Shown here: in pieces, positions 1-64,000 of the stretch
How positions within the stretch are numbered: the stretch's first letter is position 1
Layout of the letters: each line of letters opens with the position of its first letter
NCBI GenBank assembly: GCA_012838345.1
Contig: DUPK01000005.1
Span: 1 to 64,000, forward strand
Direction: 5' to 3'
Length of the DNA stretch: 64,000 nt
Source of the DNA: Clostridiales bacterium
Lineage (GTDB): Bacteria; Bacillota; Clostridia; Oscillospirales; Oscillospiraceae
Position numbers and translations under genes: made by a program
Notes under the pieces: generated by a model
The model's database searches: none
Seen by the model: the letters and a program-made list of their open reading frames with translations, nothing else
Told to the model about the DNA's origin: nothing

Positions 1-120
1 CACCTCAACACAACCGAGATTTATACGCATATCGACAATACTGAGCTGAGAATTGCAGCCAGCGCCAATCCGCTCGGCAGCTTTAAAGCGGAGAAAAAAA
101 GAAAAACAGGCGACAGCTAA
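1..120 (+). CDS. Tyrosine-type site-specific recombinase, C-terminal end (partial)
   Basis: Reading frame 1 is open from the first base to a TAA at 118-120 and encodes the last 39 residues of a protein that starts outside the window. The segment H-L-N-T-T-E-I-Y-T-H matches the C-terminal active-site box of XerC/XerD-type recombinases, in which the Tyr is the nucleophile that attaches to DNA and the preceding His belongs to the active site. The basic tail after it is typical of such proteins in Clostridia. Whether this is a chromosome-dimer resolvase or a mobile-element integrase cannot be told from the tail alone. No attachment site is recognisable next to it. Confidence 0.75.
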   Translation, partial: HLNTTEIYTHIDNTELRIAASANPLGSFKAEKKRKTGDS

Positions 121-149
121 CTTCCAAAAACTAAAGAAGGTGCATTTTT

Positions 150-1547
150 TTGGTCTTTTCCAGTATCTTATTTATGTTTATATACCTGCCAGTCGTTTTG
201 GCGCTTTATTACCTCTCGCCTCTCAAATGGCGCTGCATAGTGCTCTTTGTCGTAAACCTCATCTTCTACGGCTGGGGCGAGCCCATATATGTTTCGCTGA
301 TGATATTTTCAACCGTGGTCGACTATGTTCACGGCATGCTGGTCGAAAAATACCGCGCAAACGATAGGCTTGCGCGGAAGATTGTACTATCCTCGGTTTT
401 AATAAATCTCGGGCTGCTCTTTTTCTTTAAGTACATCGACTTCTTTATAGCAAACCTCGCGCTGATTCAGGCCTTTAGCTCTCTTAAGCCGCTCGGGGTC
501 TCGCTTCCTATAGGCATATCCTTCTACACCTTCCAGACCATGTCGTACACTATAGACGTTTACAGGAACGACGCGCCCGTCCAGAAGAACATCTTAAAAT
601 TCGGCGACTATGTCTCGCTCTTTCCACAGCTCATAGCAGGCCCTATCGTGCGCTATAAGGACGTTGCTGAGCAGCTAAACGAACGCGAGCACAGCGTAGA
701 GAAATTTGCTTCCGGCGTCCGGCGCTTTATCGTGGGGCTTGCAAAAAAGGTGCTGCTTGCAAACAACATCGGTATGCTCTGGGACGTATACAAGGTAATG
801 CCGGCTGAAGAGCTCACGACTCTCGGAGCCTGGCTCGGCATAATCGCCTTTTCCTTCCAGATTTACTTTGACTTCTCCGGCTACTCGGATATGGCCATCG
901 GCCTCGGGCGGATGATTGGCTTTGAGTTTTTGGAGAATTTCAACTATCCCTATATTTCAAAGAGCATTACCGAGTTCTGGCGTCGCTGGCATATCTCGCT
1001 TGGCACCTGGTTCCGCGAGTACGTATATATCCCGCTCGGCGGCAACCGCAAGGGGACGCTGCGCACCTTCTTAAATATCTTTATCGTATGGGCAATCACC
1101 GGCTTCTGGCACGGGGCTAGCTGGAACTATCTGCTTTGGGGCATTTATTACGCGATTCTCCTGATGATTGAAAAAGCCTTCCTCCTTGATTGGCTTAAGA
1201 AAGCGCCTGCTATTGTTTCACATCTATACACACTCGTACTTGTGGTCATCGGCTGGGCGCTGTTTGCAATCGAGGACCTCGGAAGCTGCATTACTTATAT
1301 CTCCGCCATGCTCGGCGGCGGCGCGGGCTTTACAAACTCCACAGTGAGCTACTACTTCATGGGCTACCTGCCCTCGCTTATAATCATGGCCTTTGCCTCA
1401 ACTCCGCTGGGAGTTAAGCTTTTAAACCGTCTACCGGTAAAGAGCAGGCAGATTGCGATACCTGTATTGATTGCATTTACGCTGCTTATATCAACCGCAT
1501 ATCTCGTGGACGCGACCTATAATCCGTTCCTCTACTTCAGGTTCTAG
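150..1547 (+). CDS. MBOAT family membrane-bound O-acyltransferase (AlgI-like)
   Basis: A 465-residue polytopic membrane protein of normal length for the AlgI/DltB branch of the MBOAT family. These proteins move acyl groups, usually acetyl, across the membrane onto exported polysaccharide. The conserved catalytic His is in FWHGASWNYLLWG (His321), and the upstream motif FWRRWHISLGTWFREYVYIPLGG is intact as a series of shorter conserved blocks. The start is a TTG preceded by AAGAAGG nine bases upstream, and the first residues MVFSSILFMF fit the family N-terminus. The DHHW protein gene begins 12 bp downstream, so the two are probably one transcript. The acyl acceptor is unknown. Sure of family, not of substrate. 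Confidence 0.92.
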   Translation: MVFSSILFMFIYLPVVLALYYLSPLKWRCIVLFVVNLIFYGWGEPIYVSLMIFSTVVDYVHGMLVEKYRANDRLARKIVLSSVLINLGLLFFFKYIDFFIANLALIQAFSSLKPLGVSLPIGISFYTFQTMSYTIDVYRNDAPVQKNILKFGDYVSLFPQLIAGPIVRYKDVAEQLNEREHSVEKFASGVRRFIVGLAKKVLLANNIGMLWDVYKVMPAEELTTLGAWLGIIAFSFQIYFDFSGYSDMAIGLGRMIGFEFLENFNYPYISKSITEFWRRWHISLGTWFREYVYIPLGGNRKGTLRTFLNIFIVWAITGFWHGASWNYLLWGIYYAILLMIEKAFLLDWLKKAPAIVSHLYTLVLVVIGWALFAIEDLGSCITYISAMLGGGAGFTNSTVSYYFMGYLPSLIIMAFASTPLGVKLLNRLPVKSRQIAIPVLIAFTLLISTAYLVDATYNPFLYFRF

Positions 1548-1559
1548 GGAGCAGATATT

Positions 1560-2687
1560 ATGAGTAAACAGAAAATCTCAAATCTAATACAGGTAATCCT
1601 ATTTCTGGCCTTCATCGGCGGTTTCTTCGTAATCAATTTGATCACTCCGGACAGGGCCTTCTCGGAGAAAGAAAACAGAATGCTTGAGCAGGCCCCCAGG
1701 TTCAGCTTTGACAGCCTCTTTTCCGGTAAATTCACCTCCACTTTTGAAACCTATATAACCGACCAGTTTGCGGGCAGGGATAAGTGGATCGGCCTCAAGT
1801 CATTTTCGGAGCTTGCGCTCCAAAAGAAGGAAAACAACGGCGTCTACCTCGGCGAGGGCGGCACCCTGCTTACCCGCTTAGATAGGCCCGATGAAAATCG
1901 TCTGGAAACGAATATAAGCGCCGTCAAGAAGTTTGCGGGCGACATCGGCATCCCCGTTTACTTCTCGCTCATCCCCAGCTCAACGGAAATCTGGGCGGAC
2001 AAGCTCCCGAAGAACGCACCGAGCTATGGCCAGCTTGAGCTAATTGAAGACCTCTATTCAGGGAGCGGCGCGGTAAATATTGACACCTATTCAGCCTTGT
2101 ACGGACACAAGGATGAGTATATTTACTTTAGAACCGATCACCACTGGACGCCGCTCGGCGCATACTACGGCTACAGGGCTCTTGCCGAGGCCATGGGTTT
2201 TGAGCCGAGGCCCTTGGAGAGCTTCACCCCGGCCACGGTGAGCGAGGATTTCTTCGGCACCACCTATTCAAGTTCCGGCATACGCAACGTAAAGCCCGAC
2301 ACTATTGTCACATTTGTAGAGGACTATGAGGGGCTCACCATCACTAACTACACAACCGGTTCGGCCGAGGAAGGCGTACTTTATGATTACAGCAAGCTCG
2401 AAACGAAGGACAAGTACTCCATGTTCCTTGGCGGCAACACGCCGCTTATCCAGATAAAAACCGGGCATGAGGGGCCAAAGCTTCTCATACTCCGTGACTC
2501 ATACGCAGATGTCCTAATTCCCTTCCTGTTTGAGCACTTTTCGGAGATACACGCGGTTGACCTAAGGTACAACAAATCGAGCATAAAGGATTATATAGCC
2601 GAGAACGGTATTGATGAGGTTGTCATAAGCTACGGAGTCACCAATTTCGTATCGGACGCCAATATATTCCTTCTGGGAAGACAATGA
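1560..2687 (+). CDS. DHHW family protein (AlgJ/AlgX-like partner of MBOAT)
   Basis: A 375-residue protein with one N-terminal membrane segment (about residues 11-28) and an extracytoplasmic SGNH-like domain. The signature DHHWTPLGAYYGY, which gives the DHHW family its name, is present, and a later Ser in LRDSYADVLIPF is the likely second active-site block. By analogy with AlgJ/AlgX it would receive the acyl group from the MBOAT protein and pass it to a polysaccharide outside the cell. The gene follows the MBOAT gene after 12 bp and is closed by a strong hairpin terminator, so the pair forms a compact operon. Substrate is inference. Confidence 0.9.
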   Translation: MSKQKISNLIQVILFLAFIGGFFVINLITPDRAFSEKENRMLEQAPRFSFDSLFSGKFTSTFETYITDQFAGRDKWIGLKSFSELALQKKENNGVYLGEGGTLLTRLDRPDENRLETNISAVKKFAGDIGIPVYFSLIPSSTEIWADKLPKNAPSYGQLELIEDLYSGSGAVNIDTYSALYGHKDEYIYFRTDHHWTPLGAYYGYRALAEAMGFEPRPLESFTPATVSEDFFGTTYSSSGIRNVKPDTIVTFVEDYEGLTITNYTTGSAEEGVLYDYSKLETKDKYSMFLGGNTPLIQIKTGHEGPKLLILRDSYADVLIPFLFEHFSEIHAVDLRYNKSSIKDYIAENGIDEVVISYGVTNFVSDANIFLLGRQ

Positions 2688-2692
2688 AACAA

Positions 2693-2727
2693 CTGCCCCG
2701 CCGGGAAACCGGCAGGGCAGTTTATTT
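2693..2727. terminator. Intrinsic terminator after MBOAT-DHHW, shared with fba
   Basis: A 12-bp stem (CTGCCCCGCCGG / CCGGCAGGGCAG, one mismatch) with loop GAAA is followed by TTTATTT. It lies between two convergent genes and may serve both. Confidence 0.85.
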
Positions 2728-2739
2728 ATGATATTGCGA

Positions 2740-3675
2740 TTACGCCTTGCCCTCGCAGCCGAGGACGTTTATTATCTTGTGCTTAACAAGCTCGACGATG
2801 TTTTCCCTTGCGGGTCTCAGATACTGTCTCGGGTCGAAGTGCTCAGGATGCTCGGCAAGATACTTTCTGATTGTGGCGGTCATCGCAAGTCGCAGGTCAG
2901 AGTCTATATTGATTTTGCAGACCGCCATTTTTGCCGCCTGGCGCAGCATGTCCTCCGGGATACCGATGGCGTCGGGCATCTTGCCGCCGTTTTCATTTAT
3001 CATCTTAACGTACTCGGGCACAACGGAGGAGGCACCGTGGAGGACTATCGGGAAGTTCGGAAGCCTCCTTCCGACCTCTTCGAGGATGTCAAAACGGAGC
3101 TTGGGCTTCTGCCCGGGCTTGAACTTATAGGCACCGTGGCTCGTACCGATTGCTATGGCGAGGGAATCGACGCCGGTCCTTGTCACGAACTCCTCAACCT
3201 CGTCGGGCCTTGTATAGAAGGCGTCCTCATCTGAGACCTTCACATCGTCCTCAACGCCCGCAAGACGCCCTAGCTCGCCTTCCACGACAACGCCGTTGTC
3301 GTGGGCGTATTCGACAACCCGCTTTGTCAGCTTGATATTTTCCTCGAAGCTGAGGTGGCTGCCGTCTATCATGACCGAGGTAAAGCCCCCGTCTATGCAG
3401 GACTTGCACAGCTCAAAGCTGTCGCCGTGGTCGAGGTGCAGGCAGATGGGAAGGTCGGTCTCGATTACCGCGGCTTCGATGAGCTTCATCAGATAGGTAT
3501 GGCTGGCGTATTTCCTTGCGCCCGCGGACACCTGGAGAATCAGAGGGGAGTTTGTCTCCTTCGCCGCCTGGGTTATTCCCTGGATTATCTCCATATTGTT
3601 GACGTTGAAGGCGCCTACGGCATAGCCGCCATCATAAGCCTTTTTCATCATTTCCTTGCTCGTAACTATCGGCAT
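2740..3675 (-). CDS. fba: Class II fructose-bisphosphate aldolase
   Basis: A 311-residue aldolase that cleaves fructose-1,6-bisphosphate into glyceraldehyde-3-phosphate and dihydroxyacetone phosphate in the cytoplasm. The zinc-binding LHLDHGDS, the VMIDGSH block, the VEGELG acidic motif, the GTSHGAYKF histidine and the LHGASSV segment all match class II enzymes of the Firmicutes type. The start ATG has a strong GGAGGA ribosome site. It is transcribed divergently from the phosphofructokinase gene, so the two glycolytic genes share one intergenic control region. Confidence 0.96.
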   Translation of the reverse strand: MPIVTSKEMMKKAYDGGYAVGAFNVNNMEIIQGITQAAKETNSPLILQVSAGARKYASHTYLMKLIEAAVIETDLPICLHLDHGDSFELCKSCIDGGFTSVMIDGSHLSFEENIKLTKRVVEYAHDNGVVVEGELGRLAGVEDDVKVSDEDAFYTRPDEVEEFVTRTGVDSLAIAIGTSHGAYKFKPGQKPKLRFDILEEVGRRLPNFPIVLHGASSVVPEYVKMINENGGKMPDAIGIPEDMLRQAAKMAVCKINIDSDLRLAMTATIRKYLAEHPEHFDPRQYLRPARENIVELVKHKIINVLGCEGKA

Positions 3676-3780
3676 GTTTCATTCTCCTCCAGTAAAAAAT
3701 CACTATGGAATATTTTATTATTATAATAACATAGCGCAATTAAAAAACAAAGAGATTTGCTTTCCGCCACTCTATTTTCT

Positions 3781-3809
3781 TTGATTTTATACCTGCAATA
3801 TGCTAAAAT
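3781..3809 (+). promoter_or_regulatory. Promoter of the PPi-phosphofructokinase gene
   Basis: TTGATT (3781-3786), a 17-bp spacer and TAAAAT (3804-3809) with a TG extension at 3801. The predicted transcript start near 3816 lies after the upstream in-frame ATG at 3800, which supports the ATG at 3842 as the true start. Confidence 0.75.
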
Positions 3810-3841
3810 TAACTGAACAATATACTCAGGGGGTATTTTAT

Positions 3842-5104
3842 ATGGCTGAAAAACTCAGGGGCGCCTGCATCATCGGGCAGTCGGGCGGACCCAGTGCGGT
3901 AATAAATTCAAGCATATACGGAGCTATCAAAACTGCTATGGAGCGCGAGGAAATTACAAGGGTTTTGGGCGCGTCCCACGGTATCGTAGGCGTCATCTCC
4001 GGCGAACTCTTTGATTTGGATTTGGAGGACCCCGAGGAGCTCGCCCTTTTGCCCAACACTCCGGCCTCCGCCCTGGGCTCATGCCGCTATAAAATAGCCG
4101 ACCCGGACAAGGACGAAACCGATTGCAAGAGGATTCTCGATATATTTAAGCGCTACAACGTGCGCTATTTCTTCTACAACGGCGGCAACGACTCAATGGA
4201 CACATGCGAGAAAATCAGCCGTTACCTGGACAAAGTCGGCTATGAGTGCAGAGTCATAGGCATACCGAAAACCATAGACAACGACCTTTACGGTACCGAC
4301 CACTGCCCGGGATTTGGGAGCGCGGCTAAGTACATAGCCACTTCCCTTATGGAAATATCCAAGGACACAGCCGTATATGACACCGGCGCCATCACAATTG
4401 TGGAAATAATGGGACGCAACGCAGGCTGGCTCACGGCTTCCTCCGCCCTGGCAAGGGATAAATGCTCGGGCTGCGGCCCAGACCTCATTTACCCGCCCGA
4501 GGTTGTATTTGACTTTGAGAAGTTTCTTGACGACGTGCACCGCCTTTACCTTGAGAAAAAGAATGTTTTGGTTGCGGTTTCCGAGGGCGTGCGCGACAAA
4601 ACCGGAAAGCTGATTTCCCAGTATTCTTCAGCCAACATGGGGCAGGTCGACGCTTTCGGCCACGTGCAGCTCGGCGGCCTTGCCGCAATACTAGCCTCCT
4701 TTGTAAAGGCGAGGACGGGCGCGAAGGTCCGCGGGATTGAGCTGAGCCTTTTGCAGCGCTGCGCCGCCCACTGCGCTTCTCAGACAGACATTGACGAGGC
4801 CTTTATGGCCGGAAAGGCAGCGGTTGAAGAGGCCATACGGGGCGCAAACGGAGTTATGGTAGGCTTTGAGCGCGAATATATAAACGGCAAATACACCTGC
4901 AAGACCAAGCTCGTCCCCTTGAAGGATGTCGCAAATTACGAAAACAAGCTGCCGATTGAATGGATAACCACCGAGGGCAACGACGTCACACAGGACTTCA
5001 TTGACTACGCGCTGCCCCTAATTCAGGGCGAGCCGACCAGAAAGCTCGTAAACTCCCTCCCCCGCTTTGCAAGACTAAAAAAGATACCCGCCAAGGAATC
5101 CTAA
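3842..5104 (+). CDS. pfp: Pyrophosphate-type 6-phosphofructokinase
   Basis: A 420-residue PFK-family enzyme that phosphorylates fructose-6-phosphate. The phosphoryl-donor site reads YNGGNDSMDT where ATP enzymes have GGDGS, and the catalytic loop reads PKTIDND with Lys rather than Gly. Both substitutions are the accepted markers of PPi-dependent enzymes, so diphosphate is the probable donor. The start was chosen at the ATG behind CAGGGGG, ten bases upstream, because the promoter begins transcription downstream of the earlier ATG at 3800. Two hairpin terminators follow. PPi use makes the step reversible and energy-saving, common in fermentative Clostridia. Donor choice is inferred from residues. 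Confidence 0.93.
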   Translation: MAEKLRGACIIGQSGGPSAVINSSIYGAIKTAMEREEITRVLGASHGIVGVISGELFDLDLEDPEELALLPNTPASALGSCRYKIADPDKDETDCKRILDIFKRYNVRYFFYNGGNDSMDTCEKISRYLDKVGYECRVIGIPKTIDNDLYGTDHCPGFGSAAKYIATSLMEISKDTAVYDTGAITIVEIMGRNAGWLTASSALARDKCSGCGPDLIYPPEVVFDFEKFLDDVHRLYLEKKNVLVAVSEGVRDKTGKLISQYSSANMGQVDAFGHVQLGGLAAILASFVKARTGAKVRGIELSLLQRCAAHCASQTDIDEAFMAGKAAVEEAIRGANGVMVGFEREYINGKYTCKTKLVPLKDVANYENKLPIEWITTEGNDVTQDFIDYALPLIQGEPTRKLVNSLPRFARLKKIPAKES

Positions 5105-5111
5105 ACTAAAG

Positions 5112-5138
5112 GGCCTGTTTTTAAAACAGCCTCTTTTC
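5112..5138 (+). terminator. Intrinsic terminator after pfp
   Basis: GG-CTGTTTT pairs with AAAACAG-CC (one bulged C) and is followed by TCTTTTC. A modest terminator just beyond the stop codon. Confidence 0.6.
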
Positions 5139-5154
5139 AATCTAATAGACAAAG

Positions 5155-5187
5155 GCCGCAGGAGCGAATACCCCTGCGGCTTTATTT
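5155..5187. terminator. Bidirectional intrinsic terminator between pfp and the uvrC operon
   Basis: An 8-bp GC-rich stem, GCCGCAGG (5155-5162) with CCTGCGGC (5173-5180), is followed by TTTATTT on the plus strand. On the minus strand it lies just after the last gene of the uvrC-rsmD-coaD run. Confidence 0.8.
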
Positions 5188-5194
5188 AATCGGA

Positions 5195-5707
5195 TTAAAC
5201 CTCGTCTGTATTCTCTCCCTGCTCCACGGCGTGTGGGGCGGGTCTTGTGGCGGAAATTGCATTGCGGAAATTCACTCGCGACTGGCGGACCTCGCTCAGC
5301 GCCTCGTTGATGGCCTCCTCCGTTCGCTTGAGGGTGTCCTCGACATAGTCGTTTGCCATCTTCCGCAGCTCCTTTGAGCGCTCCTCGGCTCTCGCGATTA
5401 TTTCATTGGCCTTTGTCCTGGCGGTACGCACGATTATCTGCTCGTCCACCAGGCGTTTTGCCTGCTCCTCGGCGGCGCGCCTTATCGACTCTGCCTCCTG
5501 CTTTGCATTGGCGATATAGTCCGCCCTGGCACTGACAAGGCGCTTTGCCTCTCCTATTTCGACCGGAAGCTGTGCTTTTATCTCATCGAGCAGGTCGAGG
5601 ACCTGATCTCTCTTTATCACACACTTTTCAGCCCCGAGCGGAAGTCCCCACGCATCTGAAATTAAGTTATACAGCATATCCACCAGTTCAAGAACGCTAT
5701 TTGGCAT
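5195..5707 (-). CDS. Coiled-coil protein encoded next to coaD (ATPase subunit-like, function unknown)
   Basis: A 170-residue soluble protein that is almost wholly charged helix from about residue 50 to 145, rich in Ala, Glu and Arg with heptad spacing, as in DivIVA-like or V-ATPase E/H-like coiled coils. Similar proteins sit beside coaD in many Clostridia and are usually annotated only as ATPase-like. The ATG at 5707 was chosen because GGAGG lies eight bases upstream; an earlier in-frame ATG at 5728 lacks a comparable site. It overlaps the end of coaD by 11 bases, so it is translationally linked. I do not assign a function. Confidence 0.8.
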   Translation of the reverse strand: MPNSVLELVDMLYNLISDAWGLPLGAEKCVIKRDQVLDLLDEIKAQLPVEIGEAKRLVSARADYIANAKQEAESIRRAAEEQAKRLVDEQIIVRTARTKANEIIARAEERSKELRKMANDYVEDTLKRTEEAINEALSEVRQSRVNFRNAISATRPAPHAVEQGENTDEV

Positions 5708-6203
5708 ATGATTTACCTCCATTGCCAATCTTTTCGACTATCTCCTGTATAATCTCGCGAGGTACATATTCGCTCAAATCGGCGCCGTATCGGGCCATTT
5801 CCTTAACTGCCGTTGAGCTCAAATATGTGTACTTGCTGTCCGCAACAAGGAAAAAGGTGTCAAGATCAGGATTCATCTTCCTGTTGATGTTCGCCATCTG
5901 GCACTCGTGCTCAAAATCGGACAGGGCGCGAAGGCCCCTTATCAGTATTTTGGCACCCTTGTCCCTGCAATACTCGGCTACAAGCTTATCCGAGAAATCG
6001 ACCTCGACATTCGAAAATCGCTCGCACACCTTTCTGACCTGTGATACTCGCTCTTCAATCGTAAAGGCGGGTCTTTTACTTGAATTGATGCTGACTAAGA
6101 CTATAACCTTATCGAAAATTTTCGCCGCTCTCTTTATCACGTTCAGATGGCCCAGGGTGATAGGGTCGAAGGTGCCGGGATAAACAGCCAAACCATTATG
6201 CAT
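5697..6203 (-). CDS. coaD: Phosphopantetheine adenylyltransferase
   Basis: A 168-residue cytoplasmic enzyme for the fourth step of coenzyme A synthesis, joining 4'-phosphopantetheine and ATP to give dephospho-CoA. The nucleotidyltransferase motif GTFDPITLGH is near the N-terminus and the C-terminal YLSSTAVKEMA block with the conserved Ser-Ser-Thr and Lys is present. Length is standard. It lies 126 bp after rsmD on the same strand, the usual rsmD-coaD pairing in Firmicutes. Confidence 0.97.
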   Translation of the reverse strand: MHNGLAVYPGTFDPITLGHLNVIKRAAKIFDKVIVLVSINSSKRPAFTIEERVSQVRKVCERFSNVEVDFSDKLVAEYCRDKGAKILIRGLRALSDFEHECQMANINRKMNPDLDTFFLVADSKYTYLSSTAVKEMARYGADLSEYVPREIIQEIVEKIGNGGKSYAK

Positions 6204-6328
6204 TAATTAACCATTCCTTTCGCAATGCCGAACACACAGAACGACCACAAAAGGGATGGCCACAATGTGCTGTTATCGGCTTGCTCCCAGAGCGAGCAAT
6301 ATTAAGCTGCGCAAAAACCGGTTATGAT

Positions 6329-6901
6329 TTACTCGTCCGTCCTGCTCTGGCTCCCGGACAATCGGGACAATCTCATATAGACGGTTATCTTAACCTTGCC
6401 GTATCTGTACTCTCGCAGCTTTTTGTACGGGTGTAAGGGCTCTGGCATTTCCAGGTCCTTTTTACTTTCGCAAATTATTATACCATTTTCATTCAATTTG
6501 TCAAACTCGAAAATCTTTTGTAACGATTTGTTCATAAGTCCGGTCGCATAGGGCGGATCTATGAATATCAGGTCGAATTTTCCGGGATGTTCCAGAAACT
6601 TAAGCGCGTCGCCCAGCACGGTTTTCCCGCCGGGAAGCTCCGTCCGCTTTAGGTTCTCCTTGACAAGTTTTATCGCCGAGGCGCTCTCGTCCACGAAGGT
6701 GACCGTGGCGGCTCCGCGGCTCAAGGCCTCTATACCAAGCTGCCCTGTCCCAGCAAAGAGGTCGAGCACGCTTCTGCCTTCAACATCGTACTGGATTATG
6801 TTGAATATGGACTCTTTTACCATGTCCGAAGTCGGGCGGATTGCCACTCCCTCGGGCTCTTTAAGCTTTCTGCCCCTGGCCAGTCCCGTTATTACTCTCA
6901 T
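6329..6901 (-). CDS. rsmD: 16S rRNA (guanine-966-N2)-methyltransferase
   Basis: A 190-residue class I SAM-dependent methyltransferase. The AdoMet site DLFAGTGQLGIEALSRGA and the catalytic FIDPPYATG block (DPPY motif of N-methyltransferases) are clear, and the N-terminus MRVITGLARGRKL is diagnostic for RsmD. It modifies G966 of 16S rRNA in the assembled small subunit. The gene starts 2 bp from the uvrC stop codon, so they are co-transcribed. Confidence 0.95.
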   Translation of the reverse strand: MRVITGLARGRKLKEPEGVAIRPTSDMVKESIFNIIQYDVEGRSVLDLFAGTGQLGIEALSRGAATVTFVDESASAIKLVKENLKRTELPGGKTVLGDALKFLEHPGKFDLIFIDPPYATGLMNKSLQKIFEFDKLNENGIIICESKKDLEMPEPLHPYKKLREYRYGKVKITVYMRLSRLSGSQSRTDE

Positions 6902-6902
6902 T

Positions 6903-8720
6903 TTATACTACCTCGTCTTTATGAAAATAGTTGTATACCGACGCCGCTGTATTTTTGGGTACGATTTCGCCCAGCTCTTCGAGCGAGGCTGCGCGTATCG
7001 CCTTTATGCTCTTGAAATGCTTAAGAAGCTGCGCCTTACGCTTTTCGCCCACGCCGGGAATCATATCGAGTTCGGACCCGCGCAGCGAGTTTGAACGTAG
7101 CTGCCTGTGATAGCTTATTGCAAAGCGGTGCGTCTCCTCCTGGATACGGCCGATAAACGAAAACACAGCCGGGTAAGCCGAAATATCGATTTCCTCACCG
7201 TCCGGCGTAACAAGCGCCCTTGTCCGGTGGCGCTCATCCTTGACCATCCCGAAGACGGGGATGTCAATCCCCTTTTCAACAAGCACTTTCCTTGCCGTGG
7301 CCGCGTGAGCCGCCCCTCCGTCTATTAAAATTATATCCGGAAGAGTGTCAAATTTTTCATCGCCCTTGAGATAGCGCTCAAAGCGCCTGGAGAGGGTCTC
7401 GTACATGCTGTAGTAATCGTCCGGCGTCTCGGTTCCCTTGATTTTGAACTTCCTGTAGTCCTTTTTAAGGGGCTTTAAGCGTTCAAACACGGTCATTGAG
7501 GAGACGATTTCGGAAGAGCCCGTGTTTGATATGTCATAGGCTTCGATGCGTTCGGGCTGTTTATCAATCCCCAGCGCCTCTTTGAGCCACTTGAGCGTCT
7601 TGAGAACCTTTTCCTCCTTGTTCGTAAGGCGGTTTAATTCCTCCGCGGCGTTGAGGTTTGCCGTCTCTACAAGCCGCCTTTTTTCACCCTTTTGCGGCGT
7701 CGTCACATACACGCTCCTGCCCGCCTGCTCGGAGAAAAGCTGCTGAATAAGTAGATTGTCCTCGGTTTCGCAGGGCAGGTAAATATTCTTGGGATAGACG
7801 CCGCGAAGACTGTAATACTGCCGCAGAAGTGCCGAGATGGCCTCGCTGTCGTCCTCCATCGGGTTTTCAATAATCTCGGAATCCTTATCGAGAAGGCTCC
7901 CGCCGATATAGTGCAAAACTACAAAGCAGCTCTTAGTCTCGCCCCTGACAAAGCCGACGACGTCGCTGTCGGCGGAGCGGGCAGAAACCACCCTCTGCTT
8001 CGTTTCAAGCCTCTGAATCGCCCTGAGCTTGTCGCGCTTTTCGGAGGCAAGCTCAAATTTTAGCTCTTCAGCGGCCTTCAGCATCTCCTGCTCCAGTCTC
8101 GCGCAGAGCTCGGCCGTCTTGCCCTCAAGGACCATTACCGCCTCAGTCAGAACCCGCCTGTACTCCTCGGCCCCGGGCACCCCCCTGCAGTAGGCGTCGC
8201 AGGCGCCCATGTGGTGGTTAAGGCAGGGCCTGCCCTTGCCTATGTCCCTCGGAAACTTCCTCGAGCAGGTCGGGAGCTTAAAGGTCTTGCACAGGGCCGA
8301 TATGACCTCGCGGGTCAAAGTCCTGCCGCCAAAGGGGCCGAAATACTTCGCACCGTCGTTTCCCATCCTTGAGACCATCGAAAAAACGGGGTACTCCTCG
8401 TTCAAATCAAGCCTCACGAAGGGATAGCCCTTGTCGTCCTTCAGCATGACATTATAATAGGGCTTATGCCTCTTTATAAGCGAGTTTTCAAGCACAAGCG
8501 CCTCAAACTCCGAGTTTGCAATAATTACGTCAAAATCGGCCACTCTTGATACCATCGCGGTCGTCTTTGTGTCGTGGCTACCCCGGAAGTAGCTGCTGAC
8601 GCGGTTTTTCAGCTTTTTGGCCTTTCCGACGTATATTACCTCACGGTTTTCGTCCATCATTATATACACTCCCGGCTTCATCGGGAGCCTTAAAGCCTTT
8701 TCTCTGAGCGCCTCCAGCAT
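6903..8720 (-). CDS. uvrC: Excinuclease ABC subunit C
   Basis: A 605-residue nuclease that makes both incisions around bulky DNA lesions in nucleotide excision repair with UvrA and UvrB. Domains in order: GIY-YIG nuclease (about 12-90, PGVYIM and VIYVGKAKKLKNRV), a Cys-rich insert (about 150-180), the UvrB-binding UVR helix pair (about 200-240), the RNase H-like second nuclease (EAYDISN and IILIDGG blocks), and C-terminal helix-hairpin-helix motifs (IPGVGEKRKAQLLKHF). The start has a GAGG site just upstream. First gene of a four-gene minus-strand run. Confidence 0.97.
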   Translation of the reverse strand: MLEALREKALRLPMKPGVYIMMDENREVIYVGKAKKLKNRVSSYFRGSHDTKTTAMVSRVADFDVIIANSEFEALVLENSLIKRHKPYYNVMLKDDKGYPFVRLDLNEEYPVFSMVSRMGNDGAKYFGPFGGRTLTREVISALCKTFKLPTCSRKFPRDIGKGRPCLNHHMGACDAYCRGVPGAEEYRRVLTEAVMVLEGKTAELCARLEQEMLKAAEELKFELASEKRDKLRAIQRLETKQRVVSARSADSDVVGFVRGETKSCFVVLHYIGGSLLDKDSEIIENPMEDDSEAISALLRQYYSLRGVYPKNIYLPCETEDNLLIQQLFSEQAGRSVYVTTPQKGEKRRLVETANLNAAEELNRLTNKEEKVLKTLKWLKEALGIDKQPERIEAYDISNTGSSEIVSSMTVFERLKPLKKDYRKFKIKGTETPDDYYSMYETLSRRFERYLKGDEKFDTLPDIILIDGGAAHAATARKVLVEKGIDIPVFGMVKDERHRTRALVTPDGEEIDISAYPAVFSFIGRIQEETHRFAISYHRQLRSNSLRGSELDMIPGVGEKRKAQLLKHFKSIKAIRAASLEELGEIVPKNTAASVYNYFHKDEVV

Positions 8721-8915
8721 TTTTCCTCCTCTACGCCTTCAAAGATACCTGTGTATTCTTTCTCAATCGAATATCCGGGAAAGCAAGCGGAAATATCGGC
8801 ATGCTTATTCCGCTATGAGTATCAGTATTATAGCTTTGTTTCTCGGCCAATACAATAACTATTGATGTGGTTCCCGATATTATATTGCGAAATTATAAAT
8901 ATTTTATATTTTAGT

Positions 8916-8944
8916 TTGACATCCTTTATTTAGTAGTGTATAAT
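8916..8944 (+). promoter_or_regulatory. Consensus sigma-A promoter before the DUF1836 gene
   Basis: TTGACA (8916-8921), 17-bp spacer, TATAAT (8939-8944): a perfect match to both consensus boxes. The start codon is about 22 bases past the predicted transcript start. The rest of the 250-bp gap to uvrC is AT-rich with no gene seen. Confidence 0.88.
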
Positions 8945-8972
8945 TTTCACATTATTTTTTGGGAGGGTTATT

Positions 8973-9491
8973 TTGGAACAGCTAAAGAGTTTAATTAAGC
9001 AGTTTCTAGATGAACGTCCCGTCCCTTGGAACGGCTTTCCAGATATAGACCTCTATATGGATCAGCTTATCAATTATATGCCCAGGCAGCAAATTATTAG
9101 CAGGAACGAGGACAGGCTCACGCCCGCCATGGTCAACAATTATATTAAGGCCGGCCTGCTTGAGCGCGCCAAGGGGAAAAGATATTCAAGGGAGCACCTT
9201 GCGGAGCTGACGATGATTTGCCTTCTAAAGCAAATCATATCCGTCAAAGACGCCGCCCTGCTTTTTTCCAAATTCGGAGACCGGGATGTGCAATCAAATT
9301 ACGAGTACTATCTCGAGGATTTGGATAAAGCCCTGACGCGCGTTGCAACTGAGCTCGACACAGAGCTCGACGAATCGGAAATCCCGAGAGCAATCATGCG
9401 CCTTGCGGTGGAGAGCTATGCCTACAAGCTCGCGTGCCTAAGGCTTATTGACATTCTCCGCGAAAACGAAGATAAGAGTAAGAAACGGTAA
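8973..9491 (+). CDS. DUF1836 domain-containing protein
   Basis: A 172-residue soluble protein. The segment from about residue 20 to 110 matches DUF1836 (YkrK-type): a Trp-Asn-Gly-Phe-Pro opening, then a MerR-like helix-turn-helix stretch LTPAMVNNYIKAGLLERAKG with RYSREHLAEL after it. This suggests DNA binding, but no target is known. The TTG start is preceded by GGGAGG six bases upstream and sits under a perfect consensus promoter, so expression should be strong. The degV gene follows 24 bp later. Family assignment is confident; role as regulator is inference. Confidence 0.87.
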   Translation: MEQLKSLIKQFLDERPVPWNGFPDIDLYMDQLINYMPRQQIISRNEDRLTPAMVNNYIKAGLLERAKGKRYSREHLAELTMICLLKQIISVKDAALLFSKFGDRDVQSNYEYYLEDLDKALTRVATELDTELDESEIPRAIMRLAVESYAYKLACLRLIDILRENEDKSKKR

Positions 9492-9515
9492 AAGTGCCAG
9501 AAAAGGAGACAGCAT

Positions 9516-10388
9516 ATGAACAACTATGTAATAATTACGGACTCCTGCTGCGACCTGCCCGCAGAGCTCGCCGACGAGCTTGAGCTTATCGTAATCCCCC
9601 TCTCCGTCCTGTTGAAGGGAAAAGAATACAAAAACTATCTGGACGAACGGGAGATTAAGTTCTCCGATTTTTACAAGGAGATACGGGCGGGGTACCAGGC
9701 CACAACCTCGGCAGTAAACTCCGATACCTTTATGAACGTATTTGAGTCCGCGCTCGTTCAGGGCAAGGACATTCTCAGCATCTCCTTTTCCTCGGCACTG
9801 AGCGCAACATATCATTTTTCCACAGTCGCCGCCTCAGAACTGGCCGAAAAGTACCCGGAACGCAGGATAGTGACAGTCGATTCTCTTTGCGCCTCGCTTG
9901 GTCAGGGGCTTCTTTTGAAGCTGGCCGTTGATCAAAAGCGCCTGGGTAGGAGCCTGGACGAGGTCCGCGCCTTTGTGGAAGAGACAAAGAAGCATCTCTG
10001 CCACTGGTTCACCGTGGACGACCTCGGGCATCTCCGCCGCGGCGGTAGAATCTCGAGAGCCACCGCGGTGCTCGGCGCAATGCTCCACATAAAGCCGATA
10101 CTCCACTGCGACGCCGAGGGAAAACTGACCGCCTTCTCCAAAACGCGGGGCCGCAGGAGGGCGCTTGAGGAACTGGTTAACCGCATGCAGGAAACCGCCA
10201 TCGACCCAAAAAGCCAGACAGTCTTTATCAGTCACGGAGACTGTATTGAGGATGCGGAGATTGTAGCGGATATGGTCCGCTCCCGCATGGAAGTCAAGGA
10301 TATTGTCATAAACAATGTCGGCCCCGTGATTGGCGCCCACAGCGGGCCTGGGACAGTGGCGCTTTTCTTCCTCGGCACCGAGAGATAA
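9516..10388 (+). CDS. DegV family fatty-acid-binding protein
   Basis: A 290-residue cytoplasmic DegV-fold protein. The N-terminal YVIITDSCCDLP block, the TSAVNSDTF segment, the ISFSSALSATYHF block and the C-terminal IGAHSGPGTVALFF block are the hallmarks. Members bind a long-chain fatty acid, and the FakB subgroup presents it to the kinase FakA. No fakA lies in the window, so whether this is a FakB is open. It follows the DUF1836 gene closely and ends at a strong terminator. Confidence 0.92.
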   Translation: MNNYVIITDSCCDLPAELADELELIVIPLSVLLKGKEYKNYLDEREIKFSDFYKEIRAGYQATTSAVNSDTFMNVFESALVQGKDILSISFSSALSATYHFSTVAASELAEKYPERRIVTVDSLCASLGQGLLLKLAVDQKRLGRSLDEVRAFVEETKKHLCHWFTVDDLGHLRRGGRISRATAVLGAMLHIKPILHCDAEGKLTAFSKTRGRRRALEELVNRMQETAIDPKSQTVFISHGDCIEDAEIVADMVRSRMEVKDIVINNVGPVIGAHSGPGTVALFFLGTER

Positions 10389-10393
10389 TATCT

Positions 10394-10430
10394 AAATCTC
10401 CTGCTTGATATAGCGGGAGATTTCTTTTTC
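10394..10430 (+). terminator. Intrinsic terminator after the DegV gene
   Basis: An 11-bp stem, AAATCTCCTGC with GCGGGAGATTT, around an 8-base loop, followed by CTTTTTC. Confidence 0.88.
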
Positions 10431-10499
10431 TCTGGCCAAGTTGCCTTCCCGCCCCTTATGACATAAAGTATGTATAGGAACAGGAAAGGTGGGAATCAC

Positions 10500-10856
10500 T
10501 TGTATAACAATAACTTTGACGAAGCAAAAGAGACCGAATATACCCCTGAAGTAGAAGCTGCACAGGCCGATCTTCTGCCACCATGGAACCCATGCCAGGA
10601 TAAAGTAACCGTCAATGAGAAGTTTACCGTCGAGACAAAGATTGAGGTCGAAAATGTAGACGCATTCTGTTTCGGCGATGCGGTTGTCAAGCCCTTTATT
10701 CCATTTCCTCCTCATCCGACGACCTGCAAGCTGGTAATATGTCAGGATGTAAAAGTTAAAATTCCGATTAAGCTTACCGTTTCCCTCGATGCGAATAAAA
10801 GAGACGTAAATTGCGACAAAATTCGTCCCTGTGATGGCCCGCAGCCGTGCCAATAA
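10500..10856 (+). CDS. Small Cys-containing hypothetical protein
   Basis: A protein of about 118 residues that I do not recognise. It has no signal peptide or membrane helix. The N-terminal third is acidic, then two similar beta-rich stretches (around VTVNEKFTVETKIEVENV and VKVKIPIKLTVSL) alternate with Pro- and Cys-rich turns; six Cys are spread along the chain (for example NPCQ, AFCFG, TTCK, ICQD). This could fit a spore-coat or surface structural protein, but that is a guess. A TTG at 10500 follows AAGGTGGG and is preferred; an in-frame ATG at 10470 lacks a ribosome site. It stands alone between two terminators. Confidence 0.6.
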   Translation: MYNNNFDEAKETEYTPEVEAAQADLLPPWNPCQDKVTVNEKFTVETKIEVENVDAFCFGDAVVKPFIPFPPHPTTCKLVICQDVKVKIPIKLTVSLDANKRDVNCDKIRPCDGPQPCQ

Positions 10857-10907
10857 AGGCATAAGCTGCGCCATCAAAAGAATTCTTTGGCGATTATTCG
10901 GATTTCT

Positions 10908-10945
10908 AAAACGGGTGTCTCATGCTGCATGAGACACCCGTTTTG
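10908..10945. terminator. Long perfect hairpin terminator, bidirectional
   Basis: AAAACGGGTGTCTCATGC and its reverse complement are separated by one base, giving an 18-bp potential stem with flanking A/T runs on both sides. It separates two convergent genes. Confidence 0.85.
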
Positions 10946-10946
10946 C

Positions 10947-12218
10947 TTATCTCGATACTATAACGGAGCAGGTGGCCGAAAACCTTCCGTCCTCTGTTGA
11001 AACCGTAACAGTTGCAACGCCGACCGATTTTGCTTTCAGCTCCCCGCCTGCCGTAACAGTGACAATGGAGTCGTCGGAGGAATTCCAGACAAGAGGCGGC
11101 ATCGGGGCCCACTCGGGATTGACGTAGACTGTCAGCTTGGTGCTTCCGCCCACCTTCAGATACTGGGACTTGGCATTGAGTTCAATGCCCTCTATCGAAA
11201 CCTCGCCCGGTATAACCTCTATCCGGCATACGGCCGTAATGTTCCCGTCCGAGGTAGCGGCCGTAATTGTGGCGTTACCGGCCCCTACCGCCCTAATCTC
11301 ACCTGCGGCACTTACCGTGGCCACGCTCTCATCGCTGGACGACCAGTTGACCTGCCTGTTTGTGGCGGTCGCGGGCTGCACCGTCGCGGTCAGCACCATA
11401 AAGTCCCCGACCTTCAAAACAGCCGAATCGATGTCCAGAGTAATTCCGGTAACGGGCACAGAGAGGTCCCTCACATCAACCGTACAGCTTGCGCTCGTCT
11501 TACCGTCGCTCGATTTTACGGTTATCACTGCTTTCCCGACGCCGACGGCGGAAACAAGGCCGTCTTTTGAGACCATTGCGACATTCGGAGCACTTGTGGA
11601 CCAGACAAGGTTTTTCGTCGATGCGTTGCTCGGATAAACCGTCGCCACAAACTTAAGAGTCGAGCCTATTGTCAGTATCGGGTCCGAGGGCTCAATGCTT
11701 ATCTTTGTAATCGGTATCTCGGGCTCCGGGCTGCTCACGGTCACGATACAGGCCGCCATCTTGCCGCCGTCCTCTGATACCGCCGTTATTAGTACGGTCC
11801 CGGCGGACTTGCCGGTTATCTTCGCGGAATTATCGGTCTCTTCGGAAATCTCCGCAATCTGGCTGTCGCCCGAGGACCATGTTACGCTTTTGCGGGTTGC
11901 ATCCTCCGGCTCAACCGAAATAACCAGGGTGGCGCTGCTGCCGATATGTAGGTTCAATATCTCTTCGCTTATTGAAAGCCCCGTAACCCTCTTTGTCTCC
12001 ACCGGCGCTGAGGGTATAACCACCCCGGGCTCAACCGGAACATATGTCGGGCTAGGCTCGGCTGTCTGGACGGGCGTCAGCACTCCCGCAGGCGTCTGCG
12101 TAGTAGAAGGCGGCTCCTTCTTAGAGCATCCGGATACTGCCCCGGCAAGAATAAATAAAGATATGGCAAGGCATATATGACATCTGATGTGAATATTTCT
12201 TTTTTTAGGACTACACAT
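10947..12218 (-). CDS. Lipoprotein with four bacterial Ig-like (Big_2) repeats
   Basis: A 423-residue exported lipoprotein. The signal peptide ends in LAGAVSGC, so Cys would be lipidated and anchored in the outer leaflet of the membrane. A Thr/Pro-rich linker (about 35-70) is followed by four tandem Big_2 domains, each near 80 residues, ending in patterns such as GVGKAVITVKSSDGKTSASC. Such domains act in cell-surface adhesion or as spacers to present a partner. No catalytic domain is attached. It has a good ribosome site (AAAGGAG) and is divergent from the VanY-like gene. Partner unknown. Confidence 0.88.
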   Translation of the reverse strand: MCSPKKRNIHIRCHICLAISLFILAGAVSGCSKKEPPSTTQTPAGVLTPVQTAEPSPTYVPVEPGVVIPSAPVETKRVTGLSISEEILNLHIGSSATLVISVEPEDATRKSVTWSSGDSQIAEISEETDNSAKITGKSAGTVLITAVSEDGGKMAACIVTVSSPEPEIPITKISIEPSDPILTIGSTLKFVATVYPSNASTKNLVWSTSAPNVAMVSKDGLVSAVGVGKAVITVKSSDGKTSASCTVDVRDLSVPVTGITLDIDSAVLKVGDFMVLTATVQPATATNRQVNWSSSDESVATVSAAGEIRAVGAGNATITAATSDGNITAVCRIEVIPGEVSIEGIELNAKSQYLKVGGSTKLTVYVNPEWAPMPPLVWNSSDDSIVTVTAGGELKAKSVGVATVTVSTEDGRFSATCSVIVSR

Positions 12219-12252
12219 AAGCGTCTCCTTTCGGCGGTACTACACCTATCAT

Positions 12253-12282
12253 ATATTAACACACCGAGTATTCGTATTTCAA
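12253..12282 (-). promoter_or_regulatory. Probable promoter of the Ig-like lipoprotein gene
   Basis: On the minus strand: TTGAAA (12277-12282), 18-bp spacer, TAATAT (12253-12258). Lies 35 bp before the start codon. Confidence 0.5.
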
Positions 12283-12300
12283 TCTTATTTGACTCCAAGC

Positions 12301-12329
12301 TTGAAATGAAAGTTCCAATGTGTTAGTAT
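12301..12329 (+). promoter_or_regulatory. Probable promoter of the VanY-like gene
   Basis: TTGAAA (12301-12306), 17-bp spacer, TAGTAT (12324-12329). Lies 31 bp before the start codon, which has AGAGGT as ribosome site. Confidence 0.6.
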
Positions 12330-12360
12330 TGTCACATAGTTATTTCCAGAGGTAATAGAC

Positions 12361-13428
12361 ATGAACAGAAAGAGAACAACCCGCGGATATAGTGGGAGAA
12401 GGCCTGTACCAATTATTTCTTATGTTCTCGGCGCGGCATTTTTGCTTGTAGCCGTTATTTTTTCGGTAAAGGGCTTTTTAAGAAGTTCCGCAGAGCCCTC
12501 GACCATACCTTCGCAGAATGTAACGGCCCCCATGCCTTCTCTGACGCCCTCACCTTCGGGCGTTGAATCCCCGGATCCCGCGGCTTCGGACCCCACTCCT
12601 ACGGCGACCACCCCTACCACAGCGCCTGTCGCAAGTCCCACCCCCGTCGGCAACATCAGTTATGAAGTCAAAACCATGAAGCAGGACGATATTTATCAGG
12701 GCAAGCTGATTCTTATTAATGCAAATCACCCGTACAGGTTTTTTGATTTTGAAAACTTTGTCTGTCTATACAATTACAAGACCGACAGCTACAAGGTCGG
12801 CGACTACGACCTGCTGATCGCCGAGGACGCCATAGCTCCCCTCAACAGGATGCTTAACGATTTTTATTACAATACCGGAGTGAATGCAGTGCTCGCCACA
12901 AGCGGCCACCGCACCTATGAGTACCAGCAGTACCTATTCGATAAGGAGGTAGCCCTTGTGGGCCCCGAAGAGGCCGCATTATGGGTGGCGCAGCCCGGCG
13001 CGAGCGAGCACCATTCGGGACTTGCGATTGACTTTGCGGTCTATTACGACAGCGGCGAGTATCACGATTACGACGGCAGCGGCGACTTTGCCTGGATTAA
13101 CGAAAACTGCCACAAATATGGTTATATTGTGCGCTACAAGCCGGATAAGCAGCATATAACCGGCATTGCCTACGAGCCCTGGCACTTCCGCTATCTCGGC
13201 GTCCCGCATGCCACAAAAGTAACCGAGCTTGAGCTGTGCTACGAGGAATATATAGATTACCTGCGCGATTACTCCTATGATAGCCCCTTGAGCATCGAGA
13301 CGGATGAAGGAGAGGTTTACAAGGCATATTACTGCGAGGGGCTCAATGTATATGTCCCGAAAAATATCGACTATGAAATTTCCGGAAACAATATCGACGG
13401 CTTCATAGTAACTTACAAGGCGTCATAA
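12361..13428 (+). CDS. M15B (VanY-like) D-alanyl-D-alanine carboxypeptidase
   Basis: A 355-residue membrane-anchored peptidase. An N-terminal transmembrane helix (about 19-40) is followed by a Pro/Ser/Thr-rich linker (about 50-95) and an M15 peptidase domain. Zinc ligands and catalytic residues are visible: SGHRTYEYQ, then SEHHSGLAIDFA (His and Asp), and YEPWHFRYLG (Glu and His). Members trim the terminal D-Ala of peptidoglycan stem peptides outside the cell. There is no vanS/vanR or ligase nearby, so this is ordinary wall remodelling rather than glycopeptide resistance. Monocistronic, with promoter upstream and terminator downstream. Confidence 0.9.
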   Translation: MNRKRTTRGYSGRRPVPIISYVLGAAFLLVAVIFSVKGFLRSSAEPSTIPSQNVTAPMPSLTPSPSGVESPDPAASDPTPTATTPTTAPVASPTPVGNISYEVKTMKQDDIYQGKLILINANHPYRFFDFENFVCLYNYKTDSYKVGDYDLLIAEDAIAPLNRMLNDFYYNTGVNAVLATSGHRTYEYQQYLFDKEVALVGPEEAALWVAQPGASEHHSGLAIDFAVYYDSGEYHDYDGSGDFAWINENCHKYGYIVRYKPDKQHITGIAYEPWHFRYLGVPHATKVTELELCYEEYIDYLRDYSYDSPLSIETDEGEVYKAYYCEGLNVYVPKNIDYEISGNNIDGFIVTYKAS

Positions 13429-13521
13429 TTCTGCCAATCGGAGCAGCCGGAACCCCTGAGCGGACGGCGGAAATACTTTTGCCGGAAAAGCATTTCCCCC
13501 TCTGCCTTAAATCAAGATAAA

Positions 13522-13552
13522 ATCGGTGGTGTCATAATGCGACACCACCGAT
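13522..13552. terminator. Bidirectional terminator between vanY-like gene and iorB
   Basis: A 12-bp perfect stem, ATCGGTGGTGTC with GACACCACCGAT, and a 7-base loop. The minus-strand exit reads TTTATCTTGATTT, the plus-strand exit ATTGTTTATTT. Confidence 0.85.
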
Positions 13553-13565
13553 ATTGTTTATTTGG

Positions 13566-14147
13566 TTAATTCGGCTTCACGGCCTTGTATCCTGCCTTAA
13601 ACGCTGCGACATTGACGTCAATCGTTTTGGGGGGTACCGAGGATGCCACGAGCTTTTCCCAGTCAACGCCCTCCAAATTCAGCGCGGCTATGAGTGCGCC
13701 GAGCAGGCAGATGTTCTGTGAGCGGACGGAGCCGAGCTCCTCCGCTATTTTGCTGGCCGGCACTATCACCACGTCTTTGACGGTTTCCTTCAGCACCTTG
13801 TCAGCTTCGTGCGGGTACTCCTGCTGGCCTATGAGGACGGGCATTGAGTAGATTTCACGCTCGTCCATGACGATTTTGCCGCCTTTTCTGAGATACGGCA
13901 GGGCTCTTAGCGCCTCAACCTTCTCGAAAGCGACTATTATATCGGCCTCTCCCCTGCCGATGTTCGGGGCGTAGACCTTGTCTCCGAACTTAAGCTGCGT
14001 GTTTACCGTTCCCCCGCGCTGGCTCATGCCGTGGATTTCGCTCATCTTCACGTCATAGCCGAGTGAGACAAGCCCCTCGGAGAGTATCTTCGTCGTGAGA
14101 ATCGTACCCTGTCCGCCCACGCCAGTCAAAAGTATGCTTGTTGTCAT
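13566..14147 (-). CDS. iorB: Indolepyruvate:ferredoxin oxidoreductase, beta subunit
   Basis: A 193-residue gamma-type subunit of the 2-oxoacid:ferredoxin oxidoreductase superfamily. It has the opening LLTGVGGQGTILTTKIL and the SQRGGTVNTQLKFGD block found in IorB. With IorA it oxidatively decarboxylates aryl pyruvates (from Trp, Phe, Tyr) to aryl-acetyl-CoA and reduces ferredoxin; the reaction is reversible. The start lies 3 bp after the iorA stop, so the two are co-translated. A terminator closes the operon. Confidence 0.94.
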   Translation of the reverse strand: MTTSILLTGVGGQGTILTTKILSEGLVSLGYDVKMSEIHGMSQRGGTVNTQLKFGDKVYAPNIGRGEADIIVAFEKVEALRALPYLRKGGKIVMDEREIYSMPVLIGQQEYPHEADKVLKETVKDVVIVPASKIAEELGSVRSQNICLLGALIAALNLEGVDWEKLVASSVPPKTIDVNVAAFKAGYKAVKPN

Positions 14148-14149
14148 AA

Positions 14150-15925
14150 TTACTTACCCCCCACCTTCGTTATGGCGTTAAACTTGCACATCTGCTGGCA
14201 GAGGCCGCAGGCGTTGCAGTTGGCTACATCCGCAATGTAGGCCTTTTTGTTTTCAAAGGCGAGTGAGGGGCAGGCAACCTTCATACAGGACTTGCAGCCG
14301 ACGCATTTGTCGGGATCCACGACACAGTGCGCTCCCGCATTCGCCCTGATAACTTCCTTGAGCAGTGCACAGGGGCGCTTTGTGACAATAACGAAGGTGC
14401 CATTGGCCTCAATTGCGTCGGCAATCGCCGCCCCTATAGCCTTCAAATCTATCGGGTCAACCACTCTCAGGTTCGCCTCGTCCAGACCGGCTGCAAGAAC
14501 CAGCTTCACGGCGTCGATTTGCGGGGCTTCGTTGCCCATAAGGTCTACTCCGGTTCCCGCGTTCTGCTGGTGCCCGGTCATAGCGGTAATGCTGTTGTCC
14601 AAAAGGCAGAGACAGACGTTCGCCTTTGCGTGTATGGCGTCGATGAGGCTCGTAATCCCGGAGTGGAAGAAGGTCGAGTCCCCGAGAATACCGAAAACCT
14701 TGCGCTTATCCCCCTGCATCTCAAGCGCCTTAGCCATGCCGATGGTCATGGAAAAGCCCGAGCCCATGCAGATGCACGTGTCAAAGCCGTTAAATGGCGG
14801 GTTTACTCCAAGGGAATAACAGCCTATATCCCCGAGCGGTACAATCCTGTCCCTGTACTTTTTCATCGCCAAATAGAAGCCGCGGTGCGGGCAGCCCGCA
14901 CAGAGCACGGGCGGGCGCGCGGGAGCCTGAATTCCAACCTCGTATATCTCGGGCTCGTCGCCTATGCCGAAGGCGCGGCGCACTATCTGGGCGTCGAGCT
15001 CGCCCTGCTTTGTGATGACCTCCTTGCCGAGGCAGTCTATTCCAAGCGCGCGTACCGCGTTCTCCAGATAGGGTTCGCCTTCCTCGATTATGTAAACCTT
15101 ATCGACCTGGGCGCAGAACTCTTTGACGAGCTTTCCGGAGACGGGATGGGTTATGCTGAGCTTGAGATAGGATGCAGAGTCTCCGAAGGCCTCCCTGGCG
15201 TGCTGATAGCATATGCCGCTTGTGATAATTCCGACGGAGCGGTCACCCATTTCAATCCTGTTCAAGGGGCTTGAATAGGCATATTCCTCGGCGTCGAGGA
15301 GGCTCTGCTCCACGGCTACGTGGCGCAGCCTTGCAAAAGCGGGCAGCATTGCGTATTTAGAGGGCCTGCTCTCATATTTCTTGACCGCCGCGCCCTCGCG
15401 CTCGCCGAGCTCGACCAGGGTTTTGGAGTGGCAGACGCGTGTAGTCATGCGGATAAGCACCGGTATGTCAAACCTCTCGCTAAGCTCAAAGGCGGCAACG
15501 GTGAAGTCCTTGCACTCCTGCGAATCCGAGGGCTCAAGGCACAGGAGCTTCGCGTGCGGGGCATATAGGCGGTTGTCCTGCTCGTTCTGCGAGCTGTGAC
15601 AGCCGGGGTCGTCGGCGCTCACAAAGACAAGCCCGCCATTAACGCCGGTATAGCCGACCGTGAAAATCGGGTCCGCCGCGACGTTCATGCCGACGTGTTT
15701 GAAGGCGCAAAGCGCCCGAGAGCCGCCAATGGAGGCCCCTATGGCTATCTCGGCGGCCACCTTTTCGTTGTTTGCCCACTGGCAGTAGATTTCATTCTTG
15801 TACAGGGAGATGTTTTCCAAAATCTCCGTGCTGGGTGTGCCGGGGTAGGCCGCGGCGACGGTAACTCCCGCCTCCCAGGCACCTCTGGCGATGGCCTCAT
15901 CGCCGCTCATTATTACTCGCTTCAT
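14150..15925 (-). CDS. iorA: Indolepyruvate:ferredoxin oxidoreductase, alpha subunit
   Basis: A 591-residue TPP-dependent subunit. Order: pyrimidine-binding domain with YPGTPSTEILE near residue 25, a middle domain, a TPP diphosphate-binding domain (GDIGCYSLG, then CMGSGFSMTIGMAKAL and ILGDSTFFHSGI), and a C-terminal 2[4Fe-4S] ferredoxin domain (CVGCKSCMKVACP and CNACGLCQQMC). The ATG at 15925 was chosen because GGAGGAAAAC precedes it; the longer frame from 15955 has no such site. Operon with iorB. Substrate range (aryl versus branched 2-oxoacids) cannot be read from sequence by eye. Confidence 0.95.
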   Translation of the reverse strand: MKRVIMSGDEAIARGAWEAGVTVAAAYPGTPSTEILENISLYKNEIYCQWANNEKVAAEIAIGASIGGSRALCAFKHVGMNVAADPIFTVGYTGVNGGLVFVSADDPGCHSSQNEQDNRLYAPHAKLLCLEPSDSQECKDFTVAAFELSERFDIPVLIRMTTRVCHSKTLVELGEREGAAVKKYESRPSKYAMLPAFARLRHVAVEQSLLDAEEYAYSSPLNRIEMGDRSVGIITSGICYQHAREAFGDSASYLKLSITHPVSGKLVKEFCAQVDKVYIIEEGEPYLENAVRALGIDCLGKEVITKQGELDAQIVRRAFGIGDEPEIYEVGIQAPARPPVLCAGCPHRGFYLAMKKYRDRIVPLGDIGCYSLGVNPPFNGFDTCICMGSGFSMTIGMAKALEMQGDKRKVFGILGDSTFFHSGITSLIDAIHAKANVCLCLLDNSITAMTGHQQNAGTGVDLMGNEAPQIDAVKLVLAAGLDEANLRVVDPIDLKAIGAAIADAIEANGTFVIVTKRPCALLKEVIRANAGAHCVVDPDKCVGCKSCMKVACPSLAFENKKAYIADVANCNACGLCQQMCKFNAITKVGGK

Positions 15926-16084
15926 CAGTTTTCCTCCGTTTTGACTCGGTGTCACTGGCTGTCATTCGTCATTTAACTAAAGTCCCGAGGCTTCGCGTTA
16001 AATGGCTTCTCGCCTTTATGTATTAAGTAAACTCAAACGTGCCTCCCTGATAACGGGCGACAACTGCGTAAAAACTTAAGGGTT

Positions 16085-16113
16085 ATTCTATCATATAGAT
16101 GTCGAATTCTCAA
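16085..16113 (-). promoter_or_regulatory. Promoter of iorAB
   Basis: On the minus strand: TTGAGA (16108-16113), 17-bp spacer, TAGAAT (16085-16090). It would give a leader of about 150 bases before iorA; I see no known riboswitch in that leader. Confidence 0.7.
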
Positions 16114-16132
16114 TATGTTCTGACTTTATAGT

Positions 16133-16162
16133 AAAACGGAAGGCGCTTGCCTTCCGTTTTTA
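16133..16162. terminator. Intrinsic terminator after the sodium-pump operon
   Basis: A 12-bp perfect stem, AAAACGGAAGGC with GCCTTCCGTTTT, loop GCTT. Minus-strand exit is TTTTACTATAA; it also insulates the iorAB promoter region. Confidence 0.88.
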
Positions 16163-16180
16163 GTAATGAACTTTGCAGTA

Positions 16181-17296
16181 TCAGACCCTGAAGAGTGAGA
16201 GAAGTACGCCCGCGGCGACGGCAGAGCCGATAACACCCGCGACGTTCGGACCCATTGCGTGCATGAGCAGGAAATTTCTCGGGTTTTCCTTCTGCCCTAC
16301 GACCTGGGAAACACGTGCCGCCATAGGTACTGCGGAAACACCGGCCGAACCGATAAGCGGATTTATCTTCTCCTTGAGGAAGAGGTTCATAAACTTTGCA
16401 AGCAGCACGCCGCCGGCGGTGCCTCCTGCAAAGGCAATTACTCCAAGGACAATAATCATAATTGTCTCGACCGTGAGGAACTTGGAGGCCGTTGCTGAAG
16501 CTCCAACCGAAAGGCCGAGCATGATAGTAACGGTGTTTATAAGAGCGTTCTGCGCCGTATCGGAAAGACGGTTTGTAAGCCCGCTCTCACGGAAAAGGTT
16601 TCCAAGCATCAGCATGCCGATAAGCGGAACTGCATCGGGCAGTATGAAGCAAACGATAAGTATGCAGAGTATCGGGAAGAGAATTTTCTCCCTTTTGCTG
16701 ACTTCGCGAAGCTGCTTCATCTCTATTCTGCGCTCTTCCTTAGTCGTCAGCGCCTTCATTATGGGCGGCTGAATAACAGGAACCAGCGCCATGTAAGAAT
16801 AAGCGGCAATCGCAATGGCGCCGAGAAGGTCGGGGGCCATAAGTATGGTGACAAGAATGGCGGTGGGGCCGTCCGCTCCGCCGATTATGCCTATGGAGCC
16901 GGCCTGCTGAGCGTTAAAGCCGAGTAGTATGGAGCCGATAAACGTAATGAATATGCCAAGCTGGGCGGCAGCGCCCAGAAGGAGCGACTTGGGGTTTGCT
17001 ATCAGCGGACCGAAATCGGTCATGGCTCCGACGCCCATGAAGATGAGCGGGGGGAATATTCCCATCCTGTTTAGTGTGTAGAAATAGTAAAGCAGCCCGC
17101 CCTCCTCAAATATCTCCGAGCCGAAAAGGTTAGAAAGCAGCATACCCATCGCAATTGGAATAAGAAGCAAAGGCTCAAACTTCTTACCAATGGCGAGATA
17201 AAGGAGCACGCAGGCTATAACAATCATAACCGCGTTGCGCCAGTCAAACTGAGCTATGCCTGTGCTTTCCAAAAAACGCAACACTGCGTTAACCAT
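16181..17296 (-). CDS. mmdB: Na+-translocating decarboxylase, beta subunit
   Basis: A 371-residue integral membrane protein with about ten hydrophobic segments. It matches the OadB/MmdB/GcdB family, including the reentrant-loop blocks [20 protein letters not shown]-type (here [10 protein letters not shown] then [14 protein letters not shown]) and the [12 protein letters not shown] segment. It performs carboxybiotin decarboxylation coupled to export of Na+. Last gene of the mmdA-D-C-B operon; the biotin carrier gene ends 38 bp upstream. Confidence 0.95.
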
Positions 17297-17334
17297 AGCT
17301 TATCTCCTTTCTTTGGGGTTTCTCAGATCTTTTA

Positions 17335-17748
17335 TTACAGCACGATAAGGGTATCGCCGGTATTTACAGATGCACCAACCGTTACGCTAATCTGGGAAAC
17401 AACACCATCACAAGGAGCCATAATCTCGTTTTCCATCTTCATTGCTTCGAGAATGAGAAGCACATCGCCCTCTTTAACCTGAGAACCGACCTTAACCTTA
17501 ATATCAAGAATCGTTCCGGGCATCGGGCAGGTGACAACTGCACCGCCGGCAGGAGCGGGAGCAGGAGCGGGAGCTGCAGCAGGTGTGGGAGCGGGGGCAG
17601 GAGTGGGAGCTGCGGCAGTTGCGGGAGCGGGTGCGGGGGCAGGAGCAGGTGCGGCTGCGGGGGCAGCGGCAGGTGCGGAAGCACCGCCTACTTCTTCTAC
17701 GTTGACAGTATAGGTCTTGCCGTTGACGGTTATGTTATATGTTTTCAT
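17335..17748 (-). CDS. mmdC: Biotin carboxyl carrier subunit of the Na+-pumping decarboxylase
   Basis: A 137-residue protein: a short N-terminal beta segment (MKTYNITVNGKTYTVNVEE), an Ala/Pro-rich flexible linker (about 26-68), and a C-terminal biotinyl domain with EAMKMENE, in which the Lys carries biotin. The carrier swings between the carboxyltransferase MmdA and the membrane subunit MmdB. The ATG at 17748 fits the family N-terminus; its ribosome site AAAGGA is rather far (12 bases). Most shadow reading frames here reflect the repetitive linker. Confidence 0.93.
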   Translation of the reverse strand: MKTYNITVNGKTYTVNVEEVGGASAPAAAPAAAPAPAPAPAPATAAAPTPAPAPTPAAAPAPAPAPAGGAVVTCPMPGTILDIKVKVGSQVKEGDVLLILEAMKMENEIMAPCDGVVSQISVTVGASVNTGDTLIVL

Positions 17749-17890
17749 AATTATGACCATTCCTTTCACAATTTCTAGGCACAAATCGGCCGCGGTGGCG
17801 TTTGTCCATAATGCGCTATGTTTTATCCTGCATAATACGGGAATTGAACACTCAAATCCTTATATAATCGATTAATCTTATAGAGAGCTT

Positions 17891-18313
17891 CTATCGCGTT
17901 ACTCTGCGGCTGGAGAAGTTTTCACCCCTGCCGGTCACAACCCAGTTTGAGAGGGCGGGAGCCGATTTTTTCTCTCTTATATTCTTTATTATGACACTGC
18001 TTCCGCCTGTCATGGCCGCTATTGCGGCGGTAATAACCGCTATAAGCTCTTCCTCATCCGCCTGCGGAGCCGCAACAACCGGGTTTGCCGCCGGAGCTGG
18101 TGCCGGGCTCGGGGCCACCGCAGCAGCCTCCTTAGGTTTCTTTGTCCTGCCGACTGCCGAGCCCATGACTCTGATTGCCAACATGATTATAAGCAGAACT
18201 ATAAAGCAGGTAAGCAGACCGAGAACCATGACAACAAGCGAACCCAGCAGTTTTTCACCGGTAGACAGGGTCTTTAAAATTTCAGGGTTTTTCATCATTT
18301 CAATAATATCCAA
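17891..18313 (-). CDS. mmdD: Na+-translocating decarboxylase, gamma/delta subunit
   Basis: A 140-residue OadG/MmdD-like protein: one membrane helix (about 24-48), then a Pro/Ala-rich stretch and a charged C-terminal tail. This small subunit holds the carboxyltransferase to the membrane complex. Position between mmdA and the biotin carrier is the classic order. The C-terminal half (IAAMTGGSSVIIKN) resembles the tail of decarboxylase delta chains. Confidence 0.85.
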   Translation of the reverse strand: MDIIEMMKNPEILKTLSTGEKLLGSLVVMVLGLLTCFIVLLIIMLAIRVMGSAVGRTKKPKEAAAVAPSPAPAPAANPVVAAPQADEEELIAVITAAIAAMTGGSSVIIKNIREKKSAPALSNWVVTGRGENFSSRRVTR

Positions 18314-18345
18314 TGCTACACCTTCTTTCCGTAAGAGGCTATAAC

Positions 18346-19887
18346 TTACAGCGGTATGTTGCCGTGCTTTTTGGCGGGTAGCGACTGTCTCTTGCCCTCG
18401 CAGACTGCAAGCGCGTTTATGATGCGGATTCTGGACTCGTTGGGCTCAATTACATCGTCCACATAACCCATGCTTGCGGCCACATAGGGGTTGTTGAACA
18501 TCTCTTTATATTCGTTTATTTTCTCCTGACGCTTAGCATCGGGGTTCTCGGCCGCTGCTATTTCTCTCTTGAATACGATGTTCGCAGCGCCCTCGGCGCC
18601 CATAACCGCTATCTCCGCACTCGGCCAGGCAAAGACCATATCGGCGCCAAGCTCTCTGCAGCACATGCCTATATAGGCGCCGCCGTAGGCCTTGCGGATG
18701 ATAAGCGTAATCTTCGGCACAGTCGCCTCGCTGTAAGCGTAGAGCATTTTCGCGCCGTGGCGGATGATTCCGTCGTACTCCTGGCCGGTACCGGGAAGGA
18801 ATCCGGGGACATCGACAAGTGTGAGCATGGGAATGTTGAACGCGTCGCAGCGGCGGATAAAGCGGGCCGCCTTATCGGAAGCGTTGACATCGAGGCACCC
18901 TGCCATGAGCTTCGGCTGATTGGCTATTATGCCTACCGTCCTGCCGGCCATACGGGCAAAGCAGGTGATCATATTCTTTGCATAAAGCGGCTGTACGTCG
19001 AGTATCTCGCCGTCGTCCACAAGGCTGCGGATGACATCGTACATATCATAGCCCTTGTTGGGGTTGTCGGGCACAATGGTGTCAAGCTCGGGGCAACTGC
19101 GGTTTAAATCATCGGTGCAGTAGTACTCGGGCGGATTTTCCGCGTTGTTTGAGGGAAGGTATGACAGGAGGTTTCTAATCTGAGCTATGCAGTCGGCGTC
19201 GTTTTCGGCTATGAAGTGCGCAACGCCGCTTCTGCTATTATGTACCTTCGCCCCGCCGAGCTGGTCGTGCGTAACGGTCTCTCCTGTGACGGCCTTGATA
19301 ACGTCGGGACCGGTTATATACATATAGGAGGTCTTATCCACCATGTATATAAAGTCGGTAATCGCCGGCGAATAAACGGCGCCGCCCGCACAGGGTCCCA
19401 TGATTGCGGAAATCTGGGGAATGACACCTGAAGAAATCGTGTTGCGGTAGAAAATCTTGCCGAAGCCGGAAAGGGAGTTAACACCCTCCTGTATCCTTGC
19501 TCCGCCGGAGTCGAGCAGCCCGACAACCGGGCAGCCGTTGCGCAGAGCCGCGTCCTGCACCTTAACAATTTTCTCGGCATGGTACTCTCCGAGCGAACCG
19601 CCGAGGACGGTGAAATCCTGAGCAAAGGCGTATACCATGCGGCCGTCCACCCTGCCGTAACCGGTAACAACACCGTCGCCGGGGGCTTCGGTCTTGTCCA
19701 TGCCGAAGTAAGTGCATCTGTGTTTGACAAAAGTATCAAGCTCGACAAAGGTACCTTCGTCAAACAGGAGATTGATACGCTCCCTGGCGGTCAGCTTGCC
19801 CTTGCTGTGCTGGTTGTCAATACCCTTCTGGCCGCCTCCCGCCCGGATATGTGCTTTTTTCTGTCTGAGCTTCTCTAACTCGTTCAT
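18346..19887 (-). CDS. mmdA: Methylmalonyl-CoA decarboxylase, carboxyltransferase (alpha) subunit
   Basis: A 513-residue crotonase-fold carboxyltransferase. Blocks LLDSGGARIQEGV, MGPCAGGAVYSPA and RKAYGGAYIGMCC place it with MmdA and propionyl-CoA carboxylase beta chains. With the adjacent pump subunits it transfers CO2 from (S)-methylmalonyl-CoA to biotin, as in the succinate-to-propionate route. Another acyl-CoA such as glutaconyl-CoA or malonyl-CoA cannot be excluded by eye, but length and sequence favour methylmalonyl-CoA. First gene of its operon, with its own promoter. Confidence 0.92.
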   Translation of the reverse strand: MNELEKLRQKKAHIRAGGGQKGIDNQHSKGKLTARERINLLFDEGTFVELDTFVKHRCTYFGMDKTEAPGDGVVTGYGRVDGRMVYAFAQDFTVLGGSLGEYHAEKIVKVQDAALRNGCPVVGLLDSGGARIQEGVNSLSGFGKIFYRNTISSGVIPQISAIMGPCAGGAVYSPAITDFIYMVDKTSYMYITGPDVIKAVTGETVTHDQLGGAKVHNSRSGVAHFIAENDADCIAQIRNLLSYLPSNNAENPPEYYCTDDLNRSCPELDTIVPDNPNKGYDMYDVIRSLVDDGEILDVQPLYAKNMITCFARMAGRTVGIIANQPKLMAGCLDVNASDKAARFIRRCDAFNIPMLTLVDVPGFLPGTGQEYDGIIRHGAKMLYAYSEATVPKITLIIRKAYGGAYIGMCCRELGADMVFAWPSAEIAVMGAEGAANIVFKREIAAAENPDAKRQEKINEYKEMFNNPYVAASMGYVDDVIEPNESRIRIINALAVCEGKRQSLPAKKHGNIPL

Positions 19888-20000
19888 TAATTCACACTCC
19901 TCAACTTTTCATAACAGCATCCGTGGATTCCTTTTCTGCTGTCGCTGTTATAGTAATAATCTTACTCTTTTTGGCCGATTTTTTGTATATTCTTTTCGTT

Positions 20001-20029
20001 ATTATAATCTGTTCACTTACTTTAGTAAA
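20001..20029 (-). promoter_or_regulatory. Promoter of the mmd operon
   Basis: On the minus strand: TTTACT (20024-20029), 17-bp spacer, TATAAT (20001-20006), about 110 bp before the mmdA start. Confidence 0.7.
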
Positions 20030-20128
20030 GTCATTTTTTTGTATTATTTTTAGATTTTTGTTTTTATATTAATATAGGATTTTATATAAATCAGCGCTCC
20101 GGAAAGGATCCAGAGCGCTTAACACAAA

Positions 20129-20158
20129 CCAAAAAAGCGTTAATCTTTGCTTTTTTAG
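20129..20158 (-). terminator. Terminator after the clpE-like gene
   Basis: On the minus strand GCAAAAAAGC-type stem (AAAAAAGC / GCTTTTTT) runs into a T-rich exit. The flanks also hold AGCGCT repeats and a second hairpin at 20093-20119, so the 20.05-20.22 kb region is strongly structured. Confidence 0.65.
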
Positions 20159-20226
20159 CGCTGTATGGGATTTGTGTTTGGTAAAATTTTGATTTTGCAG
20201 CGCTTTAGCCTTGCCTGAAAATATCT

Positions 20227-22518
20227 TTAAAAGTATATTATCTGAATGCTGTCACCGTCCGCCGACAGGGTAATGCTCCTTAGCGGAGTTGCGTATTTTT
20301 CAATGATAACCCCCGCAATCTTATCCTCAATCTCCTTTTGTATAAGCCTTCTGAGATTTCTCGCCCCGTAGGTAACCGAATAGGACTTCTTAATGAGATA
20401 GTCAAGCAGGCTGTCGTCATAGGACAGGGTGATGCCCCTCTCCTTCATGCTGTCCTGCAGCTCTTTGAGCATAATCTTGGAAATATCCCTGAAGTTCTCC
20501 TCAGTCAGTCTGTTGAAGTAGACGATTTCGTCGACGCGGTTTAAGAACTCCGGACGCAGGAAGTCGTTGAGGGCTTTGAGCACCTTTTCCTTGCCCTGCT
20601 CATTGACCGTGCGGTTGAAGCCGACGGTTCCACCCTTCTTATCGCTGCCTGCGTTTGTGGTCATTATAATTACCGTGTTTTCAAAATTGACCGTCTTGCC
20701 GTGAGCGTCGGTTATGCGCCCGTCGTCGAGTATCTGCAGCAGTATGTTCAGGACGTCGGGATGCGCCTTTTCTATCTCGTCGAACAATACCACGGAGTAG
20801 GGCTTGCGCCTTATCTTCTCGGTGAGCTGTCCCGCCTCGTCGTACCCTACGTAGCCGGGAGGCGAGCCTATGAGCCGCGATACGGTATGCTTTTCCATAA
20901 ACTCCGACATGTCAAGACGGATAAGCGACTCCGGCGTGTTGAACAGGTCGGCGGCAAGGCGCTTTACAAGCTCGGTTTTGCCGACGCCTGTGGAGCCGAC
21001 GAATATGAAGGACACCGGCTTGCGCTTTGCCGAGATGCCCACCCTGTTGCGCCTGATGGCGGCGCATACGGCATCGATGGCCTCGTCCTGGCCGATAATG
21101 TGCTCCTTAAGCCTCTTGTCAAGCTTTGATAGCCTCTCATACTCGTCTTCGCGGATGTTGGCCGCGGGTATTTTCGTCCAAAGCTCAATAATACGGGCCA
21201 GATTGTCGATAGTCAGCTCGGGGGTACCCTTCTTCTTCAGATCCAGGGCCTCGTTCTCAAGTTGTATGTCCCGCCTTCTGATTTCGGCAAGGCGGCGGTA
21301 GCTGTCCTCGTTTGCCTCAGTCAAAAGAAGCTCGCGCTCCTTGGCAAGGTCCGCCCTCTCTTTTGCTATCTCGGCAAGCCTTTCGTAATCCGTATTTTTG
21401 AGATTGACGTCCGAGCAGGCCTCGTCAAGCAGATCGATGGCTTTGTCGGGCAGGAAGCGGTCCGTAATATAGCGCTCCGAGAGAATGACCGCCTGGCGGC
21501 ACATCTCATCCGAGATTTTCACGCCGTGGAAACTCTCATAGTATTTCGCAACCCCTTTGAGAATCTCGATTGACTCCTCAATCGAGGGCTCGTTTACAAT
21601 AACTGGCTGGAACCGGCGCTCAAGAGCCGAGTCCTTTTCGATATGCTTGCGGTATTCCGCGAAAGTGGTCGCGCCTATGACCTGTATCTCGCCCCGGGAG
21701 AGCGCGGGCTTTAGAATGTTGGCTGCGTTCATGGAGCCTTCGGCGTCTCCGGCTCCGACTATGTTGTGAACCTCGTCTATGACAAGTATGATATTTCCCT
21801 GCTTTTTGACCTCGTCAATAAGGCCCTTCATGCGGCTTTCAAACTGGCCGCGAAACTGCGTCCCTGCGACAAGTGCGGTGAGGTCGAGAAGGAACACTTC
21901 CTTGTCCCTCAGCTTATAGGGGGCGTTTCCGTCGACTATGCGCTGGGCAAGCCCCTCGGCTATTGCCGTCTTGCCGACTCCGGGCTCTCCTATCAGGCAG
22001 GGGTTGTTTTTCTGGCGGCGGTTTAATATCTGCATCACGCGCTCAATTTCCTCTTCCCTGCCTATTATTCTGTCTATTTTCCCCTCAAGCGCCTTCTGGG
22101 TCAGGGATATGCAGTAATTGTCGAGGTACTTGCGTTTCTGGGTGCGCCCCGTTGTCTCGCGCTCCTTGCTGCCCGTGTTGTGGCCGCCGGGCATCTGGGG
22201 CTCGTTCCCGGGCCCAGTGTTGAAAAGCCGGTTCAGAAACGGGAAAGTCGCCGTTTTGCCCACATCGAACTCCTCGGGCCCTTCCGCTTCGGTCAGCCCT
22301 TCGACTCCGCCGAAGGCCTCCAGCATCTCGTTCGAGATTCCCTCGAGGTCCTCGTCGGAAATACCCATTTTCTTCATTATATCATCGACGGGCTTTATAT
22401 TAAGTTCCTTGGCGCACTTAAGACAAAGCCCCTCGTTGCTGGACCTTCCGTTTTCCAGTTTTGTTATAAATATGACCGCCACATTTTTTCTACATCTGGC
22501 GCATATTGTTGGTTGCAT
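20227..22518 (-). CDS. clpE: ClpE-like AAA+ chaperone / Clp protease ATPase with N-terminal zinc finger
   Basis: A 763-residue Hsp100 protein. The N-terminus carries a four-Cys zinc finger (Cys6, Cys9, Cys32, Cys35) and lacks the double Clp-N repeat, which is the ClpE layout rather than ClpC. Two AAA+ modules follow: Walker [16 protein letters not shown] with Walker [10 protein letters not shown], then [12 protein letters not shown] with [14 protein letters not shown]-terminal D2-small domain ends the chain. It unfolds damaged proteins, probably for ClpP. It ends a long minus-strand run. No CtsR-type operator is obvious, and expression may depend on the upstream genes. Confidence 0.87.
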
Positions 22519-22532
22519 AAATGTTCTCCTTA

Positions 22533-23090
22533 TTACCTAAGCTGTTTTAAAGATTGCATGAGTTTTATATATCTGACGAGATAGCTTACAAACGCGGCCA
22601 GCATTACAATTATTGCTACCGAGATCAAGGCTATGGCATAAACTTTAGGAATGTCCTTTATCAGCATCAGCAGCGCACAGACCACGATAAATACAACGGT
22701 GGCGCTTTTGCCGATAATGTTCGCCGGGGGCATGTCGGAATACTTCTTATATATCAGGAGCCCGCCAATTGCCATCAGTCCCTCTTTAACGAAGAACACG
22801 ACTACGGCCCAGGGGGGCACGAGCTTATCAATAGTTATGCAGAGCAAGACGGCAAAAGTCATAATTTTATCGCCCAGAGGGTCGAGTATCCTGCCCAGCT
22901 TTGAGACCAGGTTGTACTTTCTAGCTATTCTCCCGTCCAGAAAGTCTGTAATCGCCGCCACTATATATACCCCCGTTGCATACACATGGGAGTTCTCCGA
23001 GCCGCTGAAATATACGGCGACAAAAACCGGCACCAGCGCCAGCCTGAACACGGACAGGATATTCGGAATATTCACTAACATCTCTCCCAA
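22533..23090 (-). CDS. pgsA: CDP-diacylglycerol-glycerol-3-phosphate 3-phosphatidyltransferase
   Basis: A 185-residue membrane enzyme with several helices. The CDP-alcohol phosphotransferase signature, D-x2-D-G-x2-A-R-x8-G-x3-D-x3-D, is complete in TDFLDGRIARKYN and GRILDPLGDKIM. It makes phosphatidylglycerophosphate, the precursor of phosphatidylglycerol. An alternative start three codons downstream (MLVNIPNILS) is possible. It sits 4 bp after the cvpA stop. Confidence 0.94.
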   Translation of the reverse strand: MGEMLVNIPNILSVFRLALVPVFVAVYFSGSENSHVYATGVYIVAAITDFLDGRIARKYNLVSKLGRILDPLGDKIMTFAVLLCITIDKLVPPWAVVVFFVKEGLMAIGGLLIYKKYSDMPPANIIGKSATVVFIVVCALLMLIKDIPKVYAIALISVAIIVMLAAFVSYLVRYIKLMQSLKQLR

Positions 23091-23094
23091 TCGG

Positions 23095-23793
23095 TTATAC
23101 TCCCAGGAATGCCGTGAGTAGGTTGTTGCTCATAAGAAAACTTAGAATATATGTTTTGTTGAGCGTGTCTTCGGGAAACACCTTGCCTAAATAGCGCATC
23201 GCCCAGGCTATGGCGAACAGTACCAGCAGCCCTTTAACGGCGCCGAGCACTATGCCTCCCGCGCTGTTTAGAATATCAAGCCCCGGGAGCCTGAAGGCCA
23301 GGTTAATGAGATTTGCAAGTATCGCAAACAAAATTATAATGAGCAGAAATACCACTATAAATGTCAGGATATATGTGACAGACTCGGTTAGTTTATTGGC
23401 AACGGCCGTCTTAAAGCTTTGGCCCGCATGAGAGAAATTCTCTTTCAAATCCTCGATAATCTTTGCTGCCGTTCCTCTGAAAATGCCCAGATTGAGAAGG
23501 CTTCCCATTCCTATTGTGTCCAGCTCGTTCTCCTCGTCCGGCATCTCGCCGGCTTCTATATATTCTTCTCTGGTCTCGGCTACAGATTTATCTACAATCC
23601 CGCTTATGAACGGCTCGAGCATCGGAGTAAAATTATGGGAATACTTCCCCGCGACAAAGCCCGCGCCGTAAAAGGCGATTACCAGCGCGATAATGCCGCT
23701 GACAGCTTTTACAAAGCCCTTTTTGTAGCCGCCAATTATAAACAGGGCCAGGATGACAAGCAAAACTACATCTATAATAATCGACAGTAGCAT
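23095..23793 (-). CDS. CvpA family membrane protein
   Basis: A 232-residue protein with four probable membrane helices (near 3-22, 28-46, 140-165, 180-205) and a hydrophilic loop of about 80 residues between the second and third. The opening IIIDVVLLVILALFIIGGYKKGFVKA is the CvpA pattern. The family is linked to colicin V production and envelope stress in other bacteria; its biochemical role is unknown. The larger loop is common in clostridial members. Confidence 0.82.
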   Translation of the reverse strand: MLLSIIIDVVLLVILALFIIGGYKKGFVKAVSGIIALVIAFYGAGFVAGKYSHNFTPMLEPFISGIVDKSVAETREEYIEAGEMPDEENELDTIGMGSLLNLGIFRGTAAKIIEDLKENFSHAGQSFKTAVANKLTESVTYILTFIVVFLLIIILFAILANLINLAFRLPGLDILNSAGGIVLGAVKGLLVLFAIAWAMRYLGKVFPEDTLNKTYILSFLMSNNLLTAFLGV

Positions 23794-23807
23794 GGCCTCC
23801 CGCCTTT

Positions 23808-24968
23808 CTACGTTGAAAATACAACCGCGCCTGAGTTTGTGAGCATAATAACTGAACCGTCCGGACGAGCGAGAACCTGCCTTACATTTGTAACGTCCGA
23901 AGCTCTGGCATATTCGGTCAGGTCGCTTCTGTAGACAAGCAGCTCGTCATCGTAGAGGACCGCAAGGTACTTCCCGCAGGCGGATATTGACAGAACTTCC
24001 TTCTTTATGTCGATGCTGCCCAAGACGTTTCCGTCCGCCGAGAGCGTAATTATGGAGGCTGCGCTGCCTGTTTTGTACTTTCCAATTACGAGGGTAAGGA
24101 ACCCCGAGCCGTCCATCGAATAGTCCTTCAAATAACCGTCCGAAAAGTTATAAGATGAAATTAGCTCGGCCCTATCGCTAAGAAAGACGGCGCTGTTTTC
24201 TCCAAGCGCGCATATGCGATTAATGCTTAAATACATAAGATCGAACAGCAGGGCGTTTTCCGATATGTAGCTGCCTCTCTCCTCCTGACCGCTCAGCGCA
24301 AAGCAGGTAACCTTACTCCCCGAGCTTGTAACCGTCAGCGCCGCCATCCTGTCGCTTATATCGGAAAGGGCGGCGTCTATGAGATAGCCCTCGCCGGAAT
24401 ACCACTTATACACCGATTTGAGCTTGTTGTTGAAGACCGTTACGGCCCCCTTGTAACCCTCTTCTTCAGCGGACAGCGCTATCCAGTCTTCCTTGTTGAT
24501 TGAGATATTTATTACATTCTCGTCAGTTTTGTGCTTTTCAATACCTTCTTTTATTCCAAGCACATAAAAATCCCTGTTTCCGGGGCTCCATACGACAGCT
24601 TTTCCGCTGCCGCCCGACACCGCCGGGTCCTGTAGAATGACGGATTCGGTATCAACCGTTTCGCCGCTTATATCGACAAGCTGCATGCCCGGGCCCGAAG
24701 CAATTGCAAGGCCGCCCTCCAGCCAGGCAAACACGCTGTCCGAGTAGACGTCGAACTTAAGCTCCTCGACAGCCTCTTTTTCTCTACTGAACAATAAGTC
24801 TCCAATTACCGTACCGGTGAAGCGCTGGCTAAGAGCGTCGTAATTAAGCGATAGAATAACCGCACCTAATACAAGAAGCAGCAGGACCAAAAATGAAACA
24901 GCCCTCTTTATAGGGCTTCTCCTGCCTCTCCTGCCCTTATTTTTGTTTGGAGCGTCTCCCAAAAGCAT
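23808..24968 (-). CDS. DUF5711 family membrane-anchored beta-propeller-like protein
   Basis: A 386-residue protein with a basic N-terminus, one membrane helix (about 24-43) and a large extracytoplasmic region made of short beta-rich repeats (patterns such as VFAWLEGGLAIASG and IAVLYDDELLVYRSD). The architecture fits DUF5711, found in Clostridia and apparently propeller-like. No catalytic motif is visible. Lies between truA and cvpA in one transcription run. Confidence 0.75.
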   Translation of the reverse strand: MLLGDAPNKNKGRRGRRSPIKRAVSFLVLLLLVLGAVILSLNYDALSQRFTGTVIGDLLFSREKEAVEELKFDVYSDSVFAWLEGGLAIASGPGMQLVDISGETVDTESVILQDPAVSGGSGKAVVWSPGNRDFYVLGIKEGIEKHKTDENVINISINKEDWIALSAEEEGYKGAVTVFNNKLKSVYKWYSGEGYLIDAALSDISDRMAALTVTSSGSKVTCFALSGQEERGSYISENALLFDLMYLSINRICALGENSAVFLSDRAELISSYNFSDGYLKDYSMDGSGFLTLVIGKYKTGSAASIITLSADGNVLGSIDIKKEVLSISACGKYLAVLYDDELLVYRSDLTEYARASDVTNVRQVLARPDGSVIMLTNSGAVVFST

Positions 24969-24995
24969 TATAGCACTCCCACACCAAAAAATATA

Positions 24996-25784
24996 CTATA
25001 ATTTTTTGTCCATCATTCGCCCGACCACACCGTCGTACCATAATTTTGTCAAGTACAGGCCCTGCGGCGGAACCGTCGGGCCGGCAAGGCGCCTGTCGGC
25101 GCTCTCAAGTATCTTATTAATGTCGCCTGGCAGTATCTTTCCAAGCCCTGCGTAGATTACCGTACCCGTGATTGCCCTTGCCATATTGTAGAGAAAGCCG
25201 TCGGCGCACACTTTAAGCTCTATCAGGTTCCCCTCTTTGGAAACCTCGCAGTAATACACGGTCCTGACCGTGGTTTTTACGTCGGTACCGACAGACCTCA
25301 CCGCCGCAAAATCGCGCGTCCCGCAAAATGCTGCGGCGGCCTCCTTCATCGCCGTAAGGTCGAGGTGCACAGGGCAGAAGTAGGCCCTGTTTACATACAT
25401 CGGATTTCGTATGCGGGCGTTGTATATCATATAGGTATATTCTTTCCTTTTGCAGGAGAGTATGGCGTTGAAGTCATCCGGCGCTTCCACAGCGTCCAAA
25501 ACCGCAATGTCAGGCGGAATTAGGGCATTAATGGCTAGCGGGATTCTGTCCGTGGGAATCGTGGCGTCGGTTCTGAAATTTGCGCAGTAGTTAAGGGCGT
25601 GCACACCTGCATCCGTCCGCCCGCAGCCTGTGAGTTTAATAGGCGCCTTGCATATTTTGGTAAGCGCCTTTTCAAGCGTTTCGGCCACGGTGACTTCGTT
25701 TTTCTGCACCTGCCAGCCGTGGTAATTTGTCCCGTCGTACATAAGTCTTAAGGCAACATTTCGCACCGCCGATACCTCCGTCAT
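24996..25784 (-). CDS. truA: tRNA pseudouridine(38-40) synthase
   Basis: A 262-residue cytoplasmic enzyme. The catalytic Asp58 is in GCGRTDAGVHALN, and the opening LRLMYDGTNYHGWQ is typical. It converts U38-U40 of the tRNA anticodon arm to pseudouridine. The start overlaps the end of ecfT by 4 bases (ATGA), the common ecfA-ecfT-truA order of Firmicutes. Confidence 0.96.
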   Translation of the reverse strand: MTEVSAVRNVALRLMYDGTNYHGWQVQKNEVTVAETLEKALTKICKAPIKLTGCGRTDAGVHALNYCANFRTDATIPTDRIPLAINALIPPDIAVLDAVEAPDDFNAILSCKRKEYTYMIYNARIRNPMYVNRAYFCPVHLDLTAMKEAAAAFCGTRDFAAVRSVGTDVKTTVRTVYYCEVSKEGNLIELKVCADGFLYNMARAITGTVIYAGLGKILPGDINKILESADRRLAGPTVPPQGLYLTKLWYDGVVGRMMDKKL

Positions 25785-26584
25785 AGACCAAAGCTGGCGA
25801 GCGTAATAACGCAGGTGAGCAGAAGCGCACCGGTGGTGAGGCCAACATAATCGCCCCTTTTCATCTTGAGCTGCTTCATCTTTGTCCTGCCCTCGCCGCC
25901 GTGGTAGCAGCGGCTCTCCATAGCCACCGCAAGTTCGTCCGCGCGCCTGAAGGCGCTGACGAAAAGAGGCACCAGAAGGGGCAGCATTGCCCTCGCCCGC
26001 TCGAATATGTTGCCGGTTTCAAAGTCTGCGCCCCTGGCTTTCTGGGCGCTCATTATCTTGTCGGTCTCCTCTATGAGCGTAGGTATAAACCTGAGCGCTA
26101 TGCTCATCATCATCGCAAGCTCATGTACGGGAATTTTAATCTTCTTCAGCGGCCCGAGGAGCTTTTCAAGACCGTCCGTGAGGTCTATGGGCGAGGTAGT
26201 GTAGGTCAGGAGAAAGGTGCCCATTATCAGCATCGCTATTCGCAGTGCCATAAACACCGCGCTTTTTATCCCAGCGTCGGTTATTTTGAATACCCAGAAC
26301 CTTACGAGGACGTTGCCGTCGGTGTAAAAAAGGTTCAAAATCGCGGTGATTATGATGATTACCATAATCGGCTTTAAGCCCTTAAACAGCGCCCTCGGCT
26401 TTACCTTTGAAACGAGAACGCTGGTTATGAGGAAAGCGAGCATTACGGCGTATGATATATAGTTTTTCGCCACAAAAAGTGCGACAATATATACAAGCGT
26501 CAAAACCAGCTTCGTGCGCGGGTCAAGGCGGTGTAGCAGGGTATTGCCCGGGAAGTACTGGCCCAGCGTGATGTCCTTAAGCAT
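25781..26584 (-). CDS. ecfT: ECF transporter transmembrane component EcfT
   Basis: A 267-residue membrane protein that couples the two ATPases to substrate-binding S components in energy-coupling-factor vitamin and metal uptake. The N-terminal DPRTKL motif and the two coupling-helix motifs, ARGAD and ESRCY, are visible. Overlaps ecfA2 by 8 bases. No S component is encoded in the window, so this is the shared (group II) energizing module. Confidence 0.95.
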   Translation of the reverse strand: MLKDITLGQYFPGNTLLHRLDPRTKLVLTLVYIVALFVAKNYISYAVMLAFLITSVLVSKVKPRALFKGLKPIMVIIIITAILNLFYTDGNVLVRFWVFKITDAGIKSAVFMALRIAMLIMGTFLLTYTTSPIDLTDGLEKLLGPLKKIKIPVHELAMMMSIALRFIPTLIEETDKIMSAQKARGADFETGNIFERARAMLPLLVPLFVSAFRRADELAVAMESRCYHGGEGRTKMKQLKMKRGDYVGLTTGALLLTCVITLASFGL

Positions 26585-27443
26585 GCCTTCGACCTCCCCT
26601 CAGCCTAATAAGGTCGGTTTTTAGCTGCTCTATCGTATATGCGGACGGGTCCACGGGCAGCCCCAGTTCGTAAAGCCGCTTGGCAATGCTCGTGACCTGC
26701 GGGACGGTAAGGCCCATCTCTGAAAGCTCGTCCCCGCGTGAGAAAATCTCCCTCGGCGTCCCACTCATCTCGATATGACCTTTGTTGAAGACGACTATCC
26801 GCTCGACGGTGTTTGCTATCTCCTCCATACTGTGCGTCACCATGATTACGGTGGCGCCGGTGGCACGGTGATAGCGCTTTATGTTGTCTATTATGCTCTC
26901 GCGGCCGCGCGGGTCAAGCCCCGCTCCCGGCTCGTCGAGAATAAGCACGTCAGGACGCATCGCTATTACGCCCGCGATTGCGACCCTTCTCTTCTGTCCG
27001 CCCGATAGCTCAAAAGGAGAACGGTCAAGGAGCTCGTCGCCTAGACCGACAAACATAGCAGCCTCCCTCACCCGCCTGTCGATTTCCTCCTCGGGCAGCT
27101 TCATGTTCTTAGGGCCGAACGCTATGTCTTTGTAGACGGTCTCTTCAAAAAGCTGATACTCCGGATACTGGAAAACAAGCCCGACTTTGAAGCGGATGTC
27201 GCGCACCGTCGCCTTGTCCTTCCAAATATCCGTACCCTCGTAGTAAACCTTTCCCTCTGTGGGCTTGAGAAGACCGTTCAAATGCTGGATAAAGGTCGAC
27301 TTACCCGAGCCCGTGTGGCCTATTATGCCTATAAATTCGCCTCTGGCGGCTTCAAAATTTATGTTCTCTATTGCCACCCGCTCAAACGGCGTCCCTATGC
27401 TGTAGCGGTGGCACAGACCCTCTGTTTTTATAATATATGACAA
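26577..27443 (-). CDS. ecfA2: ECF transporter ATPase EcfA2
   Basis: A 288-residue ABC ATPase: Walker A GHTGSGKST, Q-loop FQYPEYQLFEETV, signature LSGGQKRRVAIAG, Walker B VLILDEPGAGLD, H-loop TH. FQYPEYQLFEETV is typical of EcfA2. Pairs with EcfA1 and EcfT. Confidence 0.95.
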   Translation of the reverse strand: MSYIIKTEGLCHRYSIGTPFERVAIENINFEAARGEFIGIIGHTGSGKSTFIQHLNGLLKPTEGKVYYEGTDIWKDKATVRDIRFKVGLVFQYPEYQLFEETVYKDIAFGPKNMKLPEEEIDRRVREAAMFVGLGDELLDRSPFELSGGQKRRVAIAGVIAMRPDVLILDEPGAGLDPRGRESIIDNIKRYHRATGATVIMVTHSMEEIANTVERIVVFNKGHIEMSGTPREIFSRGDELSEMGLTVPQVTSIAKRLYELGLPVDPSAYTIEQLKTDLIRLRGGRRHA

Positions 27444-27494
27444 ATTCCTTCAATCCTTTTTATAAGCGGTGGATGCCTAATCTGGTCATCCCCA

Positions 27495-28343
27495 TTATGA
27501 GAAAACCGCATAAATTGCCTGGGCGCACTCCTCGACGGAGAGGGCTTCGAGAGGAAGATTGAAGCCCTCCTTGTTGAGCTCGTAAATAAGCTCAGTCGTG
27601 TCTGGCACATCCAGTCCGTAGGACTTTATCTCCTCGACGCGGGAAAAAACCTCGCTGGGCTTGCCGTCGGCCACGATTTTGCCGTCCTGCATTATAATTA
27701 GCCTGTCCGCGTCTACGGTCTCCGCCATGTGATGGGTTATCAGCACCACGGTTATCCCCTGATTGCGGTTTAAATCATGTATGGTTTTAATGACTTCCGC
27801 GCGCCCGACTGGGTCGAGCATCGCGGTCGGCTCGTCGAGCACTATGCAGCGCGGGCGCATCGCTATTATGCCCGCTATCGCCACTCTCTGCTTCTGCCCG
27901 CCAGAAAGAAGGTGCGGCGCGTGATTGCGAAACTCATACATTCCAACGAGCTTCAGGGCCTCGTCCACACGCCTGCGTATCTCTGAGGGTTCTATGCCGA
28001 GGTTTTCCGGCCCGAAGGCCACGTCCTCCTCGACCACATTCGCGACAAGCTGGTTGTCGGGGTTCTGGAACACCATTCCGACCTGCCGGCGAATCTCCAG
28101 GACCAGCTTCTCGTCGGAGCTGTCCATGCCGGCCACATAGACCTTGCCCCCCTCAGGGAGGAGTATGGCGTTTAAATGCTTAGCCAGCGTTGATTTGCCC
28201 GAGCCGTTGTGCCCGAGCACAGCAACGAAGCTGCCCTCTTTTATGTTAAGACTAATTCCGTCAAGGGCAAGTTCCCTTTTGCTCACATCGGAAACATAGG
28301 AGTACCTTAGATTCTCCGTTACAATTATATCCTTATCCTTCAT
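27495..28343 (-). CDS. ecfA1: ECF transporter ATPase EcfA1
   Basis: A 282-residue ABC ATPase: Walker [11 protein letters not shown]-loop [20 protein letters not shown] (EcfA1 type), signature [14 protein letters not shown], Walker [13 protein letters not shown]. It starts 1 bp from the end of the methyltransferase gene, so both are likely in one transcript with ecfA2, ecfT and truA. Confidence 0.95.
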
Positions 28344-28344
28344 G

Positions 28345-29205
28345 CTATCTCTCCCAGCGGCAGGTCGCCCCGCAGGGCAGGTTTAGCCCGCTCATGGTAA
28401 CGGGCAAACCGAGTTCCTCGCTCCTGCTCTTTCCTCCGAAACGCTTTTTGAAAATAGACTGGCATAAATACGTAAGCGTCGAGGGCGAAACGCCCGTCGT
28501 ATAGGAGTTGAGCACTACAAACAGCGGCTCGTCGCTCAAAACCTCGCGGCAGAGCTCCAAAAAGCGGTAGATGTTATCCTCAAACTTCCATATCTCGCCC
28601 GACGGTCCCCTGCCATAGGACGGCGGGTCCATGATTATAGCGTCGTAGCGTCGCCCGCGCCTTATCTCCCGCTCCACAAACTTTGCGCAGTCGTCCACTA
28701 TCCACCGTATGGGTTTGTCCGACAGTCCGGAGACCTTCGCGTTTTCCTTCGCCCAGGCGACCATCCCCTTGGCGGCGTCGACATGGCATACCGAGGCCCC
28801 TGCCGAGGCGGCAGCCAGAGTCGCGGCTCCGGTGTAGGCGAAAAGGTTTAATACGTTTACCGGCCTTCCCGCGGAGCTTATTTTCTCCCTGATGTAGTCC
28901 CAGTTTACGCTCTGCTCGGGAAAAAGGCCGGTGTGCTTGAAATTCATCGGCTTAATATTAAAGGTCAGGTCCCCATATCTTATCTTCCAGCTTTCGGGCA
29001 GCTTCCTTATCTCCCAGGAGCCGCCCCCGCTGGAAGAGCGGGTATATTTTGCACCGGGGCTTTGCCAGCCTTTGTGCTCGCGCGGCGTGTCCCAGATTGC
29101 CTGGGGGTCGGGGCGCACCAGTATCTCCCTGCCCCACCGCTCCAGCTTTTCACCCCTTGAGCAGTCTATCAGTTCAAAGTCCTCCCATTTATCTGCAAAC
29201 CACAT
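28345..29205 (-). CDS. Class I SAM-dependent methyltransferase, RlmI/RlmK-like
   Basis: A 286-residue methyltransferase. The AdoMet loop [20 protein letters not shown] and the catalytic [11 protein letters not shown] block match the RlmI/RlmK branch of rRNA cytosine/guanine methyltransferases, but there is no N-terminal PUA domain; instead about 90 residues of a different beta-rich segment precede the fold. Target is likely an RNA base, unproven. First gene of the ecf-truA run; the 340-bp gap upstream holds a divergent promoter and nothing else I can name. Confidence 0.85.
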
Positions 29206-29478
29206 CTCGGTCTCCTTGTGCTGTGTCTCTAAGTTTGGTTATCTTATGATATATTGGCACTGTTCTCCTGCCCCCGGCAGGGGCGAGAAAGAAGATTTCG
29301 CAATTATACGATGCCCGTAAAGTCATATGCCTAAAAAAGGTCTTCTTGATATTATAGCACCGGCAAATATGGCAGTCAAATAATAATATGTTAACATATT
29401 CTAATTTTTTGTATTTTTTTGGTGTTTTTATGGTTTGCGGATACGGCAATATTATGTGAACTATTTTATTAATTTCTC

Positions 29479-29507
29479 TGGACACCTTCTGCATATTTTG
29501 GTAAAAT
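29479..29507 (+). promoter_or_regulatory. Promoter of the SGNH lipoprotein gene
   Basis: TGGACA (29479-29484), 17-bp spacer, TAAAAT (29502-29507). Confidence 0.7.
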
Positions 29508-29549
29508 GCTTATTAAGATTTTTGTTTTCGTTTAAAGAGAGTGAGTCAA

Positions 29550-30467
29550 GTGGGAATGAGGAAACTATATTCAGTCTTGTCGATTTTTACCCTGTCCGTG
29601 CTGATTATGGCTTTTTCGGCCGCATGTGAATATTCGGCGGCAAATACACCGGAGCCAACAGCCACTCCCATTTTGACCGCGACACCCATACCAACGCCAA
29701 CGCCGAAACCGACACCGACGCCGACTCCGACGCCGACCCCCGTCTATAGCTATACCTCGGCGGAGGGCACCCCGCTTTTCGACTACAAATGCGGTATGCC
29801 GGTACCGGAATCGGAAGAGGTGTCGGACGATTACTTCTACGACGCTGCGTTTTTGGGCGACTCAAGAACCGACGGATTTAAGCTCTGGAGCGGAATTCGC
29901 GGGGCCGATATTTTTTCCGCCAAAAGCATATCGGTTTACAACATATTCACCTCAAAGGAGGTCAAGCTTCAGGACGGGGCCTACGGAACCCTCCTGCAGG
30001 CCTTGGACCAGAAGGACTACAAAAAGGTCTATATAATGCTGGGGATAAACGAAATCGGCTACACGGCAAGCAGTTTTTATACCAGCTACTGCAAGCTTGT
30101 TGACACGGTTATAGAGTCCCAGCCCGACGCCGTCATCTATGTGCAGGCAATTATTCCCGTCACGAAATCCCTCTCGGATTCAAGTAACATCTATAATAAC
30201 GAGCGCGTAAAATCGTTCAACGAAATGCTCTCTCAAATGTGCGAGGAAAAGGAAGTACACTACATTGACACTTTTTCCGCTTTTGCAAACGAGGATTTTG
30301 CGCTCCCCGAAGAGGCAGCATTTGACGGGGTTCATTTGGTAAAAGGGTATTGCGAAACCTGGCTTTCCTACCTGAAAACGCACACGGTAGCGCCTGTCAA
30401 AGACGAGAAGATAGTCAAGCTCGACATACCCAAACACGATAGTACGACTATAGCGACTATCAGCTAA
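29550..30467 (+). CDS. SGNH/GDSL-hydrolase-like lipoprotein
   Basis: An exported protein of about 305 residues. The signal peptide ends near FSAAC, a weak lipobox. A run of Thr-Pro repeats (about residues 25-60) forms a wall-spanning linker. The domain that follows has AFLGDSRTDGFKLW (nucleophile Ser block), MLGINEIGY (block III) and DGVHLV (Asp-His block), the SGNH-hydrolase layout. Likely an acyl-esterase acting on surface polymers. Starts at GTG 29541, GTG 29550 or ATG 29556 are possible; GAGAG eight bases before 29550 favours that one. Followed 15 bp later by the DUF4358 lipoprotein. Confidence 0.84.
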   Translation: MGMRKLYSVLSIFTLSVLIMAFSAACEYSAANTPEPTATPILTATPIPTPTPKPTPTPTPTPTPVYSYTSAEGTPLFDYKCGMPVPESEEVSDDYFYDAAFLGDSRTDGFKLWSGIRGADIFSAKSISVYNIFTSKEVKLQDGAYGTLLQALDQKDYKKVYIMLGINEIGYTASSFYTSYCKLVDTVIESQPDAVIYVQAIIPVTKSLSDSSNIYNNERVKSFNEMLSQMCEEKEVHYIDTFSAFANEDFALPEEAAFDGVHLVKGYCETWLSYLKTHTVAPVKDEKIVKLDIPKHDSTTIATIS

Positions 30468-30482
30468 AAGGAAGTGTGAAAT

Positions 30483-30941
30483 TTGAAAAGACTGCTTGTT
30501 GCGGTGCTCGCAACTTTATTACTGCTGGCCCTGTTCGGCTGTTCCGAAAAAAAGGAGCTTGATATTGACAAGCTGTCGGAGGAGCTTTTAAGCGGCGGAG
30601 TTTTCAGCGAAACGCTTGAGCCCGTCGAGCTTGACATCCTCGGTTACATCTACGACGTATCGGAAGACGATTACGCCGAGGCGGCGGTCTACTGTTCTTC
30701 CGGGGCGACCGCGGACGAGCTTGCAATTTTCAAAGCAAAGGATGCGGACGCGGCAAAGAGGATAGCCGAGGCTGCACAGCAGCGTATCGAAGAGCAGATA
30801 AGGGGCTTTAAAAACTATGTCCCAGCCGAGGTCCCCAAACTTGAAAAAGCATATCAGACCACTTACGGAGACTATGTTCTGCTCTGCGTATCGACCGACC
30901 CGGAGACCGCCAACACAATTATAGCCAAATACATCAAATAA
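30483..30941 (+). CDS. DUF4358 lipoprotein
   Basis: A 152-residue lipoprotein with signal peptide ending LLLALFGC. The remainder matches DUF4358, with a helical C-terminal half (KDADAAKRIAEAAQQRIEEQ) and YGDYVLLCVS. TTG start with GGAAGTG site. The family commonly appears beside SGNH or MBOAT acylation genes; that fits the gene upstream and the MBOAT-DHHW pair at 0.15-2.7 kb. No enzymatic function known. Confidence 0.82.
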   Translation: MKRLLVAVLATLLLLALFGCSEKKELDIDKLSEELLSGGVFSETLEPVELDILGYIYDVSEDDYAEAAVYCSSGATADELAIFKAKDADAAKRIAEAAQQRIEEQIRGFKNYVPAEVPKLEKAYQTTYGDYVLLCVSTDPETANTIIAKYIK

Positions 30942-30945
30942 CATT

Positions 30946-30985
30946 TGGGCATATCCAATCACGGATATGCCCATTTCTTATTATT
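30946..30985. terminator. Terminator between DUF4358 and the PucR-type gene
   Basis: An 11-bp perfect stem, TGGGCATATCC with GGATATGCCCA, 6-base loop, then TTTCTTATTATTTC. The two flanking genes converge here. Confidence 0.88.
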
Positions 30986-31010
30986 TCTTTCGTAAGTGCG
31001 TAATATAAAG

Positions 31011-32570
31011 TCAAAGCCTCAGGGTCTCGCCCAGATAGTCCTCATAGTAGCTTATTATCTGGCACGACAGGAGGAAGTCCTGCTGGAGCCTCCCGTCCTC
31101 CAAATCCAGGCCGATAAGCTCCTTTATCTGGTTTATCTTGTAGAAAACCGTGTTGCGGTGCATATGCATGACTTCAGCGGTCCTGACGAGGTTCCGGTCG
31201 TTCATAAGATAGGCGTAGAGCACATCTCGCAGATTGTTGTTGTGCTGCCGGTCGTATCTTGAAATTTTGACCACGGCCGGATGACCCAGATACAGGATGT
31301 CATTGTTCCCGTGTATCTCCTGAAAGCGGTGGGCAAACATATCAATAAGCACATATGTGGCGTACTGCCCATAGTGGAAAACCCGGGTTTTCAAATCAGT
31401 TTTGTGGCGCAGTTTCTTTGCGACGACCAGGGCATGGCGCGTCAGGAGATACTGGGTGCGAATCTTAGTTATGTCGCTGGTCGAGTGCCCGACGCACATA
31501 TAGCCGTCATAGGGCGCCAAAATCTCGTTAATTCGCTTCTCGTCTATCTCGACGTTGAATATCCTTTCATCCTCGCATATGAGTATTACAATTTCCCCTC
31601 TGAAAAACGCCATATTGTAGTCGGGGAACACATCTCGGAGCTGCGCGAGTATAAAGTCGTAGGGGATTAGATTTTTGTCGTCAAACGTAACAACGGCAAT
31701 TCTCCGCCTTTGCTTTATCGGGTACGGCAGCGCCTCAAGCCTTTCGAAAATCTCCGGGGCGGTCATGATTTTTTGCTCAATAATATCGTGCAATAAAAGG
31801 GCAAAATCCGATGACTGCCCCGTATCGTACTGCTTGACTATGGTAATTAAGAATCTGATATTATCCGCGGTCTGCTTTAGTATGTATTCATAATCAAGCG
31901 CCCCGCCCGACTCGTCAATCATTAGCAGGTATGCAAGAGCGTTTCCTTCATGTGCTATCGAGTAAAAATGCAAATGCCGCCCCTGCTTATCCTCAAAAGA
32001 ATGATAATATGCACCCTCGGCGGATAACCGGCTCACAATGTCCTCCCTTGTGAGAATATCGGCCTTAATAAGTTTCTCGGACCACTTTCCGCAATCTCCC
32101 GCGCATTTTATTACGTGAAAGGAGGGGCTGAGCATAAACACGGGGCAGCCGGACAGCTCCGCCGCAATCGAAATATACTTCTGCAAATCACGGCGGCTGC
32201 AGCTTGCTTCCAGAAACCTTTGCGCCTGCTTCTGATACTGGAGCAGAATGCCGCTTATTATGTTTCCCACAGCGTACGGTGAGAGCTTTGTGCATATAAG
32301 CGCCATTTCGCGCTCTGTGCATATCTCCCTAAGCTCCTCAAGCACTGGAGCTTCCGCGCTGCCGCCCGTGATAAGGGCGGTGTTTTTTTCTATCTTCCGA
32401 ATGCCCGGGATAAGCCTTCTCGCCTCCTCGGGCCTAGCGACATAAACCCGGCTGCTGAGAAGCTCGGACTGAGCCTCAAGGAACTCCATGTTTTCCACGT
32501 CGTTTTCGATAAGGGAAATGTTTGTCTTTAATATTATGTTGTCCCCTATCCGATCAAGAATAAATGACAA
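31011..32570 (-). CDS. PucR/CdaR-family transcriptional regulator
   Basis: A 519-residue regulator. The last 60 residues form the PucR-type helix-turn-helix (LVRTAEVMHMHRNTVFYKINQIKEL), before which is a CdaR GGDEF-like region; the N-terminal 250 residues form an unassigned sensory region. Such proteins usually respond to a metabolite and act on nearby catabolic genes. The gene is divergent from the glycyl-radical enzyme, making that the likely target. The start is a TTG with a weak ribosome site, so the N-terminus is uncertain. Confidence 0.85.
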   Translation of the reverse strand: MSFILDRIGDNIILKTNISLIENDVENMEFLEAQSELLSSRVYVARPEEARRLIPGIRKIEKNTALITGGSAEAPVLEELREICTEREMALICTKLSPYAVGNIISGILLQYQKQAQRFLEASCSRRDLQKYISIAAELSGCPVFMLSPSFHVIKCAGDCGKWSEKLIKADILTREDIVSRLSAEGAYYHSFEDKQGRHLHFYSIAHEGNALAYLLMIDESGGALDYEYILKQTADNIRFLITIVKQYDTGQSSDFALLLHDIIEQKIMTAPEIFERLEALPYPIKQRRRIAVVTFDDKNLIPYDFILAQLRDVFPDYNMAFFRGEIVILICEDERIFNVEIDEKRINEILAPYDGYMCVGHSTSDITKIRTQYLLTRHALVVAKKLRHKTDLKTRVFHYGQYATYVLIDMFAHRFQEIHGNNDILYLGHPAVVKISRYDRQHNNNLRDVLYAYLMNDRNLVRTAEVMHMHRNTVFYKINQIKELIGLDLEDGRLQQDFLLSCQIISYYEDYLGETLRL

Positions 32571-32715
32571 TCTTAAAATAAGTATCGCCCCCCGGTAGAA
32601 GAATTCTTCCTTCCCTGCTTATATATTAACCTAATTTCATTGCTCTTACATTATCATAATTAAATAAAAAAGAGATAAATGAATTGTGAACGAGTGCACA
32701 AATATTTTATATCCC

Positions 32716-32732
32716 TTGTATTGCTTATACAA
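32716..32732. promoter_or_regulatory. Candidate operator palindrome upstream of the glycyl-radical gene
   Basis: TTGTAT-N5-ATACAA, a perfect 6-bp inverted repeat centred about 34 bp upstream of the -35 box. Position fits an activator site for the divergent PucR-type regulator. The surrounding 330-bp gap (32571-32900) holds this, the promoter, and direct TGCAAAC repeats near 32792-32808; no gene is seen. Confidence 0.4.
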
Positions 32733-32757
32733 AAATACTGGCAATACTCTGTGGATA

Positions 32758-32786
32758 TTGTAATAATGTTAGAAAACTGCTATCAT
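32758..32786 (+). promoter_or_regulatory. Promoter of the glycyl-radical enzyme gene
   Basis: TTGTAA (32758-32763), 17-bp spacer, TATCAT (32781-32786). Weak match, as expected for an activated promoter; leaves a leader of about 107 bases. Confidence 0.5.
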
Positions 32787-32900
32787 ACAAGTGCAAACAA
32801 TATGCAAACTGCGTGAATTTTACTGGTCCATCTTAACAGAATCCAGGTGTTTAACGCAGTTCTTCCTAGTATCAATTATATTTTATCATAAGGAGGCTGC

Positions 32901-35306
32901 ATGATGACAGATAGAGTGAAACGCATGATTGAAAGCCTGCGGATAAACAAGTACCCTCTTTGCATTGAAAAATTCCGTCTGGCTAACGAATCACTGGACC
33001 AAACAGCCGGCGAGCCTATGATAACTCGCCGCGCGAAACTGCACGCCCATATTCTGGACAACATCACTATTTTCATTGAGGACGACGACCCGATAGCGGG
33101 CGTAGGCGCCAGCAAGCCCTTCGGCCTTGAAATGGAATACGAGTACGGGGTATGGACTCCCGAAGAGGTCGAGTCTCTGAAAAGCGAGATTTACACCATC
33201 GACCCCGAAGACGAGAAAGAGCTGTATGAGCTCAACAAGAGATTTGCCGGCAACAGCTTAAACAGCAACCTGGTCGACGCGCTGTCCGAATCTCTTGCCT
33301 ATAACGACCGTCTGTGGCCGTTCATGAAATCGGGCGTTATACTGCCCCCCTGGAAAGACAAAAAGCAGGGCTCCGGCGGCGGGTTCGCCATGTCGGGAAT
33401 GGGTCTCGGCCCCGGCTTCTTCCTTATTTGCATCGACTACGCCAGAATCCTTAACGAGGGCGCAAAGTCGATTATTGAGGAAGCAAAGCAGTGCCTTAGG
33501 GATTTGAGATACTACTCCGGCGACAGCATTAAGCAGCGCCAGTACTGGGAAGGCGTCATAACGGTTTTCGAGGCCTGGGTACGCTGGGCTAACCGATATG
33601 CAGACCTGGCTGAGAAGATGGCCGCGACGGAAACAAGGCCCGAGCGCAAGGCAGAGCTTCTCGAGATGGCCCGCGTCTGCCGCAAGGTGCCCTATGAGCC
33701 TGCGGAGACCTTCAAGGAGGCAATGCAGTCGTTCTGGTTCACCTTCCTGCTTGCCTGCCCCTCTCCGACCACAAGCGCCGGCCGCTTTGACCAGTATATG
33801 TATCCTTTCTACCGCAAAGACATTGACAGCGGCAAGATAAGCAAGGAAGAAGTGCTCGAGTGGCTTGAGATTCTGCGCTGCAAGGTCATGAAGATTAACC
33901 GCGTATCCGGAAAGGCCAACCGCGCCAAGAACGCCGGCATGGCCAAGTGGTACAACTGGACCATCGGCGGCGTAAAGGCCGACGGCAGCGACGCAACAAA
34001 CGAGCTTTCGTATTTGCTGCTTGACGCCGCACTTGAAACCCGGCTGCCACACCACACCCTCACCGTTCGCGTACATGAGAACACCCCGCCCGAGTTCATG
34101 AAGAAAGCTCTTGAGGTGGTCAGAACCGGTATCGGCATGCCCGCATTCCTCAGCGACAAAAGCTACATCAAGTTCTTTACCATGAACGGCGTTCCGGTGG
34201 AAGACGCCAGAGACTACTGTGCAACCGGCTGCGTTGACGGCAATATTCCCGCAGTCACGCGTTCGCAGGTTGTCGTATTCTTCATAATTCCCCAGGCGTT
34301 TGACATCTTCTTGCACAACGGATACTGCCGCTATACAAAGGAAAAGGTCGGCATAGAGACGGGCGATGTAACACAGTTTAAGACCTTTGATGAATTCAAG
34401 GAAGCCTTCTATAAGCAGTTTACCTATCTCATGCACATGGCATGCGAGAGGAACAACGTCGAGCTTATAGCCGAGCGCGAGCTCTTCCCCGACCCGTTCC
34501 GCAGCGCTCTCATGCGCGACGGCGTCAAGGAAGGAAAGGACCTGCTTGACCGCAGGTTCGACTTTGAAAACAGCAGCCTGCTCGGCGCAGTCGGCGGCGT
34601 AAACGTAGGCGACTCTCTTGCCGCTATCAAGAAGCTCATTTTTGAAGAGAAAAAGTACACCTTAAAGGAACTTCTGGACGCTCTGGACGCAGACTGGGAA
34701 GGATACGAGGAGATGCGTCAGGACTTCCTGAACGCTCCGAAGTACGGCAACAACGACGACTATGTCGACTTGCTCGTCGCCGAGATTTACAAGTTCTTCT
34801 CGGATACCTGCTACAGCATGCCGAATGCGTACGGCGGAACCGTTGTCCCGAACGCCATCTCGATTTCGGCGCACCAGCCCGGCGGTTCCGTGGTGGGCGC
34901 TACTCCCGACGGCCGCAAGGGCGGGGAGATACTCGCCGACGCCTCCCTCTCGCCAGAGCAGGGTAAGGACAAAAACGGACCTCTCGCCGTTTTGCAGAGT
35001 GCGATGAAGGTTGACGCGGACCCGTATCAGGGAATGCTCCACAACATGAAGTTCCACCCCTCCGCCCTCAAAACAGAAGAGGACCTTGAAAAGCTCGGCA
35101 GCATGATAAAGACCTACCTGACAAACGGCGGAAAGCACATCCAGTTCAACGTTGTCAGAAAAGAGGACATGATTGAAGCCAAGGAGGTTCCCGAGAAGCA
35201 TCAGGACCTCGTCGTTCGAGTGGCGGGTTACAGCGCCTACTTCGTAAGGCTCACCCCGGGCGTACAGGATGAGGTTATTAACAGAACCGCTTTTGAAAAT
35301 GTTTAA
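32901..35306 (+). CDS. Glycyl-radical enzyme of unknown substrate (pyruvate formate-lyase superfamily)
   Basis: An 801-residue PFL-fold enzyme. The radical loop RVAGYSAYF puts the glycyl radical on Gly776, 25 residues from the end. The active-site loop reads ATGCVDGNIPAV, so the thiyl Cys is Cys444 and the second position after it is Asp446. Glycerol and propanediol dehydratases, choline lyase and hydroxyphenylacetate decarboxylase have Glu at that place. The N-terminus lacks the pyruvate formate-lyase Cys-Cys pair. Strong AAGGAGG before ATG 32901. Its activase, a TPR protein and DUF4125 lie convergent downstream. Substrate cannot be assigned; a C-C, C-O, C-N or C-S lyase is possible. Confidence 0.93.
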   Translation: MMTDRVKRMIESLRINKYPLCIEKFRLANESLDQTAGEPMITRRAKLHAHILDNITIFIEDDDPIAGVGASKPFGLEMEYEYGVWTPEEVESLKSEIYTIDPEDEKELYELNKRFAGNSLNSNLVDALSESLAYNDRLWPFMKSGVILPPWKDKKQGSGGGFAMSGMGLGPGFFLICIDYARILNEGAKSIIEEAKQCLRDLRYYSGDSIKQRQYWEGVITVFEAWVRWANRYADLAEKMAATETRPERKAELLEMARVCRKVPYEPAETFKEAMQSFWFTFLLACPSPTTSAGRFDQYMYPFYRKDIDSGKISKEEVLEWLEILRCKVMKINRVSGKANRAKNAGMAKWYNWTIGGVKADGSDATNELSYLLLDAALETRLPHHTLTVRVHENTPPEFMKKALEVVRTGIGMPAFLSDKSYIKFFTMNGVPVEDARDYCATGCVDGNIPAVTRSQVVVFFIIPQAFDIFLHNGYCRYTKEKVGIETGDVTQFKTFDEFKEAFYKQFTYLMHMACERNNVELIAERELFPDPFRSALMRDGVKEGKDLLDRRFDFENSSLLGAVGGVNVGDSLAAIKKLIFEEKKYTLKELLDALDADWEGYEEMRQDFLNAPKYGNNDDYVDLLVAEIYKFFSDTCYSMPNAYGGTVVPNAISISAHQPGGSVVGATPDGRKGGEILADASLSPEQGKDKNGPLAVLQSAMKVDADPYQGMLHNMKFHPSALKTEEDLEKLGSMIKTYLTNGGKHIQFNVVRKEDMIEAKEVPEKHQDLVVRVAGYSAYFVRLTPGVQDEVINRTAFENV

Positions 35307-35384
35307 TCCCAGCTGTTGAATGGCGATTATCCCAACATCCTCACATCGGCAGTGTTTTAATTTTGCATCAGGCGGTAATAGCAG

Positions 35385-35411
35385 ACGGGGCGGCAGATGC
35401 CACCCCGTTTT
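35385..35411 (+). terminator. Terminator after the glycyl-radical gene
   Basis: ACGGGGCGGC pairs with GCCACCCCGT (one mismatch) with an AGAT loop, then TTTTGC. Confidence 0.8.
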
Positions 35412-35503
35412 GCATTCGTAAACCTGACGCTCTCAGGTATCCCGCGTTTAATTAAATATGCTTAACTATATATGTGGAAGGTTTATTTAATATCGCCACA
35501 GAA

Positions 35504-35538
35504 AAAGACGGTGCGGTAATTCGCCCCGTCTTTACTTT
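35504..35538. terminator. Second terminator, serving the convergent DUF4125 operon
   Basis: AAAGACGG (35504-35511) pairs with CCGTCTTT (35526-35533), with A-rich and T-rich flanks allowing use on both strands. Confidence 0.75.
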
Positions 35539-35572
35539 TGGATGTAATTATCCGTACTTCCCTGCCGGAAAT

Positions 35573-36178
35573 TCAGTTAATGCTGTTTTCCGCTTCTTCG
35601 AGGGATTTATAACCCGTGAGAAGCACGGTTTCCTCGATAACAGCCTCGTAGAGATTGCTGCCTTGCGCGGCATTTTCCCTGTAAAGCTTGTCAAGCAGCC
35701 TTAAGGTCCTTTCACCGTAGGTCAGGAGCTCTCCCCTGTGATAAGTCTCCGCCGATGTGAGCCAGGGGCTGTCGCAGCTTCTGTGTATCGGCCTGCCGAG
35801 GGAAGCAAGCTTTGGATATTTCCTTTGGAACTCCTCCGCCCACTCTACGGTCTGCCGAACAAGCGAGGCTACCAGCGCCTCCTTTTCCGCTGTCACAGGC
35901 GGGAGCAGATACCTGATTCTCTCATATTCCTCCGGAGCGGTGGACTCCATCATATAGGCATATTTCTCCGCAATAAGATTTCTCCCCGAGGCCTCGGCGG
36001 ATTTCAGGTCCTCAAGATAGCTCTCAAGAGAATTCTCGTCCCAGACAGTGAACTGAGCGGTGCGCATCAGGGCAAACTGCTCCCTGTCCTCCTGACAGGA
36101 CGCTTTTCCGCCCTCGTTCTGAGTGGTGCTGAACATCTCCCACTCAATGTCCAGTATAGCCTTAAGCTTATCTGACAA
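35573..36178 (-). CDS. DUF4125 family protein
   Basis: A 201-residue soluble, mostly helical protein matching DUF4125. It opens with DIEWEMFSTTQNEGGKASCQED, whose Trp-Glu-Met-Phe and Asn-Glu-Gly-Gly blocks are characteristic, and later has HRSCDSPWLTSAETYHRGEL, in which several His and Cys could form a site. No function is known. It is the last gene of the activase-TPR-DUF4125 operon and so is probably needed for, or protective of, the glycyl-radical enzyme; that is inference from position. Confidence 0.82.
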   Translation of the reverse strand: MSDKLKAILDIEWEMFSTTQNEGGKASCQEDREQFALMRTAQFTVWDENSLESYLEDLKSAEASGRNLIAEKYAYMMESTAPEEYERIRYLLPPVTAEKEALVASLVRQTVEWAEEFQRKYPKLASLGRPIHRSCDSPWLTSAETYHRGELLTYGERTLRLLDKLYRENAAQGSNLYEAVIEETVLLTGYKSLEEAENSIN

Positions 36179-36204
36179 TCATGTCGCCTCCTTAAAGGTC
36201 CGCG

Positions 36205-36882
36205 TCATTCGCCCAGAAGCTTCTCCCTGACCTTTAGGCAGCTCTGATACAGCGGGCTCTGCTCGCCCATCTCCTGACAGAATATTTCAATGGCCTGGTC
36301 CAGATATAACGCAACCTTGTCCTTCTCGCCGAGCCCGTGAAGGGCGAAGGCGAGATTGCTGAGCGTCGTGGCTAATACATAGCCGTTATTCGGCAGGTCA
36401 TTTATAAGCGCAAGTGCCTTTTCAAAGAGCTCCCTTGCCTCCTCATAGCGCTTCATGTCCTGATAGACTAGGCCCTTGTTGTTAAGACAGCTTGCATAGA
36501 GCTCGGGCGGGGCCTTTTTTTCACTGGTTTCGTAGAGCTTCTGCGCCTCATTGAACATCTCAAGAGCCCTGTCCAAATCCCCGGCAAGCCTGTAAAGCCC
36601 GGCCAGATTGTTGAGCGTCGTCGCATAATCAAGGCTCGTGAAGTCCTGTATAGACTCATGCAGGTTTTTCGCAAGCAGGAAAGCCTGCTCGCCCTTGTCA
36701 AAGATTCCCCTGCTCCGGTAGAAGCCGCCGAGCTCGTTTAAAATGGCGCTCTGCCCGAAATAATCGTCGGGGTGCTCCTGCTGGAACGCGCTTAGTGTCT
36801 CGTTGAGCCAGACTTCAAGCTCCTGGTCGTTCATTATCGTGGCGTTCTTATCATACTCGGCAAAAACTTCCCAAACAGTCAT
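36205..36882 (-). CDS. Tetratricopeptide-repeat protein of the glycyl-radical locus
   Basis: A 225-residue soluble protein with about four TPR units (for example YATTLNNLAGLYRLAGDLDRALEMF and YASCLNNKGLVYQDMKRYEEARELF regions, given here as short blocks). TPR arrays mediate protein binding. The ATG at 36882 was chosen because AAGGAG lies five bases upstream; a longer frame from 36918 has no site. Sits 26 bp before DUF4125 and 36 bp after the activase, so all three are co-transcribed. A chaperone or scaffold role is inferred. Confidence 0.84.
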   Translation of the reverse strand: MTVWEVFAEYDKNATIMNDQELEVWLNETLSAFQQEHPDDYFGQSAILNELGGFYRSRGIFDKGEQAFLLAKNLHESIQDFTSLDYATTLNNLAGLYRLAGDLDRALEMFNEAQKLYETSEKKAPPELYASCLNNKGLVYQDMKRYEEARELFEKALALINDLPNNGYVLATTLSNLAFALHGLGEKDKVALYLDQAIEIFCQEMGEQSPLYQSCLKVREKLLGE

Positions 36883-36918
36883 ATTAACTCCTTCGCCGAC
36901 TTGTCGGCTAAATTTCAA

Positions 36919-37842
36919 TCAGCCCCCGATAACGGCATTAAGCCCATAAGACGCTATTAGGGCCCTCAGCTCCTCCATGTGCTCGTCGGTGGGCACGTCG
37001 GTGGTGAAGGTGACTTCCTGCTCCATACGCTCCGTCTTCGACTCGCCCAGATGGTGATAGGGCAGCAGATGCACCTTGACGTCTTTTCCGAGATTTTCGA
37101 CTATGAACCGGGCAAGGGCATCCATGTTCTCCTTGCTGTCGTTGTAGCCCGTGATTGTGGGCACTCTTGCGGCCATGGGCTTTTTGGCTTCATGGTAGAC
37201 TTTTATCGCGTTTTCAAGTATCAGCTCGTTGCCGACGCCCGTGCCTTCCTTGTGCTTTGCACTGTCCATATGCTTGAAATCGTACAGCACAAGGTCGGTG
37301 TATTCCAGTATTTTGGAAAATACCTCCCACTTGGCAAAGCCGCAGGTCTCAATCGCGGTGTGCAGGCCGGCATCCTTGCAGAGCTTGAGGATGGCATAGG
37401 CAAACTCGGGCTGCATGAGCACCTCGCCTCCGCTTAAGGTCACGCCGCCTCCGGAGGTCTTGTAAAACAGCTCGTCCTGGCGCACCCTCTTTACAACCTC
37501 CCCGGCCGTCTTTGTCTCGCCGACAATTTCTCTTGCGTCGGTCGGGCATACCTTTACACATTCCCCACAGACGGTGCACTTGCTGCGGTCCGTCACGGCC
37601 TTGCCGTCAACTATTGTGATGGCGCCTTTGGGACAGGCCGCCACGCATCTGCCGCAGCCGATACATTTTTCCGCGATGAAGAAAAGCTTCGGCTCAAGGG
37701 TGACGGACTCCGGGTTCTGGCACCACAGGCAGCGAAGCGGGCAGCCTAGGAAAAAGACCGTTGTGCGAATTCCCGGACCGTCGTGTATGGAATATCCCTG
37801 AATATTAAAAATCTTGCCTTTTACGTTTGTCAAATCTTCCAT
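36919..37842 (-). CDS. Glycyl-radical enzyme activating enzyme (radical SAM)
   Basis: A 307-residue radical SAM protein. The cluster motif is in GCPLRCLWCQNPE (Cys-x3-Cys-x2-Cys), followed by an inserted 2[4Fe-4S] ferredoxin domain (CIGCGRCVAACP and CTVCGECVKVCP), the layout of activases for the decarboxylase and dehydratase classes, not of PflA, which lacks the insert. GGGVTLSGGEVLMQ is the usual SAM-binding block. It installs the radical on Gly776 of the adjacent enzyme. First gene of its operon with its own promoter. Confidence 0.95.
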   Translation of the reverse strand: MEDLTNVKGKIFNIQGYSIHDGPGIRTTVFFLGCPLRCLWCQNPESVTLEPKLFFIAEKCIGCGRCVAACPKGAITIVDGKAVTDRSKCTVCGECVKVCPTDAREIVGETKTAGEVVKRVRQDELFYKTSGGGVTLSGGEVLMQPEFAYAILKLCKDAGLHTAIETCGFAKWEVFSKILEYTDLVLYDFKHMDSAKHKEGTGVGNELILENAIKVYHEAKKPMAARVPTITGYNDSKENMDALARFIVENLGKDVKVHLLPYHHLGESKTERMEQEVTFTTDVPTDEHMEELRALIASYGLNAVIGG

Positions 37843-37884
37843 AATTGTTACCTCGCGTGTTTATTTTTCTTTCTGCTTGCTTAA

Positions 37885-37913
37885 ATTATAACTCATTGCA
37901 TACACGCGCGCAA
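37885..37913 (-). promoter_or_regulatory. Promoter of the activase-TPR-DUF4125 operon
   Basis: On the minus strand: TTGCGC (37908-37913), 17-bp spacer, TATAAT (37885-37890). Confidence 0.65.
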
Positions 37914-37978
37914 TTCGGGCCGGAATTCTTGTACTTAGCGCACATTAAAGTAAGTGTTTGTTGTGTTAAATATCCTGT

Positions 37979-39568
37979 TTATCTATCCCATTTGGCAATC
38001 AGGGCCTTAATCTCCTTGGTAAACTGTCTCAGGTCCTTGTTGGCAACGCCCTTATTGCGGAAAATAACCTCAAGCAGCATCTCTCCCATACGCCTGAGCT
38101 CGGCGAAAACGGGAGACTCCGGCTCGGCCGGCTTCTTCTTCTCGGGAGTGAAGCCGGGGCTGAGAATCGTGTTTGTTCTAAGGTCATAGACCTCGCTGAA
38201 CTCCGGCGCGTGGGCGTCAACGCCCATATTTCTGAGCGTATCGACATAATTATCTATAGCCTCTTCGTAACCGTGCACCACAAAAACATGCTTCGGCTTG
38301 GGGTTATAGGCGGATACCCAGCCTTTAAGCCCCTCGAGGTCGGCATGCGCGGACATGCCCTTGAAATTGACTATCCTCGCCTTGACCGCAATCTCCTCGC
38401 CGAAGAGCTTTACCTTTTTTACCCCGTCAAGTAGCATTCTGCCAAGGCTCCCCTCTGCCTGATAACCGACGAACACCACCGCGCACTCAGACCTCCACAA
38501 GTTGTGCTTGAGATGGTGCCTTATGCGTCCGGCATCGCACATTCCGCTGGCCGAGATTATGACTTTCGGAGTCATGTCGTCGTTGAGCGCGCGTGACTCA
38601 TCCGTCGTCTCCGTAAGCCTCAGGTTTGGGAAGCACAGCATGCACTCTCCGTCAAGTACGAGCGCCTTGGCCTCTTCGTCCATATAGCCCGTGAGGTCGC
38701 CGCTGAAAATCTCGGTTGCGCGCCTTGCCAGAGGGCTGTCGACATAGACATCGAAATCCGGCTTGCTCCTGACAAGACCGCGCTTTTTTATTTCACGGAA
38801 AAAGTAGAGAAGCTCCTGGGTTCTGCCGACCGCGAAGGCGGGTATAATCACGTTGCCGCCCTTTGCAAAGGTCTCGTCCAGAATCTCGGCAAGCCCCTCT
38901 ATGTACTCGCCCTCGCCTTCATGGTATCTGTTGCCGTACGTGCTTTCGCTGACCACATAATCGGCCTCTTTGATATAGGTCGGGTCGCGGATGATGGGCT
39001 GATTAATGTTCCCTATGTCTCCCGAAAATACGATTTTCTTGGTGACATCTCCCTCGGTAATCCACAGCTCTATGAACGCAGAGCCGAGAAGATGGCCGGC
39101 GTCCTGGAAACGGCCCTTGAGGCCTCCAAATATCTCAAACTCCCGGTTGTAATCATAGGTTCTCACGAGCTTCATGCAATTGAGTACGTCCTGCGCGGTA
39201 TAGAGCGGCTCCTTTGGCTCCCGCCCTGCGCGCTTGCCCTTCTGGTTTTCCCATTGGGCCTCCATTTCATGGATATGGGCGCTGTCAAGGAGCATTATGT
39301 TCAAAAGCTCCGCGGTGAGCCTTGTCGTTATTATCTCTCCCCGAAAACCCTTCTTCACCAGAAGCGGCAGGCGCCCCGAGTGGTCAATGTGAGCGTGTGT
39401 GACCAGCACATAGTCTATTTCCGCGGCATTGAATGGGAATTGCTCGTTGTCGATCTCGTCTCTTCCCTGCTGAAGTCCGCAGTCTATTAGCACACTCTTT
39501 CCGCCCGTGTCAAGGCGAAAACAGCTCCCCGTAACCGCTCTGGCGGCACCGTAAAAAGTAAGCTTCAT
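37979..39568 (-). CDS. Metallo-beta-lactamase-fold beta-CASP ribonuclease
   Basis: A 529-residue MBL-fold protein with a beta-CASP insertion and RNA-metabolizing C-terminal domain. The zinc site THAHIDHSGRLP, the later DAGHLLGSAF, FSGDIG and the C-terminal GMSAHADLEG and VVHGYEEA blocks are all intact. It belongs to the CPSF/YSH1-like group found in bacteria rather than RNase J, and probably cuts or trims RNA. A C-terminal tail of about 70 residues is extra. Substrate unknown. Confidence 0.9.
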   Translation of the reverse strand: MKLTFYGAARAVTGSCFRLDTGGKSVLIDCGLQQGRDEIDNEQFPFNAAEIDYVLVTHAHIDHSGRLPLLVKKGFRGEIITTRLTAELLNIMLLDSAHIHEMEAQWENQKGKRAGREPKEPLYTAQDVLNCMKLVRTYDYNREFEIFGGLKGRFQDAGHLLGSAFIELWITEGDVTKKIVFSGDIGNINQPIIRDPTYIKEADYVVSESTYGNRYHEGEGEYIEGLAEILDETFAKGGNVIIPAFAVGRTQELLYFFREIKKRGLVRSKPDFDVYVDSPLARRATEIFSGDLTGYMDEEAKALVLDGECMLCFPNLRLTETTDESRALNDDMTPKVIISASGMCDAGRIRHHLKHNLWRSECAVVFVGYQAEGSLGRMLLDGVKKVKLFGEEIAVKARIVNFKGMSAHADLEGLKGWVSAYNPKPKHVFVVHGYEEAIDNYVDTLRNMGVDAHAPEFSEVYDLRTNTILSPGFTPEKKKPAEPESPVFAELRRMGEMLLEVIFRNKGVANKDLRQFTKEIKALIAKWDR

Positions 39569-39631
39569 ATAATTATCCCCTATTTATACAGTTTCTCAAA
39601 TAGTGCATTATGTATCTTCTTCAGATAAAAG

Positions 39632-40120
39632 TTATTGTTCCTGTCTGGGCTTTACCGAATCGTCGTTGAAAATCCAGTCGCGGACGCTTGTCACCGTGTA
39701 ATCGTCCTCGCTGATGCGGCAAATAACCCTGTGTATCCCCGCGTTTATAATCAGCCGCCTGCACATGGTGCAGGGCGTGGTGTCGCTTAATATTTCGTCG
39801 GTTTTTGCGTCTCTTCCCGCAAGATAGAGCGTGCTTCCTATCATGTCCGAGCGAGCCGCCGAGATTATTGCGTTTGCCTCGGCATGGACGCTCCGGCAGA
39901 GCTCATAGCGCTGTCCGCTGGGAATCTGAAGCGTCTCTCGCGCGCAGTACTGGGTATCAATGCAGTTTAACCGCCCCCTGGGCGCGCCGTTATATCCCGT
40001 GGCTATGATTTCGTCGTTTGCGACGATTATGGCGCCGTAGCGGCGGCGCAGGCAGGTAGACCTCTTAAGAACAGCGTCCGCAATGTCGAGGTAGTAGTTT
40101 ATCTTGTCCTTGCGTTCCAT
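39632..40120 (-). CDS. dCMP deaminase / ComEB-like cytidine deaminase
   Basis: A 162-residue zinc-dependent deaminase. The catalytic HAEANAI (His and the proton-donor Glu) and PCTMCRRLI (two zinc Cys) are present, plus the extra Cys block CIDTQYCARE typical of dCMP deaminases. It turns dCMP into dUMP for thymidylate synthesis. In Firmicutes the homologue is named ComEB after the competence operon, but no comEA or comEC lies here. Confidence 0.92.
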   Translation of the reverse strand: MERKDKINYYLDIADAVLKRSTCLRRRYGAIIVANDEIIATGYNGAPRGRLNCIDTQYCARETLQIPSGQRYELCRSVHAEANAIISAARSDMIGSTLYLAGRDAKTDEILSDTTPCTMCRRLIINAGIHRVICRISEDDYTVTSVRDWIFNDDSVKPRQEQ

Positions 40121-40327
40121 TTCTTTTCCTCCGTAATACTGCGTTCTTTTTACAGGTTGATTTTTATATATTTAGTCGCGTTGCGCTTATCGCTTAATTA
40201 TCACGGGGCCTGGAGTTGTATTACACTTTTTAATGCCGCACAACGAAAAGCGGCATATACTAAGGCCGAAATTTACGCTGGATTTTGGCGCTGCAGATTT
40301 CCAAATCTATGGCGGTAAATCTAAGAA

Positions 40328-41785
40328 TTAAACCTTGAGCGCCTCGTCCTCTCCCGCAATCGCCTCAGGATAGCGCTCCAGAATCGGCTTTACATAATCG
40401 CGGATTAGTTCCGTAACCTGCGAGGGCGCACGTCCGATATAAGCCTCCGGCCTTATCTCCGCCAGGATTTCCTCTTTTGTAAGCCCGAACATGGGGTCTG
40501 CGGCAATCCTGTCAATCAAATCGTTGGGCTTGCCCTCTTCCTTGACAACTTTGCCCGCCTGCATTGAGTGGACCCTTATCCTCTCGTGGAGCTGCTGGCG
40601 GTTCCCGCCGCGCTTAACCGCGCTCATCATGATGTTTTCGGTCGCCATAAAGGGTAACTCCTCCAGAACGTGCTTTTCTATGACCTTTTCATAGACCTTT
40701 ATATTGCTTACGATATTGAGATATATATTCAGGATGGAATCCACCGCGAGGAAGGCCTCGGGTATTGAAATTCGGCGGTTTGCCGAGTCGTCGAGCGTGC
40801 GCTCAAGCCACTGGTTGTACTGCGTCATTGCCGGATTGAGCGTATCGGCTATGACATAGCGCGCCAGAGCGCAGATGCGCTCGCAGCGCATGGGGTTTCT
40901 CTTGTACGGCATGGCGGAAGAGCCTATCTGCTTGCCCTCAAATGGCTCCTCAAGCTCCTTGAGGTGGGCAAGCAGCCTCATGTCGGTTGCAAATTTGCCC
41001 GCGCTCTGCGCAATGCCGGACAAAACGGAGAGCACAAAGTAATCCATCTTCCTCGTATAGGTCTGGCCCGAGACGGGGACGTAAGCGTCAAAGCCCATCT
41101 CCTCGGAAATGAGCTCCTCAAGGAGTCTTATTTTTTGCTCGTCGCCGTCAAACAGCTCCATAAAGCTCGCCTGAGTGCCGGTCGTGCCCTTTGAGCCAAG
41201 CAGCCTTAGCGAATCAATCCTGTGCTCAAGCTCATCAAAGTCGAGAATAAGGTCGTAAAGCCAAAGCGAGGCCCTCTTTCCCACCGTTGTAAGCTGGGCG
41301 GGCTGAAAGTGCGTAAAGCCGAGCGTCGGAAGGTTCTTGTACTCGTCGGCGAATTTGGAGAGCCGCGAAATGAGCCTTACAAGCTTGCTTCGCAGCAGTA
41401 TGAGCGCCTCGCGCACAATGATTATGTCGGTGTTGTCGGTGACATAGCAGCTCGTCGCGCCGAGATGTATTATGGGCATGGCCCTAGGGCAGACCTTGCC
41501 GAAGGCATGCACGTGCGCCATCACGTCGTGCCTCAGCTCGCTTTCCATCTTCGCGGCGTATTCGTAGTCTATATCGTATATATGGGCCTCCATCTCTTCT
41601 ATCTGCTCGTCGCTGATTGGAAGTCCAAGCTTCTTCTCGGACTTTGCCAGCGCAACCCAGAGCTTCCGCCAGGTCGAAAACTTCTTGTCCGGCGAAAACA
41701 GATAGAGCATGTCCCGGCTCGCGTATCTCGACGCCAGCGGGGTTTCGTAGACGTTCTTGCTAATTGGGACCCTCTCCTTATGCAT
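40328..41785 (-). CDS. purB: Adenylosuccinate lyase
   Basis: An enzyme of about 480 residues acting twice in purine synthesis (SAICAR to AICAR; adenylosuccinate to AMP). The fumarase-superfamily signature GSSAMPYKRNPMRCERI holds the catalytic Ser, and THFQPAQLTTVGKR carries a catalytic His. The start is unclear. ATG 41785 has no ribosome site and lies beside a hairpin; an earlier ATG at 41803 lies inside it. A strong AAGGAGAGG at about 41771-41779 precedes an ATT (41762-41764) in frame, where alignment expects the family N-terminus (SKNVYETPLASRYAS). An AUU start is therefore possible. Confidence 0.94.
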   Translation of the reverse strand: MHKERVPISKNVYETPLASRYASRDMLYLFSPDKKFSTWRKLWVALAKSEKKLGLPISDEQIEEMEAHIYDIDYEYAAKMESELRHDVMAHVHAFGKVCPRAMPIIHLGATSCYVTDNTDIIIVREALILLRSKLVRLISRLSKFADEYKNLPTLGFTHFQPAQLTTVGKRASLWLYDLILDFDELEHRIDSLRLLGSKGTTGTQASFMELFDGDEQKIRLLEELISEEMGFDAYVPVSGQTYTRKMDYFVLSVLSGIAQSAGKFATDMRLLAHLKELEEPFEGKQIGSSAMPYKRNPMRCERICALARYVIADTLNPAMTQYNQWLERTLDDSANRRISIPEAFLAVDSILNIYLNIVSNIKVYEKVIEKHVLEELPFMATENIMMSAVKRGGNRQQLHERIRVHSMQAGKVVKEEGKPNDLIDRIAADPMFGLTKEEILAEIRPEAYIGRAPSQVTELIRDYVKPILERYPEAIAGEDEALKV

Positions 41786-41787
41786 AG

Positions 41788-41821
41788 AATTAGCGTAGGG
41801 CATATGCGCCCTACGCTAATT
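41788..41821. other. Perfect 14-bp hairpin between the aminotransferase gene and purB
   Basis: AATTAGCGTAGGGC and GCCCTACGCTAATT with a 6-base loop. On the minus strand, the direction of both genes, no T-run follows, so it is not a standard terminator there; it may be an RNA-stabilising or processing hairpin or a purB leader element. Confidence 0.6.
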
Positions 41822-41836
41822 ATAGCTTATTTATTA

Positions 41837-43036
41837 TTACTTTTCCACATCTTTTAGAAATTTCTCAAGCCTGTCTAAGCCCTTGTCGATGTCCTCCATC
41901 GATGCAGCGTAGGTCCAGCGCAGGTAGTTCGGAGCGCCGAAGCCGCTGCAGGGTACCACCGCGACTCCCTCCTTTTCAAGCAGGGCCATCGCAAAGTCGT
42001 CGCCGTCCTTGATGTAGGTGCCCGCAATGGTCTTTCCGACGAGCTTTTCGACATTCATCATGATGTAGAACGCACCGTCGGGGTTTAAGCAGCTCACATA
42101 CTCCATGGAATTTACGCGCTTTACTATGTGGTTGCGGCGCTGCTCAAACACCTTGCGCATCTCCTCAACGCTTTCCTGGTCACCGAGCAGCGCCTCCTCG
42201 GCCGCATACTGCGAAATCGTGCTCGGCGCGCTCGTCGAATGGCTGAGGAAATTGGCCATAACCTTTGCTATCTGCTTGTTGGCTAGAGCATAGCCGATAC
42301 GCCAGCCGGTCATCGCGTAGGACTTGGATACGCCGTTTATAATGATTGTACGCTCCTTGGCGTCCTCACTTAAAGAGGCAAAGCTTACAAACTCTTTTCC
42401 GTCGTAGACAAGCCTATAGTATATCTCGTCGGAGATTACATAGATGTCATGCTTTTTGCATACTTCCGCAATCCCGGCAAGCTCGTCGCGCGAGTAGAGC
42501 ATGCCCGTCGGGTTCGAGGGGTTGTTGAGAATAAGGGCCTTTGTTTTATCTGTTATCGCGCCCTCAAGCTGGGAGGCGGTTATTTTGAATTGGGCGCTCT
42601 CGCCAGCGTATATTTCAACGGGTACTCCACCCGTCATCTTAATGGATTCATAATATGTAACCCAATAAGGTGCCGGAAGTATTATCTCATCTCCGGGGTT
42701 TGTAATAGCCGCCAGGGCGACATATACATTGTGCTTTGCGCCGCTTGCGACAACCACCTGGGTAAAATCGTAATCGAGGTCGAAGTCTTCCTTGAAGCGC
42801 TTGCATACGGCGCGGCGGAGCGACTCGGTGCCCGCGGCGGGGGTGTACTTCGTAAGCCCCTTTTCTATCGCCCTGATGCCCGCAGCTCTTATATTGTCGG
42901 GAGTCTGAAAATCTGGCTCGCCCGTACCGAAACCGACAATGTCGGCTCCTTCACTTTTCAGCTTTTTAGCCAGGCTATCTATCGCCAGGGTCGTCGAAGC
43001 CCGGACTTCAGATGCCGCATATGACAGTGGTTTCAT
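41837..43036 (-). CDS. Aspartate aminotransferase, class I/II fold
   Basis: A 399-residue PLP enzyme of the AspB (subgroup I-gamma) type. The PLP Lys is in NGVSKSYAMTGWRIGYA; the GTGEPDF opening and NNPSNPTG block bind substrate and cofactor. It most likely interconverts aspartate and oxaloacetate, though related enzymes take aromatic or other amino acids. Monocistronic or with purB downstream. Confidence 0.93.
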   Translation of the reverse strand: MKPLSYAASEVRASTTLAIDSLAKKLKSEGADIVGFGTGEPDFQTPDNIRAAGIRAIEKGLTKYTPAAGTESLRRAVCKRFKEDFDLDYDFTQVVVASGAKHNVYVALAAITNPGDEIILPAPYWVTYYESIKMTGGVPVEIYAGESAQFKITASQLEGAITDKTKALILNNPSNPTGMLYSRDELAGIAEVCKKHDIYVISDEIYYRLVYDGKEFVSFASLSEDAKERTIIINGVSKSYAMTGWRIGYALANKQIAKVMANFLSHSTSAPSTISQYAAEEALLGDQESVEEMRKVFEQRRNHIVKRVNSMEYVSCLNPDGAFYIMMNVEKLVGKTIAGTYIKDGDDFAMALLEKEGVAVVPCSGFGAPNYLRWTYAASMEDIDKGLDRLEKFLKDVEK

Positions 43037-43213
43037 GATGTTCCTCCGTACTAACGCTTAAATTTTACAATATTATATTAGCATTCCTGCAAAATTGCAA
43101 CAGCCAAAACACAATTTTTATTAATTATGAAATATTCATCAACTTGTAATTCAATTTTGTCATTTTTTCTCCAAAAATCGTTATATTGTTCAAGATAAAA
43201 TAATAAATTACAA

Positions 43214-43242
43214 TTGACAGGAGAAAACTTCCGTGGTAGACT
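43214..43242 (+). promoter_or_regulatory. Promoter of the Ile leader / acyl-CoA synthetase unit
   Basis: TTGACA (43214-43219), 17-bp spacer, TAGACT (43237-43242). Predicted start near 43249, about 22 bases before the leader ORF. Confidence 0.75.
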
Positions 43243-43271
43243 GTGAAAAACCTAATTTTCCGGAGGCACTA

Positions 43272-43373
43272 ATGCTTAACTTTGTTACCGGCATAATTAT
43301 TATAATCAGCATTATCATTATTATTATTGATAATGCCGATTTGCGTTGTGCTGGAAACGAGGTTAATACCTAA
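43272..43373 (+). CDS. Ile-rich leader peptide (33 aa), candidate attenuator
   Basis: An ORF with a strong GGAGG five bases before its ATG. Between residues 8 and 19 it encodes five Ile, one Ser and six Ile (11 Ile in 12 codons: ATT seven, ATA two, ATC two). The tail is ordinary (DNADLRCAGNEVNT). It resembles the leader peptides of amino acid biosynthesis operons controlled by ribosome stalling, such as ilvL, and is followed 21 bases later by an intrinsic terminator. A short hairpin can also form inside the Ile codons (GCATTATCA 43309-43317 with TGATAATGC 43328-43336). No membrane role is likely. Confidence 0.75.
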   Translation: MLNFVTGIIIIISIIIIIIDNADLRCAGNEVNT

Positions 43374-43394
43374 GCAAAAGGGTATCGTTAAACC
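43361..43394 (+). promoter_or_regulatory. Second hairpin of the attenuator leader
   Basis: GGTTAATACC (43361-43370, end of the leader ORF) can pair with GGTATCGTTAAACC (43381-43394) with small bulges. It includes the leader stop codon in its loop region, so a ribosome at the stop would block it. A clear antiterminator is not evident: the best alternative pairing with the terminator 5' arm is only about 5-7 pairs (43349-43356 with 43400-43407). Confidence 0.4.
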
Positions 43395-43427
43395 AAGTCT
43401 TGCAGCAGACGCTGCAAGACTTTTTTG
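43395..43427 (+). terminator. Attenuator terminator before the acyl-CoA synthetase gene
   Basis: A 12-bp perfect stem, AAGTCTTGCAGC with GCTGCAAGACTT, loop AGAC, followed by TTTTGTTT. It lies between the promoter and the structural gene, so it must be read through for expression. Confidence 0.9.
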
Positions 43428-43468
43428 TTTACCTTTTTTGCAAAATCTTAAGTTTTGGGAGGAGCCAT

Positions 43469-45745
43469 ATGTCCAACGAAATCAAGCTGATAGCCAAGAG
43501 AATTAAGGAACTGCGCTCAATCTTTGACGTTTCCGCCTCTGAGATGGCCAGGGTTACCGGCCTTAGCGAGGCGGAATACCTGGAAATGGAAAGCGGGACC
43601 AGGGATTTGTCTTTTACGTTCCTGCACAAGTGCGCCCAAAGGTTCAACATTGATATTTCCGAGCTTGTCACGGGCGACATGCCGAAGCTGTCGAAGTACA
43701 CTCTCTCCCGCGCTGGCGAGGGTATGCCTATAAAGCGGCGCGAGGGCTTTGACTACCAGCACATAGCCCCCCTTCTGCGCGACCGCTTGGCCGACCCCTT
43801 TGTGGTTACGGCAAAGTACAGCCGCAAGCTGGAGGAAGAGCCCATAGCCCTCTCCACGCACGGCGGTCAGGAGCTGAACTATGTGCTCTCGGGCAGGCTC
43901 AAAATCCAGATTGACAATCACATCGAAACGCTCGGAGCGGGCGACAGCGTATATTACAACGCGAGTATCCCGCACGGCATGGTAGCCATCGGCGGTGAGG
44001 ACTGCGTCTTTATCTCGGTCGTTATCAAGGGCGAGAGCACCGGAGACGATTACAAATACGTACCCGTTGACCTCTCGGCTCAGGCCGCCGCACAAGACTA
44101 CTTAATTTATAAGAAGTTTGTAAGCGAGACCCTTGACGAAAACGGTTTTCTTAAGGATATTACCTTTAATCCCCCGGCAAACTACAACTTTGCCTTTGAC
44201 GTTCTTGACGAGCTTGCAAAGAAGTGCCCGGACAAGTCGGCAATGGTCTGGCTGTCGAATACTAAGGAAAAGCGCGTTTTCACTTTTGCCGAAATCTCCA
44301 AACTCTCCTCAAAGGCAGCCAACTACCTCAAATCCCTCGGCATCGGCAAGGGCGACAAGGTCATCTTGGTCCTCAAGCGCCATTACCAGTTCTGGTTCAT
44401 TCTCAACGCCCTTCACAAGCTGGGCGCCGTTGCAATCCCCGCGAGCAATCTCCTTACGGCGCACGACTTTGAATATCGCCTGAACGCCGCGGGCATCAAG
44501 GCCGCCATCTGCACCGTTGACAATGATATTCCAAAGCACCTCGACGAGGGCAGCGTGAATGCTCCAACGCTTGAAGTAAAGATTAGCGTTAACGGCAAGG
44601 TCGAGGGCTGGCACGATTTTGACTCCGAGTTCGAGGCCTATCCCGACACCTTCGAGCGCCCCGCGGACCAGTCCATAGACGACCCCATGCTCATGTACTT
44701 CACCTCCGGAACAACCGGCCACCCGAAAATCGCGGTGCATTCTTTCGCCTACCCGCTCGGGCACATCGTTACCGCCAGGTACTGGCACAACGTAGATCCG
44801 AACGGCCTGCATTTTACCGTTTCGGATACCGGCTGGGGCAAGGCGGTATGGGGCAAAATATACGGCCAGTGGATGTGCGAGGCCGCCGTATTCACCTATG
44901 ACTTTGATAAGTTTGACGCCCAGGATATGCTGCCTCTCTTTAAAGAGCACAACATAACCACCTTCTGCGCTCCCCCGACAATATACAGGTTCTTTATAAA
45001 AGAAGACCTGAAGAGCTACGACTTAAGCTCACTGAAATATGTCACCACCGCGGGAGAGGCGCTCAACCCCGAGGTTTGGCACCAGTTCAGGGCTGCAACT
45101 GGCCTGAAGATAATGGAGGGCTTCGGTCAGACCGAGACCACGCTGACTATTGCAAACCTCGTCGGCTCCGAACCGAAGCCCGGCTCAATGGGCCGCCCCT
45201 CGCCCATGTACGAGGTCGATATTATTAATGCCGAAGGCAAGCCCGCAAAGGTCGGCGAAGTCGGCGAAATCGTTATTCGCACCGACAAGAGCACGCCCTG
45301 CGGTATGTTCTCAGGCTACTACAAGGATGCCGAAAAGACCAAGTCCGTCTGGAGCGACGGCGTCTACCATACCTGCGACATGGCATGGCGCGACGAGGAT
45401 GGCGTCTACTGGTACGTCGGAAGAACGGACGACGTCATCAAATCCTCTGGCTACCGCATCGGCCCGTTCGAGATTGAAAGCGTACTCATGGAGCTCCCCT
45501 ATATACTTGAATGCGCCGTAACCGGAGTGCCCGACGAAACCCGCGGGCAGGTCGTAAAGGCCTCAATCATACTCGTCAAAGGCAAGGAAGGCACCGAGGA
45601 GCTTAAAAAGGAAATTCAGGAGTACGTCAAGGAACGTACGGCTCCGTACAAGTACCCCCGCATCGTTGAGTTCGTCTCAGAGCTGCCCAAAACGATAAGC
45701 GGTAAAATCCGCCGCGTTGAAATCAGGGAAAGGCACGGAAAGTAA
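43469..45745 (+). CDS. HTH-cupin-acyl-CoA synthetase fusion protein
   Basis: A 758-residue protein with three parts. Residues 8-63 form an XRE-type HTH (SASEMARVTGLSEAEYLEME). Residues about 110-190 form a cupin with metal-type ligands (His131, Glu135, His169). Residues about 215-755 form an ANL-family AMP-forming acyl-CoA ligase: YFTSGTTGHPK P-loop near 410, EGFGQTET, YRIGPFEIE and the catalytic Lys in PKTISGKIRR. The ligase resembles medium-chain or aryl/branched acid CoA ligases. ATG 43469 follows GGGAGGAG. Preceded by an Ile-rich leader and terminator. The first two domains likely let the enzyme bind DNA and sense a ligand; substrate unknown. Confidence 0.93.
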   Translation: MSNEIKLIAKRIKELRSIFDVSASEMARVTGLSEAEYLEMESGTRDLSFTFLHKCAQRFNIDISELVTGDMPKLSKYTLSRAGEGMPIKRREGFDYQHIAPLLRDRLADPFVVTAKYSRKLEEEPIALSTHGGQELNYVLSGRLKIQIDNHIETLGAGDSVYYNASIPHGMVAIGGEDCVFISVVIKGESTGDDYKYVPVDLSAQAAAQDYLIYKKFVSETLDENGFLKDITFNPPANYNFAFDVLDELAKKCPDKSAMVWLSNTKEKRVFTFAEISKLSSKAANYLKSLGIGKGDKVILVLKRHYQFWFILNALHKLGAVAIPASNLLTAHDFEYRLNAAGIKAAICTVDNDIPKHLDEGSVNAPTLEVKISVNGKVEGWHDFDSEFEAYPDTFERPADQSIDDPMLMYFTSGTTGHPKIAVHSFAYPLGHIVTARYWHNVDPNGLHFTVSDTGWGKAVWGKIYGQWMCEAAVFTYDFDKFDAQDMLPLFKEHNITTFCAPPTIYRFFIKEDLKSYDLSSLKYVTTAGEALNPEVWHQFRAATGLKIMEGFGQTETTLTIANLVGSEPKPGSMGRPSPMYEVDIINAEGKPAKVGEVGEIVIRTDKSTPCGMFSGYYKDAEKTKSVWSDGVYHTCDMAWRDEDGVYWYVGRTDDVIKSSGYRIGPFEIESVLMELPYILECAVTGVPDETRGQVVKASIILVKGKEGTEELKKEIQEYVKERTAPYKYPRIVEFVSELPKTISGKIRRVEIRERHGK

Positions 45746-45754
45746 ATCAGATTT

Positions 45755-45798
45755 CGGGTGCGGCCACCCTACCCCGCCGCACCCGAGTATCCCCCTTC
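45755..45798 (+). terminator. Terminator after the acyl-CoA synthetase fusion
   Basis: A 10-bp GC-rich perfect stem, CGGGTGCGGC with GCCGCACCCG, 11-base loop, then CCCCCTTCTTTTT. Confidence 0.75.
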
Positions 45799-45928
45799 TT
45801 TTTCCGTCTGCGCCCAGGCTTTTGCAGGAGAACATTGAAATAAACAATAATTTCAAAAATGCTGCGGCTTTTTCCACAATTTTGAGAAATATATTGCCAA
45901 TTTTCGGGAAAAATTTATCATTTTCATA

Positions 45929-45957
45929 TTGACTTTGCAAGTGTGCCGTGCTATTAT
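45929..45957 (+). promoter_or_regulatory. Promoter of the c-di-GMP-controlled matrix locus
   Basis: TTGACT (45929-45934), 17-bp spacer, TATTAT (45952-45957). Start predicted near 45964, just ahead of the first aptamer. Confidence 0.75.
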
Positions 45958-45979
45958 ATGCGTAAACTTTAATATCCAA

Positions 45980-46056
45980 GTACAAAGGCAAAACAGGTGA
46001 AAGCCTGCGACGCAAAGCTATCAGGGCCCTCGGCTTATCCAGGGCAGCCAGCTGCT
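45980..46056 (+). promoter_or_regulatory. Cyclic-di-GMP-I (GEMM-I) riboswitch, first of tandem pair
   Basis: Shows the GEMM-I core in order: GGCAAAA, a helix capped by a GAAA tetraloop (CAGGTGAAAGCCTG), the invariant GACGCAAAGC, then TATCAGGG and a GCCCT/AGGGC helix closed by CAGCCAGCTGC. The 3' end runs straight into a terminator arm, so ligand binding can decide termination. Exact P1 ends not resolved by eye. Whether c-di-GMP or cAMP-GMP is the ligand depends on the G/A specificity position and needs folding and alignment. Confidence 0.9.
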
Positions 46057-46086
46057 ACTGCTGTTTTTTGCAGTAGCTTTTTTTAT
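46054..46086 (+). terminator. Expression-platform terminator of the first riboswitch
   Basis: GCTACTGC (46054-46061) pairs with GCAGTAGC (46070-46077), followed by seven T. The 5' arm overlaps the aptamer 3' end, typical of transcriptional riboswitch control. Confidence 0.88.
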
Positions 46087-46110
46087 TGGATATTATTTAC
46101 CAGCAAACTT

Positions 46111-46190
46111 AAGAACAAGGGCAAAGCAGGCGAAAGCCTGCGACGCAAAGCTATTAGGGCCCTCGGCTTATCCAGGGCAGCCAGCTGCTA
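46111..46190 (+). promoter_or_regulatory. Cyclic-di-GMP-I (GEMM-I) riboswitch, second of tandem pair
   Basis: Same core as the first: GGGCAAAG, CAGGCGAAAGCCTG, GACGCAAAGC, TATTAGGG, GCCCT/AGGGC, CAGCCAGCTGC. Its 65-base core differs from the first by one base. The following hairpin (TACTGC/GCAGTA, 46189-46211) lacks a T-run, so this copy does not end in an evident terminator; the AAAGGAG ribosome site lies about 18 bases further on. Confidence 0.9.
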
Positions 46191-46243
46191 CTGCTGATTT
46201 CTGGGGCAGTACAAGAAATATTATTTTTAAAGGAGTATTAATA

Positions 46244-46792
46244 ATGAAAAAAGCCATTGCTTTGTTTGCTCTCGTTCTCTGTATTCTCGCAGGTCTCGTT
46301 TCCGGGAGCCTTGCCCTCTACACCAAAGAAATTGACAATATCGGTACAGGTTCGGTACTTGCCAAGAAATTTACGCTCACAGCCGAGGGAACCGAGGGTT
46401 ACGAGGACAACGTGTTGATTGCCCCGTCCGAAACCGTTACAGCAGCCTTTACAGTTTCCAATTATAGCGGCGACTATGTGACCGAGGTTGATATGGACCT
46501 CGAGATAGAAATCACAATCGGAGCTGCTACTGACAAGTATGCCATTCCCCACATCACCGCGGCGCTTCTCGACGAGGAGGGCAATCCAATTACCGGTGCG
46601 GTCTCAAGCGTGAGCGACGGCTCGGGCACGATTACCCTTACAATCGACAGGGCTTTTGAAGCCAACGTAAAATCCACGCTCGCATACAAGATAGCTCTCA
46701 CCTGGGAATCCCACGAAGACGACATAGACTTCCAGGGTCCGGACTACGGCAACAAGTACAGCGTCAAGATTATCGGCACCCAGTCTGTGTAA
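46244..46792 (+). CDS. TasA/camelysin-like protein with SipW-dependent signal peptide
   Basis: A 182-residue exported protein. A hydrophobic signal (residues 4-24) runs into LALYTKEIDNIGTGSVLAKKF, the pattern of SipW-dependent signal domains in which cleavage is followed by a short conserved N-terminus. The rest is beta-rich (AAFTVSNYSGDYVTEVDMDL, ending VKIIGTQSV), like TasA and camelysin, which form biofilm fibres or surface protease-like layers. Start has AAAGGAG eight bases upstream. It lies directly under the tandem c-di-GMP riboswitches and ends at a terminator. Fibre formation is inferred. Confidence 0.82.
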   Translation: MKKAIALFALVLCILAGLVSGSLALYTKEIDNIGTGSVLAKKFTLTAEGTEGYEDNVLIAPSETVTAAFTVSNYSGDYVTEVDMDLEIEITIGAATDKYAIPHITAALLDEEGNPITGAVSSVSDGSGTITLTIDRAFEANVKSTLAYKIALTWESHEDDIDFQGPDYGNKYSVKIIGTQSV

Positions 46793-46828
46793 CGTGTAAT
46801 TCTTTACATATTACTAATTTTGGAATAT

Positions 46829-46868
46829 AATAACCCCGATCTTAAAGTAAGACCGGGGTTATTTTTAC
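46829..46868 (+). terminator. Terminator after the TasA-like gene
   Basis: ATAACCCCG (46830-46838) with CGGGGTTAT (46854-46862), extended by TCTTA/TAAGA, then TTTTTAC. It separates high expression of the matrix protein from the downstream genes. Confidence 0.88.
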
Positions 46869-47008
46869 AGTTTATATTAGGGTATAATTATCACCGCAGA
46901 GTATTTGACGATGCGCCGCGCAAGCCGCGGCGGTCCCGCTAATTTGATTTTGCCTATAAACTGCATGCAGTAGTGACTTTGAGCAAGGGGAAAGGATTGG
47001 TCATAATA

Positions 47009-47527
47009 ATGCAACAGGTGAGAAAAGGATTGACTACGCCGGGGCAGATTGAGGAAATGAAGCGGGAGCTCATTGAGGCCCTTAACTCTCAGCACACCCC
47101 AAAACGCAAAAAGAGGAAGATTGTAAAATATATATTTAACTTTCTCTTCTTTGTAGTCATATTTGCCCTGCTCTTCGTCCTCTACCAGATAATAACTGTC
47201 AAGCGCATGGGTGAAGCGCCCAATCTTTTCGGATACTATCTCTACAGCATAGAGACTGAAAGCATGTCCCCCACCCTGCCGGTGGGAAGCGTAATCCTCT
47301 CCCGCAAGCTCGCAGACCCTTCAACGCTCAAGCAGGGGGAGATAGTAACCTTTTTTAATGTTGAAGGCAAGCGGGTAACTCACAGGATAGTACAGGTTTC
47401 AAAGGATATGGACGGCAATCCGGTTTTCCGGACCAAGGGGGACAATCCCGAAAACGATATAGACAAGGATTTCCTGACTCACGACAGAATAGAAGCAGTT
47501 TTTGTTCTGAAAATACCGCTGCTGTAA
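47009..47527 (+). CDS. sipW: Signal peptidase I, SipW type
   Basis: A 172-residue membrane peptidase: a basic N-terminus, a transmembrane helix (about 39-62), and an S26 catalytic domain. The nucleophile is Ser86 in ETESMSPTLPVG; the partner is His125 in KRVTHRIV instead of Lys, the archaeal/ER-type dyad that marks SipW. The KGDNPEND block is present. It should mature the TasA-like protein 0.2 kb upstream. Start uncertain: TTG 46997 behind AAGGGG, or ATG 47009 with AAAGGA 12 bases away; I chose the ATG. Confidence 0.9.
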   Translation: MQQVRKGLTTPGQIEEMKRELIEALNSQHTPKRKKRKIVKYIFNFLFFVVIFALLFVLYQIITVKRMGEAPNLFGYYLYSIETESMSPTLPVGSVILSRKLADPSTLKQGEIVTFFNVEGKRVTHRIVQVSKDMDGNPVFRTKGDNPENDIDKDFLTHDRIEAVFVLKIPLL

Positions 47528-47561
47528 TCCGGATAATTTTATGTGAAAGGAGGCGCTCAAG

Positions 47562-48698
47562 ATGACCGATAAGCCCGAAGCCAACGAAGCCGGGAATTCA
47601 AATACCGGGCCGGCAGAAGAGGCGCCTCTATTGAGTTTTGAAGAAAACGGGCCGGACAAGGCCGGGGAAGAAAAAGCGGCGCCGCCTCCCTCCCCCGAAG
47701 AAGTTGATAGCGGCGAACCGGAGCTGAAAAGCAACGTTGCGGTTTTTCTGCGCGACCTCTGCTCCGAGGAACATGAAAAGGACGAGCAGACAGGCCTTGT
47801 AAAGCCGCTGTTTTGCGGTGTCAATCTGACGGTTTCTGCAGGAGAAATCTGGGGCATAAGCTCAAGAAACATGATGACCGCCCGCGTGCTGTGCCAGATA
47901 ATAGGCAATATGCGCAGCTACGCCTCGGGCTTTTGCCGCCTGGGACCTCTCGGCACGATGAAAGTTAAGCGGCAGATACTCCCCCACCTTTTTTATATTG
48001 ATTCCCACGAGATGCTTTACGATAGCAAGATTGTCCTTGAGCAGTTTATGTTTTCAACCAAGCAAGTTAAGAGCGCGCTCAGCGATGTGCAGCGCCAGCT
48101 AAGGCTTTTGGAGCTTCTGGAGAGCATGGGCATGGGCTATATTGCGCTTACGAGGATAGCCGAGCTCTACGACACCGAGAAGCTGCTGCTTGAGCTCCTC
48201 ATAGCCTCCGAATCCGACTCGGGCCTTATCGTCTGCGACTGGACAAGCTACTCCTTCTCCCAGTCCGAGATTGAAATTCTCTCGAAAATCACCGAGCGCC
48301 TGCGCTACCTTGACAAGGCGGTCGTCATAGGCACCATGCAGCCCAAGCTTATCGGCATGACCTGCGACAACACCCTTTTCATCTATAAAGGTGAGAGCGT
48401 TTACTGCGGCAGCGTCGAGGAGCTTTACTCCTATGCCGACAAGGTTGCCTTTGTGCTGCGGGACAAAAACGCAAAACAGCTCGGCAGGATTATATCGTAC
48501 CTGCTCCCCGGATGGCAGGTCAGGGTCTCTGAGGACAATCTGTACTTGTACAACTACACGGACAAGCCCATGAGCCCGGAGGCCTTCTACAGGCTGCTGG
48601 CTGAAAACGGTATTTCGCCCGATTATATCAAGGTAAACAAGGGCAGGGTTGAAAACTCTTTCGAGGAACTGGTGGAGCGATATGATTTACAGAAGTAG
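47562..48698 (+). CDS. Pseudo-ABC ATPase (nucleotide motifs lost)
   Basis: A 378-residue protein. Residues 1-60 are acidic and disordered. From 60 to 300 the order of an ABC-2 ATPase is recognisable, but every motif is changed. The Walker A loop reads GISSRNMMTARVL (98-110) where GxxGxGKST is needed; the signature place reads LYDTEK (202-207) instead of LSGGQ; Walker B reads LIVCDW (222-227) without the catalytic Glu; the H-loop lacks His. It cannot bind ATP normally. Residues 310-378 resemble the C-terminal region of ABC-2 ATPases. The permease gene overlaps its end by 17 bases, so the two act together. Confidence 0.7.
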   Translation: MTDKPEANEAGNSNTGPAEEAPLLSFEENGPDKAGEEKAAPPPSPEEVDSGEPELKSNVAVFLRDLCSEEHEKDEQTGLVKPLFCGVNLTVSAGEIWGISSRNMMTARVLCQIIGNMRSYASGFCRLGPLGTMKVKRQILPHLFYIDSHEMLYDSKIVLEQFMFSTKQVKSALSDVQRQLRLLELLESMGMGYIALTRIAELYDTEKLLLELLIASESDSGLIVCDWTSYSFSQSEIEILSKITERLRYLDKAVVIGTMQPKLIGMTCDNTLFIYKGESVYCGSVEELYSYADKVAFVLRDKNAKQLGRIISYLLPGWQVRVSEDNLYLYNYTDKPMSPEAFYRLLAENGISPDYIKVNKGRVENSFEELVERYDLQK

Positions 48699-50082
48699 CA
48701 CCTTCAACAAAGAATTGCGCCAGTCATACTATGACAGCCTTTCGAGCAGGCACAAGCTGTTCATGATATGCCTTTTCATGGCGCTGATTACAATCGCTTT
48801 GCACCTTCTTTTCCAGATAACTGAGGAAAGCGTCATGGTGGAGCTATTCCCCGAGCTTCTTTTGCCGAGCTATTTCACCATGACCTATACCTACAACCTT
48901 GTGGCCTATATCTTCTTCGCCATCTTTTTTATAAACAAGTACAGCAACATAACCCTGTCCGAAATTGGGGAAAACAAGTGGTATTTGCTCTCCAAGATGG
49001 GCTATAACGTTACAAGCATTATCCTCAACAAAATGTTTATGACCGTCGTCATCGTCCTGCTTCTCTATGCCTGCGGCTTCGTGCTTACCGTTTTGCTCAC
49101 CGCCCTGTTTAAATATGTCTTTGTAATTGATTACCTCCTGCCCGCCTTTGTCGCCGGAGTTATCAATGTCCTGCTGATAGTTGAGGCGGCGCTGGTCATC
49201 TCCCTTTATTCCCACACAAAGGTCAACGCGAAAAACTCCCTGTTGATAGTGATTATCATAAACGAGATATTAAAAATCGCCCTCGGCTACTATAAACTCA
49301 TAACCGACAGGGTGCTGATGAGCGACATATCAAACCTTCTAAACCCCAGCCACTCCGTTTACGGGATTATATTACTTGCCGCCCTGGTTTTAATGATACT
49401 GTTTGCCTATATCGGAGCCAAAAGAAGGTCAAACTACTACACACTAAAGGGTGATGTGAGCGGGGTCACAATCGTCCGTCACAACGAGGTTAGGACAATT
49501 GCCCCACAGGGTCAAGGGAAGCATCCGGCCCTGTCCCTGCCGGCAATCCTATTTAGGGTCCTGTTGGCGGCAGTACTCATCGGCTCCATCGCCTTCAACA
49601 TACTTATTCTGGTGGCTTCCCTCGGCTCGAACACCCGGGAGTTTTCGGTTTTCGGCTATATCCCCTATCTTATACGGTCGCAAACCATGGAGGACGCCAT
49701 ATACAAGAACGACCTTGCGCTTTTCAAGCGGATTGATTCCAGTTACCCGCTCAAGGTGGGCGACATAGTTCTCTTCGGCAATGAAGTGGACGATAACGAT
49801 GTCTTTATAATGGAGATTATCAGGATTGACGGCGACAGGGTGCTGACCGACATGAAAAAATACCCCGTTCTTTACGAGAAGGGCTCACTTCAGCAGATAA
49901 TTGACCGCAAAGCCATATACGGAATTTTCTACGACAACTACCGGATACTAGGCGCGATTGTGCTTTTCATAAACTCCTTCCCCGGCAGAATCCTGACGCT
50001 GTTTTTGCCGGTTATCGTGTTGTTTTTCTATCCGCAGGTGACAAGTTTCATAAAGCGCTTCAGAACCGTCATGCAAGCTTAA
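48682..50082 (+). CDS. ABC-2-like permease fused to an inactive signal-peptidase-like domain
   Basis: A 466-residue membrane protein. Residues 25-245 carry six hydrophobic helices in the ABC-2 permease style. After a linker (250-285) a helix (288-312) leads into a domain that follows the S26 signal peptidase plan: GYIPYLIRSQTMEDAI aligns with the nucleophile block, but Thr335 replaces Ser, and IMEIIRIDGDRVLTD aligns with the His/Lys block, with Glu378 in place of His125 of the neighbouring SipW. A final helix (423-450) ends it. The ATG at 48682 follows GGTGGAG. Probably inactive as a peptidase; may bind the substrate or SipW. Confidence 0.68.
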   Translation: MIYRSSTFNKELRQSYYDSLSSRHKLFMICLFMALITIALHLLFQITEESVMVELFPELLLPSYFTMTYTYNLVAYIFFAIFFINKYSNITLSEIGENKWYLLSKMGYNVTSIILNKMFMTVVIVLLLYACGFVLTVLLTALFKYVFVIDYLLPAFVAGVINVLLIVEAALVISLYSHTKVNAKNSLLIVIIINEILKIALGYYKLITDRVLMSDISNLLNPSHSVYGIILLAALVLMILFAYIGAKRRSNYYTLKGDVSGVTIVRHNEVRTIAPQGQGKHPALSLPAILFRVLLAAVLIGSIAFNILILVASLGSNTREFSVFGYIPYLIRSQTMEDAIYKNDLALFKRIDSSYPLKVGDIVLFGNEVDDNDVFIMEIIRIDGDRVLTDMKKYPVLYEKGSLQQIIDRKAIYGIFYDNYRILGAIVLFINSFPGRILTLFLPVIVLFFYPQVTSFIKRFRTVMQA

Positions 50083-50107
50083 AGCCGTCAAAACGACGGC
50101 TTTGACT
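50081..50107 (+). terminator. Terminator after the matrix locus
   Basis: AAAGCCGTC pairs with GACGGCTTT (9 bp), loop AAAAC, then GACTTATTTT. Its tail overlaps the -35 box of the next promoter. Confidence 0.75.
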
Positions 50108-50130
50108 TATTTTGGGAGGCTTGTTATAAT
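50102..50130 (+). promoter_or_regulatory. Promoter of the beta-lactamase-fold gene
   Basis: TTGACT (50102-50107), 17-bp spacer, TATAAT (50125-50130), immediately after the preceding terminator. Confidence 0.8.
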
Positions 50131-50186
50131 AAGCATACAATTTTAGGGAATTATTGTTCTATCAACTTGTTAGCGAGGGGTTACGG

Positions 50187-51944
50187 ATGGAACTTAAAAT
50201 GCAGCGCAACGCGATTAAACTTATTCGTCAGATAGTCGATTACAGGAATCTAACCACGCCCATTATACCCTACAGGCCGCAAAAGGCCGAGTTCAATCCG
50301 CAAATTCCTCTTGCCCAGCCCTTCCCCCGCTCAACCCCCGAAGCCCAGGGCATATCCTCCGAGCGGATTTTAGATTTTCTCAGCGACCTTGAAAACGACA
50401 AATCCCTGGATATGCACAGCCTGATGATACTGAGAAACGGCCATGTGATTGCCGAGTGCTCTTTCGGCTCATACAGACTGGATGTCTGGCGCGCCACCCA
50501 CTCTCTCTGCAAGAGCATCACGGGTCTTGCCATAGGCTTTCTCATAGACGAGGGCAGGCTCTCGCTGGACGACAGGGTTGTGAAGATATTTGGGGGCAGG
50601 GGCGGCCCTCTCACCCCGATTACCAAGAAGGGCATCACCGTAGGCCACCTGCTAAGCATGACAAGCGGCATAGCCTTTAATGAGGCCGGCTCCGTAACCG
50701 ACGAGGACTGGGTCGATTCGATTCTGACTTCCTCCCTGAAGTATGAGCCCGGCAGGGAGTTTTACTACAACAGCATGAACTCCTATTTGCTCTCGGCCAT
50801 TGTAAGGCAAATCACGGGCAAAGGGCTTGTGGAGTATTTAAGTCCGCGGCTCTTTGAACCGCTCGGAATTACGGGCATACACTGGGAAACCTGCCCCAAG
50901 GGCATAGAAAAAGGCGGCTGGGGCCTCTACATCCGTCCGGAGGACGCCGCGAAAATCGGCCAGCTCCTTCTGCAGGGCGGCAGATGGAACGGAAAGCAGC
51001 TTATCTCTGAAAGCTGGGTTATAAACTCCACGACCCCCAAGGTAACGACGCCCGAGGATATTGGCGACTTTGACTACGGTTACCACATCTGGACGGGGAG
51101 AAAGCAGCGCTCCTTTCTCTTAAACGGTATGTTCGGACAAAACATTATAGGTTTTCCGGTTACGGGCATACTGATAGTCTCAAACGGCGGCAACAGCGAG
51201 CTTTTCCAGCAGAGCTCGTATTTTGCCTACCTGAAAAAATACTTCGGCATGGAATATAAGCCGCCCGCCATACTGCCCGAAAATAAAGTAGCCCACAAAA
51301 AGCTTGCAAAAAAGATTAAGGAGCTCAGCTTAAACTCCTCCCAAAGCCCGAGACTCTTTTCACTCAGCCCCTCTCTGCCCAGGCAGTGCTCTCTCCTTTC
51401 TGGCAGCAGCTATGCAATCGACAGCGAAAACTGCAAGGCGGGCCTCTTTCCGCTCGTTCTGCAAGCGCTTCAGAACAACTATTCATCCGCTATAAACCGC
51501 ATTTCCTTTTCGCTGGAGAAGGGAGTTTTTTACGTGACAATCGAGGAGGAAGACGCCCGCCACATCCTACCCGTCGGCTTTTCAAAGCCCGAATATACAA
51601 CGCTTGACATGCACGGAGAGCCGTATATCACGGGCATCCACGGGTACTTTTCCACCGACGAGGACGAAAACCTGGTGCTCAGAGTCCGCATTTCATTTAT
51701 CGAAACTTCAAGCTCCAGATTTTTGAAGTTTGTTTTTTCCGGCGACGAGCTCATGCTCAAATTCTCCGAGACCCCGGGCAGGCGCTTTGTCAGGACATAC
51801 CTCGACACGCTCGAAAAGGAGCTTGCCTCGAAAAGGTTGCTGGAGACCATCCTCTCCATCGTCGACAACGATTATCTGGATTACAAAATTGAGAGGGCCT
51901 TTGAGCCTGTTCTGAACGGGAAACTGGAGCCGAAGGGCTCGTAA
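50187..51944 (+). CDS. Serine hydrolase of the beta-lactamase/penicillin-binding fold
   Basis: A 585-residue protein with a class C beta-lactamase-like domain: THSLCKSITG gives the Ser106-x-x-Lys109 pair, and EFYYNSMNSY the Tyr-x-Asn triad. Domain runs from about 55 to 355. A C-terminal 220-residue extension is beta-rich and unassigned (residues 380-585). No signal peptide is evident, so it may be cytoplasmic and act as an esterase or peptidase rather than in resistance. ATG 50187 follows GAGGGG; the frame extends 11 codons further up without a site. Confidence 0.85.
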   Translation: MELKMQRNAIKLIRQIVDYRNLTTPIIPYRPQKAEFNPQIPLAQPFPRSTPEAQGISSERILDFLSDLENDKSLDMHSLMILRNGHVIAECSFGSYRLDVWRATHSLCKSITGLAIGFLIDEGRLSLDDRVVKIFGGRGGPLTPITKKGITVGHLLSMTSGIAFNEAGSVTDEDWVDSILTSSLKYEPGREFYYNSMNSYLLSAIVRQITGKGLVEYLSPRLFEPLGITGIHWETCPKGIEKGGWGLYIRPEDAAKIGQLLLQGGRWNGKQLISESWVINSTTPKVTTPEDIGDFDYGYHIWTGRKQRSFLLNGMFGQNIIGFPVTGILIVSNGGNSELFQQSSYFAYLKKYFGMEYKPPAILPENKVAHKKLAKKIKELSLNSSQSPRLFSLSPSLPRQCSLLSGSSYAIDSENCKAGLFPLVLQALQNNYSSAINRISFSLEKGVFYVTIEEEDARHILPVGFSKPEYTTLDMHGEPYITGIHGYFSTDEDENLVLRVRISFIETSSSRFLKFVFSGDELMLKFSETPGRRFVRTYLDTLEKELASKRLLETILSIVDNDYLDYKIERAFEPVLNGKLEPKGS

Positions 51945-51966
51945 TGCGGGGCGCATTCGTTTCAGG

Positions 51967-51994
51967 TTGACATATTTCAGGCTTATGATAAAAT
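51967..51994 (+). promoter_or_regulatory. Promoter of the FAD oxidoreductase gene
   Basis: TTGACA (51967-51972), 16-bp spacer, TAAAAT (51989-51994). Confidence 0.7.
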
Positions 51995-52040
51995 ATTCAT
52001 GCTTAAATATAGAACGTGAACCTATACAATTGAGAGGCTA

Positions 52041-53432
52041 ATGATGAAAACAGACGTTGTAATAGTAGGCGCAGGCCCCGCCGGCATATTCACCGCAATT
52101 GAAATGCTAAGGCGCGGCAGCAATAAGAAAATCGTAATAGTCGAAAAGGGGCAGGCCGTGGAAAACAGGCGCTGCCCAAAGAGCATAACCAAGCAGTGCG
52201 TAAACTGTAAGCCGTATTGCCACATAACGACGGGCTTTTCCGGCGCGGGCGCTTTTTCTGACGGAAAGCTCTCACTCAGCTACGAGGTGGGCGGCGACCT
52301 CCCCACTCTTATCGGAGAGGAACTGGCGCAGGAGACGATTGATTATACGGACAAAATCTACCTCGAGTTCGGGGCCGAAAAGCACATAGAGGGCGTACAC
52401 AACACCGAGGAGATTAAGGAGATAAGAAAGCGTGCGATTCAGGCTGGCCTTAAGCTCGTTGACTGCCCTATCCGGCATCTCGGCACGGAGAAGGCGCAAA
52501 ACCTTTACCAGGCAATCGAAAGGCACCTGTTAAACAGCGGTGTTGAGATTCTTTTCGGCCATGAATGCACCGACCTTATCCTCAAAGACGAGCGCTGTCT
52601 CGGCATAAGGGTTCGCAACGCTCAGACAGAGCTGGAGATTTACGCCGACCACACGGTGGTCGCCACGGGGCGCCGAGGCGCCGACTGGCTTGAGAAAATC
52701 TGTGCCGAGCACAACATTGCCCACCAGCCCGGAACCGTTGACATCGGAGTGCGCGTCGAGGTGCGCAACGAAGTCATAGAGTGGGTTAACGACGTCCTCT
52801 ACGAGTCCAAGCTCATAGGCTATCCCAAGCCCTTCAAAAACAAGGTCCGCACCTTCTGCCAGAATCCCGGCGGCTTCGTAAGCCAGGAGAACTACGACAA
52901 TGACCTTGCGGTCGTCAATGGACATTCATACAAGGACATCAAGTCAAACAACACGAATCTGGCCATACTTTGCTCGCATAACTTCTCCGAGCCCTTCAAT
53001 CAGCCCATTGCATACGCGCAAAAGGTCGGAGAACTTACAAACATGCTCGCCGCCGGCCGCATACTCGTGCAGCGCTTCGGCGACATACTCGACGGAAAGC
53101 GCACCTGGCCGAAGGAGCTTTCGCAATCGAACGTAAAGCCCACCCTTCCCGACGCCGTGGCCGGCGACATTACGGCGGCCATGCCTTACCGCGCGATGAT
53201 AAATATAATAAACTTCATCCAGGCGGTCGACCACGTCGTGCCGGGCTTTGCCTCAAACGAAACCCTGCTGTATTCTCCCGAGCTTAAGTTTTACAGCAAC
53301 CGCGTTAAGATGGACAAGGACTTCAACACGAATATTGCCGGGCTCCACTGCCTCGGCGATTCAAGCGGCTGGACAAGGGGTCTTATGATGGCCTCAGCCA
53401 TGGGCGTTTTGATGGGAAGAAAATTAGTTTAA
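52041..53432 (+). CDS. FAD-dependent oxidoreductase (COG2509-like)
   Basis: A 463-residue flavoprotein. The dinucleotide loop VVIVGAGPAGIFTAIEM is at the N-terminus and HTVVATGRRGADW and LHCLGDSSGWTRGL carry the later flavin contacts. The Cys-rich segment RCPKSITKQCVNCKPYC (about 45-62) is typical of this uncharacterised dehydrogenase family. Electron donor and acceptor unknown. Monocistronic with promoter and terminator of its own. Confidence 0.87.
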   Translation: MMKTDVVIVGAGPAGIFTAIEMLRRGSNKKIVIVEKGQAVENRRCPKSITKQCVNCKPYCHITTGFSGAGAFSDGKLSLSYEVGGDLPTLIGEELAQETIDYTDKIYLEFGAEKHIEGVHNTEEIKEIRKRAIQAGLKLVDCPIRHLGTEKAQNLYQAIERHLLNSGVEILFGHECTDLILKDERCLGIRVRNAQTELEIYADHTVVATGRRGADWLEKICAEHNIAHQPGTVDIGVRVEVRNEVIEWVNDVLYESKLIGYPKPFKNKVRTFCQNPGGFVSQENYDNDLAVVNGHSYKDIKSNNTNLAILCSHNFSEPFNQPIAYAQKVGELTNMLAAGRILVQRFGDILDGKRTWPKELSQSNVKPTLPDAVAGDITAAMPYRAMINIINFIQAVDHVVPGFASNETLLYSPELKFYSNRVKMDKDFNTNIAGLHCLGDSSGWTRGLMMASAMGVLMGRKLV

Positions 53433-53456
53433 ACTTAGTAAAGATGCAGCTTGTTT

Positions 53457-53490
53457 ATATCGGTCAGGCAAAGGCCTGGCCGATATTCTT
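53457..53490 (+). terminator. Terminator after the FAD oxidoreductase gene
   Basis: A 13-bp stem, ATATCGGTCAGGC with GCCTGGCCGATAT (one G-U pair), loop AAAG, then TCTTTG. The 180 bp between this and the next gene holds nothing I can name. Confidence 0.8.
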
Positions 53491-53673
53491 TGTCCCGAAT
53501 GTCCTTCCCCACGCAGTTAACTATGCGCCGAGCTCCGGCATATTATGATAGTGACCATGTGCGTTTTAGGCGGCGGAAGTCAAAGCCCCGCCGGTTTTAC
53601 CGGGCAACAAATGCCTGTGTATCCGGCTTTCGCCCCTTAATCGCATCAAACTAAATATAAAGGAAATGGTCCT

Positions 53674-54108
53674 ATGAATTCATGTAATAAGAAGTGTAAT
53701 TTTAACTCTTGCAGCTGTCTTGCCATTGCTGCCGCCCTGCTTATCGGAGCGGCGGTCGGTGCGCTGTTCTATTTCGGATTCCTTCCAGGTATCGTACCGG
53801 ATGTGGCGCAGATAGCAATCAGGCTGGGAATTCTGACAATAGCCTATATCCTCCTGGCACAGCTTTTCAGCTCCCTCTATCTGCCCAATCCGGTGAGGGA
53901 CTGTCTCTGCTGCGGCATAGCCCCGCTTCTGGTGGGCGCGTTCGGTACGGTTATCCTTGGAATTGCAATACTGTCCGTTGCGCTTACCCCCGGTAACCTC
54001 ATCTTCGCAGCGCTTGTCGGGCTGGGCGCGGCCTTCCTCGCACTTTTGATAATTGCACTTATATCATTTATAAATTGCGTCCTTTGCAGGATGTGCTTGC
54101 GCGACTAA
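53674..54108 (+). CDS. Cys-rich small membrane protein, function unknown
   Basis: A 144-residue integral membrane protein with about four helices (near 15-36, 44-64, 83-103, 110-135). Cys cluster at the N-terminus (NSCNKKCNFNSCSC), in the middle (RDCLCCG) and at the C-terminus (NCVLCRMCLRD), so they would lie on loops or membrane edges. No known family recognised. A metal- or redox-linked membrane role is possible but unproven. It has its own AAAGGA site and a very strong terminator after it. Confidence 0.65.
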   Translation: MNSCNKKCNFNSCSCLAIAAALLIGAAVGALFYFGFLPGIVPDVAQIAIRLGILTIAYILLAQLFSSLYLPNPVRDCLCCGIAPLLVGAFGTVILGIAILSVALTPGNLIFAALVGLGAAFLALLIIALISFINCVLCRMCLRD

Positions 54109-54130
54109 AGCCGCTTAGTAACAGAATAGC

Positions 54131-54168
54131 AGTAAGCGCCGGTTTCATACGAAACCGGCGCTTACTTA
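54131..54168. terminator. Strong bidirectional terminator between the Cys-rich gene and ftsZ
   Basis: A perfect 16-bp stem, AGTAAGCGCCGGTTTC with GAAACCGGCGCTTACT, loop ATAC. The plus-strand exit is TATTGTATT. Confidence 0.88.
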
Positions 54169-54188
54169 TTGTATTGGGTGAATGTCTC

Positions 54189-55283
54189 TTATTTGGAGTT
54201 GAAAATCTTGAATATATCTCCGAAGGGGTCGTCGTCCTGCTTCGAGGAATCCTCCTCGGTGCTGGGAGTGATTACTCCGCCCGTGAAAATGCCGGGCTTC
54301 TTGACTTCCTTCTGAGCCTTCTTGTCTTCAAAGCCGGTGGCGATAACCGTTACGCGGATTTCATCGTCCATTGTGTCGTCAAAGGCCGCGCCGAAGATGA
54401 TGTTCGCCTCGGGGTGAGCCGCCTGCTGCACAAGGCTTGCGGCAGTCTCGACTTCCTCAAGACCGATGTCCATGGAGCCGGTGATGTTGACAAGTACGCC
54501 TCTCGCGCCGTCAATCGAGGTCTCCATAAGCGGACTTGATACAGCTGCTCTTGCGGCTTCCTCCGCCTTACCCTTTCCCGAGGCATGTCCCACACCCATA
54601 TGGGCAAGGCCCGCGTTCTTCATTATCGTCGTTACGTCGGCAAAGTCAAGGTTAATAAAGCCTGCGTTCTTAATCAAATCGGAAATGCTGGTGACAGCCT
54701 GCTTAAGAACGTCGTCGGCTATCTCGAAGGCGTTGGCAAATGTAACCTTCTGGTCGGTGGCATGCTTCAGACGGTCGTTCGGGATAATCAGGAGGGAATC
54801 AACACGCGAAATAAGCTCCTTTATGCCGGCCTCAGCCTGTATCATCCTGCGGCGGCCTTCAAAGCTGAAAGGCTTCGTTACCACTGCGACGGTAAGTATC
54901 CCGGCTTCCTTGGCTATTTCAGCGACTACGGGAGCGGCGCCCGTACCGGTTCCGCCGCCCATACCCGCGGTTATAAATATCATATCCGCGTCCTCGAAAG
55001 CCTTCGCCAGGTTGTTCCTGTTCTCCTCAGCGGACTTGCGCCCTATTTCGGGGTCTGAACCCGCACCCTGACCGTGGGTGAGCTTCTCCCCTATTTGAAT
55101 TTTCTGAGTCGCGCAGGACAGAGCGAGTGCCTGCTTGTCCGTATTGACAGCGATATATTCAACACCTTTTGTTCCGGATAGGACCATCCTGTTAACAACG
55201 TTATTTCCGGCTCCTCCCACACCCACAACTTTAATAGTTACTACATTATCCGGGCCGGTCTCGAGTGCAAAGGACATGTTCAA
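54189..55283 (-). CDS. ftsZ: Cell division protein FtsZ
   Basis: A 364-residue tubulin-like GTPase forming the division ring. The tubulin signature [16 protein letters not shown] is intact, with [11 protein letters not shown] at the N-terminus and the T7 loop NLDFADV. The C-terminal tail ends [14 protein letters not shown], unlike the usual IPxFLR-type peptide that binds FtsA and SepF; the tail may contact a different or diverged partner. It has its own promoter, so it can be expressed apart from the upstream mur genes. Confidence 0.98.
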
Positions 55284-55363
55284 CCCTCCTGTATATATTT
55301 ACAATGTATAGAAAATGCGGCAAGCATTAATAATATCGAGAATAATTGCGTATATCTTCACAT

Positions 55364-55392
55364 ATTTTATATCTATTTAAACCGTAGGTCAA
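55364..55392 (-). promoter_or_regulatory. Promoter of ftsZ
   Basis: On the minus strand: TTGACC (55387-55392), 17-bp spacer, TAAAAT (55364-55369), about 80 bp before the start codon. Confidence 0.75.
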
Positions 55393-55433
55393 TAGTATAT
55401 TTGGTATTAATTCAACTTTTATAAAAAGTTCAT

Positions 55434-56189
55434 TTAATCTGAAATAAAGCGCGCTTCCTTGCTTCCCGGAAAGTCTATGGTTCCGGTCGCGACAGGACTT
55501 AACAACTGGATATATTCGTCCAGCTGGCTTAATTTCTTGGGTATGTTTTCGTTTTTGCCCATTTTCACCTTAAACCGGCCCCTGTAGTCAAACGTAAGTT
55601 CACCTGCGTTGCTCACGTCCATATAAGTGACCTTGGAGAGCATGTCCTGTTTAACAAGCTCTTTCAGCATGGCTTCAACATATTCCACCTTTGGTTTTTG
55701 CGCCTCTCCAGGTTCTATTTTCTGTCCTGCAACCGGCTGTATCGGAGTTAGCCCGATTATATTGACCCCTGTTATTCCGTCGTGGGATACTTTTTCAAGC
55801 AGCTTGCAGGACTTGTCAATCAGCCAATAGTTCTCCCCGTTCTGCACATACGCGACCGGGATGGCTTCCGTAACCTCGATGACGAGTATGTTCGGGAGCT
55901 CCTTGCTGATTTTAACCTCGTCAATATATGGTAATGATTTAAATATTTTGCTAATTGCGTCAAATTTATTCACAAAGAACAGATTATCTCCTATCTTTAT
56001 TTCCGATGCGGAGATTATCTGCTCCTGTGAATACCTTTCGCTTCCTTCTGCCCTTATAACCGATATTTTAAAAAAGACTGAGATTCCCAGCAGCAGAGCG
56101 CCGCAGATAAGAAACACCGACAATATGCTTATTATCGGGTTACGTCTTTTCTTCCTGCGGCGTTGCGTTTGTCTGCCCTCCCGCGGCAT
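55434..56189 (-). CDS. ftsQ: Cell division protein FtsQ/DivIB
   Basis: A 251-residue bitopic protein: basic cytoplasmic N-terminus (about 1-18), one membrane helix (about 19-40), a POTRA domain (about 45-115; VIRAEGSERYSQEQI, IGDNLFFVN) and an FtsQ beta domain. It links division proteins outside the membrane. Position between murA and ftsZ fits the dcw cluster. Confidence 0.9.
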   Translation of the reverse strand: MPREGRQTQRRRKKRRNPIISILSVFLICGALLLGISVFFKISVIRAEGSERYSQEQIISASEIKIGDNLFFVNKFDAISKIFKSLPYIDEVKISKELPNILVIEVTEAIPVAYVQNGENYWLIDKSCKLLEKVSHDGITGVNIIGLTPIQPVAGQKIEPGEAQKPKVEYVEAMLKELVKQDMLSKVTYMDVSNAGELTFDYRGRFKVKMGKNENIPKKLSQLDEYIQLLSPVATGTIDFPGSKEARFISD

Positions 56190-56212
56190 GGTATCTCCTC
56201 CTTAGTAATGCC

Positions 56213-57463
56213 TTATTCCATCCTCACTACGTCCGCACCCAGATTTGACAGGGCCGCCTCAAGGCGCTCATAGCCTCTGTCTATGTGCTTGAGGCCCGAG
56301 ATGCGGCTTTGACCGATTGCGCCGAGCGCCGCGACAGCAAGTGCGGCTCCGCCCCGCAAATCGGTGGCCTCGACAGAAGCCCCGTGCAGCTCCTTCCTGC
56401 CGCATATCAGGGCCACCCTGCCCTCGGTCCTTATGTCGGCACCCATGCGGCGCAGTTCGCTGATATGGCGGTAGCGGTTCTCGAATATGTTTTCGACAAA
56501 CACGGTCGTCCCCTCAAATTTAAGGCTCGCCGCCATAAGCGGCGGTTGCGCATCCGTCGGAAAACCGGGATATGGGGCTGTCACAATCGGCCGCACCGCC
56601 TTGAGCGGTCGCTCGCATACTATTTTCAGTGAGTCCGGCCTGATTTCCAAATCACAGCCGGCCTCGCTAAGCACATCGGTGACCGTGGAAAAATGCTTAG
56701 GCTCGATTTTCAATATCTCCGCCTTGCCGCCAGCCGAAGCCACGGCAAGGGCATAGGTGGCAGCCACAATCCTGTCGGGTATTATCTTGTGCTCGACGCT
56801 TTTTTTGCAGGGCTGCCCTTCAATCGTGATTATCGACGTGCCCGCCCCGTGAATATTCAAGCCAAGGCGCCTTAGATAAGCCTGCAAATCCTCTATCTCG
56901 GGCTCGCGCGCGGCGTTTGTGATTACCGTCTGCCCCCTGCAGCGGCTTGCCATGAGCATTGCGTTCTCGGTGGCGCCTACGCTCGGAATGGGCAGGTCAA
57001 TCCTTCCCGAGCGAAACTCCCTTACCTTGCATATGATATTGCCGCCCTTTTCCTCAATATCGGCCCCGAGCGTTCTAAGCGCCTTCAAATGTAAATCTAT
57101 CGGTCTCGGCCCGAGCTCGCACCCCCCGGGGTAGCTGAGCACGGCCTCGCCGGTCCTTGCCAGAATCGCTCCGAGGAAAACCACCGACGATCTCATTTCA
57201 CGCATGAGGGCGTCAGGAATATCCGAGTGGTTCATGGTTGAGGAATCTATTGTAACCGTACTGCCGCTGCGGCTGACGCAGCAGCCGAGATAATTCAAAA
57301 TCTTAATCGATACATCCACATCCCGAAGGTCCGGACAATTATGTATAACACTCTCGCCCTCGGCAAGAATTGAAGCGGCCATGATAGGCAATACGCTGTT
57401 TTTAGCACCGTGTACCGTCACGCTTCCGCAGAGCTTAATGCCCCCGTTTATCCGCAGTATCAT
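56213..57463 (-). CDS. murA: UDP-N-acetylglucosamine 1-carboxyvinyltransferase
   Basis: A 416-residue enzyme for the first committed step of peptidoglycan synthesis, adding enolpyruvate to UDP-GlcNAc. The fosfomycin-reactive Cys is in YPGGCELGPRPIDLH, so it should be drug-sensitive. HGAKNSVLPIMAA near the N-terminus holds the Lys-Asn pair. The ATG at 57463 follows a GGGGG run; a GTG two codons upstream is less likely. Confidence 0.97.
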   Translation of the reverse strand: MILRINGGIKLCGSVTVHGAKNSVLPIMAASILAEGESVIHNCPDLRDVDVSIKILNYLGCCVSRSGSTVTIDSSTMNHSDIPDALMREMRSSVVFLGAILARTGEAVLSYPGGCELGPRPIDLHLKALRTLGADIEEKGGNIICKVREFRSGRIDLPIPSVGATENAMLMASRCRGQTVITNAAREPEIEDLQAYLRRLGLNIHGAGTSIITIEGQPCKKSVEHKIIPDRIVAATYALAVASAGGKAEILKIEPKHFSTVTDVLSEAGCDLEIRPDSLKIVCERPLKAVRPIVTAPYPGFPTDAQPPLMAASLKFEGTTVFVENIFENRYRHISELRRMGADIRTEGRVALICGRKELHGASVEATDLRGGAALAVAALGAIGQSRISGLKHIDRGYERLEAALSNLGADVVRME

Positions 57464-57485
57464 CTCCACACCCCCACACTAAAAG

Positions 57486-57503
57486 CCGGCAGAACTCTGC
57501 CGG
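57486..57503 (-). terminator. Hairpin between murG and murA
   Basis: CCGGCAG (57486-57492) with CTGCCGG (57497-57503), then CTTTTAG on the minus strand: a weak terminator or attenuator within the cluster. It sits in a 210-bp gap that otherwise holds nothing recognisable. Confidence 0.5.
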
Positions 57504-57675
57504 GCATATGGTTCTTTACAAAACTATACTATGCAGTATGTGGTCGGTGCGTTAATTTCAATAAAAACAGATTAAACGGCGGCAATTTGACGGGCATGCT
57601 GTTTTTTCTCGTACTTGTTACTTTTTTCCGTGGCAAAGAGGCTAAGCTCCTTTTAATGCTGCGGGGCGTTTCCAA

Positions 57676-58812
57676 TCAGCGTTTTCCATATTTTTCTGCA
57701 AGCTCGAGTATGGTTTCCGTAATTTTGTCGGTCGCGTCGGGCTTTGAGAGCTCTTTCATCCTTGCAGACATGCTCTCAAGCCGCCCGGGTGTGCTAAGAA
57801 TACCGCTGACGGTCCTGAAAAGGATCTCGCCCGAGCATTCGGACTCCCTTATCACCACGGCCCCGCCCCTTTCGCCGAGCACCATCGCATTTTTCTCCTG
57901 GTGGTTGTTCGTAACATAAGGCGAGGGGACGAGTATTGCGGGCTTGCCCATAAGCGTCAGCTCTCCCAGAGTCGAGGCTCCAGAACGGCAGATAATGAGG
58001 TCCGCCGCCGCCATAACCTTCGGCATGTCGAAAATATAGGGCCGTATGTCTATCCCGCTTTCCTTTTCGTTAACGACGCCCCGCTCGGCGAGCATGGCGT
58101 ACATTTTATTTAGCCCTTCCTCACCGTTTCCGGTGGCGTGGATGTGCGTAAAAAAGCCCTTTTCCCAGTTTAGCTTTATGAAATCCGCGGTTATCTCGTT
58201 CATGTACTTGGCTCCGAGCGAGCCCCAGAAGGAGACTACCAGCGGCCTTACAATCCCCAGAGACTTTTTGGCCGATTCCTTGTCCCAGCGCAGGAAGTCG
58301 CCCCTGACGGGCGTGCCGGTCACGGCGACTTTGCCGGGGTTTTTATAATGCCTTCGGCTCTCCTCGAAACCGACCATTATAACGTCCGCTATTCCCTCAA
58401 GCCTCTTTGTAGTGAGCCCCGGGACGGCGTTTGACTCATGTATCAGGGTCGGAACTCCCATCTTATGCGCCATGCGTATGACGGGATAACATACATAGCC
58501 GCCCGTACCGATAACAACGTCCGGCTTAAAGTTCTTTATGATTTCCCTTGATTGTCTCGCTGAAACCTTCAGCATGTACGCTGCTTTGATGTTATGTACT
58601 ATATCCTTTGGCGCAAGGCTCCTGTGGAGGCTGTAAATAGAAACGAGCTTAATCTCATAGCCCTCTCTGGGCACCAGCTCCTCCTCCATGTTGCCCTCGG
58701 CACCCACAAAGAGGAAACCTGAGTCCGGGAGCAGCTCCCTGAGCCTTCCCGCCACGGCAATCGCGGGATTTATATGTCCCGCAGTTCCCCCGCAGGTGAA
58801 AAGAAACCTCAT
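57676..58812 (-). CDS. murG: UDP-N-acetylglucosamine-N-acetylmuramyl pentapeptide N-acetylglucosamine transferase
   Basis: A 378-residue GT-B glycosyltransferase that makes lipid II from lipid I at the inner membrane face. The Gly-rich opening TCGGTAGHINPAIAVA, the FWGSLGAKYMN loop and the donor-site CRSGASTLGELTLMGKPAI block are clear. Starts 4 bp after the ftsW stop. Confidence 0.97.
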   Translation of the reverse strand: MRFLFTCGGTAGHINPAIAVAGRLRELLPDSGFLFVGAEGNMEEELVPREGYEIKLVSIYSLHRSLAPKDIVHNIKAAYMLKVSARQSREIIKNFKPDVVIGTGGYVCYPVIRMAHKMGVPTLIHESNAVPGLTTKRLEGIADVIMVGFEESRRHYKNPGKVAVTGTPVRGDFLRWDKESAKKSLGIVRPLVVSFWGSLGAKYMNEITADFIKLNWEKGFFTHIHATGNGEEGLNKMYAMLAERGVVNEKESGIDIRPYIFDMPKVMAAADLIICRSGASTLGELTLMGKPAILVPSPYVTNNHQEKNAMVLGERGGAVVIRESECSGEILFRTVSGILSTPGRLESMSARMKELSKPDATDKITETILELAEKYGKR

Positions 58813-58815
58813 TTT

Positions 58816-60000
58816 TCAGCCCGCCTTTTTTATTTTTATATCCCTTGACACGCTCAGTATTATCCCCATTTCCGCAAGCTGAATCATAAGCGCCGTACCG
58901 CCGTAGCTGAAAAAGGGCAGCGAAATTCCCGTACAGGGAATAAGATTCGTCACGACCGCGACGTTCAGGAACACCTGCAAAAACAAAAGCGAGGTGATTC
59001 CGGCGGTAATCATGGTCGAGTAGCGGTCCCTTGCGTGCATTGCAATCCAGTAGCCGCGGATTATGAGCAACGCAAAGAGTATGAGGATAAGGAGGGCGCC
59101 GATAAATCCGAGTTCCTCACAGACTATGGAGAATATGTAGTCGTTGTGCTCCTCGGGAAGATAGAGGTACTTCTGGCGGCTCTGCCCGAGCCCTACGCCC
59201 AAAAGCCCGCCCGAGCCGATGGCATAGAGCGACTGTATGATTTGGAATCCGTCGCCCTGGGGGTCGGAAAACGGGTCCCGCCATATCGTTATTCGCTCCA
59301 CGGCATAATCGAACTTTGTGAGCACCAAAAAGCCCGCGGCGGCGACAATAATCCCCCCAAGAATGAACCACTGCAGCTTTGTCCCTCCGATAAACATCAT
59401 AACAGCACCAATCGCAATTATGATGATGGCCGCGGAAATGTGCGGCTCCAGCATCAGAAGGGCGACTGTCACGACGAGAATGAAGGCAAAGGGCAAAACC
59501 CCGTATCTGAAGGTCTTCATTTTACCCTTATACTTGCAGGCCATTGCGGCAAAGGACAAAATTATGGTGAGCTTAACTATCTCCGAGGGCTGGAAGGTGG
59601 TAAATCCGAGGTCTATCCAGCGCCTCGCGCCGCCGCTTTCGGCGCCTATGAAGGGCACCACCGCGAGCAGCAAGAGGGAGACAGCAAGCAAAGGTATTGA
59701 AAAACGGCGTATAAGGTTAATGTTGAAGCGGGATAGCAGCAGCATGAAACAGACGCCTGCCACCGAGAAAAGGGCCTGCCTTACAAATATCCTGGTCGGG
59801 TCGCCGGTCTCAAAATAGGCCCTCGCGAAGCTCGCCGAGAGAACCATTATAAGGCCTATTCCGAGGAGCAGCAGAGTAAGAAGAAGAAACGGCATATCCA
59901 TGGAGCCGCGGCCTGCAGGTCTTTCGTGCACACTACCTTCGGCTCTCTCCCTTGCTTCTTCGGCAAGTACCTTTTCGTAGAATTCCTCGTATCGTGCCAT
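58816..60000 (-). CDS. ftsW: Lipid II polymerase / division protein FtsW (SEDS family)
   Basis: A 394-residue SEDS glycosyltransferase with ten membrane helices after a hydrophilic N-terminus of about 30 residues. Conserved blocks include WIDLGFTTFQPSEIVKL, FSDPQGDGFQIIQSLYAIGSGG and GISLPFFSYGGTALMIQ. It polymerises glycan strands with a class B PBP, possibly the one at 62.8 kb. Could also be called SpoVE-like; spore role cannot be excluded. Confidence 0.94.
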   Translation of the reverse strand: MARYEEFYEKVLAEEARERAEGSVHERPAGRGSMDMPFLLLTLLLLGIGLIMVLSASFARAYFETGDPTRIFVRQALFSVAGVCFMLLLSRFNINLIRRFSIPLLAVSLLLLAVVPFIGAESGGARRWIDLGFTTFQPSEIVKLTIILSFAAMACKYKGKMKTFRYGVLPFAFILVVTVALLMLEPHISAAIIIIAIGAVMMFIGGTKLQWFILGGIIVAAAGFLVLTKFDYAVERITIWRDPFSDPQGDGFQIIQSLYAIGSGGLLGVGLGQSRQKYLYLPEEHNDYIFSIVCEELGFIGALLILILFALLIIRGYWIAMHARDRYSTMITAGITSLLFLQVFLNVAVVTNLIPCTGISLPFFSYGGTALMIQLAEMGIILSVSRDIKIKKAG

Positions 60001-60037
60001 GGCTCCACCACCTTTCCAGTCTTTCTGCTCTACTGTT

Positions 60038-61027
60038 TTACATGCCGTATCTTCCGGTTACCGCAAAGAAGGAAACGGCGGAAAAAACAAGCGATACCGC
60101 GGAAAACACGAAGAAGAGTTTTGTTTCACTCCAGCCGCACATCTCAAAGTGGTGGTGAAGCGGCGCCATTTTGAATACGCGCTTACCGCGGGTCGCTTTA
60201 AAATAGGCAACCTGTATTATATCAGAGAGCGTCTCGATTATATAGACTATTCCGACGGGAATGAGTATCAGCGGCATATCGAGCGCAAAGGCCAGAGCGC
60301 AGACGGCCCCGCCCAAAAACAGGGAGCCGGTGTCTCCCATGAAGACCTTCGCTGGGTGGAAATTAAAAAACAAAAATACCGCAAGTCCGGCGGCAAGCGC
60401 CGAGGCGAAGATACCCAGGGAAACGCTGCCCCATGTAAAGGCCGTGGCGGCGAAAAACAACGCAACGGGTATGGTTACTCCCGTGGCCAAACCGTCCACA
60501 CCGTCCGTGATGTTCACCGCGTTGACTGTGCCCACGATTACGAAGTCCGCAAAGGCGAGGTAGACAGGCTCAGATAAAGGTATGCTCACCCCCACAAAGG
60601 GTATGTAGAGGTTCGGGGTTAAAAAGCCGAAATAGCGCAGAAGCAGGACAAAGGCAACCGACACAGCAAGCTGGAGAAGAAACTTCTGCAGCGCAGTCAG
60701 CCCTAGGTTCTGCTTTTTCTTCAGCTTTTCGTAGTCGTCCAGAAAGCCCACCCCGGCAAAGACCAGGGAAAAGGCAAGAGCAAAGAGATGGCCGCACTCT
60801 CCCTCGAGCATTTTTGACATTCCTACTACAACCGTTGCGACCGTGACGCCCGCTATGAACAAAAGACCGCCCATGGTGGGCGTGCCCTCCTTGGACATAT
60901 GCCAAACGGGGCCGTCCCGCCTGATACTCTGACCGGCTTTTATTTTTCTGAGATAGGGCACGAGGATAAGTCCCGTTATCCCGCTGACGACGGCGGAAAC
61001 GGCGAAGGACAGAAGTAAAGTTATCAT
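60038..61027 (-). CDS. mraY: Phospho-N-acetylmuramoyl-pentapeptide-transferase
   Basis: A 329-residue membrane enzyme making lipid I from UDP-MurNAc-pentapeptide and undecaprenyl phosphate. Asp-rich and catalytic blocks GFLDDYEKL, NAVNITDGVDGLA and FMGDTGSLFLGG are present, as is the C-terminal APLHHHFE. The ATG at 61027 follows GGGAG; a longer frame from 61072 has no ribosome site. Confidence 0.96.
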   Translation of the reverse strand: MITLLLSFAVSAVVSGITGLILVPYLRKIKAGQSIRRDGPVWHMSKEGTPTMGGLLFIAGVTVATVVVGMSKMLEGECGHLFALAFSLVFAGVGFLDDYEKLKKKQNLGLTALQKFLLQLAVSVAFVLLLRYFGFLTPNLYIPFVGVSIPLSEPVYLAFADFVIVGTVNAVNITDGVDGLATGVTIPVALFFAATAFTWGSVSLGIFASALAAGLAVFLFFNFHPAKVFMGDTGSLFLGGAVCALAFALDMPLILIPVGIVYIIETLSDIIQVAYFKATRGKRVFKMAPLHHHFEMCGWSETKLFFVFSAVSLVFSAVSFFAVTGRYGM

Positions 61028-61270
61028 TGGTTTTGCTCCCAGCTTCAAGGTCACGGGAAATAAGTCCCGCACCGTTTTTCACGGACGGATTTCACGCCCG
61101 TGGAAAAAATGTTTCACGAAAACTTATGTTTTCTTCGCGTAGTTTGCCCGCCCGGGCAAAATCTCACCGCGAAAATGCCTGCACCCGTTAAAGCTATGTT
61201 CTCAAACAGGCAAAATGCGGGCAAAGACCAGGGCGATTAAGCGAAGAGCGCCAAGTTTAGCGGCAATTAC
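61028..61270. other. Non-coding 243-bp gap between murE and mraY
   Basis: No ORF of note on either strand. The gap carries small inverted repeats (for example TTTGCCCG/CGGGCAAA near 61143-61160, and CGGGA/TCCCG near 61053-61068). In the usual order murF occupies this place; no remnant of it could be read. Confidence 0.6.
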
Positions 61271-62722
61271 TTACTTTTTCCTGTTTGCCAGGAATTCGGC
61301 TACAATCTCCCGCTCGTCCTGATGGAGTTTCTGGTTTCCTATGATTTCGTAGTTCTCGTGGCCCTTTCCGGCCAGAACGATTATATCGTCGGGTTTGGCA
61401 TGGGCGAGCGCGTAGCGGACCGCTTCTGCCCTGTTGGCTATTTTCCTGAAAGGCGTCTTGAGGCCCTTCATGCCCTCGACGACCTCTTCAATAATCTGCT
61501 CCGGGTCCTCACTGCGCGGGTTGTCGGAGCTGACTATCACGAAATCCGCAAGCTCGGCGGCTATGCGCCCCATCTTGGGCCGCTTGCCCTTGTCGCGCTC
61601 TCCGCCGCAGCCGAACACAACGACCACCCGTCCCTTGGCAAAGTCCCTGACGGTCCTCAGAATGTTTTCCAGCGCGTCGGGGGTATGGGCGTAGTCTATA
61701 ATCACGGTGTAGTCGGTATCTGTCGGCACAACCTCCACTCTGCCCTTTACGCCGCGGCTTTCCCTGAGCGCCGCCGCTATATCCGGCAGCGTTATACCCA
61801 ATGCCTCGCAGCAGGCGATTGCCGCCAGTGCATTATATACCGAAAACATCCCCGGTATGTGCAGTTCTATGCGCTGAATTTTACCCACCTCTACGGCGCA
61901 GAAGTCCACACGGGACTGCCTGAGCCTTATATCCTTCGCGACGAGGTCGGCCTCGTCGTTTTTGGCCGAGTATGTTATAACCGGACACTTTGCATAGTCG
62001 CGCATATACGGCCCTACGGGGTCGTCAAGGTTTATAACCGCCGTATTGGAGATGTCGAAGAGCTTTGCCTTCGCGTCGCGGTATTCCTCCATTGTTTTAT
62101 GGAAATCGAGGTGGTCCTGCGTGAGATTCGTAAAGACTCCCACCTCAAAGCGCACTCCCTCAACCCTTCCGGTGATGAGAGCGTGAGAGGAGACCTCCAT
62201 TACCGCGTACTTGCAGCCGCTACCAACCATCTCGTTAAACAGCTTATGCAGGTCATAGGATTCGGGAGTCGTGCGCTCGGCTTCATACGTTTTGTCGCCG
62301 ACAATATTCTCGTTCGTGCCGATAAGTCCCACTTTGTCCCCGGTGGCTTTTTCTATTATATCCCTGACAAGATGCGTAATCGTCGTCTTCCCGTTTGTCC
62401 CGGTCACGCCGATTATTTTGAGCTTCCTCGCGGGGTGTCCAAAAAAGGTGGAAGAAAGCCTGGCAAGGGCCTGTCTTGAGTCTTTAACCAACACATAGGG
62501 AACGTCTTCCACGGTCTTTTTCTGGCAGATTACGACGGAAGCGCCGTTTTTGACCGCGGAGCCTATATACTTATGCCCGTCGGTCACATAGCCCTCGACG
62601 GCGACAAATGCCATCCCCGGCTTTACCGCTCTCGAGTCGTATGAAATATCGCTTATCTCCAAATCGCCGGCGGCGGTATTCTCCAAAACTTCAATATCGT
62701 TAAGAAGTTCACTGAGTTTCAT
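61271..62722 (-). CDS. murE: UDP-N-acetylmuramoyl-L-alanyl-D-glutamate--2,6-diaminopimelate ligase
   Basis: A 483-residue Mur ligase: an N-terminal UDP-binding domain, ATP site GVTGTNGKTTITHL, the carbamylated-Lys region and a C-terminal domain. The amino-acid-selecting motif reads SDNPRSEDP, the DNPR form that marks meso-diaminopimelate rather than lysine enzymes, so the organism has a DAP-type wall. Starts 41 bp after the PBP gene. Confidence 0.96.
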   Translation of the reverse strand: MKLSELLNDIEVLENTAAGDLEISDISYDSRAVKPGMAFVAVEGYVTDGHKYIGSAVKNGASVVICQKKTVEDVPYVLVKDSRQALARLSSTFFGHPARKLKIIGVTGTNGKTTITHLVRDIIEKATGDKVGLIGTNENIVGDKTYEAERTTPESYDLHKLFNEMVGSGCKYAVMEVSSHALITGRVEGVRFEVGVFTNLTQDHLDFHKTMEEYRDAKAKLFDISNTAVINLDDPVGPYMRDYAKCPVITYSAKNDEADLVAKDIRLRQSRVDFCAVEVGKIQRIELHIPGMFSVYNALAAIACCEALGITLPDIAAALRESRGVKGRVEVVPTDTDYTVIIDYAHTPDALENILRTVRDFAKGRVVVVFGCGGERDKGKRPKMGRIAAELADFVIVSSDNPRSEDPEQIIEEVVEGMKGLKTPFRKIANRAEAVRYALAHAKPDDIIVLAGKGHENYEIIGNQKLHQDEREIVAEFLANRKK

Positions 62723-62763
62723 TGGTACTCCCCCTTCTTTAGTGTGGAATGGCCCTATGGTTG

Positions 62764-64000
62764 CTATCCTCTGGTTTCCATAAGGGAGGTGTCGCTTTCA
62801 AAGAGCGTGACCTCGACCACCGTGCCGAACGGAACCTCGCTGCCCTGGGTTATGGACTGTGCCGACACAACGATGGTGTCCGATGTTGTGGAAGCCGCAA
62901 CGCCCGCCGTGCGGATGTAAAGGCCGGCTGCCTCCAATGCGCTCTTTGCCTGGACATAGGTCTTGCCGTAGAGGTTCGGTACCGTCACCATGACGTTAGG
63001 CTTTGGTTCTCCCGCGTATATTATGACCTCGGTCCCTTTTGTTACAGTTGCGTTGGCCGCGGGCACCTGGTCGGTCACGGTGTCTCCGTTTCCGACGACC
63101 CTGACGGTGAAATTCTTATCCTTTTGAAGCTCGGCTTTCGCTTCCTCCACACCCATATTTTTCACATTGGGTACTGTAACGTTTATTGTTGCGAGTTCTT
63201 CGTCTTTATATACGGTTTTTACTCCAAGATAGGTCAGCACGTCCGCAAATACTCTGCCCACGGCCGGCGCCGCCATGATTCCTCCGCTAATGTATATGCC
63301 GGTTGAGGGGTCGGGTGAATCTAGCAGAATCAGAACCGCGATTTCCGGGTCGTCCGTTGGGGCGATGCCGACAAAGGAGACAATGTAGTCGTCGTCGGCG
63401 CCCTGTCCGACCTTTTCGGAGGTTGCGGTCTTTCCGCCTATGCGGTAACCCGCGACATAGGCGTTTCGCCCGGTGCTCGCGCCGCCGTCGACAACGGTTT
63501 CGAGGATTTCACACACCTTTCTGGAGGTCTCCTCGCTGATAACCTGGCGCACCACCTTAGGCTCGTTTGCCTTAATAACATTCCCGTCGCTGTCCACAAC
63601 CTTCGACACGACATAGGGCCGCATGAGCTTGCCGTCGTTTGCAACGGCGCTTACCGCGGTGATAAGCTGCAGCGGAGTTATGTTAAAGGTCTGCCCGAAG
63701 GATGCCGCCGCAAGCTGAGACAGGTTTTTGGGGTTTGTGAATATTCCTCTGTCCCACCAGAGGCTGCTCCCTTCTCCGATGAGGTCGATTTCGGTCTTGT
63801 CAAAAAAGCCGAGGGCCTCCATGTACTCGTAGAAGGTTTCAGCGCCTATCTTAAGGCCTATGTTGACAAAGGCCACGTTGCAGGAGTGCTGGACAGCCTC
63901 AGCGAGGTTTTGCGAGCCGTGGCCTCCGTATTTCCAGCAGTGGATGGGGGTGTCGCGCCCGATTACGTCAATTGTGCCGCCACAGAAAAACGTGCTGTTA
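62764..64000 (-). CDS. Penicillin-binding protein 2 / SpoVD-like transpeptidase, C-terminal part
   Basis: At least 411 residues; the N-terminus lies beyond the window. The transpeptidase domain shows the SxN motif in QHSCNVAF and the KTG-type motif as KTAT in GGKTATSEK. The SxxK nucleophile is outside the window. Two PASTA domains close the chain (VTVPNVKNMGVEEAKAEL and VTVPNLYGKTYVQAKSAL blocks), as in SpoVD and some PBP2x-type enzymes. PASTA domains bind muropeptides or beta-lactams. Head of the murE-mraY-ftsW-murG-murA cluster, so either septal or sporulation wall synthesis. Confidence 0.93.
   Translation of the reverse strand, partial: NSTFFCGGTIDVIGRDTPIHCWKYGGHGSQNLAEAVQHSCNVAFVNIGLKIGAETFYEYMEALGFFDKTEIDLIGEGSSLWWDRGIFTNPKNLSQLAAASFGQTFNITPLQLITAVSAVANDGKLMRPYVVSKVVDSDGNVIKANEPKVVRQVISEETSRKVCEILETVVDGGASTGRNAYVAGYRIGGKTATSEKVGQGADDDYIVSFVGIAPTDDPEIAVLILLDSPDPSTGIYISGGIMAAPAVGRVFADVLTYLGVKTVYKDEELATINVTVPNVKNMGVEEAKAELQKDKNFTVRVVGNGDTVTDQVPAANATVTKGTEVIIYAGEPKPNVMVTVPNLYGKTYVQAKSALEAAGLYIRTAGVAASTTSDTIVVSAQSITQGSEVPFGTVVEVTLFESDTSLMETRG

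Follow-up and report, generated by a model that had tools for sequence, protein, structure and literature searches.

Organisation of the locus and its leader

A c-di-GMP-switched surface-protein locus, with a dedicated signal peptidase and two dead, enzyme-like membrane partners, lies on the forward strand at positions 45929–50082 of the window (the whole stretch of 64,000 nucleotides that was analysed). A promoter and two riboswitch aptamers are followed by the gene of an exported protein, sipW, the gene of a pseudo-ABC ATPase (pABC) and the gene of a permease with a fused pseudo-signal-peptidase domain. The parts given in the initial annotation, which had been made from the sequence alone, were confirmed with corrections to the number of one catalytic serine and to the label TasA/camelysin.

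The promoter was located by pattern scan as a sigma-A-type element with an extended −10 region (TTGACT-17-TATTAT, 45929–45957), as had been proposed; boxes of the TTGACA/TTGACT type stand at the equivalent place in the leaders of the two sister genomes G001 and G002. Both c-di-GMP-I (GEMM-I) aptamers pass the RF01051 covariance model (gathering score 35 bits): aptamer 1 (45977–46059) scored 55.7 bits (E 3.5e-8) and aptamer 2 (46110–46192) 60.7 bits (E 2.1e-9). Aptamer 1 runs into an intrinsic terminator (46054–46077; folding, −14.4 kcal/mol, z −4.2), the 5′ arm of which (GCUACUGC) includes UACU(G), the closing strand of the aptamer's P1. Mutual exclusion of P1 and terminator was obtained by folding in three species (those of the window, G001 and G002).

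Because the terminator competes with P1, a switch turned ON by c-di-GMP is predicted from the leader sequences. Some GEMM-I switches are OFF switches, and the platform of aptamer 2 is ambiguous, its downstream hairpin folding in the window without a U-tract; both points would suit an OFF switch, with the protein made when cells are motile and low in c-di-GMP. The terminator of aptamer 1 takes the 3′ strand of P1, however, so that a ligand-stabilised P1 blocks termination, and this direction is considered unlikely. The same P1-versus-terminator design is present in the tandem switch Bc3-5 of Bacillus thuringiensis, which was found experimentally to be ON (PMC4759541) and which likewise precedes surface-protein genes (tandem survey, PMC9481103), but its genes are different and include neither SipW nor a pseudoenzyme module (PMC4759541).

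In 6 of 11 testable genomes (G000, G001, G002, G063, G305 and G618), the exported-protein gene is immediately preceded by a GEMM-I aptamer; near the exported-protein genes of G491, G943, G981, G248 and G281 none was found. The predicted control of the exported protein by c-di-GMP is supported in four genera, namely that of the window and those of G063, G305 and G618. A strong intrinsic-terminator-like hairpin, missed in the initial annotation, occupies the gap between the exported-protein gene and sipW (46829–46866; folding, −18.3 kcal/mol, z −5.2, U-run after it); the same hairpin was obtained upstream of sipW in G002 by folding and can be read in the sequence of G001. Since this terminator is conserved, riboswitch control of the last three genes would need read-through. 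The proposed switching of the whole module by c-di-GMP thus stands for the exported protein, but for sipW, pABC and permease it would depend on passage through this hairpin.

The exported protein and the signal peptidase

The first gene (46244–46792, an open reading frame with homologues in the class sample) encodes a SipW-type exported protein of 182 aa, consisting of a signal segment (...VSGSLALYTKE), a conserved mature N-terminal segment (GSVxAKxF) and a beta-rich body. Its description as TasA/camelysin-like drew weak support at the level of sequence: the window protein gave no match to PF12389 (TasA/camelysin), the best family member reached E 0.0048 with a score below the cut-off, and hhalign against B. 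subtilis TasA returned a probability of 4.6, so that membership in TasA was not supported. The protein can be called TasA-like for its genomic context, but its sequence does not place it in the family. Its AF2 model was poor (pLDDT 48.8, alignment of 2 sequences), as was that of the permease (pLDDT 50.9, alignment of 5 sequences), and fold searches with the two models gave no significant match; the TasA fibre 8aur and Fim pilins were among the non-significant top matches of the exported protein. Within the class sample, homologues of the exported protein were found only in module-bearing genomes, a result which, as the profile was built partly from positive genomes, describes the restriction of this subfamily and not of all SipW substrates.

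The SipW-type signal peptidase (47009–47527, 172 aa; a longer open reading frame starts at GTG 46973) passes TIGR02228 (71 bits, cut-off 51.85), matches SEC11 in the PDB profile search (5e-9) and misses the cut-off of the Bacillus SipW equivalog NF046067 (84.7 bits vs 190). Its active site is intact, with Ser85, His125 and Asp145 in the motifs ESMSPT, VTHRI and KGDNP; of the pair Ser86/His125 named earlier, the histidine was correct, but the nucleophile is Ser85 according to the residue table. By hydropathy, the enzyme has one membrane segment only and is without a C-terminal transmembrane segment. Outside the sister species G003 and G004, all 12 loci encode a SipW with intact catalytic residues; only these two have lost Ser and His.

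Two conserved pseudoenzymes

The pABC protein (47562–48698, 378 aa) belongs to a family whose profile matches the ABC ATPase 1vpl (PDB profile search, E 5e-13), which indicates homology to the ABC fold. The Walker A Lys, the Walker B Asp-Glu and the LSGGQ signature are absent from every member having the region (motif table, 14 genomes), and the designation as a pseudo-ABC ATPase was borne out. Its reading frame overlaps that of the permease (48682–50082, 466 aa) by 17 nt in the window. The N-terminal membrane domain of the permease is ABC-2-like, with a weak, low-confidence fold match to PmtD/NosY-type permeases. The C-terminal domain, which starts at approximately residue 290, is homologous to the SipW family (hhalign probability 96.4%, E 1.3e-9); it is a full SipW-type domain that has kept the C-terminal membrane segment and the substrate-groove motifs. 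In the residue table, its base position is never His and its nucleophile position is Thr in most members (Ser in G305 and G248), in agreement with the dead signal-peptidase domain originally described. As both pseudoenzymes are without catalytic motifs in all members, it is the inactive form that has been conserved.

The ABC fold and the gene overlap, which is as in real ABC-2 operons, would also be expected of an active exporter of the mature protein or of a small peptide, in which pABC would pair with a catalytic ATPase or bind ATP in an unusual manner. All three ATPase motifs are missing throughout, however, and no second ATPase gene recurring beside the loci was found, so that this explanation is regarded as improbable. 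Exporters of the PmtCD and NosFY types are the probable ancestry of pABC (which gave a weak profile match to PmtC) and of the N-terminal domain of the permease, but their ATPases are functional and they lack a signal-peptidase domain.

The full permease–pseudo-signal-peptidase fusion was found in 16 genomes from about seven families. SipW, pABC and permease are adjacent in 13/13 testable loci, and pABC and permease overlap by 11–26 nt in 14/14. The recurrence of the four genes together, which the initial annotation had named as supporting evidence, is strong, and in every locus that could be checked on its contig the pair has a SipW next to it. Among 391 class genomes, the full-length fusion and the exported-protein family occur in exactly the same six (1.5%), and the exported-protein gene adjoins the module in nearly all genomes; in G943 and G981 it lies more than 4 kb from sipW with opposite-strand genes between. 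An all-species contig scan had found the genus of the window only, its patterns being too narrow; a genus-only oddity was ruled out by six-frame profile searches, which found the other families. No relative of the permease was found in the plasmid collection; its single clostridial SipW match is an unannotated one from Acetoanaerobium.

Dead motifs, together with the patchy occurrence of the module in two families (2/11 and 1/22 genomes), could be taken to indicate an ordinary SipW/TasA-type locus next to a decaying ABC transporter. This explanation is barely credible and already contradicted by the recurrence, in about seven families, of one gene order, one pattern of dead motifs and the pABC/permease overlap, by an identity of pABC of 56–66% within the genus, and by dN/dS values (omega, where measurable) of 0.08–0.10 for pABC and 0.10–0.29 for the permease. 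The rows for AMPlig of G001, taken from a wrong frame or strand, were left out of the dN/dS results. Decay as the cause of the loss was rejected on the low omega and on the dead motifs shared by all families.

The locus of G003 and G004 is without the exported-protein gene, the aptamers and the catalytic residues of SipW. The pair is nevertheless kept under purifying selection (omega 0.095 for pABC and 0.17 for the permease; 0.32 for the dead SipW). The module is therefore not dedicated to this fibre protein alone and may have a second role. Elsewhere, both genomes encode further SipWs that are intact and have TasA-like clients. These observations would fit a membrane complex in its own right, acting perhaps as a sensor/regulator or in the handling of small peptides (cleaved signal peptides, for instance), to which SipW or what is left of it binds as a partner; it would be dispensable for fibre assembly and have the exported protein as one client among others. 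The weak resemblance of the permease N-terminus to the peptide exporter PmtD and to NosY, and that of pABC to PmtC, points in the same direction. Against it stand the distribution in the class sample, where the fusion and the exported-protein family coincide exactly, the adjacency in nearly all genomes, and the retained SipW-like domain, which points to binding of signal peptides or preproteins. This alternative is judged somewhat unlikely, though it is the most serious of those considered. The module for fibre assembly or export quality postulated in the initial annotation is thus supported in its recurrence but not in its exclusive dedication, and its part in assembly remains a proposal.

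Proposed function and related systems

The best explanation, on which we are about evenly divided between acceptance and doubt, is a SipW-dependent system for a surface protein (probably a fibre) that is under c-di-GMP control and has a conserved pseudoenzyme membrane complex of its own. At high c-di-GMP, aptamer 1 would close P1 and block the overlapping terminator, allowing transcription of the gene for the exported subunit; a sharper response is the probable contribution of aptamer 2. After export via Sec, the subunit would be kept tethered by its SipW-type signal peptide, with the cleavage chemistry provided by SipW. The dead SipW domain of the permease, which has the groove motifs and the membrane anchor missing from SipW, would form a fixed platform with the cytosolic pABC. 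This platform may dock SipW and hold or hand over the subunit for polymerisation in a non-proteolytic manner, like SipA of the streptococcal pilus. Counted against this explanation were the non-TasA profile, the pLDDT of 48.8, the terminator before sipW, G003 and G004, the genomes without aptamers, and the distant exported-protein genes of G943 and G981.

Since unrelated Clostridia and their relatives share the same genes, a hitherto undescribed machine for the maturation or assembly of a surface fibre is probable; no description of this set of genes was found in the literature searched. A bolder form is put forward tentatively, with doubt outweighing confidence: a machine of a new class for fibre assembly in Gram-positive bacteria. 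In it, an inactive ABC transporter, to whose permease an inactive signal peptidase is fused, would serve as a fixed platform for docking; it would complete a truncated SipW and start the polymerisation of a c-di-GMP-switched, carbohydrate-binding surface fibre. In some species, the entire complex would have lost all catalysis and have another client.

Most known SipW-dependent fibres are those of Bacillus, encoded in simple three-gene operons, and pseudoenzymes usually occur singly. In the present system, about seven families have SipW tied to a conserved, extensively altered ABC transporter, of which both the ATPase and the fused signal-peptidase domain are dead in all lineages. Two of the three genes of the trio encode conserved pseudoenzymes, and the third turns into a pseudoenzyme upon loss of its partner, which provides a natural experiment on the non-catalytic function of signal peptidases.

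The tapA-sipW-tasA operon of B. subtilis likewise has a SipW-type peptidase dedicated to exported subunits, but it is under SinR control and has no pseudoenzyme module (PMC9674648, PMC10151520), and its TasA has no detectable sequence homology to the present protein. N-terminal donor-strand assembly as in that operon is, by analogy, the likely model here. In the sipW-bsaABCRSD operon of Clostridium perfringens, SipW is likewise combined with a secreted beta-rich protein, which there polymerises extracellularly, and transcription reads through a terminator behind the gene of the main subunit into the rest; the operon includes secreted proteins and the two-component system BsaRS, by which it is regulated, but as described has neither a pseudo-ABC/permease pair nor a c-di-GMP riboswitch (PMC7395162). 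SipA of Streptococcus pyogenes is a pseudo-signal peptidase essential for pilus polymerisation, for which a non-enzymatic binding role has been proposed (PMC4049620). It shares with the permease domain the signal-peptidase fold, the dead active site and the surface-fibre locus, but it is stand-alone, of Ser-Lys-type ancestry, not fused to a permease and encoded in a sortase pilus locus (PMC4049620); the profile match between the two was insignificant (E 0.13), and the comparison with SipA is confined to function.

The c-di-GMP switch and the cellulose-binding paralogues of the exported protein suggest a possible route by which cellulose-degrading anaerobes attach to their substrate. Some paralogues carry the cellulose-binding module CBM_2, and those of G248 and G281 consist only of the signal, the conserved N-terminal segment and a CBM5/12-like tail; paralogues with either type of tail are what would be expected of adhesive or starter fibre subunits.

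Gene set and active-site residues

The four open reading frames of the initial annotation are present at the positions assigned to them: the exported protein (46244–46792), a SipW-type signal peptidase (47009–47527), a pseudo-ABC ATPase (pABC, 47562–48698) and an ABC-2-like permease (48682–50082). The components are of known kinds; the open-licence papers searched hold no description of their combination into the full gene set. The peptidase passes TIGR02228, and the assignment of His125 as its base was retained, the nucleophile being corrected from Ser86 to Ser85. An ABC ATPase fold was assigned to pABC by profile (1vpl, 5e-13); the Walker A lysine, the Walker B Asp-Glu pair and the LSGGQ motif are lacking in all members having that region, as expected of the pseudoenzyme proposed. 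The claimed fusion of the permease to a dead signal-peptidase domain was borne out, its C-terminal 170 residues being homologous to SipW (hhalign 96.4%). In this domain most members have Thr at the nucleophile position (G305 and G248, both outside the genus, have Ser), and the base position is occupied by Glu, Ser, Lys, Gly or Ala, never His; the groove motif SxTMxPxIxxNDLxxF is retained. Of 14 genomes, 12 have a SipW with all three catalytic residues, Ser, His and Asp. The SipW of the module (SipW, pABC and permease) has a single membrane segment; the permease domain retains the C-terminal one.

Recurrence and the exported-protein family

The gene set recurs inside and outside the genus, with SipW, pABC and permease adjacent in 13 of 13 testable loci. 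Within the genus, G002 holds tandem aptamers, exported protein, SipW, pABC and permease; G001 holds the same apart from pABC, which was not seen in a locus cut by contig ends. Both carry the locus in the same chromosomal position, flanked by genes for an AMP ligase and a beta-lactamase-like protein. In G001 the gene for the exported protein (L042:790–1340) is apparently frameshifted near its 3′ end, by assembly error or in reality. Full-length permeases were found outside the genus in G063, G511, G491, G305, G281, G248, G943, G981 and G618; those of G1002 and G1012 are cut by contig ends. There, one to three exported-protein genes accompany the module, lying 5′ of it in G511, G491, G305 and G618, 3′ in G281 and G248, and about 4 kb away in G943 and G981. 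In a class sample of 391 genomes the same six were positive for permease and exported protein (chance about 2e-13 as independent draws, a rough value given kinship and profile bias).

The exported protein had been called TasA/camelysin-like; no TasA profile matched and camelysin was marginal, so the label is not supported by sequence. Members of its family (alignment A8) have in common the SipW-type signal segment and a mature N-terminus conserved as Y-T...G-x-V-x-A-K-x-F. Paralogues carry CBM_2 in G491, G305, G981, G618 and G063, and LRR_5 at another locus of G002. The tiny exported proteins of G281 and G248 (95–96 residues; L087:6568–6855 and L088:12302–12592) are made up of the SipW-type signal followed by the conserved N-terminal segment and then a CBM5/12-like tail (Pfam scores sub-threshold). 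They are possible starter or adhesive subunits: under donor-strand assembly, such a subunit would be expected to retain the N-terminal segment alone (compare TapA, PMC10151520). A TwoAYGGAY RNA (RF01731, 55.3 bits) lies at L088:12024–12181, directly 5′ of the G248 mini-subunit gene.

Aptamers and predicted c-di-GMP control

An extended −10 promoter is present at 45929–45957, and the two GEMM-I aptamers of the locus proved genuine (RF01051, 55.7 and 60.7 bits), being two of the four RF01051 matches in the window's own genome, G000. Tandem aptamers stand directly 5′ of the homologous exported-protein gene in G000, G001 and G002, and an aptamer also does so in G305, G618 and G063; none was found near the exported-protein genes of G491, G943, G981, G248 and G281. 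G511, whose contig starts at the exported-protein gene, was left out of this comparison. Such pairing is frequent among c-di-GMP-I aptamers, with 347 doublets (PMC9481103). Behind aptamer 1, the window and two sisters have a terminator that takes the P1-closing strand into its 5′ arm, the same layout as in the c-di-GMP-I switch of B. thuringiensis, found experimentally to be ON (PMC4759541). Judged from sequence, c-di-GMP control of the exported protein is predicted with high confidence, and the ON direction is likely. A strong terminator between the exported-protein gene and sipW resembles that of C. perfringens sipW-bsaA, where read-through is a feature (PMC7395162); with this terminator in between, sipW, pABC and the permease would come under c-di-GMP control only through similar read-through, which we infer.

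Elsewhere in G000, an aptamer (L032:9183–9270, contig C28) precedes genes for a prepilin-peptidase-like protein and a Flp-type pilin; c-di-GMP control thus seems to extend to a second kind of surface appendage in this genome. The fourth (L033:8888–8973, contig C24, minus strand) lies between an aspS-like gene and one for a hemW-like radical-SAM protein, an unusual target; the space between them may contain a short ORF. In G063 a second aptamer (L162:115–199, minus strand), after a 132-residue SipW-signal-like low-complexity protein, faces the contig end and probably another subunit gene beyond it. A GGDEF-like ORF in G943 (L103:11622–11954), just 5′ of a CBM-bearing exported-protein gene, hints at another c-di-GMP link.

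Proposed mechanism and the sister species

In the most likely reading, credited with about an even chance as a whole, c-di-GMP would switch the subunit on, SipW would cut it at a platform of pABC and the permease pseudo-signal-peptidase domain, and the platform would keep hold of it for polymerisation. Cleavage of the exported protein by SipW is very likely; a physical SipW–permease complex is somewhat favoured, as is, to a similar degree, a fibre made by the exported protein. Whether the two pseudoenzymes form a platform or serve a separate function is evenly balanced.

At the locus of the sister species G003 and G004 there is neither an exported-protein gene nor an aptamer, and their SipW has Ser replaced by Ala and His by Leu, a derived loss because all other module SipWs are intact. 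Between the two species, the dN/dS values of pABC, permease and dead SipW are 0.095, 0.17 and 0.32 (flanking enzymes, 0.03–0.04). The module thus keeps a proteolysis-free function; this favours a binding or scaffold role and speaks against sole dedication to this one substrate. In these species a second locus (L160:7059–13648; L161:4173–10056) encodes two SipW-type peptidases, distant TasA-like clients and an 878-residue repeat protein; the peptidases, read in G003, have intact active sites and a C-terminal membrane segment.
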